In this document: positions 1 to 35,479 of the stretch, piece after piece
How positions within the stretch are numbered: position 1 is the first letter of the stretch
Layout of the letters: the number at the start of each line of letters is the position of its first letter
Source of the DNA: a virus
Virus record (IMG/VR): IMGVR_UViG_3300025646_000007
Coordinates: 1-35,479 of that record
DNA length: 35,479 nt
Strand: one strand, 5' to 3'
Program-made: the position numbers and the translations under genes
The notes under the pieces: model-generated
The model's input: only the letters and a program-made list of their open reading frames with translations
Told to the model about the DNA's origin: nothing
Database searches by the model: none

Positions 1-80
1 CTCGTGAGCGGGGGCCTCGGCTCCCGCCTACCTTTTCAGCATGGAGTGACCGATGCCCACCTTTGCCAACGGCGAGAGCG
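1..80. repeat. Terminal direct repeat, left copy
   Basis: Bases 1-80 are identical to 35400-35479. The repeat spans the end of the virion-protein gene that stops at 35406, a hairpin, and the first codons of the tail-fibre gene. Reading across the join gives ordinary phage gene spacing, so this is most simply the overlap of a circularly closed assembly (circle of 35399 bp). A true short terminal redundancy of the packaged DNA cannot be excluded from sequence alone. Confidence 0.95.
8..27 (+). terminator. Hairpin between virion protein and tail-fibre genes
   Basis: The arm GCGGGGG pairs with CTCCCGC (one G-U pair) and the stem extends inward to a loop of about four bases. CTACCTTTT follows, a short and interrupted T-run. 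This is a possible weak intrinsic terminator or mRNA-stabilising hairpin between the gene ending at 35406 and the tail fibre starting at 53. The second copy lies at 35407-35426. The poor T-tract keeps confidence moderate. Confidence 0.45.
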
Positions 81-2140
81 CCGCCTCTGTTCGCACGAAG
101 ATCAACGACGCCATCGACAAGGTGGACGGCGCTGCCGCGATTACGTCCGTTAACATCGACAGCGGCACCATCGACGGCGTGACCATCGGCGGGGCCTCTG
201 CTGCGGCCATCACCGGCACGACGATCACCGGCACCAGCTTTGTGTCGTCTGGGGATATGACCTTTGGTGACAACGACAAGGCCATCTTTGGTGCTGGGTC
301 TGACCTACAGATTTACCATGATGGGTCGAACAGCTACATTGATGATGTTAATGTTGGGGTATTGGTTCTTCGCACTAACCAGTTAAATGTCCAAAACCCT
401 TCAGGTGAAAAGTTAGCCATATTTAATCAGAATAGTGACGTAGAACTTTATTACGATAACGCCCAAAAACTCTCCACCACCGCCACAGGCGTAAACGTCA
501 TTGGCACGATCACCAGCGATGGGCTGACTGTGGATGGCTCAAATGCAAGGGTAAATCTAGGTGGAATTGTTGGTGTTCAAGCTGCTAATAATGTTTTTGC
601 AGCAACGGACAATGCTTATTTTGATGGGTCTTGGAAATACAAAACAACTGCGGCAGCAGCTGCTATTACTGCATATCGTGGCAATGAAGTTCTGCGGGTT
701 CGGTCTGCCCCAAGCGGAACAGCAGACACCGTTATCACTTGGCAGGAAAAGTTTAAGGTCGATGCTAACGGCGACATCTCCTTCTACGAAGACACAGGCA
801 CCACGCCTAAGTTCTTCTGGGATGCGAGTGCTGAGGCGCTGGGGATTGGGACGACTTCGCCTGCGTATGCGCTTGATGTTTACGGTCACAATGCGATCCG
901 CAGTGCCTACGCACAGTTTTTGTTTAACTCTGACAACACGAACGTCTCTGGAATCTATAACGCAGGGACGACTGGCGCAAGCAATGCCGTAATGGTGTTT
1001 GAAACTAACAGCACCGAAAAGATGCGCATCGACAGCAGCGGGAACGTGGGGATTGGGGTTACGCCGAGTGCTTGGGGGGCCAATTACAAAGCCTTACAAC
1101 TTGTTTACGGCTCGTTTGGTAAATACAGTTCTGAAGCGGTGTTTGTCTCTGCAAACGCTCATGCAACGGGCGACGGGGCTTGGAAGTATACGGCTAATGG
1201 GTTAGCTGGACTTTATTATCAAGCGGCGGGTCAGCACCTTTGGTATAACGCCCCATCCGGCACCGCAGGCAACGCGATCACCTTCACGCAGCCCATGACG
1301 CTGGATGCGAGTGGGAACCTGTTGGTGGGGACTACTACATTAGACGCATGGTATACATCCACTAACGCAGGCACAAACATACATTCCAGTGATTTTATCG
1401 CAGTTGCTAGAAGTGGTGGAACTAGCTTTATCGCAAACCGCCTTGGCACAGATGGTGATGCTATTGAAGTCCGCAAAGACGGCACCACTGTTGGGAGTAT
1501 TGGATCACGTGCAACGGGCTTGCGTATAGACTCGGGCAACACAAAACTTGCTGTCTATGATGACAGCACAACTAATAGCTTTTTTCCAGAAAGCAGTGGA
1601 GACCCAGTTGATTTGGGTCTTTCTACTGCTGGCTTTCAATGGCGTAACCTCTTCCTCTCTGGCGGGGCTATTAACTTTATTGATACCGCAGCCAGAGATA
1701 TTCTCTGGGGGCCTTCAAGCTACGTTTACATAACAGGAAACCAAGGCACTGGAACCTTGGCTATGGGGACAGGCTCCACAGAAGCCATGCGCATCGACAG
1801 CAGCAGGAACGTGCTTATCGGCGGCACAACCTCTCCTGCTTCCGCCACAAAGTCTCTCGCGCTGTTCAACGGCACGGTTCCAACAGGATCGGTAACGGAT
1901 GGCTGCGTTCTCTACACCGAAGACGTATCCTCCAGCAGCGAGTTGAAGGTCCGAGATGAAGCGGGCAACGTCACTACTCTGTCGCCCCACAACTTTGACC
2001 TGATCCCCGAAGGCCCATCGGAGGAGATGGCGTGGTCTTACTACTCAGAGCGCGATGGCAAGCGCATCAACGTGGACATGCTCAAGGCAATCCGCCTACT
2101 TGAGCAGATTACCGGCGAGAAGCTGGTGCATATGGCGTAA
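53..2140 (+). CDS. Tail fibre protein (receptor-binding fibre candidate)
   Basis: A 695-residue protein, probably the side or tip fibre that contacts the host. The N-terminal third is Ser/Thr/Gly/Ile-rich beta-type sequence and contains the segment DLQIYHDGSNSYIDD, typical of tail fibres of marine and freshwater phages. The middle carries several copies of a motif like MRIDSSGNVGIG (near residues 325, 450 and 610), a hallmark of long phage fibres. The last ~80 residues (from about VTDGCVLYTED) form a separate, more charged C-terminal domain. The start at 53 follows GGAG with good spacing. Bases of roughly 300-1750 are visibly AT-richer than the rest of the genome, consistent with exchange of the host-range region. 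Receptor and enzymatic activity are unknown. Confidence 0.88.
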   Translation: MPTFANGESAASVRTKINDAIDKVDGAAAITSVNIDSGTIDGVTIGGASAAAITGTTITGTSFVSSGDMTFGDNDKAIFGAGSDLQIYHDGSNSYIDDVNVGVLVLRTNQLNVQNPSGEKLAIFNQNSDVELYYDNAQKLSTTATGVNVIGTITSDGLTVDGSNARVNLGGIVGVQAANNVFAATDNAYFDGSWKYKTTAAAAAITAYRGNEVLRVRSAPSGTADTVITWQEKFKVDANGDISFYEDTGTTPKFFWDASAEALGIGTTSPAYALDVYGHNAIRSAYAQFLFNSDNTNVSGIYNAGTTGASNAVMVFETNSTEKMRIDSSGNVGIGVTPSAWGANYKALQLVYGSFGKYSSEAVFVSANAHATGDGAWKYTANGLAGLYYQAAGQHLWYNAPSGTAGNAITFTQPMTLDASGNLLVGTTTLDAWYTSTNAGTNIHSSDFIAVARSGGTSFIANRLGTDGDAIEVRKDGTTVGSIGSRATGLRIDSGNTKLAVYDDSTTNSFFPESSGDPVDLGLSTAGFQWRNLFLSGGAINFIDTAARDILWGPSSYVYITGNQGTGTLAMGTGSTEAMRIDSSRNVLIGGTTSPASATKSLALFNGTVPTGSVTDGCVLYTEDVSSSSELKVRDEAGNVTTLSPHNFDLIPEGPSEEMAWSYYSERDGKRINVDMLKAIRLLEQITGEKLVHMA

Positions 2141-2159
2141 CCTCAGAAGGAGAAACACG

Positions 2160-2372
2160 ATGGCGCAGAAAACACCGAACACCATCGTTATTGACGGAAC
2201 GGAATACACTGAGGACCAACTGACCGACGAGCAGAAGGTTCTCATCAACCACATCGCTGACTTGGACCGCAAGATCGGTTCGACGCAGTTCAATCTCGAT
2301 CAGCTTCAAGTGGGGCGCAGTGCCTTCATGTCGATGCTGACCACATCGCTCGCTAAAGGAGACGCGGCATGA
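2160..2372 (+). CDS. Small DUF6447-like protein
   Basis: A 70-residue protein. The ATG at 2160 follows a strong AGAAGGAG site, and the stop overlaps the next ATG (ATGA at 2369-2372). The pattern of a beta-strand start (IVIDGTEYTEDQL) followed by a helical region with heptad-like spacing (INHIADLDRKIGSTQFNLDQLQ) matches the small DUF6447 family commonly found just after phage tail fibres. Function is unknown; a fibre chaperone or accessory role is inferred only from position. Confidence 0.75.
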   Translation: MAQKTPNTIVIDGTEYTEDQLTDEQKVLINHIADLDRKIGSTQFNLDQLQVGRSAFMSMLTTSLAKGDAA

Positions 2373-2674
2373 CGACTTACAACTGGACCATCGGCAACAC
2401 CGAGCGCGACGTTGCGACCGGCGGGATCACCATCGCCCACTGGCGCGTGACAGCCATCGACGGCGACTACAGCGCATCCGCCTACGGCACCTGCGGCTTC
2501 CAGCCTGATCCTGACGCCCCCGGCTTCATCCCCTATGCGTCGGTCACAGAGGCCGAAGTGCTTGCATGGGTCTGGGCGAATGGCGTCGATAAGGACGCAG
2601 CCGAAGCATCGCTCGCCACGCAGATCGAAGCGCAGAAGCATCCGAAGACAGCGAGTGGTCTGCCTTGGGAGTGA
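2369..2674 (+). CDS. DUF7936-like phage protein
   Basis: A 101-residue protein, translationally coupled to the upstream gene by an ATGA overlap. It begins TTYNWTIGNTERD, has a central HWRVTAIDGDY and ends SGLPWE, the layout of the DUF7936 family of small phage proteins encoded next to tail-fibre genes. The N-terminal half is predicted beta and the C-terminal part (EVLAWVWANGVDKDAAEASL) helical. Function is not known. Likely an accessory protein of the fibre module by context. Confidence 0.72.
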   Translation: MTTYNWTIGNTERDVATGGITIAHWRVTAIDGDYSASAYGTCGFQPDPDAPGFIPYASVTEAEVLAWVWANGVDKDAAEASLATQIEAQKHPKTASGLPWE

Positions 2675-2745
2675 TCGAGAAGATGGACTTCATAGCCATC
2701 GCGCTCGGTGCTATTCTGCTTTGACCTGATACCTCGGAGGCCAAC

Positions 2746-3708
2746 GTGGCTACCTACTCGCTCACCGCAGATGTCAGGGGCCACGGCTGGTATCACTCCT
2801 GGCTGCTCAAGACAGGCTCGTGGGACGACGCCGGCTGGTGGGCCGACGTTGCCGCATGGGAGCCTAACGAGGGCATCAACTTCGGCATCGGCGAGGCGGC
2901 GGGGGCAGGCTCGTTCGCTCTCGCCGGTCAGGATGCGGGAAAGCAGATCGTCAACGGCTTCGGCGCCGGATCGTTTACCGTTCTCGGTCAGGATGCGTTC
3001 AAGAGCCTCTCAGAGGCCGCTGGAGCGGGCACCTTTACTGTTAGCGGTCAGGCGATAACCGAGGATCTATCTGTCGCCCACGGGGCTGGCATCTTCGCTC
3101 TGGCCGGGCAGGATGCGGCGAAGGCGGTTCTCGAACTACTCGGCAGCGGCACCTACGCGCTCGCCGGTCAGGATGCGTTCAAAGCGATCAGCGAGGCGTC
3201 TGGCGCGGGCTTGTTTGCGGTGTCCGGTCAGGATGCCGCCAAGCAAATCGTCAACGGCTTCGGCGCTGGAAGTTTCCTGATCGCCGGTCAAGACGCGCTC
3301 AAGTCGATCAACGAGGTTGTGAATGCTGGTGTGTTCACGTTGGCCGGTCAGGATGCGTTCAAGGCCATCTCCGAGATCGCCGGCACGGGCGTCTTTGTGC
3401 TTTCCGGCCAGGACACCGCGAAGGGCGTCCTTGAGCGGATCGATGAGGGCCAGTTCACCTACTCGTTGCAGGGCGTCAACTTCGGCATCTCGGAACTCGC
3501 GGGCACTGGCGTCTTTGTTCTCAGCGGCCAGGATGCGTTCAAGGCAATCAGCGAGTTCGCCGATGTCGGTTTGTTCACGCTGACGATGCAGGACGCGAGC
3601 ATCTTCAAGCCGCGGTATGAGTTCCAGAACCAGAAGCAATCTGCCGCCCTATTTGCGAGCGGTCCTAATTCTGCTATGTTGCTCTCGGAAAAGAACGAGG
3701 CGGCGTGA
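2746..3708 (+). CDS. Protein of twelve 20-residue GQDA-type repeats
   Basis: A 320-residue protein started by GTG at 2746 after CGGAGG. Residues 1-52 are a Trp/Gly-rich head (HGWYHSW, DDAGWW). Residues 53-292 are twelve consecutive 20-residue units of the form GAG-x-F-x-L-x-GQDA-x-K-x-I-x-E. Units 3, 10 and 12 have drifted from the consensus. The final 28 residues are Gln/Ser/Ala-rich. AGSF-x-L-x-GQ repeats of this kind occur in phage structural proteins, usually in fewer copies, and are expected to form a regular beta array. Its place between the fibre module and a BppU-like gene suggests a virion surface or fibre-network protein, but no function is established. Confidence 0.8.
   Translation: MATYSLTADVRGHGWYHSWLLKTGSWDDAGWWADVAAWEPNEGINFGIGEAAGAGSFALAGQDAGKQIVNGFGAGSFTVLGQDAFKSLSEAAGAGTFTVSGQAITEDLSVAHGAGIFALAGQDAAKAVLELLGSGTYALAGQDAFKAISEASGAGLFAVSGQDAAKQIVNGFGAGSFLIAGQDALKSINEVVNAGVFTLAGQDAFKAISEIAGTGVFVLSGQDTAKGVLERIDEGQFTYSLQGVNFGISELAGTGVFVLSGQDAFKAISEFADVGLFTLTMQDASIFKPRYEFQNQKQSAALFASGPNSAMLLSEKNEAA
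2902..3621 (+). repeat. Twelve tandem 60-bp coding repeats
   Basis: The region encodes twelve in-register 20-residue units (residues 53-292 of the host gene). Nucleotide identity between units is imperfect, but the core encoding GQDA(F)K recurs at near 60-bp spacing. Units 1 and 6 share the sequence for KQIVNGFGAGSF, suggesting duplication of a multi-unit block. Unit number may vary between related phages by recombination. Confidence 0.9.
3653..3680 (+). promoter_or_regulatory. Candidate extended -10 promoter before the lysis region
   Basis: TTGCGA (3653-3658), a 16-base spacer, then TGC-TATGTT (3672-3680) resembles a sigma70 promoter with an extended -10. It lies inside the 3' end of the repeat-protein gene and would start transcription just upstream of the BppU-like and lysis genes. 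Assignment is by eye only. Confidence 0.4.
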
Positions 3709-4031
3709 TGGGCACCTTCTGGATCAAGCAGAACGACACCTCGCCCCCCTTGCGGGCGCAACTGAAAGACGGAGACGAGGTGCCGATCGTCCTCACCGGC
3801 GCGTCGGTTCGGTTCCACATGCGGACGCTTGCCGGCGCGACCGTCGTCGATGCGGCTGCGGCGCTGGAGAACGCATCCAACGGCATCGTTCAATACAACT
3901 GGCAGGCGGCGGACACGGCAACGATCGGCAGCTATCAGGCCGAGTTCGAGGTCACATATTCCGACACCACGATCGAGACCTTCCCCAACAGCGGCTACAT
4001 CCGCGTTGAGATCACCGATGATATTGCGTGA
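3708..4031 (+). CDS. BppU N-terminal-like baseplate/tail protein
   Basis: A 107-residue protein using ATG at 3708, which overlaps the upstream stop (TGATG); a GTG one codon earlier is an alternative. The sequence begins GTFWIKQNDTSPPLRAQL, continues VPIVLTGASVRFHMR and ends with a SGYIRVEITDDI strand. This is the pattern of the BppU_N (DUF2479-type) beta-sandwich domain that attaches receptor-binding proteins in phage baseplates. Only this single domain is present, so it may be an adaptor for another fibre protein. It leads into the lysis genes. Confidence 0.7.
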   Translation: MGTFWIKQNDTSPPLRAQLKDGDEVPIVLTGASVRFHMRTLAGATVVDAAAALENASNGIVQYNWQAADTATIGSYQAEFEVTYSDTTIETFPNSGYIRVEITDDIA

Positions 4032-4038
4032 GGCCGGC

Positions 4039-4263
4039 ATGGAAATGATCGACGCCGTGATGAAGTGGATCGTCGCGCCGGTCACCGGCTTCGTGATCTT
4101 CATGTTCAATCGACAGCAGCGGCACGAGACCGAGATCGCTGTCATCCGTGCAACCATGTCCGAGCAGAAGACCGCGCATGATCGCGAGTTCAAGGAGATG
4201 CGCGAGAACTTCAAGGCGGTCTTCGCCAAGCTGGACAGCATAGAGCAGGCGCTTCGCAAATGA
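4039..4263 (+). CDS. Small one-TM membrane protein, holin candidate
   Basis: A 74-residue protein with a hydrophobic segment near residues 8-23 (VMKWIVAPVTGFVIFM) and a charged coiled-coil-like C-terminal half. It is immediately followed by the endolysin, with an ATGA overlap at 4260-4263. The ATG at 4039 has GAGG five bases upstream; an ATG at 4018 is possible but lacks a site. Position and topology suit a small holin or a membrane partner of the lysozyme. No holin family is recognised with certainty. Confidence 0.6.
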   Translation: MEMIDAVMKWIVAPVTGFVIFMFNRQQRHETEIAVIRATMSEQKTAHDREFKEMRENFKAVFAKLDSIEQALRK

Positions 4264-4940
4264 AGATCCCCCAGGAAGCGATTGATCTCGTCAAGGAGTT
4301 CGAAGGCCTGCGGCTTGAGGCATACCTCGACCCGGCGAATGTCGTCACCATCGGCTATGGCTACACCAACCGCGCGGGCTACGGGCCGGGCGTCAAGATG
4401 GGCGACAAGTGGACCGAGGATCTCGCCGAGGAGATGCTGGCGGTCGGCCTCGAGAAGTTCGCCGATGAGATCAGGCCGCTCTTCAAGCAGCAGCCGAACC
4501 CGCATCAGTTCGGCGCCTTCGTCTCGCTCGCCTACAACATCGGCACGCCGGCCTTCGCGAAGTCCACGGCGCTCAAGCGGTGGAACGCGGGCGACATGAT
4601 GGGCTGCGCCGAGGCGATGGCATGGTTCAACAAGGCCGGCGGCAAGGTTCTCCGCGGCCTTGTGCGCCGCCGTGAGGCCGAGGTCGCTCTGTTCCTGAAA
4701 GACTACGCCGAGCCGAAGCCTGCGGCTCCTGACGCGCCCAGAGAGAGCGTAGCGCAGTCCACGACAGTGCAGGCGTCGGCGGTGCAGATCGCTTCCGGGG
4801 CTGGGGCTGGCATCGCTGCGGTCGGCGCGCTTGACGGGACGGCGCAGCTCGTCGCGCTAGTCTTCGCGGGGATCGTCGTTCTCGCCGCAGCCTGGGTCAT
4901 GCGTGAGCGGATCAAGAAGTGGTCGGAGGGCATCCGATAG
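4260..4940 (+). CDS. Endolysin, GH24 phage lysozyme with C-terminal membrane segment
   Basis: A 226-residue muramidase that cleaves the peptidoglycan glycan strands. The T4/P21-type catalytic triad spacing is visible: E15, D24 and T30 (E-x8-D-x5-T) in EFEGLRLEAYLDP...VVTIGYG. Later family motifs are also present (SLAYNIG near 89-95 and LRGLVRRREAE near 131-141). After an Ala/Pro-rich linker (about 150-190), a hydrophobic stretch at about 195-213 followed by basic residues looks like a membrane anchor. Export therefore may depend on this C-terminal segment rather than an N-terminal signal, or it may act as a holin-like element fused to the enzyme. The gene overlaps the upstream membrane protein. 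Confidence 0.92.
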   Translation: MKIPQEAIDLVKEFEGLRLEAYLDPANVVTIGYGYTNRAGYGPGVKMGDKWTEDLAEEMLAVGLEKFADEIRPLFKQQPNPHQFGAFVSLAYNIGTPAFAKSTALKRWNAGDMMGCAEAMAWFNKAGGKVLRGLVRRREAEVALFLKDYAEPKPAAPDAPRESVAQSTTVQASAVQIASGAGAGIAAVGALDGTAQLVALVFAGIVVLAAAWVMRERIKKWSEGIR

Positions 4941-4949
4941 GAGGGTGAC

Positions 4950-5135
4950 ATGTGGGCGCCGCTGGTGCTGGTCTGCGGGAATATGGCCTGCTTCATCGTG
5001 GGCGGGCCTGTCATCAAGACCGAGGAGCAGTGCAAGCGGTTCATCGCGGAGGTGATGGTGCCCTATGTCACAGAGCAGTCGCCTGAGACCGTCATATCGG
5101 ATCTAAGGTGCATCCAGTGGGAGGAGCGCAGTTGA
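4950..5135 (+). CDS. Small hypothetical protein in lysis cassette
   Basis: A 61-residue protein with a strong AGGAGGG site ahead of ATG 4950. The hydrophobic N-terminus (WAPLVLVCGNMACFIVGG) could be a signal or membrane segment. Three cysteines lie at residues 9, 14 and 28 and a fourth near the C-terminus. It sits between the endolysin and the spanin-like genes and overlaps the start of the next gene by four bases. Probably part of lysis or envelope interaction by position. No family recognised. Confidence 0.65.
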   Translation: MWAPLVLVCGNMACFIVGGPVIKTEEQCKRFIAEVMVPYVTEQSPETVISDLRCIQWEERS

Positions 5136-5344
5136 TCCGTCTCAAGATGTGGGCAGCGGCGATCGGCGTTTTTCTCACTACTCTAGCAGCAATCTGGTTT
5201 GGCGGCAGAAAGTCGGCCCAGGCTGACGCCAAGCGCAAGGAGGCTCAGGACTATGTGGACACGCGCAAGCGGATCGACGAGGTGGATCGTCCTGGCAGTG
5301 TGGACGCCGCTCGCGGCTGGCTGCATGACCGCTCCAAGCAGTAA
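5132..5344 (+). CDS. i-spanin (Rz-like) candidate
   Basis: A 70-residue protein most likely started by TTG at 5132, since GGGAGGAG lies just upstream and the start overlaps the previous stop. One N-terminal membrane segment (about residues 5-23, MWAAAIGVFLTTLAAIWFGG) is followed by a charged helical domain (SAQADAKRKEAQDYVDTRKRI). This is the topology of inner-membrane spanins, which work with an outer-membrane lipoprotein to disrupt the outer membrane. The next gene overlaps it by 92 bases in another frame and has a lipobox, the classic Rz/Rz1 arrangement. Confidence 0.72.
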   Translation: MIRLKMWAAAIGVFLTTLAAIWFGGRKSAQADAKRKEAQDYVDTRKRIDEVDRPGSVDAARGWLHDRSKQ

Positions 5345-5474
5345 CGCGATCTGCGACGCAACCAAGGATAGTCGCACCGCTCATGCCGGGGCGCTCTATG
5401 AGGACGGCGGGCCGAAGTCGGTGATGACCGGCGCCTATCTCATCGCCCAGATTGATGTGGGCTGCGCGAAATGA
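5253..5474 (+). CDS. o-spanin (Rz1-like lipoprotein) candidate
   Basis: A 73-residue protein starting at ATG 5253, preceded by AGGAGG, inside the upstream spanin gene but in a different frame. A short positively charged N-terminus, hydrophobic stretch and lipobox-like LAAGC (Cys at about residue 24) predict a lipoprotein. The mature part has two more cysteines and a motif like ALYEDGGPKSVMTGAYLI. Together with the overlapping TM protein it fits an Rz1-type outer-membrane spanin. It ends by overlapping the next ATG (ATGA). Confidence 0.68.
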   Translation: MWTRASGSTRWIVLAVWTPLAAGCMTAPSSNAICDATKDSRTAHAGALYEDGGPKSVMTGAYLIAQIDVGCAK

Positions 5475-6574
5475 CACCGCATCAGAAGAAGGTGGTCGAT
5501 CTCTACAAGGAGATCGGCAACAAAAGCGAGATCGCGCGTCGGCTCGGGTTGCATGAAAGCACGGTTCGCCAGATCCTGATCCGCGCGCAGCAAGATCCCG
5601 GCATCACGCAGGCGCTCGAGCGAACTGGCATTTCGTCTGAGAACGCGAAGCACGGCTGGCGGCGGGTGCAAGACCCCGAGACAGGCAATTGGGACTCGGT
5701 ATTCTGGAAGGCGCCACAGTTCGCAGAGACGTTCATCGAGCAACTTCGCGAGGCCTTCGAGAACATCGACCGGGCCGAACCGATCGAGCCGCCCGAGACG
5801 GTGATCGCGGATCTTTGCACGGTCTATCCGCTGATGGATGTCCACTTCGGTATGCTCGCCGACAAAGACGAGACCGGCGCGGTGGACTACGACATCAAGC
5901 GCGCGACCGAGGATATGCGCCTGGCCTTCGCCAAGATCGGGGCGCTGACGCCCAAGAGCGCCAAGGCGATCCTCATCGTCGGTGGCGATTTCTTCCACGC
6001 CAACGATCAGACGAATGTCACGCCGGCGCACAAGCATCCGCTGGACACCGACACGCGCCACTGGAAGGTGCTACAGGCCGGGGTCAACTTCCTGGCTGAG
6101 GTGATCGAGACGATCGCGGGCAAGCACTCAGCGGTCAGCGTGCGCGTTCTCAGAGGCAACCACGATCCCGAGGCGCACAAGGTGCTGACCTTCGCGATGG
6201 CGCAGCGTTATGCTGGATCTGCTCATGTCCGTATCGACGAAGATCCTCGCGACCTGTTCATGGCGCAGTGGGGCCGCTGCCTGATCTCCGCGCATCACGG
6301 GGACAAGGCTCCTCCTGAGAGGCTGACGCTCTACCTCTCCGATGTTTGCCCATACTGGTCCGAGACGCGGCATCGCTACTGCTTCACCGGGCATGTGCAT
6401 AAGGATCAGTCGCGGGATGTCGGGCCGCTGCGGTGGGAGAGTCTGCGGGCCTTCGCGCCGCCTGATGCGTATGCCGCGGGGATGGGCTATGCTGGCCGGC
6501 GGGCCATGCAGGCGCTGACATTTCACCGCCGCGACGGGCTGGTGTTGAGGGCGATCGATCCGATCGAGAGATGA
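5471..6574 (+). CDS. HTH-metallophosphoesterase fusion protein
   Basis: A 367-residue two-part protein. Residues 1-45 form a helix-turn-helix of Trp-repressor/resolvase type (KSEIARRLGLHESTVRQIL). Residues 115-320 form a calcineurin-like metallophosphoesterase with the metal-binding set D123-x-H125, GGD (D173), GNHD (229-232), HHG (275-277) and GHVH (307-310). The enzyme should hydrolyse phosphodiesters in a two-metal site; its substrate (nucleic acid, nucleotide or cell-wall precursor) is unknown. Similar HTH-phosphoesterase proteins occur in many alphaproteobacterial phages. It is coupled to the spanin gene by an ATGA overlap. Confidence 0.85.
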   Translation: MTPHQKKVVDLYKEIGNKSEIARRLGLHESTVRQILIRAQQDPGITQALERTGISSENAKHGWRRVQDPETGNWDSVFWKAPQFAETFIEQLREAFENIDRAEPIEPPETVIADLCTVYPLMDVHFGMLADKDETGAVDYDIKRATEDMRLAFAKIGALTPKSAKAILIVGGDFFHANDQTNVTPAHKHPLDTDTRHWKVLQAGVNFLAEVIETIAGKHSAVSVRVLRGNHDPEAHKVLTFAMAQRYAGSAHVRIDEDPRDLFMAQWGRCLISAHHGDKAPPERLTLYLSDVCPYWSETRHRYCFTGHVHKDQSRDVGPLRWESLRAFAPPDAYAAGMGYAGRRAMQALTFHRRDGLVLRAIDPIER

Positions 6575-6739
6575 ATGAAAGAGTTCCTGCGGCCGACGTG
6601 GCACGTCTATGACGACTGCGTGCTGAAAGTATTTGAGCGCCATCGCGAGATCATGGCGCTCGAGTTGACGCCCGATCAGGCGCTGAAGATGGCGGCCGAT
6701 CTTATTGCGTCGGCGCGCCGGATGCAGGCTGGTCGATAG
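6575..6739 (+). CDS. Small hypothetical protein
   Basis: A 54-residue ORF starting directly after the phosphoesterase stop, with GAGAG upstream. It is charged and helical (EFLRPTWHVYDDCVLKVFERHREIM, shown here only in part: LKVFERHREIMALEL). Its 3' end overlaps the 3' end of the convergent minus-strand gene by 38 bases. It is the last rightward gene of the lysis block. No family recognised. Confidence 0.55.
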   Translation: MKEFLRPTWHVYDDCVLKVFERHREIMALELTPDQALKMAADLIASARRMQAGR

Positions 6740-7073
6740 CGCGCCAGAGCCGCACGCGCAGGCGATCGATCCGCATCCGCGATGTGATGTGGCCTTGGCC
6801 GGCCAGCTTGTGCAGCGCGTCTCTTGTGGCCTCCTTGCCCATCTTGATCACGGCGCAGAGTTGATCGCAGGTCATCTCCTCCGGCGCGATCTTGCGGAGA
6901 TGCTCAAGGCAGAGGTCGGTGGCGTGGCGGCGGCCGTTCTTTGCGAAGATGATCTTCGCCTGCTCCTGCATCTTGATCGACATGCCGATGTTGGGCAGGC
7001 CGGGCTTGTGGCCTTCGCGCCGGGCTTGGGCGAGCATGAGTTGGCCGAGGCGCTCTTCCTGCTCAGTCGTCAT
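6702..7073 (-). CDS. Putative winged-helix-like protein, paralogue 1
   Basis: A 123-residue protein starting at ATG 7073, which overlaps the end of the upstream minus-strand gene. It opens with LGQLMLAQARREGHKPGLPN, nearly the same as the opening of the protein at 7522-7845 (LGELMRAQARKEGHRGRLPD). The second half (LCAVIKMGKEATRDALHKLAGQ and the following basic strand) looks like a small winged helix. It probably binds DNA and modulates transcription, but this is inferred from fold-like features only. It is the last gene of the leftward operon. Confidence 0.68.
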   Translation of the reverse strand: MTTEQEERLGQLMLAQARREGHKPGLPNIGMSIKMQEQAKIIFAKNGRRHATDLCLEHLRKIAPEEMTCDQLCAVIKMGKEATRDALHKLAGQGHITSRMRIDRLRVRLWRAIDQPASGAPTQ

Positions 7074-7269
7074 CGCGCCACACCGCGTCTCGGAGAGCGT
7101 TGATCTTGTCGGGCACTGTGACGAAGGTCGTCTTGTTGAACTCGGGATCGACTTGCAGGAGGCGGTTCGCGGTCCTGCTCCATAGGTCACGCCAGTATTC
7201 GGCGCGCTGCTGCCAGAACTGAACCTGTTGTTGGAGTTCTTGGATCTCGCGACGAAGATCGTCTGTCAC
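7063..7269 (-). CDS. Small coiled-coil protein
   Basis: A 68-residue protein started by GTG at 7269 after GGGAGGG. Residues 1-35 are a heptad-rich helix (LRREIQELQQQVQFWQQRAE), followed by a less ordered tail. It overlaps the next gene by 11 bases, so the two are likely translated together. Possibly an interaction partner of the adjacent DNA-binding-like protein. No family recognised. Confidence 0.65.
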   Translation of the reverse strand: MTDDLRREIQELQQQVQFWQQRAEYWRDLWSRTANRLLQVDPEFNKTTFVTVPDKINALRDAVWRDDD

Positions 7270-7388
7270 AGCTTTCCCTCCCTCATCTTCCGAAAGACCG
7301 CCCGAAACGCCTCGATCACGGCCGCTTCAATCCGGCGGGCCTCGGCGGCGGGATCAACACCGGCTGAAATCTGGTGACCGTGTCGCAC
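7266..7388 (-). CDS. Possible 40-residue protein overlapping its neighbours
   Basis: A GTG-started frame that would encode 40 residues, overlapping the 3' part of the gene at 7316-7525 and ending in a GTGA overlap with the gene starting at 7269. Its second half (EARRIEAAVIEAFRAVFRKM) is a plausible amphipathic helix. The overlap with the next start favours real translation, whereas the lack of a clear ribosome-binding site for the GTG argues against it. Treat as tentative. Confidence 0.35.
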   Translation of the reverse strand: MRHGHQISAGVDPAAEARRIEAAVIEAFRAVFRKMREGKL

Positions 7389-7525
7389 ACCATGATCGCG
7401 CTCGGATCGAGGTGCTTGATGTAGATGTCTTGCATCTCTTTGCATTGGTCCATGTCCCTATAGACGCCGACGTAGCCTGTGTCGGCGTTCATGCTTGCGA
7501 CGACGGCCAAAACGACCAGCTTCAT
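7316..7525 (-). CDS. Small secreted or membrane-associated protein
   Basis: A 69-residue protein starting at ATG 7525 (GGAGG five bases upstream), overlapping the preceding stop as ATGA. The N-terminus MKLVVLAVVASMNA resembles a short signal sequence, followed by a polar domain with two cysteines (DQCKEM and MVCDTV) that could form a disulphide. The tail is Pro-rich. Possibly an envelope-acting early protein. Function unknown. Confidence 0.62.
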   Translation of the reverse strand: MKLVVLAVVASMNADTGYVGVYRDMDQCKEMQDIYIKHLDPSAIMVCDTVTRFQPVLIPPPRPAGLKRP

Positions 7526-7845
7526 GCGAGCCTCCACACTACCGCACTCTTGCCACTGCGGCTTTCGAGGATGGTCTTCATCACGCCGCGGGTCTTCATG
7601 CGGCGCACGGCGTTCTGGATCGCATCGCGTTTGGTCTCGTCAATCGCGGTCACGATCTCCTGCATCAGCATCGACCGGCCTTTCGCGCACATCGTTTGAT
7701 AGATGGCCTCCTCGAGCGCCTCCTTGCGTTCCTGAGCCTCCTCGTTCTGCCACGATGCAGGCGAGTGCATATCGGGCAAGCGGCCTCTGTGGCCTTCTTT
7801 GCGGGCCTGAGCGCGCATGAGTTCGCCTAGCTGTGCTTCCGTCAT
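7522..7845 (-). CDS. Putative winged-helix-like protein, paralogue 2
   Basis: A 107-residue protein with GAGAGGAAG ahead of ATG 7845 and an ATGA overlap with the upstream gene. The N-terminal block LGELMRAQARKEGHRGRLPD matches the opening of the protein at 6702-7073. A helical stretch (EERKEALEEAIYQTMC-like) and a winged-helix-like C-terminal half (TAIDETKRDAIQNAVRRMKTRG, quoted in part as KRDAIQNAVRRMKTRG) follow. Probably a DNA-binding early regulator. The two paralogues may differ in specificity because their C-terminal halves diverge. Confidence 0.7.
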   Translation of the reverse strand: MTEAQLGELMRAQARKEGHRGRLPDMHSPASWQNEEAQERKEALEEAIYQTMCAKGRSMLMQEIVTAIDETKRDAIQNAVRRMKTRGVMKTILESRSGKSAVVWRLA

Positions 7846-8051
7846 GGCTTCCTCTCCCAAGGCTGCACGATAGGCTCTGCCGTGATCTTGATGATGTCGC
7901 CGTTGTAGTTGTGATCGACGACCCAGACAGCCTTGCGGGGATCGCCAAGCAAGGGCTTGCTGATGCGCTTCGCAGTCTGGTCGGCGACCTTGCGCGACAC
8001 GCACAGCTTACTCGTCGTGCCGTCTGCGTAGTAGTTGATGTAGCCTAGCAT
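7842..8051 (-). CDS. Small hypothetical protein
   Basis: A 69-residue protein starting at ATG 8051 with GGGAGG six bases upstream. It is predicted mostly beta (GYINYYADGTTSKLCVS, KAVWVVDHNYNGDIIKITAE), basic in the middle, and coupled to both neighbours by overlapping start/stop codons. No family recognised. Part of the leftward early operon. Confidence 0.68.
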   Translation of the reverse strand: MLGYINYYADGTTSKLCVSRKVADQTAKRISKPLLGDPRKAVWVVDHNYNGDIIKITAEPIVQPWERKP

Positions 8052-8212
8052 CACCAGCCTCCCGAGATGATGATCGCCGCGAGCCACGGAAGCACGGTGA
8101 TCCCGAGCGCGCCGGCCGCCGCACCTGCCAGCAGGCAGCGCAGGCTCGGCTTCGTCGTGTCGTCTTGCAGCCGCTCGAAGTGCTGCGCCATCCGTCCTAG
8201 ATCCTCACGCAT
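8051..8212 (-). CDS. Small membrane protein
   Basis: A 53-residue protein. ATG 8212 is preferred because GGAG lies six bases upstream; ATG 8224 is an alternative. The N-terminal half is charged and helical (MREDLGRMAQHFERLQDD). The C-terminal half is strongly hydrophobic (CLLAGAAAGALGITVLPWLA and on to the end), enough for one or two membrane passes. It overlaps the preceding gene by eight bases. Possibly a membrane-acting early protein, such as one for exclusion or host modulation; no evidence beyond topology. Confidence 0.62.
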   Translation of the reverse strand: MREDLGRMAQHFERLQDDTTKPSLRCLLAGAAAGALGITVLPWLAAIIISGGW

Positions 8213-8483
8213 ATCGCGCTCCATTCCACTCGTTGTTCGACCGCCAGTTGCGATAGCCGTCATCGTCCCACCACGCCTCGGCGCGCTTGATGATCTCGGC
8301 CATCCGCTCCTTGCCGATCTGCTTCTCAATGATGCTCGCGTGATAGATGCAGCCGTCGATGCTGATCGTCTCGATCTCGATCGCGTGATCATGCGGCCTG
8401 ACATAGAAGCACGCGGTCGCATCTCGTTCCTCATACATCCCGCCGTCGAGGACGACGTGTCGCTCCACCCATTGGTCAATCAT
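8205..8483 (-). CDS. Hypothetical early protein
   Basis: A 92-residue protein with GGAGGAG ahead of ATG 8483 and an ATGA overlap with the upstream coiled-coil gene. It is alternately beta (VVLDGGMY, ACFYVRPHDHAIEIETISID) and helical (ASIIEKQIGKERMAEIIKR), with a Trp-rich acidic end. No family recognised. Codon use and coupling leave little doubt that it is translated. Confidence 0.7.
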   Translation of the reverse strand: MIDQWVERHVVLDGGMYEERDATACFYVRPHDHAIEIETISIDGCIYHASIIEKQIGKERMAEIIKRAEAWWDDDGYRNWRSNNEWNGARYA

Positions 8484-8632
8484 GCTTGCTCCTCCAGTTT
8501 GATCTTCAGCGCCAGAATGTCGCGGTGCATCTGTAATTTGTCCATCGCCAACTCGGCCACCTTCTGCTCGAGGCGGGCGATCTCCGACCGCTGCTTGGCG
8601 ATCTTGCTTTTGAGGGTGTCGATCTCGGTCAT
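8480..8632 (-). CDS. Small coiled-coil protein, 50 residues
   Basis: ATG 8632 is preceded by GGGAG and the gene ends in an ATGA overlap with the next gene. The whole product is one predicted amphipathic helix with leucine/isoleucine heptads (IDTLKSKIAKQRSEIARLEQ and onward). It is likely an oligomerising partner of a neighbouring protein. Short length limits further assignment, but the context strongly supports it as a gene. Confidence 0.65.
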   Translation of the reverse strand: MTEIDTLKSKIAKQRSEIARLEQKVAELAMDKLQMHRDILALKIKLEEQA

Positions 8633-8643
8633 CTGCGATCTCC

Positions 8644-8802
8644 CTACATCAGCGCGCGTTTCACATCATCGAAGTCGGCGCCCAAGATCCGGGCGACCTG
8701 CGCGATGGTCAGGTCAGGCTTGCGGTCGTAGAGGTCGCAGACCTCGCGGCGGAAGTCGATCCAATCCTCGTCAAGGTGCTGCTGGAAGTCGTTGCGTAAC
8801 AT
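8644..8802 (-). CDS. Small helix-turn-helix-like protein, 52 residues
   Basis: ATG 8802 follows GGGAGAG. The protein ends TIAQVARILGADFDDVKRAL, a helix-turn-helix pattern (helix, turn at LGAD, recognition helix). The N-terminal half is an acidic-basic helix. Probably a small DNA-binding protein of the early operon. Family not identified. Confidence 0.62.
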   Translation of the reverse strand: MLRNDFQQHLDEDWIDFRREVCDLYDRKPDLTIAQVARILGADFDDVKRALM

Positions 8803-8813
8803 TTGTCTCTCCC

Positions 8814-9044
8814 TTATGCGGCGGTGATCTTGGTGCCGTTGATGCAAGCGTAGCGGGGCTTCCCGTTCGACTGGCTGTCGATCATTACGGTCGCGCCGGT
8901 CGAATCGGTCTTGAAGAACTCGTAGCCGGCGGCGCGCCAGACCGCGCGGTGCTTCGCCGTGACGCGAACCGAGCAGAGGTAGGTGGTTATGGTGACCGCC
9001 TTGCCGGCGTCGAGGGCTTCGTTGATCTTGGCTGCGAGGGTCAT
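8814..9044 (-). CDS. Hypothetical early protein, first gene after internal promoter
   Basis: A 76-residue protein starting at ATG 9044 after GGGAGAAG. It has an initial helix (TLAAKINEALDAGKAV) and then beta segments (TITTYLCSVRVTAKHR, GYEFFKTDSTGATVMID). Proteins of this length and pattern occur as conserved hypotheticals in alphaproteobacterial phages. It is the first gene downstream of the promoter at 9073-9101, so it may be made early and in quantity. Confidence 0.7.
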   Translation of the reverse strand: MTLAAKINEALDAGKAVTITTYLCSVRVTAKHRAVWRAAGYEFFKTDSTGATVMIDSQSNGKPRYACINGTKITAA

Positions 9045-9072
9045 CTGCTTCTCCCGTTGCTCTATGAGAATC

Positions 9073-9101
9073 AACATAAGCACACCACCCGATCATGTAA
9101 A
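9073..9101 (-). promoter_or_regulatory. Sigma70-like promoter within the leftward operon
   Basis: On the minus strand TTTACA (complement of 9096-9101), exactly 17 bases, then TATGTT (complement of 9073-9078). This sits in an 81-base gap between the HNH gene and the gene starting at 9044, with an expected start near 9066. It is the best promoter match I found in the window and would drive the distal small-gene half of the early operon. Confidence 0.7.
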
Positions 9102-9125
9102 GAGCAATTCGCACCTGCGCGCAAA

Positions 9126-9422
9126 TTATTTTGCAACAGCCGCCAGCACCTCTGGCAGGAAGCCGTGATCCGGCCCGTGCGCCTCGCGCCAGGCTCGCTT
9201 GTCTGCGTGCAGAAGCTGGTGGTGATCGCGGCAGAGCGGGATCGTCTCGGCGTCTGGCGATCGCCGCTGGCCGTAGCGGTCGTGGATGCAGTGATGGACC
9301 TCGACCGGCCATCGGCCGCAGATCACGCAAGGCAACTGCGCGACCCGCGCCATGTGGTCTGGGTCGCGCTTGGCCTTCTCAGGCTTCAAGCCGAGCGGGC
9401 GCGGGTGAACGATCCTGCTCAA
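9126..9422 (-). CDS. HNH-type nuclease (DUF968/Ref-like)
   Basis: A 98-residue protein with the zinc/HNH arrangement CVICG (C32, C35), VHHC (H43, H44), PLCRDHHQLLH (C64, H67, H68, H72) and a typical HGPDHGF ending. This matches the DUF968/Ref-like family of phage nucleases linked to recombination functions. The preferred start is TTG at 9422 with GGAG upstream, giving a 44-base overlap with ninB; an internal ATG at 9353 would remove basic residues that precede the first zinc knuckle. Its neighbours are recombination genes. Confidence 0.82.
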   Translation of the reverse strand: MSRIVHPRPLGLKPEKAKRDPDHMARVAQLPCVICGRWPVEVHHCIHDRYGQRRSPDAETIPLCRDHHQLLHADKRAWREAHGPDHGFLPEVLAAVAK

Positions 9423-9786
9423 AGGTCACTCCGTGGCGGGCGCCGTATTCGAGGATGTATTCGATCAGCAGCGACATCTGCGGCTTCGATAGCTTCGATG
9501 ATCGGAAGCCGAGCGGGAAGGGGCCGGTGCCATCCAGCCCCTCCGCGAATTGCACCTGATGACCGAGAGCGTGCATGAACGCGGCTTTCCACGTCTCGGG
9601 CGGCCACTGTCGCCCCTCGGGCCGAGCGCGGCTGATGTCGGTCAACAAGGCCCACATCAGGGCGTTCTGCTCGAGGGTGCGATCACCCGCCTTCACCGTG
9701 ACCATCGCATAGTCGGGCGCGGCGTCGATCAGGCGCTTAGCATAGGTGCGCTGCGTCGGGCCGGTGAGGCGGATGGTGTAGGTCAC
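9379..9786 (-). CDS. ninB: NinB-family recombination protein
   Basis: A 135-residue protein started by GTG at 9786 (GTGA overlap with the upstream gene). It shows the NinB signature: RTLEQNALMWALLTDIS near residues 36-52, then WPPETWKAAFMHALG and a C-terminal YILEYGARHGVTF helix. NinB (lambda Orf family) binds single-stranded DNA and helps RecA/annealase-type recombination. It sits with ERF, YqaJ and HNH proteins, giving a coherent recombination set. Confidence 0.88.
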   Translation of the reverse strand: MTYTIRLTGPTQRTYAKRLIDAAPDYAMVTVKAGDRTLEQNALMWALLTDISRARPEGRQWPPETWKAAFMHALGHQVQFAEGLDGTGPFPLGFRSSKLSKPQMSLLIEYILEYGARHGVTFEQDRSPAPARLEA

Positions 9787-10010
9787 CGCAGCGGCTCGCA
9801 ACGGATCAGGTCGGCAAGGTCTAGGATCGCCTGCACCGCGATCATTTCCTCGTTGCCTTCGTCGACTTCGAACAAGATATACACCTTGCCGTCTGCATCC
9901 TTGCGGATGCCGCGGATGGCGTCCCCGGCCTCGATCGCGTCGAGGATGCTTGTGCAAGCTGCCTCTGCCCAGAGCGCGCGCTCGGCGATGTGCTGGTCGA
10001 TCTCAATCAT
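9783..10010 (-). CDS. Small acidic hypothetical protein
   Basis: A 75-residue protein with ATG 10010 just inside the end of the GapR-like gene and a stop overlapping ninB. It is acidic, with the order helix (DQHIAERALWAEAACTSILD), strand (KVYILFEVDE), helix. No family recognised. Tight coupling to recombination genes suggests a role in the same process. Confidence 0.65.
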   Translation of the reverse strand: MIEIDQHIAERALWAEAACTSILDAIEAGDAIRGIRKDADGKVYILFEVDEGNEEMIAVQAILDLADLIRCEPLR

Positions 10011-10230
10011 CTTCGCCCTCCAGTGCCGCGAGATACATCGCGATGATCGCCTCCTGCTCGGCGCGCTCGTCCGGGTCCATCGCCCGCAGCGCGATCACCT
10101 TCCGCAGCACCTTCGTGTCGAAGCCAGCGGTCTTGGCCTCGGCGAAGGCCTCGCGGATCAGTTCCTGTGTCCTGTCTTTCTCGACGAGCAGCCCTTCGAT
10201 GCGCTCGATGATCTGTTGCAGCATTTCCAT
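10003..10230 (-). CDS. GapR-like (DUF2312) nucleoid-associated protein
   Basis: A 75-residue protein, slightly shorter than the usual ~90 residues of chromosomal GapR. It carries the family core: IERIEGLLVEKDRTQELIRE, EAKTAGFDTKVLRKVIALR, then MDPDERAEQEAIIAMYLAAL. In Caulobacter GapR binds overtwisted AT-rich DNA ahead of polymerases as a clamp and aids topoisomerases. The phage copy may bind phage or host DNA during replication. The GAGAGGTGA site before ATG 10230 lies at the end of the preceding gene. The family is restricted mainly to Alphaproteobacteria and their phages, supporting the host inference. Confidence 0.85.
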   Translation of the reverse strand: MEMLQQIIERIEGLLVEKDRTQELIREAFAEAKTAGFDTKVLRKVIALRAMDPDERAEQEAIIAMYLAALEGEDD

Positions 10231-10233
10231 GTG

Positions 10234-10494
10234 TCACCTCTCAGACTTGGGTCGTGCGGGGAACTCTAGTTTGTGCTTGTAATCGAAGTCTTCGAAGTCG
10301 GGGTCGATCGCTTCGAGCAAGGTCCAAAGCTGCTCCGCGCAAAAGAACAACTCTCCGACATGTCCCCAGTTGACATCTTCCGGCTCTGGCGCGTCGAAGT
10401 GGTTTGCGCTCAGTAGTTGCAAGCGCGCAAGCATCTGATCGATCTGGATCTTCTTTGCGTTGAAGAAGTCCAAGGCCTTTTCGTTTTGTGGCAT
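10234..10494 (-). CDS. Hypothetical early protein
   Basis: An 86-residue protein with GGAGG five bases before ATG 10494. It is helical at the N-terminus (ALDFFNAKKIQIDQMLARLQ) and has an acidic, aromatic C-terminal half (DPDFEDFDYKHKLEFP). No family recognised. It lies between the SSB-like and GapR-like genes in the recombination operon. Confidence 0.65.
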   Translation of the reverse strand: MPQNEKALDFFNAKKIQIDQMLARLQLLSANHFDAPEPEDVNWGHVGELFFCAEQLWTLLEAIDPDFEDFDYKHKLEFPARPKSER

Positions 10495-10505
10495 CTAATC
10501 CTCCA

Positions 10506-10757
10506 TCAGAAAGGGATTTCATCGTCGAGACCGGCCGGCATCGCCGGTCGGTCAGCGGGGCCGGGATAGCCTGCATCCTCGCGCGGCTTGGCCTCGCTCA
10601 TCAGTAGCTGCACGCGGTTCTCCTTGTCCGGCAGCGGCAGCGCATCGAAGACGAGCGAGAACCCGCCCTTGTCGCGCGGGAAGGCCGCCCCAACCTTGAG
10701 CCACCGCGTCTTGCCGTCCTTGCTCTGCCTCGGGCTGAGTAGATCGTATCTCGTCAC
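10506..10757 (-). CDS. SSB-like small protein with DDEIPF tail
   Basis: An 83-residue protein started by GTG at 10757 (GTGA overlap; GGGAGG upstream). An N-terminal beta region (RYDLLSPRQSKDGKTRWLKV, GGFSLVFDALPLP) is followed by a flexible stretch and the exact acidic-hydrophobic end DDEIPF. That end resembles the C-terminal tip of bacterial SSB, which recruits host repair proteins. Comparable small proteins accompany exonuclease/annealase pairs in other phages. I infer single-strand DNA binding or SSB-mimicry; the canonical OB-fold is not demonstrable by eye. Confidence 0.62.
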   Translation of the reverse strand: MTRYDLLSPRQSKDGKTRWLKVGAAFPRDKGGFSLVFDALPLPDKENRVQLLMSEAKPREDAGYPGPADRPAMPAGLDDEIPF

Positions 10758-11359
10758 TTGAGCCTCCCTAGCTTGTCCATCATCTCGTCCAACTCGCCGA
10801 GGAACTTGGTCACCTCGGCCTCCAGATCCGCGATCAGGGTCTCATCCCGATCCACGCGCTTGACCCACATCTCCAGATCGACCGGCAGACGCGGGTCGAA
10901 GCTGACGAAATCACACCACTTGCGACCCGTGCAGGCCATCTGCCACTGCATCTGCAAGGCATAGTTCCCCGGCACCGATCCCTTGATGAGGTAGTCGATG
11001 TGGGTCGCCGTGTTCGGGCACTTGATCTCGATCAGCCCATCTTCGCCCACGAGGCCGTCAGGCGAGGCACCAGCGGCCATGTCGTCGCGGGCGATGAAGC
11101 CCACCTCGACGACCGAGGCGCCCGTCAGCAGCTCGTATGCGGCCCGCGCGCGCGGCTCGGTGTCGGTCCCGTGCTGCATGGCCTTCGAGGTGAAACCCTC
11201 GGCGCGCTGGCCGGTCAGTCGCTCGCAGGCCAACTCGGCCATGTAGTTCGCCCTGCCTGCGCCGTAGCCGGTCTTCGTCTTGGCGACGACATCGGCGATG
11301 CGGCTGGCGGTGACACGGCCCAAGCGGGCCGCGAACCACTCCTCTGTGCGCTGCTCCAT
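10754..11359 (-). CDS. YqaJ/lambda-Exo-type recombination exonuclease
   Basis: A 201-residue protein beginning one base after the ERF stop. It has the family's opening EEWFAARLGRVTASRIADVV, GTDTEPRARAAYE (E68), the catalytic ASPDG...GLIEIKC (D101, E111, K113) and QMQWQMACTG. It should degrade the 5' strand from double-stranded DNA ends to give 3' tails for the ERF annealase. Length and motifs look intact. Confidence 0.92.
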   Translation of the reverse strand: MEQRTEEWFAARLGRVTASRIADVVAKTKTGYGAGRANYMAELACERLTGQRAEGFTSKAMQHGTDTEPRARAAYELLTGASVVEVGFIARDDMAAGASPDGLVGEDGLIEIKCPNTATHIDYLIKGSVPGNYALQMQWQMACTGRKWCDFVSFDPRLPVDLEMWVKRVDRDETLIADLEAEVTKFLGELDEMMDKLGRLK

Positions 11360-11360
11360 C

Positions 11361-11930
11361 TCAGCGCGCCTTCTTGCGGAGAAGCGCCAGCACATGCTCC
11401 GCGCCGGATGCGTCGAGATCGTGAAGGGCCTGCACCTTCATGTAGGCGCACAGCTTCTCCTCGTTCGCCTCGGTCTGTTCGATCAGCGCGGTGATCTCGT
11501 CGAACTGCTCGACCGACATGGGCTTCTTCGGCTCGTCCTTCGGCGGCGCCTTCGCTGCGGCGTTGCCGTCGTCGTCCTCAGGCGCGATCCCGGTGAGGCT
11601 CTCAAGGCCAATGCGCTTAGCATAGGTCGTCGCCGACTTCATACCCTGCATGTCGTTCTTCGCCACGATCAGCGGCACGTCGCAGTGGATCTGCGTTTCC
11701 GTCGCGCCATGCGTAAGCGTCGTCCGCATCGTCATGCCGTATTCGTCGCGGATCATGCTGTGATGCAGCGCGATCCCCTGCTCGCTGAGCGCGGGCACCG
11801 CGACCGACACCACGTCGGCCAGATCGGCATACCGGCTCTTGAACGCCGGGTTCACCGATCCCTTCGTGACGCGCCCCATGTTTGCCTGCGCGGCGCACAG
11901 AGCGGCGTAGATGTTCTTGTGGTCGCTCAT
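11361..11930 (-). CDS. erf: ERF-family single-strand annealing protein
   Basis: A 189-residue protein with GGAGG ahead of ATG 11930, the first gene of the leftward operon. ERF features: IYAALCAAQANMGRVTKG, an NPAFKSRYADLADV loop, then MKSATTYAKRIGLESLTGI and the acidic EDDDGN at about 118-123. An Ala/Pro/Lys linker and a separate C-terminal helical domain follow. It anneals complementary single strands in partnership with the exonuclease downstream, and may recircularise or multimerise phage DNA. Confidence 0.92.
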   Translation of the reverse strand: MSDHKNIYAALCAAQANMGRVTKGSVNPAFKSRYADLADVVSVAVPALSEQGIALHHSMIRDEYGMTMRTTLTHGATETQIHCDVPLIVAKNDMQGMKSATTYAKRIGLESLTGIAPEDDDGNAAAKAPPKDEPKKPMSVEQFDEITALIEQTEANEEKLCAYMKVQALHDLDASGAEHVLALLRKKAR

Positions 11931-11950
11931 GTCGTCCTCCGTTGTTTTTG

Positions 11951-11991
11951 GTTCTGGCACTCTAAACCGCTTTGTGCGATAGTGCCAGCAC
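11951..11991. promoter_or_regulatory. Divergent control region with inverted-repeat operator
   Basis: Left arm GTTCTGGCACTCT (11951-11963) and right arm ATAGTGCCAGCAC (11979-11991) are inverted copies matching at 11 of 13 positions, with a 15-base spacer. They lie between the divergent ERF and Cro-like genes. Loose -10-like hexamers adjoin or fall in the arms in both directions (TAGAGT leftward, GATAGT rightward). A dimeric repressor, plausibly the adjacent 56-residue HTH protein, may bind here and switch the two operons. Promoter positions are weakly supported. Confidence 0.6.
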
Positions 11992-12009
11992 AAAATGATA
12001 GGAGAGACC

Positions 12010-12180
12010 ATGCTCACGCTCGAAGAAATCAGCACCCGGCTCCAGGACCGCAACCTCTGTCGTGTATCCGAGGCGACCGGGATCAACCGCAACACGCTCG
12101 GCCAGATCAAGGCGGGCAAGGTGAAAAACGTCTACCTTTCAACCATCTTGACGCTCTCCGACTATCTGAGGGGCGAATGA
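12010..12180 (+). CDS. Small Cro-like helix-turn-helix regulator
   Basis: A 56-residue protein using ATG 12010 with AGGAGAG upstream. Almost all of it is one HTH domain: LQDRNLCRVSEATGINRNTL then GQIKAGKVKN and a C-terminal helix STILTLSDYL. Size and place beside a divergent promoter and inverted repeat fit a Cro-type repressor. No larger CI-like partner is present in the genome, which argues against a lysogeny switch of lambda type. Confidence 0.8.
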   Translation: MLTLEEISTRLQDRNLCRVSEATGINRNTLGQIKAGKVKNVYLSTILTLSDYLRGE

Positions 12181-12181
12181 T

Positions 12182-12442
12182 GTGGGGCCATGTCGGGTCT
12201 GCAAGCGGCCGGGCTGCTGGGGATACTCGCAGCCGGGGCCAGCTTCGCAGCGAAGCAGAGGCGGCTATGTCTGGGCCTGCTCTGAGCATCGAGGCGAGGT
12301 CGAGCGAGATTGGGCACTTGCGTTTCCGACGCGAGCGCCTGATCGATCTCGGCAACCGCGCGAGGATGCTGCGGCAACGCAAGCGGGCGGCGATCATCGA
12401 CGCGAGCCTGCGGGCGGTAACGATGGAGATCCTCAGACATGA
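12182..12442 (+). CDS. Cys-rich small protein, frame probably broken or shifted at about 12320
   Basis: The frame starting at GTG 12182 gives 86 residues. Its first half looks genuine: CRVCKRPGCWG and WACSEHRGEVE form a Cys/His zinc-binding pattern with good codon use. After about 12320 this frame turns into low-quality Arg/Pro/Ala sequence, while the frame one base further reads well as RRERLIDLGNRARMLRQRKR. Joining the two at the TTTC of 12323-12326 would give a smooth protein of about 90 residues. Either a +1 shift occurs, a base is wrong, or two genes overlap. The formal stop overlaps the next ATG (ATGA), which supports this frame being used. Confidence 0.5.
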   Translation: MGPCRVCKRPGCWGYSQPGPASQRSRGGYVWACSEHRGEVERDWALAFPTRAPDRSRQPREDAAATQAGGDHRREPAGGNDGDPQT

Positions 12443-12455
12443 GACGCGCGGCTAA
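12267..12455 (+). CDS. Overlapping frame: basic helical C-terminal part or separate 62-residue protein
   Basis: From ATG 12267 (AGAGG upstream) this frame encodes 62 residues whose last 45 are highly basic and helical (LRQRKRAAIIDASLRAVTME) with strong G/C third positions. It may be the true C-terminal half of the Cys-rich protein starting at 12182, reached by a frame change, or an independent overlapping gene. It runs 17 bases into the next gene. Confidence 0.4.
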   Translation: MSGPALSIEARSSEIGHLRFRRERLIDLGNRARMLRQRKRAAIIDASLRAVTMEILRHETRG

Positions 12456-12738
12456 GGTAGACGCCAATCAACGCTACATTGTCGAGGCGCTCAGAGCGCT
12501 CGGCGCGAGCGTCGAGTTGCTCCACGCCGTCGGCAAAGGCTGCCCTGATCTCCTCGTCGGCTATGGCGGCGTCAATTACCTGCTCGAGGTCAAGGACGGA
12601 TCGAAGGTGCCCTCGGCGCAGAAGCTGACCGAGGATCAGGTGATCTGGCACGAGCGATGGCGCGGGCGCGCTGCGGTCGTGAACAACGTGCAGGCGGCGC
12701 TTCAGGCGATCGGTGCGCTACGAGGGACGATCTCATAA
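12439..12738 (+). CDS. VRR-NUC / PD-(D/E)XK nuclease
   Basis: A 99-residue nuclease. The core is VGKGCPDLLVGYGG (D37) followed by YLLEVKDG (E50, K52), the PD-(D/E)XK signature of the VRR-NUC superfamily, then KLTEDQVIWHERWRG with a Gln typical of the third motif. Small phage VRR-NUC proteins are thought to act as structure-specific endonucleases, for example on Holliday junctions or replication forks. It fits with the nearby recombination and replication genes. Confidence 0.85.
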   Translation: MRRAAKVDANQRYIVEALRALGASVELLHAVGKGCPDLLVGYGGVNYLLEVKDGSKVPSAQKLTEDQVIWHERWRGRAAVVNNVQAALQAIGALRGTIS

Positions 12739-12764
12739 AAAAGCCCCCGGCCGAAGCCGAGGGC
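12737..12764 (-). terminator. Intrinsic terminator reading leftward
   Basis: GCCCCCGGC (12743-12751), loop CGAA, GCCGAGGGC (12756-12764): a nine-pair stem with one mismatch. Six A residues precede it on the plus strand, so on the minus strand the stem is followed by TTTTTT, a textbook rho-independent terminator. No minus-strand gene lies to its right, so it would stop antisense transcripts before they enter the control region at 11951-11991. Confidence 0.75.
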
Positions 12765-12792
12765 AGTTGGTGCAACAGGGAGGACTTGCAAG

Positions 12793-13041
12793 ATGAAGAT
12801 ACCCACCGACGAGGCAGGCCGCAAGGCCCATCTCCAGGCTCTGCTCGAGGACTTCGAGGCGATCTACGGCGTGCCGCTTCGAGGCCACCCTCGGCGGCGC
12901 AGCGACAAGATCATGCGCGGGCGCTGGCACTACGTCCGCACGGCTATGCTCGACGGCTTTACCCGGCCCGAGATCACCGAGGCGCTGGGCGTCGATTTTA
13001 CAACCGTCTACAGGCTTTCACGCATCGACGAGATGTGTTAA
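12793..13041 (+). CDS. Small HTH protein, possible DNA-replication accessory
   Basis: An 82-residue protein with GGAGG upstream of ATG 12793. The N-terminal half is a helix (LQALLEDFEAIYGVPL) and a basic loop (RGHPRRRSDKIMRGRWHYV); the C-terminal half is an HTH (FTRPEITEALGVDFTTVYRL). The basic-loop-plus-HTH order is reminiscent of the DnaA DNA-binding domain, but the DnaA signature is not present. Placement before the DUF1376 gene suggests a role in replication control. Confidence 0.68.
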   Translation: MKIPTDEAGRKAHLQALLEDFEAIYGVPLRGHPRRRSDKIMRGRWHYVRTAMLDGFTRPEITEALGVDFTTVYRLSRIDEMC

Positions 13042-13048
13042 AGAAGAC

Positions 13049-13080
13049 GGGCGGGGAGCGCGCCAACGCTCGACCCGCCC
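13049..13080 (+). other. Strong RNA hairpin before the micro-ORF and DUF1376 gene
   Basis: GGGCGGG (13049-13055) pairs with CCCGCCC (13074-13080), with an inner stem AGCG/CGCT (57-60 with 67-70) and a CGCCAA loop. No T-run follows, so it is not a standard terminator. It may stabilise the mRNA end or modulate expression of the downstream replication gene. Confidence 0.5.
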
Positions 13081-13104
13081 AGAGCAGCGATCGGAGGTCG
13101 CCAC

Positions 13105-13155
13105 ATGTCGAAGATATATCACGACCCGTTTGCGCCATGCAAGGTGCCGCGATGA
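13105..13155 (+). CDS. 16-residue leader-type micro-ORF
   Basis: ATG 13105 follows a strong CGGAGG at good spacing and encodes 16 residues (MSKIYHDPFAPCKVPR) whose TGA overlaps the ATG of the DUF1376 gene (ATGA at 13152-13155). The DUF1376 start has no clear site of its own, so this micro-ORF may deliver ribosomes by coupling. A biological role for the peptide itself is doubtful. Confidence 0.4.
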   Translation: MSKIYHDPFAPCKVPR

Positions 13156-14072
13156 GTGGCGGCCCGTTCATAGCCTTCTACCCATCCGACTGGCTGGGCG
13201 GGACGAGGATGCTTAGCGCGCTGGAGACAGGCGTCTACATCACGCTTGTTGCGATGATGTATGAGGCAGAAGGCCCGATCCAGATGCCGCACGATAGGCT
13301 CGCCAGATCCTGCGGAACGACGCTGCCAACGTTCCGAAAGGCGCTCGAGACGCTGATTGAAAACCACAAGATCATCATGCTGGAGGCAGGCCTCTGGAAC
13401 GATAGGGTCGAAAGAGAGCTGAAGAAGCGAGAACAAAAGCGAGAGAGCGCGAAAGTATCAGCGAACCACAGATGGCAAAAAACTGAACAAAAACAAAGCG
13501 AGCATGATGCGAACGCACTGCGACCGCAATACGATGGCAATGCTAACCATAACCATAACCATAGCCAGATAGATACCAATGCTAACGCATTGGACGGCGA
13601 TGCCGTCACGGCTGCACTTTGGGATAGAGGAGTGAGGTTCCTTGTGGCTCACGGCTCGTCTGAGAGGCAGGCTCGGAGCGTCATCGGGAAGTGGCGAAAG
13701 GACGCAGGCGATCAGGAGATCTACGACGCCTTCGCAGCCTGTAAGCGGGAGGGCATCGTCGACCCGATCCCGTGGATCACTGCAAGCCTTGCCAAGCCAA
13801 AAGTTGACCTTCAGAAAATCATGCAGGAGATGATCGATGAACTTACATCAGGCGGACCTGACCAGACGGATGACCGAGTTCCTCAGCAGGAGGACGGCGC
13901 CGAAGACGATCGCTGGCAACGCAGAGGCGCAGAAGGCGGAGATAGCTTCGCTCGTCCGCGCCGTGATGAGGCACGCGCCCCGAGACAACTTGCAGACGTG
14001 GTGGCAGGAGTTCGAGGACGCGCTGCTCGCTCGTATGAAGACGCACGGCTGGCCGATCCAGAGCGAAATTGA
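13152..14072 (+). CDS. DUF1376 replication-initiator-like protein
   Basis: A 306-residue frame. The N-terminal ~90 residues are a DUF1376 winged-helix domain (FIAFYPSDWLGGTRMLSALE, LARSCGTTLPTFRKALETLI). An Arg/Lys/Glu helix and an Asn/His-rich linker (NHNHNHSQIDTNAN) follow, then a second domain (LVAHGSSERQARSVIGKW). DUF1376 proteins lie where phages encode replication initiators and are thought to bind the origin. The last 79 residues overlap the next gene by 236 bases and look out of phase, so the functional protein probably ends near residue 228. An AT-rich repeat zone inside the linker-coding part is a possible origin. Confidence 0.82.
   Translation: MSGGPFIAFYPSDWLGGTRMLSALETGVYITLVAMMYEAEGPIQMPHDRLARSCGTTLPTFRKALETLIENHKIIMLEAGLWNDRVERELKKREQKRESAKVSANHRWQKTEQKQSEHDANALRPQYDGNANHNHNHSQIDTNANALDGDAVTAALWDRGVRFLVAHGSSERQARSVIGKWRKDAGDQEIYDAFAACKREGIVDPIPWITASLAKPKVDLQKIMQEMIDELTSGGPDQTDDRVPQQEDGAEDDRWQRRGAEGGDSFARPRRDEARAPRQLADVVAGVRGRAARSYEDARLADPERN
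13539..13593. other. Candidate replication origin inside the DUF1376 gene
   Basis: The segment holds AATGCTAAC twice (13539-13547 and 13578-13586), three tandem hexamers CCATAA/CCATAA/CCATAG (13547-13564), and a perfect inverted repeat CCAATGC-TAAC-GCATTGG (13576-13593). An A-rich stretch lies just upstream (13479-13498). Short repeats plus AT-rich DNA within an initiator gene parallel the lambda origin inside gene O. This is inference by analogy. Confidence 0.4.
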
Positions 14073-14403
14073 CGCAGCCGCGAAAGCGATCCGTCGCGAA
14101 GGCACCTCTAATCCGCTTCGCAACCTCGACCTCGCTACCGACTATGCTAGGACGCATGGCAAGCCGCTGCCGTGGGCGAACACGCCCGAATACACCTACC
14201 ACCTGACGCAGATGGGCGTTCTTGGCTCGCTTCGAGAGGCGCGGTTTAAGGGCTTCGCTCTCAACCCCGAGCAGAACCGCATCGCGATAGATCAGCCCAT
14301 CGGCGACGAGGAGTTCGAGCATCACTGCGAGGTCATGGCTCGGCTTCGCGGCGTGGACATCTTCGATGTTCGCATGACCGAAGCCAAGATGCTGGGGAGA
14401 TAA
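13837..14403 (+). CDS. Conserved hypothetical, replication region
   Basis: A 188-residue protein whose first 236 bases overlap the DUF1376 frame; codon use shows this is the real frame there. Its predicted structure is mostly helical (EIASLVRAVMRHAPRDNLQT, EFEDALLARMKTHGWP), with an internal AAAKAIRREG and a C-terminal ARFKGFALNPEQNR segment. No enzyme motif or Walker box is visible, so it is not a helicase loader of the DnaC type. Its position suggests a partner of the DUF1376 protein. Confidence 0.7.
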   Translation: MNLHQADLTRRMTEFLSRRTAPKTIAGNAEAQKAEIASLVRAVMRHAPRDNLQTWWQEFEDALLARMKTHGWPIQSEIDAAAKAIRREGTSNPLRNLDLATDYARTHGKPLPWANTPEYTYHLTQMGVLGSLREARFKGFALNPEQNRIAIDQPIGDEEFEHHCEVMARLRGVDIFDVRMTEAKMLGR

Positions 14404-14404
14404 G

Positions 14405-14776
14405 ATGCTCGCCTTCATCTCATCGCCCTACTCCCACCCGGATGGAACGACGCAGGACGCCCGCGCGCTCGCTGCTGGTGACTTCGCCGCATGGCTCTGG
14501 CGCAAGGGCATCATCATGCCCATCTCCCCGATCGCCCACTGGCACGAGATCGGGCAGCGCAACCACCTCCCCGGAAACGCGATGGCATGGCTTGAGTGGA
14601 ACAAGACTGTCCTCAAGAAGTCGGACATGCTATATGTGCTTTGCCTCCCTGGCTGGCGCGATAGTCAAGGTGTAGCCTACGAGATACAATGGAGCATCGA
14701 TGCCGAGATCCCGATCTTCTACGCAGTCCCCAGCGGAGCCACCTACGATGTCAGTATCCATCCCCCTGGCGTTTGA
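14405..14776 (+). CDS. DUF1937 nucleoside deoxyribosyltransferase-like protein
   Basis: A 123-residue protein with the DUF1937 layout: FISSPYSHPDG at the start, a helix (DARALAAGDFAAWLWRKG), PISPIAHWHEIG, then SDMLYVLCLPGWRDSQGVAYEI with the Asp/Glu pattern of the nucleoside 2-deoxyribosyltransferase fold. The family is expected to act on the N-glycosidic bond of (deoxy)nucleosides, but substrates are untested. It begins the cassette that continues with ParB-like and two methyltransferase genes, and overlaps the ParB-like gene by 29 bases. Confidence 0.82.
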   Translation: MLAFISSPYSHPDGTTQDARALAAGDFAAWLWRKGIIMPISPIAHWHEIGQRNHLPGNAMAWLEWNKTVLKKSDMLYVLCLPGWRDSQGVAYEIQWSIDAEIPIFYAVPSGATYDVSIHPPGV

Positions 14777-15257
14777 GACGTGGCCGATCGATCGCCTGAT
14801 CGAATACGCGCGCAACCCGCGCAAGAACGACCACGCCGTGGATCGCGTCGCAGCGGCCATCCGCGAGTTCGGATTTCGCGTGCCCATTGTAGCCAAGAGC
14901 GACGGGCTGGTGGTCGACGGGCATCTGCGCCTCAAGGCAGCGAAGAAGCTGGGCCTTGCCGAGGTGCCGGTGATCCTCGCCGACGACATGACCGACGCGC
15001 AGGTCAAGGCCTTTCGCCTCTCGGTGAACAAGACCGCAGAACTCGCCGAGTGGGACGACGAGTTGCTCGCCCTCGAGTTTGACGACCTCCGCCAGATGGG
15101 CTTCGACCTCGACGTGATAGGCTTCGACGCAGACGAGATCGCGTTGCTTCAGAATGGGCCTGCGAGTGAGATAGATGCGCCAGAGGATTTCAAGGAAGCA
15201 GACGAGTCAGACCTTACACACACGTGCCCAAAATGCGGGTTTGAGTTTGATGACTAG
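14748..15257 (+). CDS. ParB-like nuclease-domain protein with zinc knuckle
   Basis: A 169-residue protein. Residues 10-100 are a ParB/sulfiredoxin domain: YARNPRKNDHAVDRVAAAIR, GFRVPIVAKSDGLVVDGHLR, AAKKLGLAEVPVILADD. The end CPKCGFEF is a CxxC zinc knuckle or half of one. In many phages this domain is fused to, or sits beside, DNA methyltransferases; here it overlaps the cytosine methyltransferase by eight bases. The DGHLR motif matches the family's nucleotide-binding GHRR-type box. It may assist modification or have nuclease/CTPase-type activity, but this is untested. Confidence 0.82.
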   Translation: MSVSIPLAFETWPIDRLIEYARNPRKNDHAVDRVAAAIREFGFRVPIVAKSDGLVVDGHLRLKAAKKLGLAEVPVILADDMTDAQVKAFRLSVNKTAELAEWDDELLALEFDDLRQMGFDLDVIGFDADEIALLQNGPASEIDAPEDFKEADESDLTHTCPKCGFEFDD

Positions 15258-16323
15258 CTACTCGATCCCGAGCGTTGTATCGCTTCGCGAGCAGACGGAG
15301 AACGGCAACCACAAGTTTGAAGTCGTGTCGCTTTTTGCGGGGGGCGGTGGATCTTCGACAGGCTATAGAATGGCCGGCGGAAAGGTCCTTGCTGTTAACG
15401 AGTTTATTTCGGAAGCCGTTAAAACCTACGCTGCAAACTGGCCCACAACTAAGATCTTGCCCGGCGACATCCGAAAACTATCCGGGCAAGAGATCCTCGA
15501 TCTCATTGGCAAAAAACAAGGCGAACTCGACATCCTAGACGGCTCTCCTCCGTGCTCTGCGTTCTCGACAGCCGGCAGTCGAGAGAAGGGATGGGGCAAG
15601 TCGAAGAAATACTCCGATGCATCACAAGAGAACGTCGAGGATCTTTTTTTCGAATATATTCGAATCTTACGAGATCTGATGCCGAAAGTCTTCGTCGCTG
15701 AAAACGTCAGCGGCTTGGCTAAAGGCGTCGCCAAGGGGTATCTTAACCAAATCCTGCGAGATCTTCGAGCGTCGGGCTATTGCGTCGAGTGTAAGGTGCT
15801 AGATGCTCAGTGGCTAGGTGTTCCGCAGAAGCGGGCGCGGACGATCTTCGTTGGTATACGCTCCGACCTATGGAAGGCAAATATGACAAAAAAGCTGCAT
15901 CCCAAGCCAAGCGATAGCAGGCCAACGTTAGAACAAGCGTTTGCGGATCTTATTATGACGCAACAAGATAAAGCAGAAAGCAACATTGAAAAATATTCAA
16001 TATTTAAATTGCTTAAAAACTTAAAACCAGGAGAGCAACATAAAAAAAGATTTAATCTTGTTAAATCAAGACGAGATAGTGTCGCAAACTGTATTACTGC
16101 AACATGCGGAAATCCTGGCGCTGCAAAGGTATGTCATTGGGATAATCGAGCGTTTACGGTTTCAGAAATTAAACGAATTATGTCTGTGCCAGATGATTAT
16201 ATTTTAACAGGTAGCTATCAACAAAGAGTTGAACGTCTTGGAAGAATGGTCGCACCCTTCATGATGAAGGCTGTAGCTGAAAACATACTCGCGTTAGGAG
16301 TTCTAAATGCAGATGCCAGATGA
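15250..16323 (+). CDS. C5-cytosine DNA methyltransferase
   Basis: A 357-residue protein with the ordered motifs of m5C methyltransferases: I (SLFAGGGGSSTGY, residues 27-39), IV (SPPCSAFSTAG, catalytic C102), VI (ENV, 151-153), VIII (QKRAR, 193-197), a target-recognition region about 205-285, IX (RRDSVANCITA) and X (GRMVAPFMMKAVAENI). It transfers methyl from SAM to cytosine in DNA, probably to protect phage DNA from restriction. ATG 15250 overlaps the ParB-like stop. Bases from about 15940 to 16250 are very AT-rich (31 G/C in 120 bases at 15961-16080), unlike the neighbours, suggesting recent transfer. Confidence 0.93.
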   Translation: MTSYSIPSVVSLREQTENGNHKFEVVSLFAGGGGSSTGYRMAGGKVLAVNEFISEAVKTYAANWPTTKILPGDIRKLSGQEILDLIGKKQGELDILDGSPPCSAFSTAGSREKGWGKSKKYSDASQENVEDLFFEYIRILRDLMPKVFVAENVSGLAKGVAKGYLNQILRDLRASGYCVECKVLDAQWLGVPQKRARTIFVGIRSDLWKANMTKKLHPKPSDSRPTLEQAFADLIMTQQDKAESNIEKYSIFKLLKNLKPGEQHKKRFNLVKSRRDSVANCITATCGNPGAAKVCHWDNRAFTVSEIKRIMSVPDDYILTGSYQQRVERLGRMVAPFMMKAVAENILALGVLNADAR

Positions 16324-16966
16324 AGGTCGATGGACCTTTCAAAGCAGGGACGTAGCAAGCGGGTTTGACAACCATGTGCGCGAGCAGCTTCCTTGGTATG
16401 ATCTCGCGACGAGCGCGGTCGAACATATCGCCCGTCACTACATCCCCGAGCGTGGCCTAGTCTACGACATAGGAGCGTCGACAGGTAACGTAGGGCGAGC
16501 GATCGCGCCTATACTCGAAGCAAGATCGGCGCGATTGATCGCCGTCGAGAAGGCGCCAGAGATGGCAGAGAAATACCAAGCGCCGGGCGAGATCGTCATT
16601 CGTGACGCAACGAGTATCGACTTCGAGCCGTTCGACTTTGGGGTGTTGTTCCTGAGCACAATATTCATGCCGCCACATGTCAGGGGGCAGTTTCTATCTC
16701 GGTTTGTCGACGCTCTAAGGCCGGGGGGCGCAGTGGTCATGGTCGAGCGTATGCAGGCAGGATCTGGCTACACATCGACGATCATGGCAAGGCTTACCTT
16801 GGCGAACAAGCTAAGAGCAGGAGCGACGCCAGAGGATGTGGTGGCAAAAGAACTAAGCCTAAGCGGGGTGCAACGACCACTCGCCGCGGCAGAGTTGCCA
16901 GACGGAGCAATAGAGTTCTTTCGAGTAGGTGACTTTGCGGGGTGGATCGTTGAGGCTAAGATGTAA
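16307..16966 (+). CDS. Class I SAM-dependent methyltransferase (CmoA-like family)
   Basis: A 219-residue protein with AGGAG ahead of ATG 16307, overlapping the C5-methyltransferase stop by 17 bases. SAM-binding motif I is VYDIGASTGNVG (52-63) with the acidic E81 after the second strand. The opening GFDNHVREQLPWYDL and the late KELSLSGVQRPL and FRVGDFAGW resemble the CmoA-like group. CmoA makes carboxy-SAM for tRNA wobble modification; in the phage the substrate could be nucleotide, DNA or tRNA. Codon use returns to the genome norm. It closes the modification cassette. Confidence 0.8.
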   Translation: MQMPDEGRWTFQSRDVASGFDNHVREQLPWYDLATSAVEHIARHYIPERGLVYDIGASTGNVGRAIAPILEARSARLIAVEKAPEMAEKYQAPGEIVIRDATSIDFEPFDFGVLFLSTIFMPPHVRGQFLSRFVDALRPGGAVVMVERMQAGSGYTSTIMARLTLANKLRAGATPEDVVAKELSLSGVQRPLAAAELPDGAIEFFRVGDFAGWIVEAKM

Positions 16967-17008
16967 CCTATATGTAGATCGAGCAGTGGAACACCGAGAG
17001 GCAGCACC

Positions 17009-17446
17009 ATGGCAACCCGCGTCCTGACCGACGACGAGCGCGTCCAGCTTGAGGCGCTCGCTCAGTATCTCACGCAAGACCAGATCGCCGATTATCTCGG
17101 CATCAGCCGGCCTACGCTCGCCGCGATCTTCGAGCGCGACGAGGAAGCCGGTTTGCGGTATAAAAAGGGGAAGGCGCGAGCGATCGGTGTCATCGCATCG
17201 AACCTGATGAACAAGGCGCGCGACGGCGACATCGCGTGCATGATCTTCTTCCTCAAGACGCAGGCAGGCTGGCGCGAGACCAACCGCCACGAGATCACCG
17301 GCGCAGACGGCGGTGCGATCAAGATCACCCAGGAGATAACCGATGATCTTCGACAAGCACTTGATGCTCTCGCTGCAAAAATCTCCGGCAGCGATCGCGA
17401 GGACGAAGTGGCTTTCGCAAGCCCGATCCAACCAGATAACCCCTAA
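17009..17446 (+). CDS. Terminase small subunit-like protein
   Basis: A 145-residue protein directly before the large terminase. The N-terminal HTH (LTQDQIADYLGISRPTLAAI) would recognise the packaging site, and the central MIFFLKTQAGWRETNRHE is typical of small terminases. Its last third overlaps the large-subunit gene by 104 bases. It recruits the large subunit to phage DNA. cos or pac mode cannot be told from the sequence. Confidence 0.85.
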   Translation: MATRVLTDDERVQLEALAQYLTQDQIADYLGISRPTLAAIFERDEEAGLRYKKGKARAIGVIASNLMNKARDGDIACMIFFLKTQAGWRETNRHEITGADGGAIKITQEITDDLRQALDALAAKISGSDREDEVAFASPIQPDNP

Positions 17447-18581
17447 GGGCGACTGGCGCGCGTGGCTCGTCCTCGCAGGGCGTGGCTTTGGCAAGACCCG
17501 CACAGGCGCTGAGGATGTCGCTTGGTATGCCGCGTGTAACCCAGGCCATCAAATCGCCGTCGTGGCGCCGACGTTCAACGACGTGCGCGGCACATGCTTC
17601 GAGGGCGTCTCAGGGCTGATGGCCTGCATCCCGCATGAGAGCATCGCTGAATACAACCGCAGCCGGCAGGAGATCCGGCTCGCCAACGGCGCGCTGATCC
17701 GCGGCTTCTCCGCAGACACGCCTGATCGTCTGCGCGGGCCGCAGTTCCATCGAGCGTGGTGCGACGAATTGGCAGCCTGGACCTATCCCGAGGCGTTCGA
17801 TCAACTAGCGTTCGGGCTTCGCCTCGGCGAGAACCCGCAGCTTGTGGCGACGACGACGCCTCGCCCGACGAAGGTGATCCGTGACTTGCTCAATGGCCTC
17901 GGCACGATTGTCACGCGCGGTTCGACATTCGACAACGCGGCCAACCTGGCGCCGACCGCGCTCGCTGCTCTGCGCGACAAATACGAGGGCACCCGCCTCG
18001 GCCGGCAGGAGTTGTTCGCCGAGATCCTCGAGGACATCGACGGCGCGATTTGGACGCGCGAGATGATCCTGCGCGGGCAAGCGCCGCAGATGCAGCGGAT
18101 CGTCGTTGGTGTCGATCCGTCAGGCGGCGGCGACGAGATCGGCATCGTCGTAGCAGGCAAGGGCATCGATGGGCGCTTCTACATCCTCGAGGATGCGTCG
18201 TGCAGCCTCGGCCCGGCTGGCTGGGGCCGGATGGTCATCGAGCGCTACCACCACCACAAGGCCGACAAGATCGTGGCCGAGCGCAACTTCGGCGGGGACA
18301 TGGTCGAGAGCATCATCAAGACCTCGGATCGCTTCGCCAACGTCGAGATGGTCACCGCATCGAAGGGCAAGGCAGTCCGCGCCGAGCCGATCGCCGCTCT
18401 CTACGAGCAGGGCCGAGTGACGCACGCAGCGCAGATGCCGCGGCTTGAGGATCAGATGATGCAGATGACGGCGCAGGGCTTCATGGGCGACGGATCGCCC
18501 GACCGGCTCGATGCGATGGTCTGGGCCTTGACGGATCTTGCCTTCTCGACCACTGGCCGGCCTAACATCCGCGCCCTATAG
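17343..18581 (+). CDS. terL: Terminase large subunit
   Basis: A 412-residue packaging motor. The ATPase has Walker A GRGFGKT (46-52) after GDWRAWLVLA, and Walker B with D141-E142 (AWCDELAAW). The RNase-H-like nuclease has GVDPSGGGDEIGI (D258), AERNFGG (E313) and SPDRLDA (D390). The sequence resembles terminases of gene-transfer-agent and HK97-like phages of Alphaproteobacteria. ATG 17343 has AGGAG at good spacing, so the 104-base overlap with the small subunit is likely real. Confidence 0.95.
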   Translation: MIFDKHLMLSLQKSPAAIARTKWLSQARSNQITPKGDWRAWLVLAGRGFGKTRTGAEDVAWYAACNPGHQIAVVAPTFNDVRGTCFEGVSGLMACIPHESIAEYNRSRQEIRLANGALIRGFSADTPDRLRGPQFHRAWCDELAAWTYPEAFDQLAFGLRLGENPQLVATTTPRPTKVIRDLLNGLGTIVTRGSTFDNAANLAPTALAALRDKYEGTRLGRQELFAEILEDIDGAIWTREMILRGQAPQMQRIVVGVDPSGGGDEIGIVVAGKGIDGRFYILEDASCSLGPAGWGRMVIERYHHHKADKIVAERNFGGDMVESIIKTSDRFANVEMVTASKGKAVRAEPIAALYEQGRVTHAAQMPRLEDQMMQMTAQGFMGDGSPDRLDAMVWALTDLAFSTTGRPNIRAL

Positions 18582-18597
18582 CACGAGGGGGCGTGAT

Positions 18598-18642
18598 ATG
18601 CTACTTTGCCTCAGCGCAGTCTTGCAAGGACGCTTGCGATGA
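18598..18642 (+). CDS. 14-residue leader-type micro-ORF before portal
   Basis: ATG 18598, with GAGGGGG upstream, encodes MLLCLSAVLQGRLR and stops in an ATGA overlap with the portal start at 18639. Like the micro-ORF at 13105, it may only serve to load ribosomes on the downstream gene. AAGGA before the portal ATG also exists, so this is weakly supported. Confidence 0.25.
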   Translation: MLLCLSAVLQGRLR

Positions 18643-20147
18643 TCTTCTCCCGCCTATTCCGGCGCGACGCCGTGAAGGAAAGCGCCGTAGGTGGCGCGCT
18701 TGTGATGAACCCAGGCCAAGCCGCTTGGTCTGATCGCGACTACAAGCAATTCGCCGACGAAGCCTATCGCAAGAACGTGATCGCGTTTCAGGCGATCAAC
18801 AAGATCGCGGACGCCGTGGCTTCGATCCGCTGGACGATCTTCCGCGGCGAAACGGAGTTGATCGAGCATCCGCTGCTGCAACTGATCGAGAACCCCAACC
18901 CGATGCAGTCGGGCGCCAGCTACATGCGGGCCAAGGTGTCCTATCTCCTGATCGCCGGGAACGGCTACGAGGAGCGGGTCGTCGTCGGTGGGCAGCCGCG
19001 CGAACTCTACCAGCTTCGCCCTGACCGCATGAAGGTGATCCCCGGCCCGTCGGGCTATCCGCAGTCCTACATCTACACCGCGAATAACCAGAAGGTGACG
19101 TTCCCCGTCGATCCGCAGACGCTCGACAGCGACGTGCGCCACCTGAAGATGTTCAACCCGAGCCACGACTGGTATGGCCTCAGCCCGGTCGAGGCGGCGT
19201 CCTACGCAATCGACCAGCACAACGAGGCGATGGCGTGGATGCAGGCGCTCTTGCAGAACTCCGCGCGGCCATCCGGGGCATTGACCACCAAAGACGGGCA
19301 GGAGTTGTCGAGCGACAACTTCAACCGGCTCAAGGCGCAGATCGAGGAGCAGTATGCCGGCGCCCGCAACGCCGGTCGTCCGATGCTGCTCGAGGGCGGC
19401 CTAAGCTGGGAGCAGATGGGCCTCTCGCCTGCCGACATGGGCGTCATCGAGGCGAAGTCCTCCTCGGCTCGCGACATCGCGCTCGCGTTCGGCGTGCCTC
19501 CTCAGCTTCTCGGCATCCCCGGCGACAACACCTACTCCAACTATCAAGAGGCACGCCTAGCCTTCTGGGAGGACACGATCGTCCCACTCGTGGACATGAT
19601 CGCGGGCGACTGGAACGCATGGCTTGGCGAGTCCTTTGGCGTCGAACTGCGCCCGGACATGGACCAGGTGCCGGCGATCGTCGACAAGCGCATGGCGCTC
19701 TGGCAGATGGCTGACGCTTCGAAGGATCTGACGATCAACGAGCGCCGCGCCATGAAGGGCTACGAGCCGACCGATGGCGGCGATGTGCTGCTCGTGCCGT
19801 CCACCGAGATCAGCCTGAGCATGGCGGGCATGGGCTTCGAGGGCGACATCTCGTCGCCAACTGATGCGGGCGTGCCGACAGCGGGGGCCGATGTGCAAGA
19901 GACGGCGCTCAACGGCGCGCAGCTATCGTCGCTCCAGCAGATCATCCAAGCCGTCGCCGACGGCATGTTGCCGGCCGAGAGCGCGATCGGCCTCATCATG
20001 GTCGGCTTCCCGAGGCTCGACCGGGCCACTGTCGAGCGCCTGGTCCGCCCGGCCTCTTCCTTCACGCCTAGCGGAACATCGCAAGACATGAAGGCGCTGG
20101 CCTATGGCTTGGAGGCGGCCAATGGCAAGACGCCTGCTCGATCGTAA
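18639..20147 (+). CDS. Portal protein (HK97 family)
   Basis: A 502-residue protein forming the dodecameric ring at the packaging vertex. HK97-type portal landmarks: YRKNVIAFQAINKIADAVAS near the N-terminus, LLQLIENPNPMQSGASYM, GYEERVVVGGQPRELYQLRP, HDWYGLSPVEAA, LQNSARPSGAL, FGVPPQLLGIPGDNTYSNY and ARLAFWEDTIVPL. The C-terminal ~100 residues are variable. ATG 18639 is chosen over an upstream TTG because of AAGGA and homologous starts. It overlaps the next gene by 26 bases. Confidence 0.94.
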   Translation: MIFSRLFRRDAVKESAVGGALVMNPGQAAWSDRDYKQFADEAYRKNVIAFQAINKIADAVASIRWTIFRGETELIEHPLLQLIENPNPMQSGASYMRAKVSYLLIAGNGYEERVVVGGQPRELYQLRPDRMKVIPGPSGYPQSYIYTANNQKVTFPVDPQTLDSDVRHLKMFNPSHDWYGLSPVEAASYAIDQHNEAMAWMQALLQNSARPSGALTTKDGQELSSDNFNRLKAQIEEQYAGARNAGRPMLLEGGLSWEQMGLSPADMGVIEAKSSSARDIALAFGVPPQLLGIPGDNTYSNYQEARLAFWEDTIVPLVDMIAGDWNAWLGESFGVELRPDMDQVPAIVDKRMALWQMADASKDLTINERRAMKGYEPTDGGDVLLVPSTEISLSMAGMGFEGDISSPTDAGVPTAGADVQETALNGAQLSSLQQIIQAVADGMLPAESAIGLIMVGFPRLDRATVERLVRPASSFTPSGTSQDMKALAYGLEAANGKTPARS

Positions 20148-20883
20148 CCGAGACCGAGAACTTCGCCGCCAGAACCGACTGCTTGATCGCCTCGAGCTGG
20201 AGTTCAGATCCCGCATCGCGCGCGAGATATTCAACGCGACCCGCGAGATGATCGATGTCTTTCGCCGCACAGGCGAGGTGCCGCCTGACGCCGCGCATGT
20301 CGAGCGCCTGACCGAGATCTACCAATCGATGGCGATCGCGAGCATGGTGACCTTTGGCAGCCGCATCGTCGAGCAGGGCAAGTCTCTCGGCCACAGGCTC
20401 GAGACAAAAGACTTCGCCCAGACGATGACCCTCCTTGCTCTGCGCTACATTTCCAACGAGACTATCCGACAGCGGATCACTAGCGTCAGCGAAACGACCC
20501 GCAATCGCATCGTCTCGGCAGTGCGGAGGGGATATGAGGAAGGCGAGGCTGTCCCGACTATCGCAGACAGGATCTTGGACCAAGCACGACAGGTATCGAT
20601 TATCCGGGCAGTTACGATCGCAAGAACGGAGACGCATTCGGCGGCGAATTACGGCAGCCAAGCGGCAGCGAAGGAGACCGGCCTCCCTCTTTCGAAAGAA
20701 TGGATCTCGGCCGAAGACAGCAGAACCCGAGCCACGCACGACAGGGCCAACGGGCAGATCGTCCCGATGGACAGCGCCTTCCGCGTCGGTGGTGCGCGCC
20801 TGATGTTCCCCGGCGATCCTGATGGACCACCCGACGAAACCATCAACTGCCGCTGTGCGGTTGGTTACATCGTCGATGACTAG
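20122..20883 (+). CDS. Phage Mu F-like minor head / head morphogenesis protein
   Basis: A 253-residue protein. Start at 20122 is chosen for GGAGG directly upstream. The N-terminal half is a long basic helix (RRLLDRNRDRELRRQNRLLD). The C-terminal ~100 residues match the Mu F/SPP1 gp7 domain: TIARTETHSAANYGS, WISAEDSRTRATHDRANGQ, MFPGDPDG and INCRCAVGY. Such proteins are present in few copies inside or at the head and may be ejected. The gene lies between portal and protease, the expected place. Confidence 0.88.
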   Translation: MARRLLDRNRDRELRRQNRLLDRLELEFRSRIAREIFNATREMIDVFRRTGEVPPDAAHVERLTEIYQSMAIASMVTFGSRIVEQGKSLGHRLETKDFAQTMTLLALRYISNETIRQRITSVSETTRNRIVSAVRRGYEEGEAVPTIADRILDQARQVSIIRAVTIARTETHSAANYGSQAAAKETGLPLSKEWISAEDSRTRATHDRANGQIVPMDSAFRVGGARLMFPGDPDGPPDETINCRCAVGYIVDD

Positions 20884-20900
20884 CGGCATGTTCCCGGCTG

Positions 20901-20909
20901 TGATATAAC
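20901..20909 (+). promoter_or_regulatory. Candidate extended -10 element before the protease gene
   Basis: TGATATAAC lies in the 50-base gap between the head-morphogenesis and protease genes. It matches TG-n-TATAAT at all but the last position. No good -35 hexamer is seen at 17 bases. A similar TGCTATAAC precedes the tail-tube gene at 26705. Confidence 0.35.
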
Positions 20910-20933
20910 CGGGCAGGGACAATCGGGGCAAAG

Positions 20934-22037
20934 ATGCCGACACCGTTTGCAGATGAAGGTCGGGACGAGTTTCTCGGGCGTTGCATGGGCGACGCAGAAG
21001 CCGTGGACGACTTCCCGGACGAGGCGCAGCGATACGCTGTCTGCGTCTCGTTCTGGGAGGGCAAGCAAGACGGGTATCAGCCGACCGAGGCTATGGCGAG
21101 GGTAGCAGAACGTGCCCTTGAGTGGCGTCGGGAATACGGCCGGGGCGGCACGGAGGTCGGCGTAGCGCGAGCGAGGGACATCGCGAACCGCGCCAACCTT
21201 TCGGCCGAGACGGTGGCTCGGATGCGGTCGTTCTTCGCTCGGCACGGCGCGCTGCGCTCTGAGCAATACGACGCAAAGGAGCCGGACGGCGGGCCTGGCG
21301 CGTGGCGGATCGCGTGGGACTTGTGGGGCGGTGATCCGGGGCGCACATGGGCAGAGCGGATCGGGCGGCAAGAGGATGAGAAGCAGATGAGCGAGATGCA
21401 GCGGTTCAACGTGGCGCTCGAGATCAAGCGCGAGCCTGACGAGGACGGGATCTTCGAGGGCTACGCCAGCGTCTTCGGCGTCGTCGATCAAGGCATGGAT
21501 GTCGTCGAGCGCGGCGCCTTCGCCAAGTCTCTTGGCTCCGGGCGCAAGGTAAAGATGCTCTGGCAGCACAACATGGCCGAGCCGATCGGCATCTGGGACG
21601 AGATCCGCGAGGACGAGCGCGGCCTCTACGTCAAGGGCCGGCTGCTCAAGGACGTGCAGAAGGGCCGCGAGGCTATGGCGCTGCTCAAGGCAGGAGCCAT
21701 CGATAGCATGTCCATCGGCTATCGGACGATCGAGGCAGTGCCGGAGGCCGGCGGTCGCGTTCGCAAGCTGACGGAGGTGGACCTGTTCGAGGTGTCGCTC
21801 GTCACCTTCCCGATGCTGCCGGATGCCAAGGTGACGGCGGTCAAGTCGATCACGACCGAGCGAGAGTTTGAGGCGTTCCTGCGGGATGCAGGATACAGCC
21901 GCAAAGAGGCCGCTGCGATCACCTCGCACGGCTTCAAAGCCATCGCCACCCAGCGGGACGCTGAGGACGAGGCTTCAGTGGGGCTTTCAGCCCTTTTGTC
22001 GCAACTCAGCAAACTCAAGGAGACGATCAATGGCTGA
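20934..22037 (+). CDS. Prohead protease with N-terminal extension (HK97 U35-type)
   Basis: A 367-residue protein. Residues ~155-320 are a U35 prohead protease: EGYASVFGVVDQGMDVVERG, WQHN (H212), AIDSMSIGY (S260 nucleophile) and EVDLFEVSLVTFPM. It should cleave scaffold and capsid precursors during head maturation. The first ~150 residues are an additional domain (FADEGRDEFLGRCMGD and ALEWRREYGRGGTEVGVARA, LSAETVARMRSFFARH, RIAWDLWGGDPGRTWAERI), a module seen in other phage proteases with an unclear task, perhaps scaffolding. The stop overlaps the capsid start. Confidence 0.9.
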   Translation: MPTPFADEGRDEFLGRCMGDAEAVDDFPDEAQRYAVCVSFWEGKQDGYQPTEAMARVAERALEWRREYGRGGTEVGVARARDIANRANLSAETVARMRSFFARHGALRSEQYDAKEPDGGPGAWRIAWDLWGGDPGRTWAERIGRQEDEKQMSEMQRFNVALEIKREPDEDGIFEGYASVFGVVDQGMDVVERGAFAKSLGSGRKVKMLWQHNMAEPIGIWDEIREDERGLYVKGRLLKDVQKGREAMALLKAGAIDSMSIGYRTIEAVPEAGGRVRKLTEVDLFEVSLVTFPMLPDAKVTAVKSITTEREFEAFLRDAGYSRKEAAAITSHGFKAIATQRDAEDEASVGLSALLSQLSKLKETING

Positions 22038-23307
22038 GGAAATCAAAGCGGCCGTCGCGGCGGTCGAGCAGATCAACAAGGCGTTCGAGGAATTCAAGCA
22101 GACCCACGACGCGAACCAGCAGAAGCACGACGCCGTTCTCGAGGCGAAGCTGAAGAAGATCGAAGCGGACATGGACGCCGCGCAGAAGATCGCCGATGAG
22201 GCGGTTCTCGCTGCGAAGCGTGCCTCGCGCGTCGTCACCGATGCGTCGGGCGATGTCGTCGATCTCGATGCGAAGGCTCTCGCTTGGGCGCGCAACAACA
22301 TGCGCCGCCGCGGCACCGACGTGCATGACTTCGGCAACGCGCAGCTCGACGCCTACAAGTCGGCTTTCCAGACCTACATGCGGAAGGGCGATCAGGCTCT
22401 GTCGTCGGACGAGATCAAGGCTCTCTCGGTCGGCACCGATCCCGATGGCGGCTATGTGGTCAACCCGGACCTCTCCGGGCGGATCGTGATGAAGGTGTTC
22501 GAGACCTCGCCGATGCGCGCCTATGCCTCGGTGCAGGTGATCTCGACCGACGCGCTCGAGGGTCTGTTCGACCTCAACGAGGCGTCCTCGGGCTGGGTCG
22601 GCGAAACCGACAGCCGCACCGAGACCAACACGCCGCAGCTTGGCAAGTGGCGCATCCCGACCCATGAACTCTATGCGAAGCCGACGGCTACTCAAAAGCT
22701 GCTCGACGACGCCGAGATCAACATGGAAGCGTGGCTCGCCGGCAAGGTCGCGGAGAAGTTCGCCCGCGACGAAGCGACCGCGTTTGTCACCGGCTCGGGC
22801 ATCGGTCGTCCGCGTGGCTTCCTGACCTACGCGAGCGGCACCACGCTGCCCGGCACGATCGAGCGCTTCGACACCGGCGTCAACGGCGCATTTGCCGCTG
22901 CTCCCAATGGTGGCGACGTTCTCATCAACGCGCTCTACGGCCTCAAGGCTCAGTATCGCGCGAACGCGACGTGGTTCATGAACCGCGCCACGACCACCCT
23001 GACACGCAAGGTGAAGGACACGGACGGCGCCTATGTCTGGTCGCCCGGCATCGCAGCGGGCCAGCCCGCGACGCTGCTCGGCTACCCGGTCGCGTCGTTC
23101 GAGGACATGCCTGATCCGGCGACGGACAGCCTGTCGATCGCCGTCGGCGACATGCGCGAGGCCTATCAGATCGTCGATCGGATCGGCATCCGCACGCTGC
23201 GCGATCCGTTCTCGTCGAAGCCCTACGTTGAGTTCTACACGACGAAGCGCGTCGGCGGCGACGTGGTCAACTTCGAGGCCATCAAGCTGATTGAGTTCAC
23301 CGCGTAA
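22030..23307 (+). CDS. Major capsid protein (HK97 fold)
   Basis: A 425-residue capsid protein. Residues 1-~70 are a charged coiled-coil (EQINKAFEEFKQTHDANQQK, LEAKLKKIEADMDAAQKIAD), the delta/scaffold domain usually removed by the protease. The rest has HK97 landmarks: DPDGGYVVNPDLSGRIV, SPMRAYASVQ, WVGETDSRTETNTPQLGK, ELYAKPTATQKLLDDAEINM, GSGIGRPRGFLTY, ATWFMNRATTTLTRKVKD and LLGYPVASFEDMP. It assembles the icosahedral shell. The gene is started eight bases before the protease stop. Confidence 0.95.
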   Translation: MAEEIKAAVAAVEQINKAFEEFKQTHDANQQKHDAVLEAKLKKIEADMDAAQKIADEAVLAAKRASRVVTDASGDVVDLDAKALAWARNNMRRRGTDVHDFGNAQLDAYKSAFQTYMRKGDQALSSDEIKALSVGTDPDGGYVVNPDLSGRIVMKVFETSPMRAYASVQVISTDALEGLFDLNEASSGWVGETDSRTETNTPQLGKWRIPTHELYAKPTATQKLLDDAEINMEAWLAGKVAEKFARDEATAFVTGSGIGRPRGFLTYASGTTLPGTIERFDTGVNGAFAAAPNGGDVLINALYGLKAQYRANATWFMNRATTTLTRKVKDTDGAYVWSPGIAAGQPATLLGYPVASFEDMPDPATDSLSIAVGDMREAYQIVDRIGIRTLRDPFSSKPYVEFYTTKRVGGDVVNFEAIKLIEFTA

Positions 23308-23314
23308 GCCTAAG

Positions 23315-23338
23315 CGGGGCGGCGATCATGTCGCCCCG
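23315..23338 (+). other. Hairpin after the major capsid gene
   Basis: CGGGGCG (23315-23321) pairs perfectly with CGCCCCG (23332-23338) around a ten-base loop. No T-run follows, so it is more likely an mRNA-stabilising or RNA-processing hairpin behind the abundant capsid message than a full terminator. Confidence 0.45.
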
Positions 23339-23367
23339 TCCACCACGCAGAGAGAAGGAGTTCTAGA

Positions 23368-23811
23368 ATGCGTGACATGATCAACAACAAGCAGGTCGTT
23401 TTCCTCGGGGTAGTGACGCTCTCGGGCGTGACGCCTGCGGCTTCTAGCTGGGTCGACACGCGCGGGTTCGATGCTTGCACGATCGTCCTCAAGACCAACA
23501 CCGTGACCGACGCCGGCACGGCGGATGGATTCACCGTCACGGCTCAACACAGCGACGCGACCACCGCCGCCTCGGCGGCTGCGATCGTCGCGAAGGACTC
23601 GGTTGATGGCGTCATCGCCCTGACTGTCACCGCAGATGCGGACGACAACAAGGTGATCGGCGGCATCGGCTACAAAGGGTCAAAGCGTTACGTCCGTCTC
23701 AACGCAGTCGGCACGACCGGCACGGATGCGACGGTTGATGTCTACGCGATCCTCAACAAGCCGCACCGCGCCGAGACGACCTTTGTCGGCACGGCTGTTG
23801 CTGCTACCTGA
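23368..23811 (+). CDS. Putative head decoration / virion protein
   Basis: A 147-residue Ala/Thr/Val/Gly-rich protein with AAGGAG ahead of ATG 23368. It is predicted almost entirely beta (QVVFLGVVTLSGVTPAASS, FDACTIVLKTNTVTDAG, VIGGIGYKGSKRYVRLNAVG). It directly follows the capsid gene and is flanked by hairpins at 23315 and 23820, an arrangement common for abundant decoration proteins. Family not identified with certainty. Confidence 0.65.
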   Translation: MRDMINNKQVVFLGVVTLSGVTPAASSWVDTRGFDACTIVLKTNTVTDAGTADGFTVTAQHSDATTAASAAAIVAKDSVDGVIALTVTADADDNKVIGGIGYKGSKRYVRLNAVGTTGTDATVDVYAILNKPHRAETTFVGTAVAAT

Positions 23812-23819
23812 TCTTCTAG

Positions 23820-23843
23820 CGCAGCCGGGTTCGCTCGGCTGCG
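23820..23843 (+). other. Hairpin after the putative decoration gene
   Basis: CGCAGCCG (23820-23827) and CGGCTGCG (23836-23843) form a perfect eight-pair stem with loop GGTTCGCT. It is followed by TCACTAAG rather than a T-run. It is similar in kind to the hairpin at 23315, so the decoration-protein message may be separately processed or stabilised. Confidence 0.5.
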
Positions 23844-23865
23844 TCACTAAGATCAGGAGGGATTG

Positions 23866-24063
23866 ATGCGCGCGAAGATCACGGCTCCCCAAGGCTTCCG
23901 CATGGCGCCCGAGGGGCATACGATCATCACCTATCCCGAAGGCACTATCGTCGAGGGAAAGATCGCTGAGGCGGCGCTCGAGTGCCATGCCGCCTGCCGG
24001 ATGTTCGATCCCGTCGAGGAGCGCAAGGTCGTGGCGGTCAAAGAGACCAAGCGGAGGAAGTGA
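23866..24063 (+). CDS. Small head-region protein
   Basis: A 65-residue protein with CAGGAGGG before ATG 23866 (a TTG one codon upstream is less likely). It starts with a beta-like segment (APQGFRMAPEGHTIITYPEG), continues IVEGKIAEAALECHAACRMF and ends in a basic tail. Its stop overlaps the next start as TGATG. No family recognised; it lies where small head-completion helpers are often found. Confidence 0.65.
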   Translation: MRAKITAPQGFRMAPEGHTIITYPEGTIVEGKIAEAALECHAACRMFDPVEERKVVAVKETKRRK

Positions 24064-24743
24064 TGGCGCTGCGTGAACCCGTCTCGCTCTATCAGCAGCG
24101 CGGCAACGTCCGCATCGTGCAGCCTGCCGTCGAGCCGGTCACGATCGCGGAGTTGAAGGCGCATTTGGCGATCACCGACAGCGGCGACGACGACATCCTC
24201 TATGATCTCCTCGCCGAAGCGCGGGAGCAGATCGAGCAGTCGAGCGGGCTGGCCTTGATTTCTCAACAGTGGCGCATGACGATCGACCAGTGGCCTGCCG
24301 GATCTTCGCAGTGGTGGGACGGAGTTCGCGAAGGGCATCCGTCGATGCTCTACGGGCCACGCGGCGCGGCATGGGTCAAGCTGCCGGTCTATCCGCTGAT
24401 CTCGGTGGATACCGTCACTGTCTTCGACGAGGACAGCAACTCGGCTGTTGTGACGATTGCCAACACCTTCGACATCGACACGCAGCAGATGCCGGGCCGC
24501 ATGGGCCTCAAGTTCGGCGCCACCTGGCCGATCGCTCTGCGCCCGACCAACGCTATCCAAATCGTATACACCTCGGGCTATGGCTCGACGCCCGCGAGTG
24601 TTCCCCGGACGCTGCGTCGCGCGGTGAGATCGCTTGCCGCATACCTCTATGCTCATCGCGGGGACGGGTGCGATCCTGTCGAGGCGATGCAGAAGTCTGG
24701 CGCGCAGTCTGCCGTCGGCGAATACAAGGTGACGCGGATATGA
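24063..24743 (+). CDS. Head-tail connector (HK97 gp6-like)
   Basis: A 226-residue protein. The N-terminal helices (VEPVTIAELKAHLAITDSGD and EAREQIEQSSGLALISQQW) match the gp6-like connector family, in which twelve or thirteen copies form a ring below the portal. The middle is beta, with LPVYPLISVDTVTVFDED, and the end is helical (RTLRRAVRSLAAYLYAHRGD). It is coupled to both neighbours by overlapping codons. Confidence 0.85.
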   Translation: MALREPVSLYQQRGNVRIVQPAVEPVTIAELKAHLAITDSGDDDILYDLLAEAREQIEQSSGLALISQQWRMTIDQWPAGSSQWWDGVREGHPSMLYGPRGAAWVKLPVYPLISVDTVTVFDEDSNSAVVTIANTFDIDTQQMPGRMGLKFGATWPIALRPTNAIQIVYTSGYGSTPASVPRTLRRAVRSLAAYLYAHRGDGCDPVEAMQKSGAQSAVGEYKVTRI

Positions 24744-25507
24744 GTTTTCCGACGACGCTCGACATCGCGCGGGGCATCCCTGGCGGCCGCGTCGTGCGTC
24801 AATTCGGCCGCAACACTGCGGTCGGCGGGACATTTGCGCCTATCGCTCGAGGCGGGGTCTACCGCACGCCGCAGGTCGGCTCTGCTACGACGCTCAGGGT
24901 CAAGTCGGGCGGCAACGCAAACGACACAGCAGCGGGGACTGGCGCGCGCGCGGTGACGCTGATCGGCCTCGATGCCAACGGCGATCTCATCTCGGACACA
25001 GTGGCGACGGCTGGCGCATCGGCAAGCAGCCCGACGACGAAGCAGTTCATCCGGCTGTTTGAGGCCTTCGTCTCGGCTTCTGGGACATATGCCACACAGT
25101 CGGCTCAGTCTCATGCCGCGTCGATCGTGATCGAGAACGGCGCAGGCGGGACGGACTGGGCGACAATTGCTGACACCGACATTCCGAGGGGCGAGAGCGA
25201 GATCGGCGCGTTCAGCGTTCCGCGCAATCGCACGCTGCTCATCAGCAACGTCCGCTTGCAGGTCGAGTCAGGCAACAAGTCCAACGTCGTGATGTTCAAG
25301 CGCGAGAACATCCTCCAAACCGCGGCGCCCTACAGCGGGATGCTTTTGCTTGAGGAGTTCCCGACAGTCGAGGGCGTAAACGATTTTGTCTACGATCCTC
25401 CGATCAGACTGCCGGCGCTGACGGATTACGGCTTCCTCGGCAAGTCGGCATCTGGCACGATCGATGTCTGCGTCGCATTCGAGGGCGTGGAGGTGATCCC
25501 GACATGA
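24740..25507 (+). CDS. Virion structural protein, beta-rich
   Basis: A 255-residue protein starting in an ATGA overlap. The N-terminus contains GRNTAVGGTFAPIARGGVYR followed by TTLRVKSGGNANDTAAGTGA, a domain pattern found in structural proteins of aquatic phages. The rest is mostly beta. Its place between gp6-like and head-tail adaptor genes suggests a neck or head-surface protein; the exact site is unknown. Confidence 0.7.
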   Translation: MSFPTTLDIARGIPGGRVVRQFGRNTAVGGTFAPIARGGVYRTPQVGSATTLRVKSGGNANDTAAGTGARAVTLIGLDANGDLISDTVATAGASASSPTTKQFIRLFEAFVSASGTYATQSAQSHAASIVIENGAGGTDWATIADTDIPRGESEIGAFSVPRNRTLLISNVRLQVESGNKSNVVMFKRENILQTAAPYSGMLLLEEFPTVEGVNDFVYDPPIRLPALTDYGFLGKSASGTIDVCVAFEGVEVIPT

Positions 25508-25848
25508 AGTGCTGCGACTACAACGCCGGGATGCTAAAGGAGCCGCTGACCTTCCAGCGGGTCACGCGCGCGTCGGACAATGCGGGCGGCTTCACCGAAA
25601 CCTGGGCGAAGATCGTCGGATCTCCAGAGCGCGGGCATGTCCGTTCGTCGAGCGGTGGAGAGCGGTTTGGCGCGGATCGCGTCGAGGGCACGGCGCGCCT
25701 GCGTGTCACTGTGCGATACACCGACAAAATCAGCGAGCGCGATGCGGTCCTGATCCGGGGCGTGAGACACAACATCCGCTTCATCAACAACGTAGAGTTC
25801 GCCGACAAGTGGCTCGAGATCGAAGTCGAGCGCGGGGTGGCGACATGA
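25504..25848 (+). CDS. Head-tail adaptor protein (SPP1 gp16-like)
   Basis: A 114-residue protein beginning in an ATGA overlap. The sequence MLKEPLTFQRVTRASDNAGG, TETWAKIV, then ARLRVTVRYTDKISERDAV and IRFINNVEFADKWLEIEVER is the typical Phage_H_T_join pattern (small beta barrel). It closes the channel under the connector and links head to tail. Confidence 0.87.
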   Translation: MKCCDYNAGMLKEPLTFQRVTRASDNAGGFTETWAKIVGSPERGHVRSSSGGERFGADRVEGTARLRVTVRYTDKISERDAVLIRGVRHNIRFINNVEFADKWLEIEVERGVAT

Positions 25849-26279
25849 CCGTGCGGATGGAAGTTGAGAACGAGGCCGAGGTTCGCGCTGCGCTGCGGCG
25901 GTATGGCGCGAAGTTCGAGCGGCTGCTTGATCGCGCGATCAACGCGACGGCGCTTGATGTCGATCGGACGGTGAAGAAGAAGATCCAGCGCGGGCCGAAG
26001 ACGGGCGAGGTCTACAACAAGACCAGGCCTAATCGCGTGCATCGCGCCTCGGCGCCGGGCCAGCCGCCTGCGACGGACACAGGGCGCTTGGTCTCGTCGA
26101 TCTACTACCGCCGCGGCAGGATGAGCGCGACAGTCGGCAGCAGCCTGGCCTATGCTTACTACCTCGAGTTCGGCACGACGAAGATGCGCCCGCGCCCGGC
26201 ATGGGTGCCCTCGGTGCAGGAGAACCGCGCCAAGTTCAACGACCGCATCCGTGAGGCGATTAGGAAGGCCGCGCTATGA
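25845..26279 (+). CDS. HK97 gp10-like neck protein
   Basis: A 144-residue protein started in an ATGA overlap. It opens with an acidic/basic helix (EAEVRAALRRYGAKFERLLD), has APGQPPATDTGRLVSSIYYR and ends AYYLEFGTTKMRPRPAWVPS, the hallmark of HK97-gp10 family neck/tail-completion proteins. Its place between the adaptor and DUF3168 genes is standard. Confidence 0.88.
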   Translation: MTVRMEVENEAEVRAALRRYGAKFERLLDRAINATALDVDRTVKKKIQRGPKTGEVYNKTRPNRVHRASAPGQPPATDTGRLVSSIYYRRGRMSATVGSSLAYAYYLEFGTTKMRPRPAWVPSVQENRAKFNDRIREAIRKAAL

Positions 26280-26698
26280 GAATGAAGGCGCTCCAGCAGG
26301 CGATCTATGCGCGTATTAACACTCCCTCGGTGACGAGCCTGTTGAGCGCGGAATACTCGCCCTCGATCTTCACGACCGTTCCGCAGCAGATCGACAGCGG
26401 CGCGGACAAGTATTTTCCTTTCGTCTCGTTCGGCCAGGACACGCTCGGCCCGTATGACACCAAGTCGGTCGATGGCGGGGACGTGATCGTGCAGCTTGAT
26501 GTCTGGGCGCGTAAGCGGTCGATGCTCGATCTCAAGGAGATCTGCGACGCGATTGACACGCGGCTTCGTCATCAGCCTCTGAGCATCACCGGGACAACGC
26601 ATATCGACACTGACCTAGAGAGCGTGACGATCATCGACGACCCGGACGGCAAGACGACCCATGCGGTGATGCTGTTCCGCGTTCTATACTTGGGCTAA
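26276..26698 (+). CDS. Tail terminator-like protein (DUF3168)
   Basis: A 140-residue protein. ALQQAIYARINTPSVTSLL, PFVSFGQDT, VIVQLDVWARKRSMLDLKEI and the final strand match DUF3168, a fold shared with tail-terminator/completion proteins that cap the tail tube at the head side. It overlaps the previous gene by four bases. It is followed by a 33-base gap with a candidate -10 element before the tail-tube genes. Confidence 0.85.
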   Translation: MRMKALQQAIYARINTPSVTSLLSAEYSPSIFTTVPQQIDSGADKYFPFVSFGQDTLGPYDTKSVDGGDVIVQLDVWARKRSMLDLKEICDAIDTRLRHQPLSITGTTHIDTDLESVTIIDDPDGKTTHAVMLFRVLYLG

Positions 26699-26704
26699 GG
26701 CTCG

Positions 26705-26713
26705 TGCTATAAC
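26705..26713 (+). promoter_or_regulatory. Candidate extended -10 element before the tail-tube genes
   Basis: TGCTATAAC in the only gap between head and tail blocks, 18 bases before the tail-tube ATG. It matches the extended -10 form but lacks a convincing -35. Compare TGATATAAC at 20901. A dedicated start here would allow higher levels of the tail-tube proteins. Confidence 0.38.
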
Positions 26714-26731
26714 TCGGCGAGCGAGGATGTC

Positions 26732-27394
26732 ATGGCGAAATCAGGACGCAAGATCAGGATCAGGCAACTCTCCGGCATATCGGCAGTGCCGGTCGCTGGC
26801 GCGCGCACGGACAACCTCGCCATCGCGGCGCAGGCGATCGACGTGACCGACAAGGACGACGCGGGATGGCGCACGCTCTTGGCCGAGGCTGGATCGCGGA
26901 CGATCACTGCGGATGTCGAGGGCGTGCTGACGACCGACGCGCTGCTGACTGTCTCGGTCGGCGCGGGATCGAGCCTGCTCGCGGATCACAGCGTCGAGAT
27001 CGAGAACATCGGCCTCATAGCCGGGGACTTCTTTCTGAGCAACGTGGCGCTGACGGGGCAGATGGCCGACGCGGTGACGTTCACGGCTACACTTGAGAGC
27101 GGCGAGTTGCTGGGCTTCTTGATCCAGAGCGTGGCTCCTGCGATCACCGGCACGACCGAAGAGGGCGAGACGCTGACGGTCTCGAATGGGACGTGGACCG
27201 GCTCGCCTAGCTATGCACGGCAGTGGCAGCGCGACACCGGCGCGGGCTTCGGCAACATCTCCGGGGCCACCTCTGCGACCTATGTTCTACAGGCGGGCGA
27301 TGTGGGGGCCACCATCCGCTGCCTGGTCACCGCGACGGAGACGTTCGGCTCGGTCGTCGGCATCAGCAACACCGTCGGCCCGATCACCGCTTAG
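26732..27394 (+). CDS. Major tail tube protein A with C-terminal Ig-like domain
   Basis: A 220-residue protein. Residues 1-~127 are a tail-tube domain (VPVAGARTDNLAIAAQ, DDAGWRTLLAEAGSRTITAD, LTGQMADAVTFTATLESG). Residues ~131-220 are an Ig-like domain with APAITGTTEEGETLTVSNGT, YARQWQRDTG, ISGATSATYVLQAGDVGATI and RCLVTATE, as in many phage surface proteins. Lambda gpV has a similar tube-plus-Ig plan. The tube domain is about 60% identical to the next gene product (about 64 of 105 aligned positions counted by eye). It may display the Ig domain on the tail surface. Confidence 0.88.
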   Translation: MAKSGRKIRIRQLSGISAVPVAGARTDNLAIAAQAIDVTDKDDAGWRTLLAEAGSRTITADVEGVLTTDALLTVSVGAGSSLLADHSVEIENIGLIAGDFFLSNVALTGQMADAVTFTATLESGELLGFLIQSVAPAITGTTEEGETLTVSNGTWTGSPSYARQWQRDTGAGFGNISGATSATYVLQAGDVGATIRCLVTATETFGSVVGISNTVGPITA

Positions 27395-27403
27395 GAGGCG
27401 TAA

Positions 27404-27793
27404 ATGGCTGCTCAATCTGGACGGCAGATGATTATGAAGAAGGGCGGCACGGCTGTGGCCGGCGCTCGCACGACCAACCTGACGATCAACAACACGCCGA
27501 TCGACATCACCGACATCACCGATGCAGGCTGGCGCACGATGCTCGCCGAGGTCGGCGCGCGTTCGGTCGATGCGGACGTTGAGGGCGTGCTGACGGATGG
27601 CACGCTGATCGCGGTTGCGGTCGGCTCCGGGTCTGGTCTGCTCGCGGCCTACACTGTCGAGGTCAACGGGATCGGCGACTTCACCGGCGACTGGTTCTTG
27701 AGCAGCTTCGCGATCACGGGCCAGATGGCAGATGCGGTCACGTTCACGGCCAACATCCAGTCGAGCGGCACCGTCACCTTCACGGCCGACTGA
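27404..27793 (+). CDS. Major tail tube protein B (paralogue without Ig domain)
   Basis: A 129-residue protein with GGAGG before ATG 27404. It aligns along its whole length with the tube domain of the gene at 26732 (shared VAGART-NL, DAGWRT-LAE-G, ADVEGVLT, TGQMADAVTFTA) but stops before the Ig-like part. The pair is a tandem duplication; the tube could be built from one or a mix of both. Stop and next start overlap (TGATG). Confidence 0.88.
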   Translation: MAAQSGRQMIMKKGGTAVAGARTTNLTINNTPIDITDITDAGWRTMLAEVGARSVDADVEGVLTDGTLIAVAVGSGSGLLAAYTVEVNGIGDFTGDWFLSSFAITGQMADAVTFTANIQSSGTVTFTAD

Positions 27794-28134
27794 TGCAGAT
27801 CACGCTTGAGTGGCAAGGCAGGGAGTATGTGATCCCTGAGGATAAGGCGTTCCAGATCGGGGAGCAGGTCGAGGACATCATCCCGATCACCGATCTTCCC
27901 GATCTGGCGATGCGTCCGAACTTCCACAAGATCGCGCGGGTCTACGGCACGATGCTTCGCTTCGCCGGCGCCAAGGTGACGGATCAGGAAATCTGGAAGC
28001 ACTTTATGGCCGAGATGCGCGCGGGCAAGGCGAATGGATCTGCGGGCCAAGCGATCACGATGCTGACGGTGATGCTGATGGACGGCGCCTTTGACGCCGG
28101 GGGAGAAGAGGGAAAAAAGGAGACCGCTTCGTAA
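27793..28134 (+). CDS. Tail assembly chaperone, short form (lambda G analogue)
   Basis: A 113-residue protein between tail tube and tape measure. It begins ITLEWQGREYVIPEDKAFQI and has a helical core (MRPNFHKIARVYGTMLRFAG, EIWKHFMAEMRAGK). The C-terminal EEGKKETAS is encoded over a slippery run GGGAAAAAAG. Chaperones of this type bind the tape measure during tail assembly. A longer form is expected through -1 frameshifting into the frame that ends at 28343. Confidence 0.85.
   Translation: MQITLEWQGREYVIPEDKAFQIGEQVEDIIPITDLPDLAMRPNFHKIARVYGTMLRFAGAKVTDQEIWKHFMAEMRAGKANGSAGQAITMLTVMLMDGAFDAGGEEGKKETAS
28110..28119 (+). promoter_or_regulatory. -1 ribosomal frameshift slippery site
   Basis: In the chaperone frame the bases read ga-G GGA AAA AAG, giving the canonical X-XXY-YYZ heptamer G-GGA-AAA (28110-28116) and, one codon later, A-AAA-AAG. 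Lambda G-T uses the similar GGGAAAG. A -1 slip enters the frame of 28116-28343, which has no stop until 28343 and lacks its own good ribosome-binding site. Confidence 0.82.
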
Positions 28135-28343
28135 AGACCGCTTATCAGGTGGCGGTCACAGGGCTACACTTGGCGCCGAGTGAGTTCTGGAACATGCGCC
28201 CGCGGCACTTCTGGTGGTTACTGGAGACGCTGGCGCCGAAGAAGACGAAGCGGGGCCTAAGCGAGACCGAGGCGCAAGAACTGCTAGAGTGGATGGAACA
28301 GACGAATGGCGCTCCCCGATCTCCGAGTTCGCATAGGCGCTGA
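28116..28343 (+). CDS. Tail assembly chaperone T-part, expressed by -1 frameshift
   Basis: Read after the slip at 28110-28116, this frame adds 75 residues (KGDRFVKTAYQ then VAVTGLHLAPSEFWNMRPRH, WWLLETLAPKKTKRGLSETE and on to the stop) to the first 108 residues of the chaperone, giving a fusion of about 183 residues. SEFWNMRPRHFWWL matches the C-terminal partner of gene-transfer-agent-like chaperones. A GTG at 28149 could start it separately but has no good site. It overlaps the tape-measure start by 38 bases. Confidence 0.8.
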   Translation, partial: KGDRFVKTAYQVAVTGLHLAPSEFWNMRPRHFWWLLETLAPKKTKRGLSETEAQELLEWMEQTNGAPRSPSSHRR

Positions 28344-29895
28344 CACCGGGCAGCTAGATCGGGCTATTGGCGCCACCCAAGGGAAGCTGAAGGACTTCGC
28401 CCGCAACGTTGCGATCACGGTCGGCGGCGCGCTGACGATCGGGCTGGTGCGGGATACGCTGCGGGCTACAGCGCAACTCGACAACCTGTCGAAGCTGGCC
28501 GGCATCAGCGTCGAGCGGTTTCAAGAACTCGCAATTGGTGTGCGGCAGTTCGGAGTTGAGCAGGACAAGCTGGCCGACATCCTGAAGGATGTGAACGACA
28601 AGTTCGGCGACTACATGCAGACCGGCGCCGGGCCGCTTGCTGACTTCTTCGAGAAGATCGCGCCGCAAGTCGGGCTGACCGCCGCTCAGTTTGCGGATCT
28701 GTCCTCCGAGCAGAAGCTGGGCGCGTATATCGACGCGCTGCGCCGAGCCAATGTCGCTCAGGACGACATGACCTTCTACATGGAGGCGCTCGCTAACGAC
28801 GCCACGATCCTCGTCGGCGCGTTTGAAAGCAACGCCGCGGCCATGCAGGAGATGATCGACAAGGCCCGCGAGATGGGCATCATCCTCGATGAGCAGGCGA
28901 TCGCGAAGGCCAAGGAAGCAAACGCGCAGTTTGACCTGATGACTACCGTCATCGGGCAGAACCTCAAGACGGCGATCATCGAACTCGGGCCTATTCTGGT
29001 GACCGTGACCGAGCAGATTGCCAATCTCACCTCTGCCGTTCGCGGCTTCTTCGAGCCGATCATCGAGTTCAACAGGATGAGCGGCGATCTTGATGCGGCG
29101 GCCAATCGGCTGTTTCAGAACCGCCCGCCCGCCACGCTTCCGACGATAGTGATCGACGAGCCTCCGCCATTGGGGCCGCCTGGCTCCATGACGATTGATG
29201 AGGCGATTAACGCGCAGTTGCAGCGGGCTATCGATCGCGCGAGGATGGAGAATCCGGCAGGCTTTTCCCCGGCCGATCCGTCGCCAGGCTTCCAGCCTCC
29301 GGGCGGCATTCTTCGCCCGCCGATGCGGCCTGAGAGCATGACGAAGGCGCTGAAGGACACCGCCGCTGCGGCGCGCACTGTCTCATCTGCGCTGCAAGGC
29401 GTTGGAGATGATGCCGCTGATGTCGAGACCTCGCTCAACAGCATAGGCGTCGCGGCGAAGAACGCCTTCGTCAACTTCGTGACTGGAGCAACAACGGCGA
29501 AGCAGGCTCTCAGCCAACTGGCTGCATCAATGGCTGCGATGTTCGCCGAGCGCGCGTTCATGTCGTTGTTCGGCGGCTTCAGTTTCTTCCGCACCCCGTC
29601 CTTCGCTGGGGGCGGCTATACCGGCTCCGGGCCTCGCAGCGGCGGCATAGACGGGCGAGGTGGCTTCCCGGCTATCCTCCACCCCGACGAGACGGTGATC
29701 GACCACACGCGCGGCGGGGTGGGCGGCATGGTGCGCGTGATCGTCGAGGAGGCGCCGGGCTTCGCAACGCGCGTGCGGACAGAGGCGCAGGGCGTCGCCG
29801 TGCAGGTGGTGCAGGCTGGCATCCAACAGTATGATCGTCTCGTCGCGCCGGCCACGCAGCGCCGCGTCGCGGCTGATCCTCGGAGGGTCGGATGA
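28306..29895 (+). CDS. Tape measure protein
   Basis: A 529-residue protein that sets tail length. The N-terminus (DLRVRIGADTGQLDRAIGAT) is a standard tape-measure opening. It is mostly helical, has a hydrophobic segment (VAITVGGALTIGLV), a Pro-rich stretch about residues 285-345, and a Gly/Phe-rich C-terminus (SLFGGFSFFRTPSFAGGGYT, GGFPAILHPDETVIDHTRGG) common to lambda-like tape measures. At roughly 0.15 nm per residue it predicts a short tail of about 80 nm. Confidence 0.92.
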   Translation: MALPDLRVRIGADTGQLDRAIGATQGKLKDFARNVAITVGGALTIGLVRDTLRATAQLDNLSKLAGISVERFQELAIGVRQFGVEQDKLADILKDVNDKFGDYMQTGAGPLADFFEKIAPQVGLTAAQFADLSSEQKLGAYIDALRRANVAQDDMTFYMEALANDATILVGAFESNAAAMQEMIDKAREMGIILDEQAIAKAKEANAQFDLMTTVIGQNLKTAIIELGPILVTVTEQIANLTSAVRGFFEPIIEFNRMSGDLDAAANRLFQNRPPATLPTIVIDEPPPLGPPGSMTIDEAINAQLQRAIDRARMENPAGFSPADPSPGFQPPGGILRPPMRPESMTKALKDTAAAARTVSSALQGVGDDAADVETSLNSIGVAAKNAFVNFVTGATTAKQALSQLAASMAAMFAERAFMSLFGGFSFFRTPSFAGGGYTGSGPRSGGIDGRGGFPAILHPDETVIDHTRGGVGGMVRVIVEEAPGFATRVRTEAQGVAVQVVQAGIQQYDRLVAPATQRRVAADPRRVG

Positions 29896-30548
29896 CCGCG
29901 CTCACATTCCCGCTCTCGCTTGCGGCGTTTTACGACACGATCGGTGTGGCCTCCTGCACCTTCGAGGACACGCTGCCCATCGAGACGAGCCAGATGGCCG
30001 ACGGCACGATCCTCAAGGCGTCTCTCGGGGCTTCACTATGGCGTGGGACGCTCAACCTTGTTCCTCGCACCCATGCTGACGCGCAAGCGATTGAGGCGCT
30101 GGTGAGCGTTCTCAAGCGGCCTGGCTCATCGTTCCTCGCCCGCGATCCTCGGCGCGTCGGTCCGAAGCTAGATCCCACCGGCTCGACGCTCGGCGCGAAC
30201 ACGGTGCAGATCAACTCGCTCAACGTGGATAACCGGCAACTCAGCCTCAAGGGCCTGCCGGCAAGCTATGTGATCTCGGTCGGCGACATGCTCTCGTTCA
30301 CCTACGGAAGCAGCCCGACGCGCTATGCCCTCCACCGCGTGGTGGAGGCGGCGACGGCCAACGGATCTGGAGTGACGCCCGAGTTCGAAGTGACGCCGCT
30401 CATCAGATCAGGGGCGGTGACGAATGCGACGGTGACGCTCGTCAAGCCGGTTTGCAAGGCGGTGCTGCTCCAGGGTGTCAGCTACGGCACGACGGTCAGG
30501 ACCTATACCGAGGGCATGTCGTTCGAGTTCATTCAGACGCTGAGGTGA
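29892..30548 (+). CDS. Distal tail / minor tail protein (lambda M position)
   Basis: A 218-residue beta-rich protein started in an ATGA overlap after the tape measure, where phages encode the distal tail or gpM-like protein (DUF2460 in gene-transfer agents). Segments include LSLAAFYDTIGVASCTFEDT, KASLGASLWRGTLNLVPRTH and a C-terminal SFEFIQTLR like other distal tail proteins. The family is not firmly identified; the role is from position and beta content. Confidence 0.75.
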   Translation: MTALTFPLSLAAFYDTIGVASCTFEDTLPIETSQMADGTILKASLGASLWRGTLNLVPRTHADAQAIEALVSVLKRPGSSFLARDPRRVGPKLDPTGSTLGANTVQINSLNVDNRQLSLKGLPASYVISVGDMLSFTYGSSPTRYALHRVVEAATANGSGVTPEFEVTPLIRSGAVTNATVTLVKPVCKAVLLQGVSYGTTVRTYTEGMSFEFIQTLR

Positions 30549-30551
30549 TCC

Positions 30552-31166
30552 GTGCGCGTTTACGACGGCTCTACGCAGACCTATATCGACGCGCTCGACG
30601 GGATCGTGGCGCGGCATCTCGTCTGGTTCACGGCTCGCAACCGATCGACAGGTGCTGCCGAGACGATCGGGATCTGGAACGGCGACGACCACCAGAACTT
30701 CACGATCGGCACTTCTCGGACCTACTACGGGGCAGGAAGCCTGCTCGACATCGAGCCGATCACCGCAGGCGTCGGGCTGAGTGTCCGCATCCACCAGATC
30801 ACGATGAGCGGCATCAGCCCGCAGGTCGAGGAACTGCTGCGGACCTATGATGCACGCCTGGCCGCGGTCGAGATGCACCGGGCGCTGTTCAGCCTCTCCA
30901 CAGGCTCGCTCGTCGGCACGCCCTATCGCGTGATGAAGGGCTGGGTCAACGGCGTGAAACTGACGAGCGGCGAGGACAGCAAGGCGGTGATCTCGGTCGC
31001 GAGTGCGGCCAGGGCGCTGACGAAGCCGCTGGCGCTATATCGATCCGATGCGGCGATGCGTGAGAGATCAGCAACTGACACCTTCCGCGCCTATGCCGAC
31101 ATCAGCGGCCAAGTCGGCGTCTGGTGGGGCGAGAAGCGCGAGGGCATGGAGGTGCCGCAGGAATGA
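30552..31166 (+). CDS. Baseplate hub / minor tail protein (DUF2163-like, lambda L position)
   Basis: A 204-residue protein with GTG 30552 after GAGGTG. RHLVWFTARNRSTGAAETIG, YYGAGSLLDIEPITAGVGLS, SVRIHQITMSGISPQVEELL and FRAYADISGQVGVWWGEKR follow the hub-domain pattern seen in DUF2163 proteins of gene-transfer agents, though shorter. It probably forms the tail-tip ring joining tube to fibre. The stop overlaps the next start. Confidence 0.72.
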   Translation: MRVYDGSTQTYIDALDGIVARHLVWFTARNRSTGAAETIGIWNGDDHQNFTIGTSRTYYGAGSLLDIEPITAGVGLSVRIHQITMSGISPQVEELLRTYDARLAAVEMHRALFSLSTGSLVGTPYRVMKGWVNGVKLTSGEDSKAVISVASAARALTKPLALYRSDAAMRERSATDTFRAYADISGQVGVWWGEKREGMEVPQE

Positions 31167-31543
31167 AGCCCGGTCTTCTGCAAGCGTTCATCAATGAGAA
31201 CGAGACGCGCGCGCTTAAGCCGGGCGAGTGGGACTGCGCCCTCTGCGCTGCTGAGTGGGTCAAGGTCTCGACGGGCCGGGATCTCGCCGAGGAATACCGT
31301 GGGCGCTACAAGACGATGAAGGCGGGGCAGAAGCTGATCGCGGCGCAGGGTTATGAGGACCACGTCGCGATGGTGGCTGCTCACTTCCCCGAGGTGCATC
31401 CTGCCTTCGCGCAGATCGGCGATCTCGCGGCAGTCGGTGATGCTCTAGGCATCGTCGTAGGAGAACATGTCTTCGTGCTTCGCGAGACGGGCTTCGGGAT
31501 CGTGATGCTTGAGCAGGCCGACAGGGCCTTTGAGGTGCGCTAA
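31163..31543 (+). CDS. DUF6950-like tail-tip protein (possible cysteine peptidase relative)
   Basis: A 126-residue protein. GEWDCALCAAEWVKVSTGRD (C25 after Trp-Asp) followed by AEEYRGRYKTMKAGQKLIAA and a late GDALGIVVGEHVFVLRETGF match DUF6950 proteins encoded just before J-like tail proteins, where lambda has the K peptidase. The DC motif recalls NlpC/P60 enzymes, and a downstream His (H105-like in VVGEHVF) might be catalytic, so cell-wall cleavage during entry is possible but unproven. Confidence 0.78.
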   Translation: MKPGLLQAFINENETRALKPGEWDCALCAAEWVKVSTGRDLAEEYRGRYKTMKAGQKLIAAQGYEDHVAMVAAHFPEVHPAFAQIGDLAAVGDALGIVVGEHVFVLRETGFGIVMLEQADRAFEVR

Positions 31544-34500
31544 TGCCACAGGTAGCAGCAGCAATCGCGGCCACATTCACGGCGATCGGCACGGCTATCT
31601 CTGGCGCTTATGCGGCGGTCTCTGCCTTCGCGGCCGCGTCGGTGTTCAACAGCTTCATCGTCAATGCCGCGCTCTCGGTCGGGCTGTCGCTGCTCGCCCG
31701 TGCGCTATCTCCCAAGCCGAAGATCCGGCAGGCAGGCATCCAGACCGATGTCACGACGACTGGCGGCACGGTTCCGCAGAAGTTCATCATCGGGACCTAT
31801 GCGACGGCGGGGCATCTTGTCGCACCTCCCTACAGCCACGGCGCATCGAGCGAGACGCCAAACGCCTACCTCAACTACATCGTGCAGATCAGCGATTTTC
31901 CCGGCGTGGCTCTCAGCCGCGTGATCGTCAACGACGACTACTCCGCGCTCGACACGACCGCAGATCCCGACTACGGCGACCCGCTGCTCAAGTTCCGGGT
32001 CAGCGCCACAGATCATGCGTGGATCAAGTTCTACGACGGCACGCAGACGGTAGCCGATGCTATGCTTGTCGCCAAGTATGCCTCGCACCCGGATCGCCCT
32101 TGGAACTCGACGGCGATCGGGACGGACACGGCCTATGCGGTGATGACGTTCCTCTACAATCGCGAGCTGTTCAACAACTTGCCGAGCGTGCGCTTCGAGA
32201 TCACGGGCATCCCGCTCTACGATCCTCGGGCCGATAGCACCGCAGGCGGGTCAGGCTCGCAGCGGTTCAACGATCAATCGACATGGGCATTCAGCGACAA
32301 CCCGGCGGTGATGATCTACAACATCATGCGCGGGATCGAACTGCCTGATGGGTCGATCTACGGTGGCGAGATGACCGCGGACGATCTGCCCTACAGCAAC
32401 TGGGCCGCGGCTATGAACGCCTGCGATGTCTTGATCGGCAGCCGCAAGACCTATCGCGCCGGCTTCGAGGTGGATGTCAGCGCATCGCCCTCGGACGTGA
32501 TCGACGAGCTGCTGAAGGTTTGCCACGGCCAGGTGAGCGAATACGGCGGCATCTTCCGCATCCGCGTCGGCGCTCCTGCAGCGTCGGTTCTCAGCATCAC
32601 TGACGACATCATCATCATCACCGATCCGCAGGAGTTCCTGCCGTTCCCTGGCCTCGAGCAGACCTACAACGCGATCGCCGGCACCTATCCCGAGCCGATC
32701 AGCCTCTACAATCCGCGCGAGGCGCCGCCGATCTACAACGCGACGTGGGAGACAGAAGACGGCGGGCGCCGCCTGCCGATCGAGATGACGTTCCCGGCCT
32801 GCCCTTACATCCAGCAGGTCGAGCAGTTGATGAACGGCTACATCGAAGACAACCGGCGCTTCCGCACTCACCGCATCGTCTTGCCGCCATCTGCCGCCAT
32901 CCTCGAGCCGCTCGACACGCTCTCCTGGACCTCGGCCCGCAACGGCTACACGACGAAGCTATTCGAGGTGATCGAACTCGTCGATCGCCCGATGTCGCTT
33001 TTGCAGGAGGTCTACGTCCGCGAGCGCGACAGTGCGGACTACAATTGGTCGTCGGGCCAAGACCCAGCAACGCCTGCGAGCGACACGGGCCTGACGGCAC
33101 CAGCCGCGCAGCTCGTCGAGGGCTTCACAGCGACGGCTCTGACGCTCAAGGACGGGCTTGGGCTTGATCGACGCCCGGCCATCAGGGCTGCGTGGACGGG
33201 CACCTCGGCGCTCGATGCAGAGTTTGTGCAGATCGAGATCCGGCTCAAGGTGAGCGCGGCGGTGATCTTCTATGGCGTCTTTAGCGCGCGAGAGGGCTTT
33301 GCGGTTGTCTCGGACGGCATCCTGCCCTCGACAGTCTACGAGGTGCGCGGGCGCTATGTGATGGACCGGCCGTCGGATTGGTCTAGCTGGATCGAAGTCA
33401 CAACGGATGCGGTCTACATCAGCGACGAGGACTTCGACGGGGGCATCCGTCAACTGTTCGAGGATGCTGGCCTCTCAGCGCCGGAGATCGTTTCAACCCT
33501 GCCGAATACAGGCAACTTCCAAGGGCGGCTAGTCTTCCTGACGACCGACAACAAACTCTATCGCTGGACTGGCTCTGTGTGGACGACGGCAGTCCCGACT
33601 GTCGATCTGACCGGCACAATCAGCGAGGCGCAGATCGCGGCCAATGCGGTCACGACGACCAAGATTGCCAACGCGGCAGTCGAAGAAGCCAAATTGGCTA
33701 CCGCCGCTGCGACAGAAGCCAAGATCGCAACGAGCGCCATCACCGAGACGAAGATTTCCTCGAATGCTGTCACCTCTGCGAAGATCAACGCAGGGGCTGT
33801 AACTGCTGGCAAAATCGCAGCGGGGGCGGTGCAGGCTGGCAACATCGCAGCCGGTGCTATCGTGGCCGGCGACATCGCGGCGGGGACGATCACCGGCGAC
33901 AAGATCGCAGCGAATACTCTGACCGCGAGCAACATCGTTTCCGGCACGATCACCGCAACGCAGATCGCGTCCAACACAATCACCGCCAGCAATATCGCAG
34001 GCAACACGATCACCGGCGACAAGATCGTGGCGAACACGATCACGGGCGGCTTGTTGGCGACCAGCGGGATCATTACTGCGGCGGCGCAAATCGACGATGC
34101 CATCATCACAAATGCCAAGTTAGTCAATGCCACGATCCAGACCGCCAAGATCGGCGATGCTCAGATCACCACAGCCAAGGTTGCGGGCCGAGCAATCACT
34201 ATCCCGGTCCAAGCGACAGGCGGTGTTCTTTATGGATCAGGCTCGGCGCAACTTGCTTGTTCAGCCTCTCTAACTTTGCCCGAAGCGCAACCGATCATTA
34301 TCTGGTGGTCATTCAGCCATAATTACACCAACCAGCCGGAAGTCTGGGGCGTTTATCTAACGCTGAACGGCACGACGATCTTTAACAGAGGCGGGACGGA
34401 CAGCAACACGATGGGTGCAACAGTAGACTTCCCCGGATCGTCGTTGGAAGCAACAGGCGCATCTGGGACCAATACCGTCAACCTATATTGGAAGGGAAGC

Positions 34501-34554
34501 CCCGGCCTTGATACGATAAGCACAAGGCTGGTCATCTCGGGGTTCGTGCGATGA
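31543..34554 (+). CDS. Central tail fibre / host-specificity protein (J-like)
   Basis: A 1003-residue tail-tip protein, the largest in the genome. An Ala-rich hydrophobic start (AFAAASVFNSFIVNAALSVG) is followed by tail-hub-like domains (KFIIGTYATAGHLVAPPYSH, ALSRVIVNDDYSALDT, WAFSDNPAVMIYNIMRGIEL, DVIDELLKVCHGQVSEYGGI), a segment with FNIII-like strands (about 540-630), and from about residue 690 to 885 a decapeptide repeat shaft. The last ~100 residues form a separate beta C-terminal domain, likely receptor-facing. The start is a TAATG overlap with the preceding gene. Confidence 0.9.
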   Translation: MPQVAAAIAATFTAIGTAISGAYAAVSAFAAASVFNSFIVNAALSVGLSLLARALSPKPKIRQAGIQTDVTTTGGTVPQKFIIGTYATAGHLVAPPYSHGASSETPNAYLNYIVQISDFPGVALSRVIVNDDYSALDTTADPDYGDPLLKFRVSATDHAWIKFYDGTQTVADAMLVAKYASHPDRPWNSTAIGTDTAYAVMTFLYNRELFNNLPSVRFEITGIPLYDPRADSTAGGSGSQRFNDQSTWAFSDNPAVMIYNIMRGIELPDGSIYGGEMTADDLPYSNWAAAMNACDVLIGSRKTYRAGFEVDVSASPSDVIDELLKVCHGQVSEYGGIFRIRVGAPAASVLSITDDIIIITDPQEFLPFPGLEQTYNAIAGTYPEPISLYNPREAPPIYNATWETEDGGRRLPIEMTFPACPYIQQVEQLMNGYIEDNRRFRTHRIVLPPSAAILEPLDTLSWTSARNGYTTKLFEVIELVDRPMSLLQEVYVRERDSADYNWSSGQDPATPASDTGLTAPAAQLVEGFTATALTLKDGLGLDRRPAIRAAWTGTSALDAEFVQIEIRLKVSAAVIFYGVFSAREGFAVVSDGILPSTVYEVRGRYVMDRPSDWSSWIEVTTDAVYISDEDFDGGIRQLFEDAGLSAPEIVSTLPNTGNFQGRLVFLTTDNKLYRWTGSVWTTAVPTVDLTGTISEAQIAANAVTTTKIANAAVEEAKLATAAATEAKIATSAITETKISSNAVTSAKINAGAVTAGKIAAGAVQAGNIAAGAIVAGDIAAGTITGDKIAANTLTASNIVSGTITATQIASNTITASNIAGNTITGDKIVANTITGGLLATSGIITAAAQIDDAIITNAKLVNATIQTAKIGDAQITTAKVAGRAITIPVQATGGVLYGSGSAQLACSASLTLPEAQPIIIWWSFSHNYTNQPEVWGVYLTLNGTTIFNRGGTDSNTMGATVDFPGSSLEATGASGTNTVNLYWKGSPGLDTISTRLVISGFVR
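33631..34190 (+). repeat. Decapeptide-repeat shaft in the central fibre
   Basis: About eighteen units of roughly 30 bases encode the pattern A/T-I-T-x-x-K-I-A-x-N/G (for example ITGDKIAANT and ITASNIAGNT). Such I/V-spaced decapeptides occur in trimeric fibre shafts. Repeat identity at DNA level is partial, so unit number could change by recombination. Confidence 0.8.
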
Positions 34555-34919
34555 AACCGTTTGTTGTCTATGATGCCACCGGAAAAATCCTCCGCACAGG
34601 GATCGCGCCCGACATATCCATTCAAGCCCTTGATGGCGAGTTTGTCATTGAGGGTGAAGCCGATCTCATCAATGATCGCGTCGTCGATGGCGTGGTTGTC
34701 AGGAAAGATGCGGCCGAGATCGAAACGCAAGAGATCGCGCTTGCATGGAAGCGGCTGCGCTCGCGCCGAATGCACCTCCTCACGGCCTGCGATTGGACGC
34801 AAGCCGCCGACGCGCCCGTAGACCGCGCCGCATGGGCAGTCTACCGGCAGGCGCTGCGTGATCTGCCCGCCAACACCGCCGACCCACGCAACCCAGCATG
34901 GCCTATCCCGCCAGCGTGA
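34551..34919 (+). CDS. Tail fibre assembly / chaperone-like protein (Phage_tail_APC type)
   Basis: A 122-residue protein starting in an ATGA overlap with the fibre gene. The C-terminal half LRSRRMHLLTACDWTQAADA, then WAVYRQALRDLP and a Pro-rich end match the tail-fibre-assembly/Phage_tail_APC C-terminal domain. The N-terminal half is beta (FVVYDATGKILRTGIAPDIS, ALDGEFVIEGEADL). It probably helps fold or attach the fibre, or caps it. Confidence 0.82.
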   Translation: MKPFVVYDATGKILRTGIAPDISIQALDGEFVIEGEADLINDRVVDGVVVRKDAAEIETQEIALAWKRLRSRRMHLLTACDWTQAADAPVDRAAWAVYRQALRDLPANTADPRNPAWPIPPA

Positions 34920-34968
34920 AATCGTGTAGACTGCCGCGCGCGCGCACCTCACAACCAGGAGACCATCG

Positions 34969-35406
34969 ATGGCTACTTTCAACAAGGTGAATGACTTCGT
35001 GGTGAATGCCGTTCACAACATGGACCTCGAAAGCGATCAGATCGTCGTCGCTCTCAGCAACACGGCGCCCGGCTCGGAGTCGAGCAACCCGACCGCCGAC
35101 GGCAACGGCGTCCTCGCGAACGTGACCGAGATCAGCTACACCAACTGCTCAAGTCGCAACGTGACGACGACATCCTCGACGCAGACGGGCGGCACCTACA
35201 AGCTGGTCCTCGCGGACATCACGCTCTCGGCCAGCGGCGGCGATGTCGGCCCGTTCCGCTATGTCTACCTCTACGATGACACCGTGACCTCGCCGGCTGA
35301 TCCGCTGATCGGCTACTACGACTACGGCCTGAGCCTGACGCTGAACGACGGCGACAGCTTCACGCTCGACTTCTCGGCGGTCAACGGCGTGATCCAGATC
35401 TCGTGA
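34969..35406 (+). CDS. Virion structural protein, beta-rich
   Basis: A 145-residue protein with AGGAG upstream of ATG 34969. It is entirely beta-type (FNKVNDFVVNAVHNMDLESD, DQIVVALSNTAPGSES, GGTYKLVLADITLSASGGDV, PFRYVYLYDDTV, GYYDYGLSLTLNDGDSF). Proteins of this pattern are found beside fibre genes in aquatic phages and are often virion components. On the circle it is followed, after a hairpin, by the tail fibre at 53. Confidence 0.75.
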   Translation: MATFNKVNDFVVNAVHNMDLESDQIVVALSNTAPGSESSNPTADGNGVLANVTEISYTNCSSRNVTTTSSTQTGGTYKLVLADITLSASGGDVGPFRYVYLYDDTVTSPADPLIGYYDYGLSLTLNDGDSFTLDFSAVNGVIQIS

Positions 35407-35479
35407 GCGGGGGCCTCGGCTCCCGCCTACCTTTTCAGCATGGAGTGACCGATGCCCACCTTTGCCAACGGCGAGAGCG
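35400..35479. repeat. Terminal direct repeat, right copy
   Basis: Identical to bases 1-80. It holds the last codons of the virion-protein gene, the hairpin (35407-35426) and the first nine codons of the tail-fibre gene (from 35452). This second start is not a separate gene; it marks where the contig wraps around. Confidence 0.95.

Follow-up and report, generated by a model that had tools for sequence, protein, structure and literature searches.

A predicted ParB-CmoX-CmoA cassette for DNA carboxymethylation, without a detected ligase, next to the terminase genes of a small phage

Which modified base, if any, would be written into DNA by four overlapping genes that lie directly upstream of the packaging genes of a virus contig? 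The window, by which we mean the whole stretch of 35,479 bases analyzed here (IMG/VR record IMGVR_UViG_3300025646_000007), has a G+C content of 61%. Its ends carry an exact direct repeat of 80 bases (positions 1-80 and 35400-35479), which suggests that it is probably a complete phage genome, circular or permuted. A megablast search of positions 12000-20000 against catalogued phages found no close relative. A first-pass annotation, made from the sequence alone, had described a modification cassette of four genes (DUF1937, ParB-like, C5-methyltransferase and CmoA-like) and proposed that together they could make a base beyond simple m5C. The coordinates of the open reading frames and domain searches bore out all four genes with their domains, and also the overlaps between them (29, 8 and 17 bases, in order). 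The cassette, encoded on the + strand, is followed by the small and large terminase subunits and then by portal, protease and capsid genes. The features are as follows.

14405..14776, + strand: DUF1937 gene (PF09152, E 3.5e-12), best seen as an overlapping passenger
14748..15257, + strand: ParB/Srx-fold accessory protein, 169 aa (phrog_620; GHxR box; CPKCG tail)
15225..15236, + strand: C160-P-K-C163 of the ParB tail (tail-motif comparison)
15250..16323, + strand: CmoX, predicted DNA cytosine-C5 carboxymethyltransferase, 357 aa (match to 8YF3)
15544..15555, + strand: SPPC catalytic motif with nucleophile C102, equivalent to SpCmoX C98 (alignment)
16243..16245, + strand: codon of R332 in motif X, equivalent to SpCmoX R350 and HhaI N304 (alignment and literature)
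16307..16966, + strand: CmoA, predicted carboxy-SAM synthase, 219 aa (TIGR00740, AlphaFold2 model, phrog_4752)
17009..17446, + strand: terminase small subunit (phrog_309, E 7.2e-19)
17343..18581, + strand: terminase large subunit (Terminase_6N/6C)

Recombination genes coding for NinB, a YqaJ-like exonuclease and ERF are found at 9379-9957, 10754-11395 and 11361-12119, on the - strand, opposite to the cassette.

The C5 enzyme and its CmoA neighbor

The C5 protein has a clear DNA_methylase domain (E 4.9e-54). Its closest solved structure is 8YF3 (E 6.1e-82 over residues 20-347), which is the CmoX of Synechococcus phage S-B43, while the next solved C5 enzyme, M.HaeIII, matches with an E value of only 3.5e-22. 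The protein is 70% identical to one of Moraxella phage Mcat8 and 48% to the S-B43 CmoX. The most telling difference from ordinary C5 enzymes is located in motif X, which has the sequence ERLGRMVAP in place of the usual G-N-x-V-P. In the alignment R332 falls at the position of SpCmoX R350 and of HhaI N304, so that the asparagine typical of m5C enzymes is replaced by an arginine. The window protein combines this arginine with an SPPC motif (S99-P-P-C102), the pair of features by which Yang et al. recognize CmoX. All six published SpCmoX residues are kept (window/SpCmoX: F29/F25, E51/E47, F52/F48, D73/D69, C102/C98 and R332/R350), and F29, E51, F52 and D73, which besides R332 correspond to the contacts of carboxy-SAM (Cx-SAM), are invariant in our alignment A1. 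In addition, the CmoA gene is not just nearby but overlaps the CmoX gene by its first 17 bases. R350 of SpCmoX makes contact with the carboxymethyl group of carboxy-SAM; the wild-type enzyme accepts only Cx-SAM and not SAM, and the R350N mutant is inactive (PMC12783734). The predicted role of R332 is thus to bind the carboxylate of this donor, and by these residues the window enzyme would belong to the CmoX family. There is an engineered parallel in M.MpeI N374K, which takes Cx-SAM (PMC12783734) and also has a basic residue in place of the motif X asparagine, although it is an artificial, CG-specific enzyme whereas the window CmoX is natural.

The assignment of the CmoA-like protein is less direct. 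It matches Methyltransf_25 (E 9.4e-7) and phrog_4752, 'tRNA methyltransferase' (CmoA) (E 3e-43), a family that also holds the assayed CmoA of S-B43. Its best NCBIfam match is TIGR00740 (Cx-SAM synthase) at 51.7 bits, below the cut-off of 193.3. However, the cut-off is not decisive, since the assayed S-B43 protein falls short of it too (115.6). Similarly, Arg199 of E. coli CmoA forms a salt bridge with the carboxylate of Cx-SAM (PMC3663124), and the position is occupied by Glu in the window protein and likewise in the active S-B43 enzyme; the preceding Lys198 is invariant across every CmoA aligned. We have therefore dropped both features as decisive tests of Cx-SAM synthesis, and file the window protein as a divergent phage type of CmoA (phrog_4752) and not as a TIGR00740 equivalog. 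An AlphaFold2 model, for which 33 viral sequences were used (pLDDT 86.9), finds its best structural matches among CmoA proteins (4GEK, 1IM8 and 4IWN, Z 24-26), with E. coli CmoA 4GEK at Z 25.6 and 2.4 A over 212 residues, and the best non-CmoA chains at Z 22.9-23.1. Altogether, the 219-aa protein is predicted to be a carboxy-SAM synthase. It shares with E. coli CmoA (TIGR00740, 4GEK) the fold and most SAM-site residues; unlike the CmoA/CmoB pathway that makes cmo5U in tRNA, the window has no CmoB, the phage proteins have Glu for Arg199, and the predicted acceptor is a DNA cytosine rather than tRNA ho5U.

Taken together, R332, the kinship with 8YF3, the six kept residues and the adjacent CmoA lead us to predict that the unit installs 5-carboxymethylcytosine (5cxmC). 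CmoA would make carboxy-SAM from SAM and prephenate; C102 of CmoX would attack C6 of cytosine while R332 holds the carboxylate of the donor, and the carboxymethyl group would be transferred to C5, giving 5cxmC in the phage DNA, where it probably blocks restriction. The ParB protein would bind NTP, associate with DNA and assist the C5 enzyme, and DUF1937 would be unrelated to carboxymethylation. We give a probability of about 87% to this reading of the cassette as a ParB-CmoX-CmoA carboxymethylation module, possibly with free 5cxmC as its end product. Family identity, active-site residues, fold, co-inheritance and the lack of a detected asparagine-synthetase-type ligase are read from sequence comparisons and models, and we infer the whole of the catalysis, carboxymethyl transfer included, as well as the base in virions, the benefit against restriction, the role of ParB and the sequence targeted. 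The suggestion of the first-pass annotation that the base goes beyond m5C thus appears sound as far as ParB and the two SAM enzymes are concerned, but on grounds other than its own, both the motif X arginine and the published CmoA-CmoX system having escaped it. It does not extend to DUF1937, which is absent from the relatives.

Natural DNA modification with 5cxmC was first shown in December 2025 (Yang et al., 2025, PMC12783734). Like the CmoA-CmoX-CmoY system of S-B43, the window has an arginine-type C5 enzyme with SPPC, the six active-site residues and an adjoining phage CmoA (23% identical to that of S-B43, a lower value than for CmoX). It differs in having a ParB gene and no detected CmoY, in gene order (ParB-CmoX-CmoA versus CmoA-CmoY-CmoX) and in genome size (35 kb versus 214 kb). 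As judged from its genes, the window is a ligase-free CmoA-CmoX member with ParB, of a system type already published.

The missing ligase and the end product

In S-B43, CmoY is an asparagine-synthetase-like ligase that adds glycine to 5cxmC, and the virion DNA contains the glycyl form only, with no free 5cxmC (PMC12783734). We searched for PF00733 and found none in the window, in Mcat8 or in three further related records, while both positive controls were found. In the clade of the window, only one locus (L018) has a CmoY gene, located between ParB and CmoX. With no CmoY detected, free 5cxmC becomes plausible as the end product and may be the final base. The broader proposal, that the clade formed by the window, Mcat8, G001, G002 and the Endozoicomonas prophages has lost the ligase and leaves free, negatively charged 5cxmC as the end product in its natural virion DNA, seems to us evenly balanced between true and false. 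The existence of ligase-free contigs was already implicit in the data of Yang et al., whose contigs held more CmoX genes (5,615) than ligases (2,251) (PMC12783734).

A variant of the carboxymethylation module with another end product would make 5cxmC an intermediate, to which an unrecognized enzyme of the phage or the host adds an amide or some other decoration. The precedent of S-B43 virions, the CmoY of L018 and the presence in the window of several genes with no annotation all speak for it. On the other hand, besides the negative PF00733 searches, a comparison of shared genes found no fourth gene common to the ligase-free phages, and we consider this variant possible rather than probable. 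If the carboxymethylation reading holds, the minimal form with three genes and no ligase might serve as a simple way of introducing carboxylates into DNA, and nature would here offer a means of asking whether phage DNA is protected by free 5cxmC on its own.

Recurrence of the three genes and the role of ParB

The first-pass annotation had proposed comparing gene neighborhoods across phages, and that comparison upheld three of its four genes. The nearest counterpart is Moraxella phage Mcat8, in which the same trio, annotated as hypothetical proteins (AKI27363-AKI27361), appears in unchanged order upstream of the terminase. Besides the CmoX identity given above, CmoA is 43% and ParB 42% identical. 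Mcat8 has no DUF1937, unlike the window, and the two genomes are otherwise unrelated except for the terminase small subunit. We have also compared the gene content of the window with that of Mcat8, two other phages from IMG/VR, a prophage locus of Endozoicomonas and three contigs. The only genes common to all of them were ParB, CmoX and CmoA, with CmoX 61-69% identical to that of the window. The three IMG/VR genomes that share the trio have G+C contents of 61% (window), 39.5% and 49%, and differ in nearly everything else; the trio was found in two Endozoicomonas genomes. The repetition of the order ParB-CmoX-CmoA in unrelated phages is more than would be expected by chance, and, being all that these phages have in common, the trio is, on this gene content, a unit that moves together. 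The predicted reach of 5cxmC is in this way extended to small phages and prophages with the cassette close to the terminase, including Mcat8 of cultured Moraxella.

The same neighborhoods bear on a simpler explanation, by which the locus is an orphan m5C methyltransferase cassette in which SAM is the donor for the C5 enzyme and the CmoA-like protein is an unrelated methyltransferase. The fold and motifs are indeed those of DNA C5-methyltransferases, and ParB is equally frequent beside ordinary asparagine-type enzymes. However, R332 takes the place of the motif X asparagine, and wild-type SpCmoX, with the same arginine, rejects SAM. Besides, a C5 survey run with an alignment led by an asparagine-type enzyme returned both types, and CmoA was present in 44 of the 45 arginine-type loci versus none of the 26 asparagine-type ones. 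When the tree sets were pooled (147 phage enzymes), CmoA stood beside 102/105 arginine-type and 0/42 asparagine-type genes. The tree of C5 enzymes is consistent with this association but offers few independent contrasts, because it requires no more than about four switches between arginine and asparagine; a sign test on these switches had one pair on supported branches and four in all, too few to be informative. With this evidence, an ordinary m5C cassette appears improbable.

Several other C5 enzymes are worth recording. In a quick tree with modest support, asparagine-type enzymes without CmoA (rows L199-L267) group inside arginine-type branches, as if some lineages had reverted from carboxymethylation to methylation. 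Motif X carries Met or Leu, with no CmoA in the fetched neighborhood, in enzymes of Flavobacterium and Cellulophaga phages and of Methylophilales phage Melnitz-3 (L092, L093 and L090), the last of which has a RimK-like ATP-grasp gene near its C5 gene. Erwinia phage pEa_SNUABM_20 (L089, 2941-5070) has an arginine-type enzyme in which SPPC is immediately followed by an in-frame, intein-like insert of about 350 aa, and its CmoA gene lies about 20 kb from the C5 gene. Staphylococcus phage vB-SscS-F1 (L095, 3980-6498) carries genes for CmoA and a CmoY-like protein, together with a divergent C5 enzyme that could not be aligned over motif X.

The ParB protein of the window matches phrog_620 (E 1.1e-49) and falls just short of the Pfam cut-off for ParB_N (E 1.1e-5). 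It has the GxxR box II of this fold, in the form GHLR, and ends in one CPKCG motif. The gene adjoins CmoX in most relatives, and Yang et al. note ParBc genes beside many CmoX genes (PMC12783734). Nevertheless, in the survey led by the asparagine-type enzyme ParB was the neighbor of 25/26 asparagine-type and 43/45 arginine-type phage C5 enzymes. The first-pass annotation had regarded a ParB gene beside a separate C5 gene as less usual, an impression that these counts contradict. By the same numbers we have rejected ParB as a factor specific to carboxymethylation; its neighborhoods indicate a general association with the C5 enzymes of phages. With ParB set apart from the motif X arginine and CmoA, a single residue and a single adjoining gene would be enough to predict genomes with 5cxmC. 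The tail follows the C5 type of enzyme: a CPxC(G) motif was found in 87 of the 92 ParBs of CmoX loci and in 13/13 of asparagine-type C5 loci (slightly internal in two), versus 0/26 ParB-domain proteins of CmoA loci without CmoX, a distribution suggestive of a function in docking or pairing.

ParB-fold proteins can bind CTP, ATP or GTP, and which of them is not predicted by the sequence (PMC12704722). An ATP-dependent enzyme that activates or derivatizes the carboxylate, in the manner of sulfiredoxin or SerK, could therefore be imagined. The AlphaFold2 model of the window protein matches ParB-N, Noc and KorB, and more weakly sulfiredoxin and the serine kinase SerK. Yet the same type of ParB with the CPxCG tail accompanies asparagine-type C5 enzymes, which make a product without a carboxylate, rendering an enzymatic ParB very unlikely.

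Finally, DUF1937 belongs to a nucleoside deoxyribosyltransferase-like family and its gene overlaps that of ParB, but a pathway of four enzymes in which it would synthesize or remove a modified nucleotide serving as precursor is barely credible, since among about 270 loci containing C5 or CmoA genes it was found only in the window phage and in one near-identical contig (L002), and carboxymethylation takes place on DNA, with no need of a free base or nucleoside step. On this distribution, and with no step for it in the carboxy-SAM pathway, DUF1937 was rejected as a pathway enzyme; its absence from the relatives leaves three genes as the conserved unit, outside of which it is best seen as a passenger.

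A second CmoA cassette

A survey with CmoA as query recovered an arginine-type C5 enzyme in 53 of 73 newly fetched loci. Many of the remaining loci had another arrangement: a ParB with a different, non-CPxCG tail, a fusion of ParB with a Methyltransf_23-like domain (about 504 aa, phrog_5475), a HAD-like protein (phrog_32036) and CmoA, usually followed by the terminase. Fusions of ParB and Methyltransf_23 as such are already known (PMC12704722), and we found no link of CmoA with them in the literature. ParB folds were the only PDB matches to the profile of the fusion enzyme, and a comparison with CmoB gave no support for a CmoB-like domain (hhalign probability 5.6%). To judge from its gene content, this second cassette, apparently unreported, could be a candidate for another carboxy-SAM-dependent modification. 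Examples are L144:2786-5354, L176:797-3377, L126:3334-6663 and Gordonia phage Evaa (L096; gp1, gp2, gp4 and gp5), with about 80 more loci in L270-L342. CmoA was present in 87 of 88 loci with the fusion protein, usually within 0.6 kb, a count that includes loci from the earlier surveys and many close relatives and that derives from a query taken from CmoA-linked loci. A separate C5 gene was found in four of the fusion loci, and in both of the two that were checked it was of the asparagine type.
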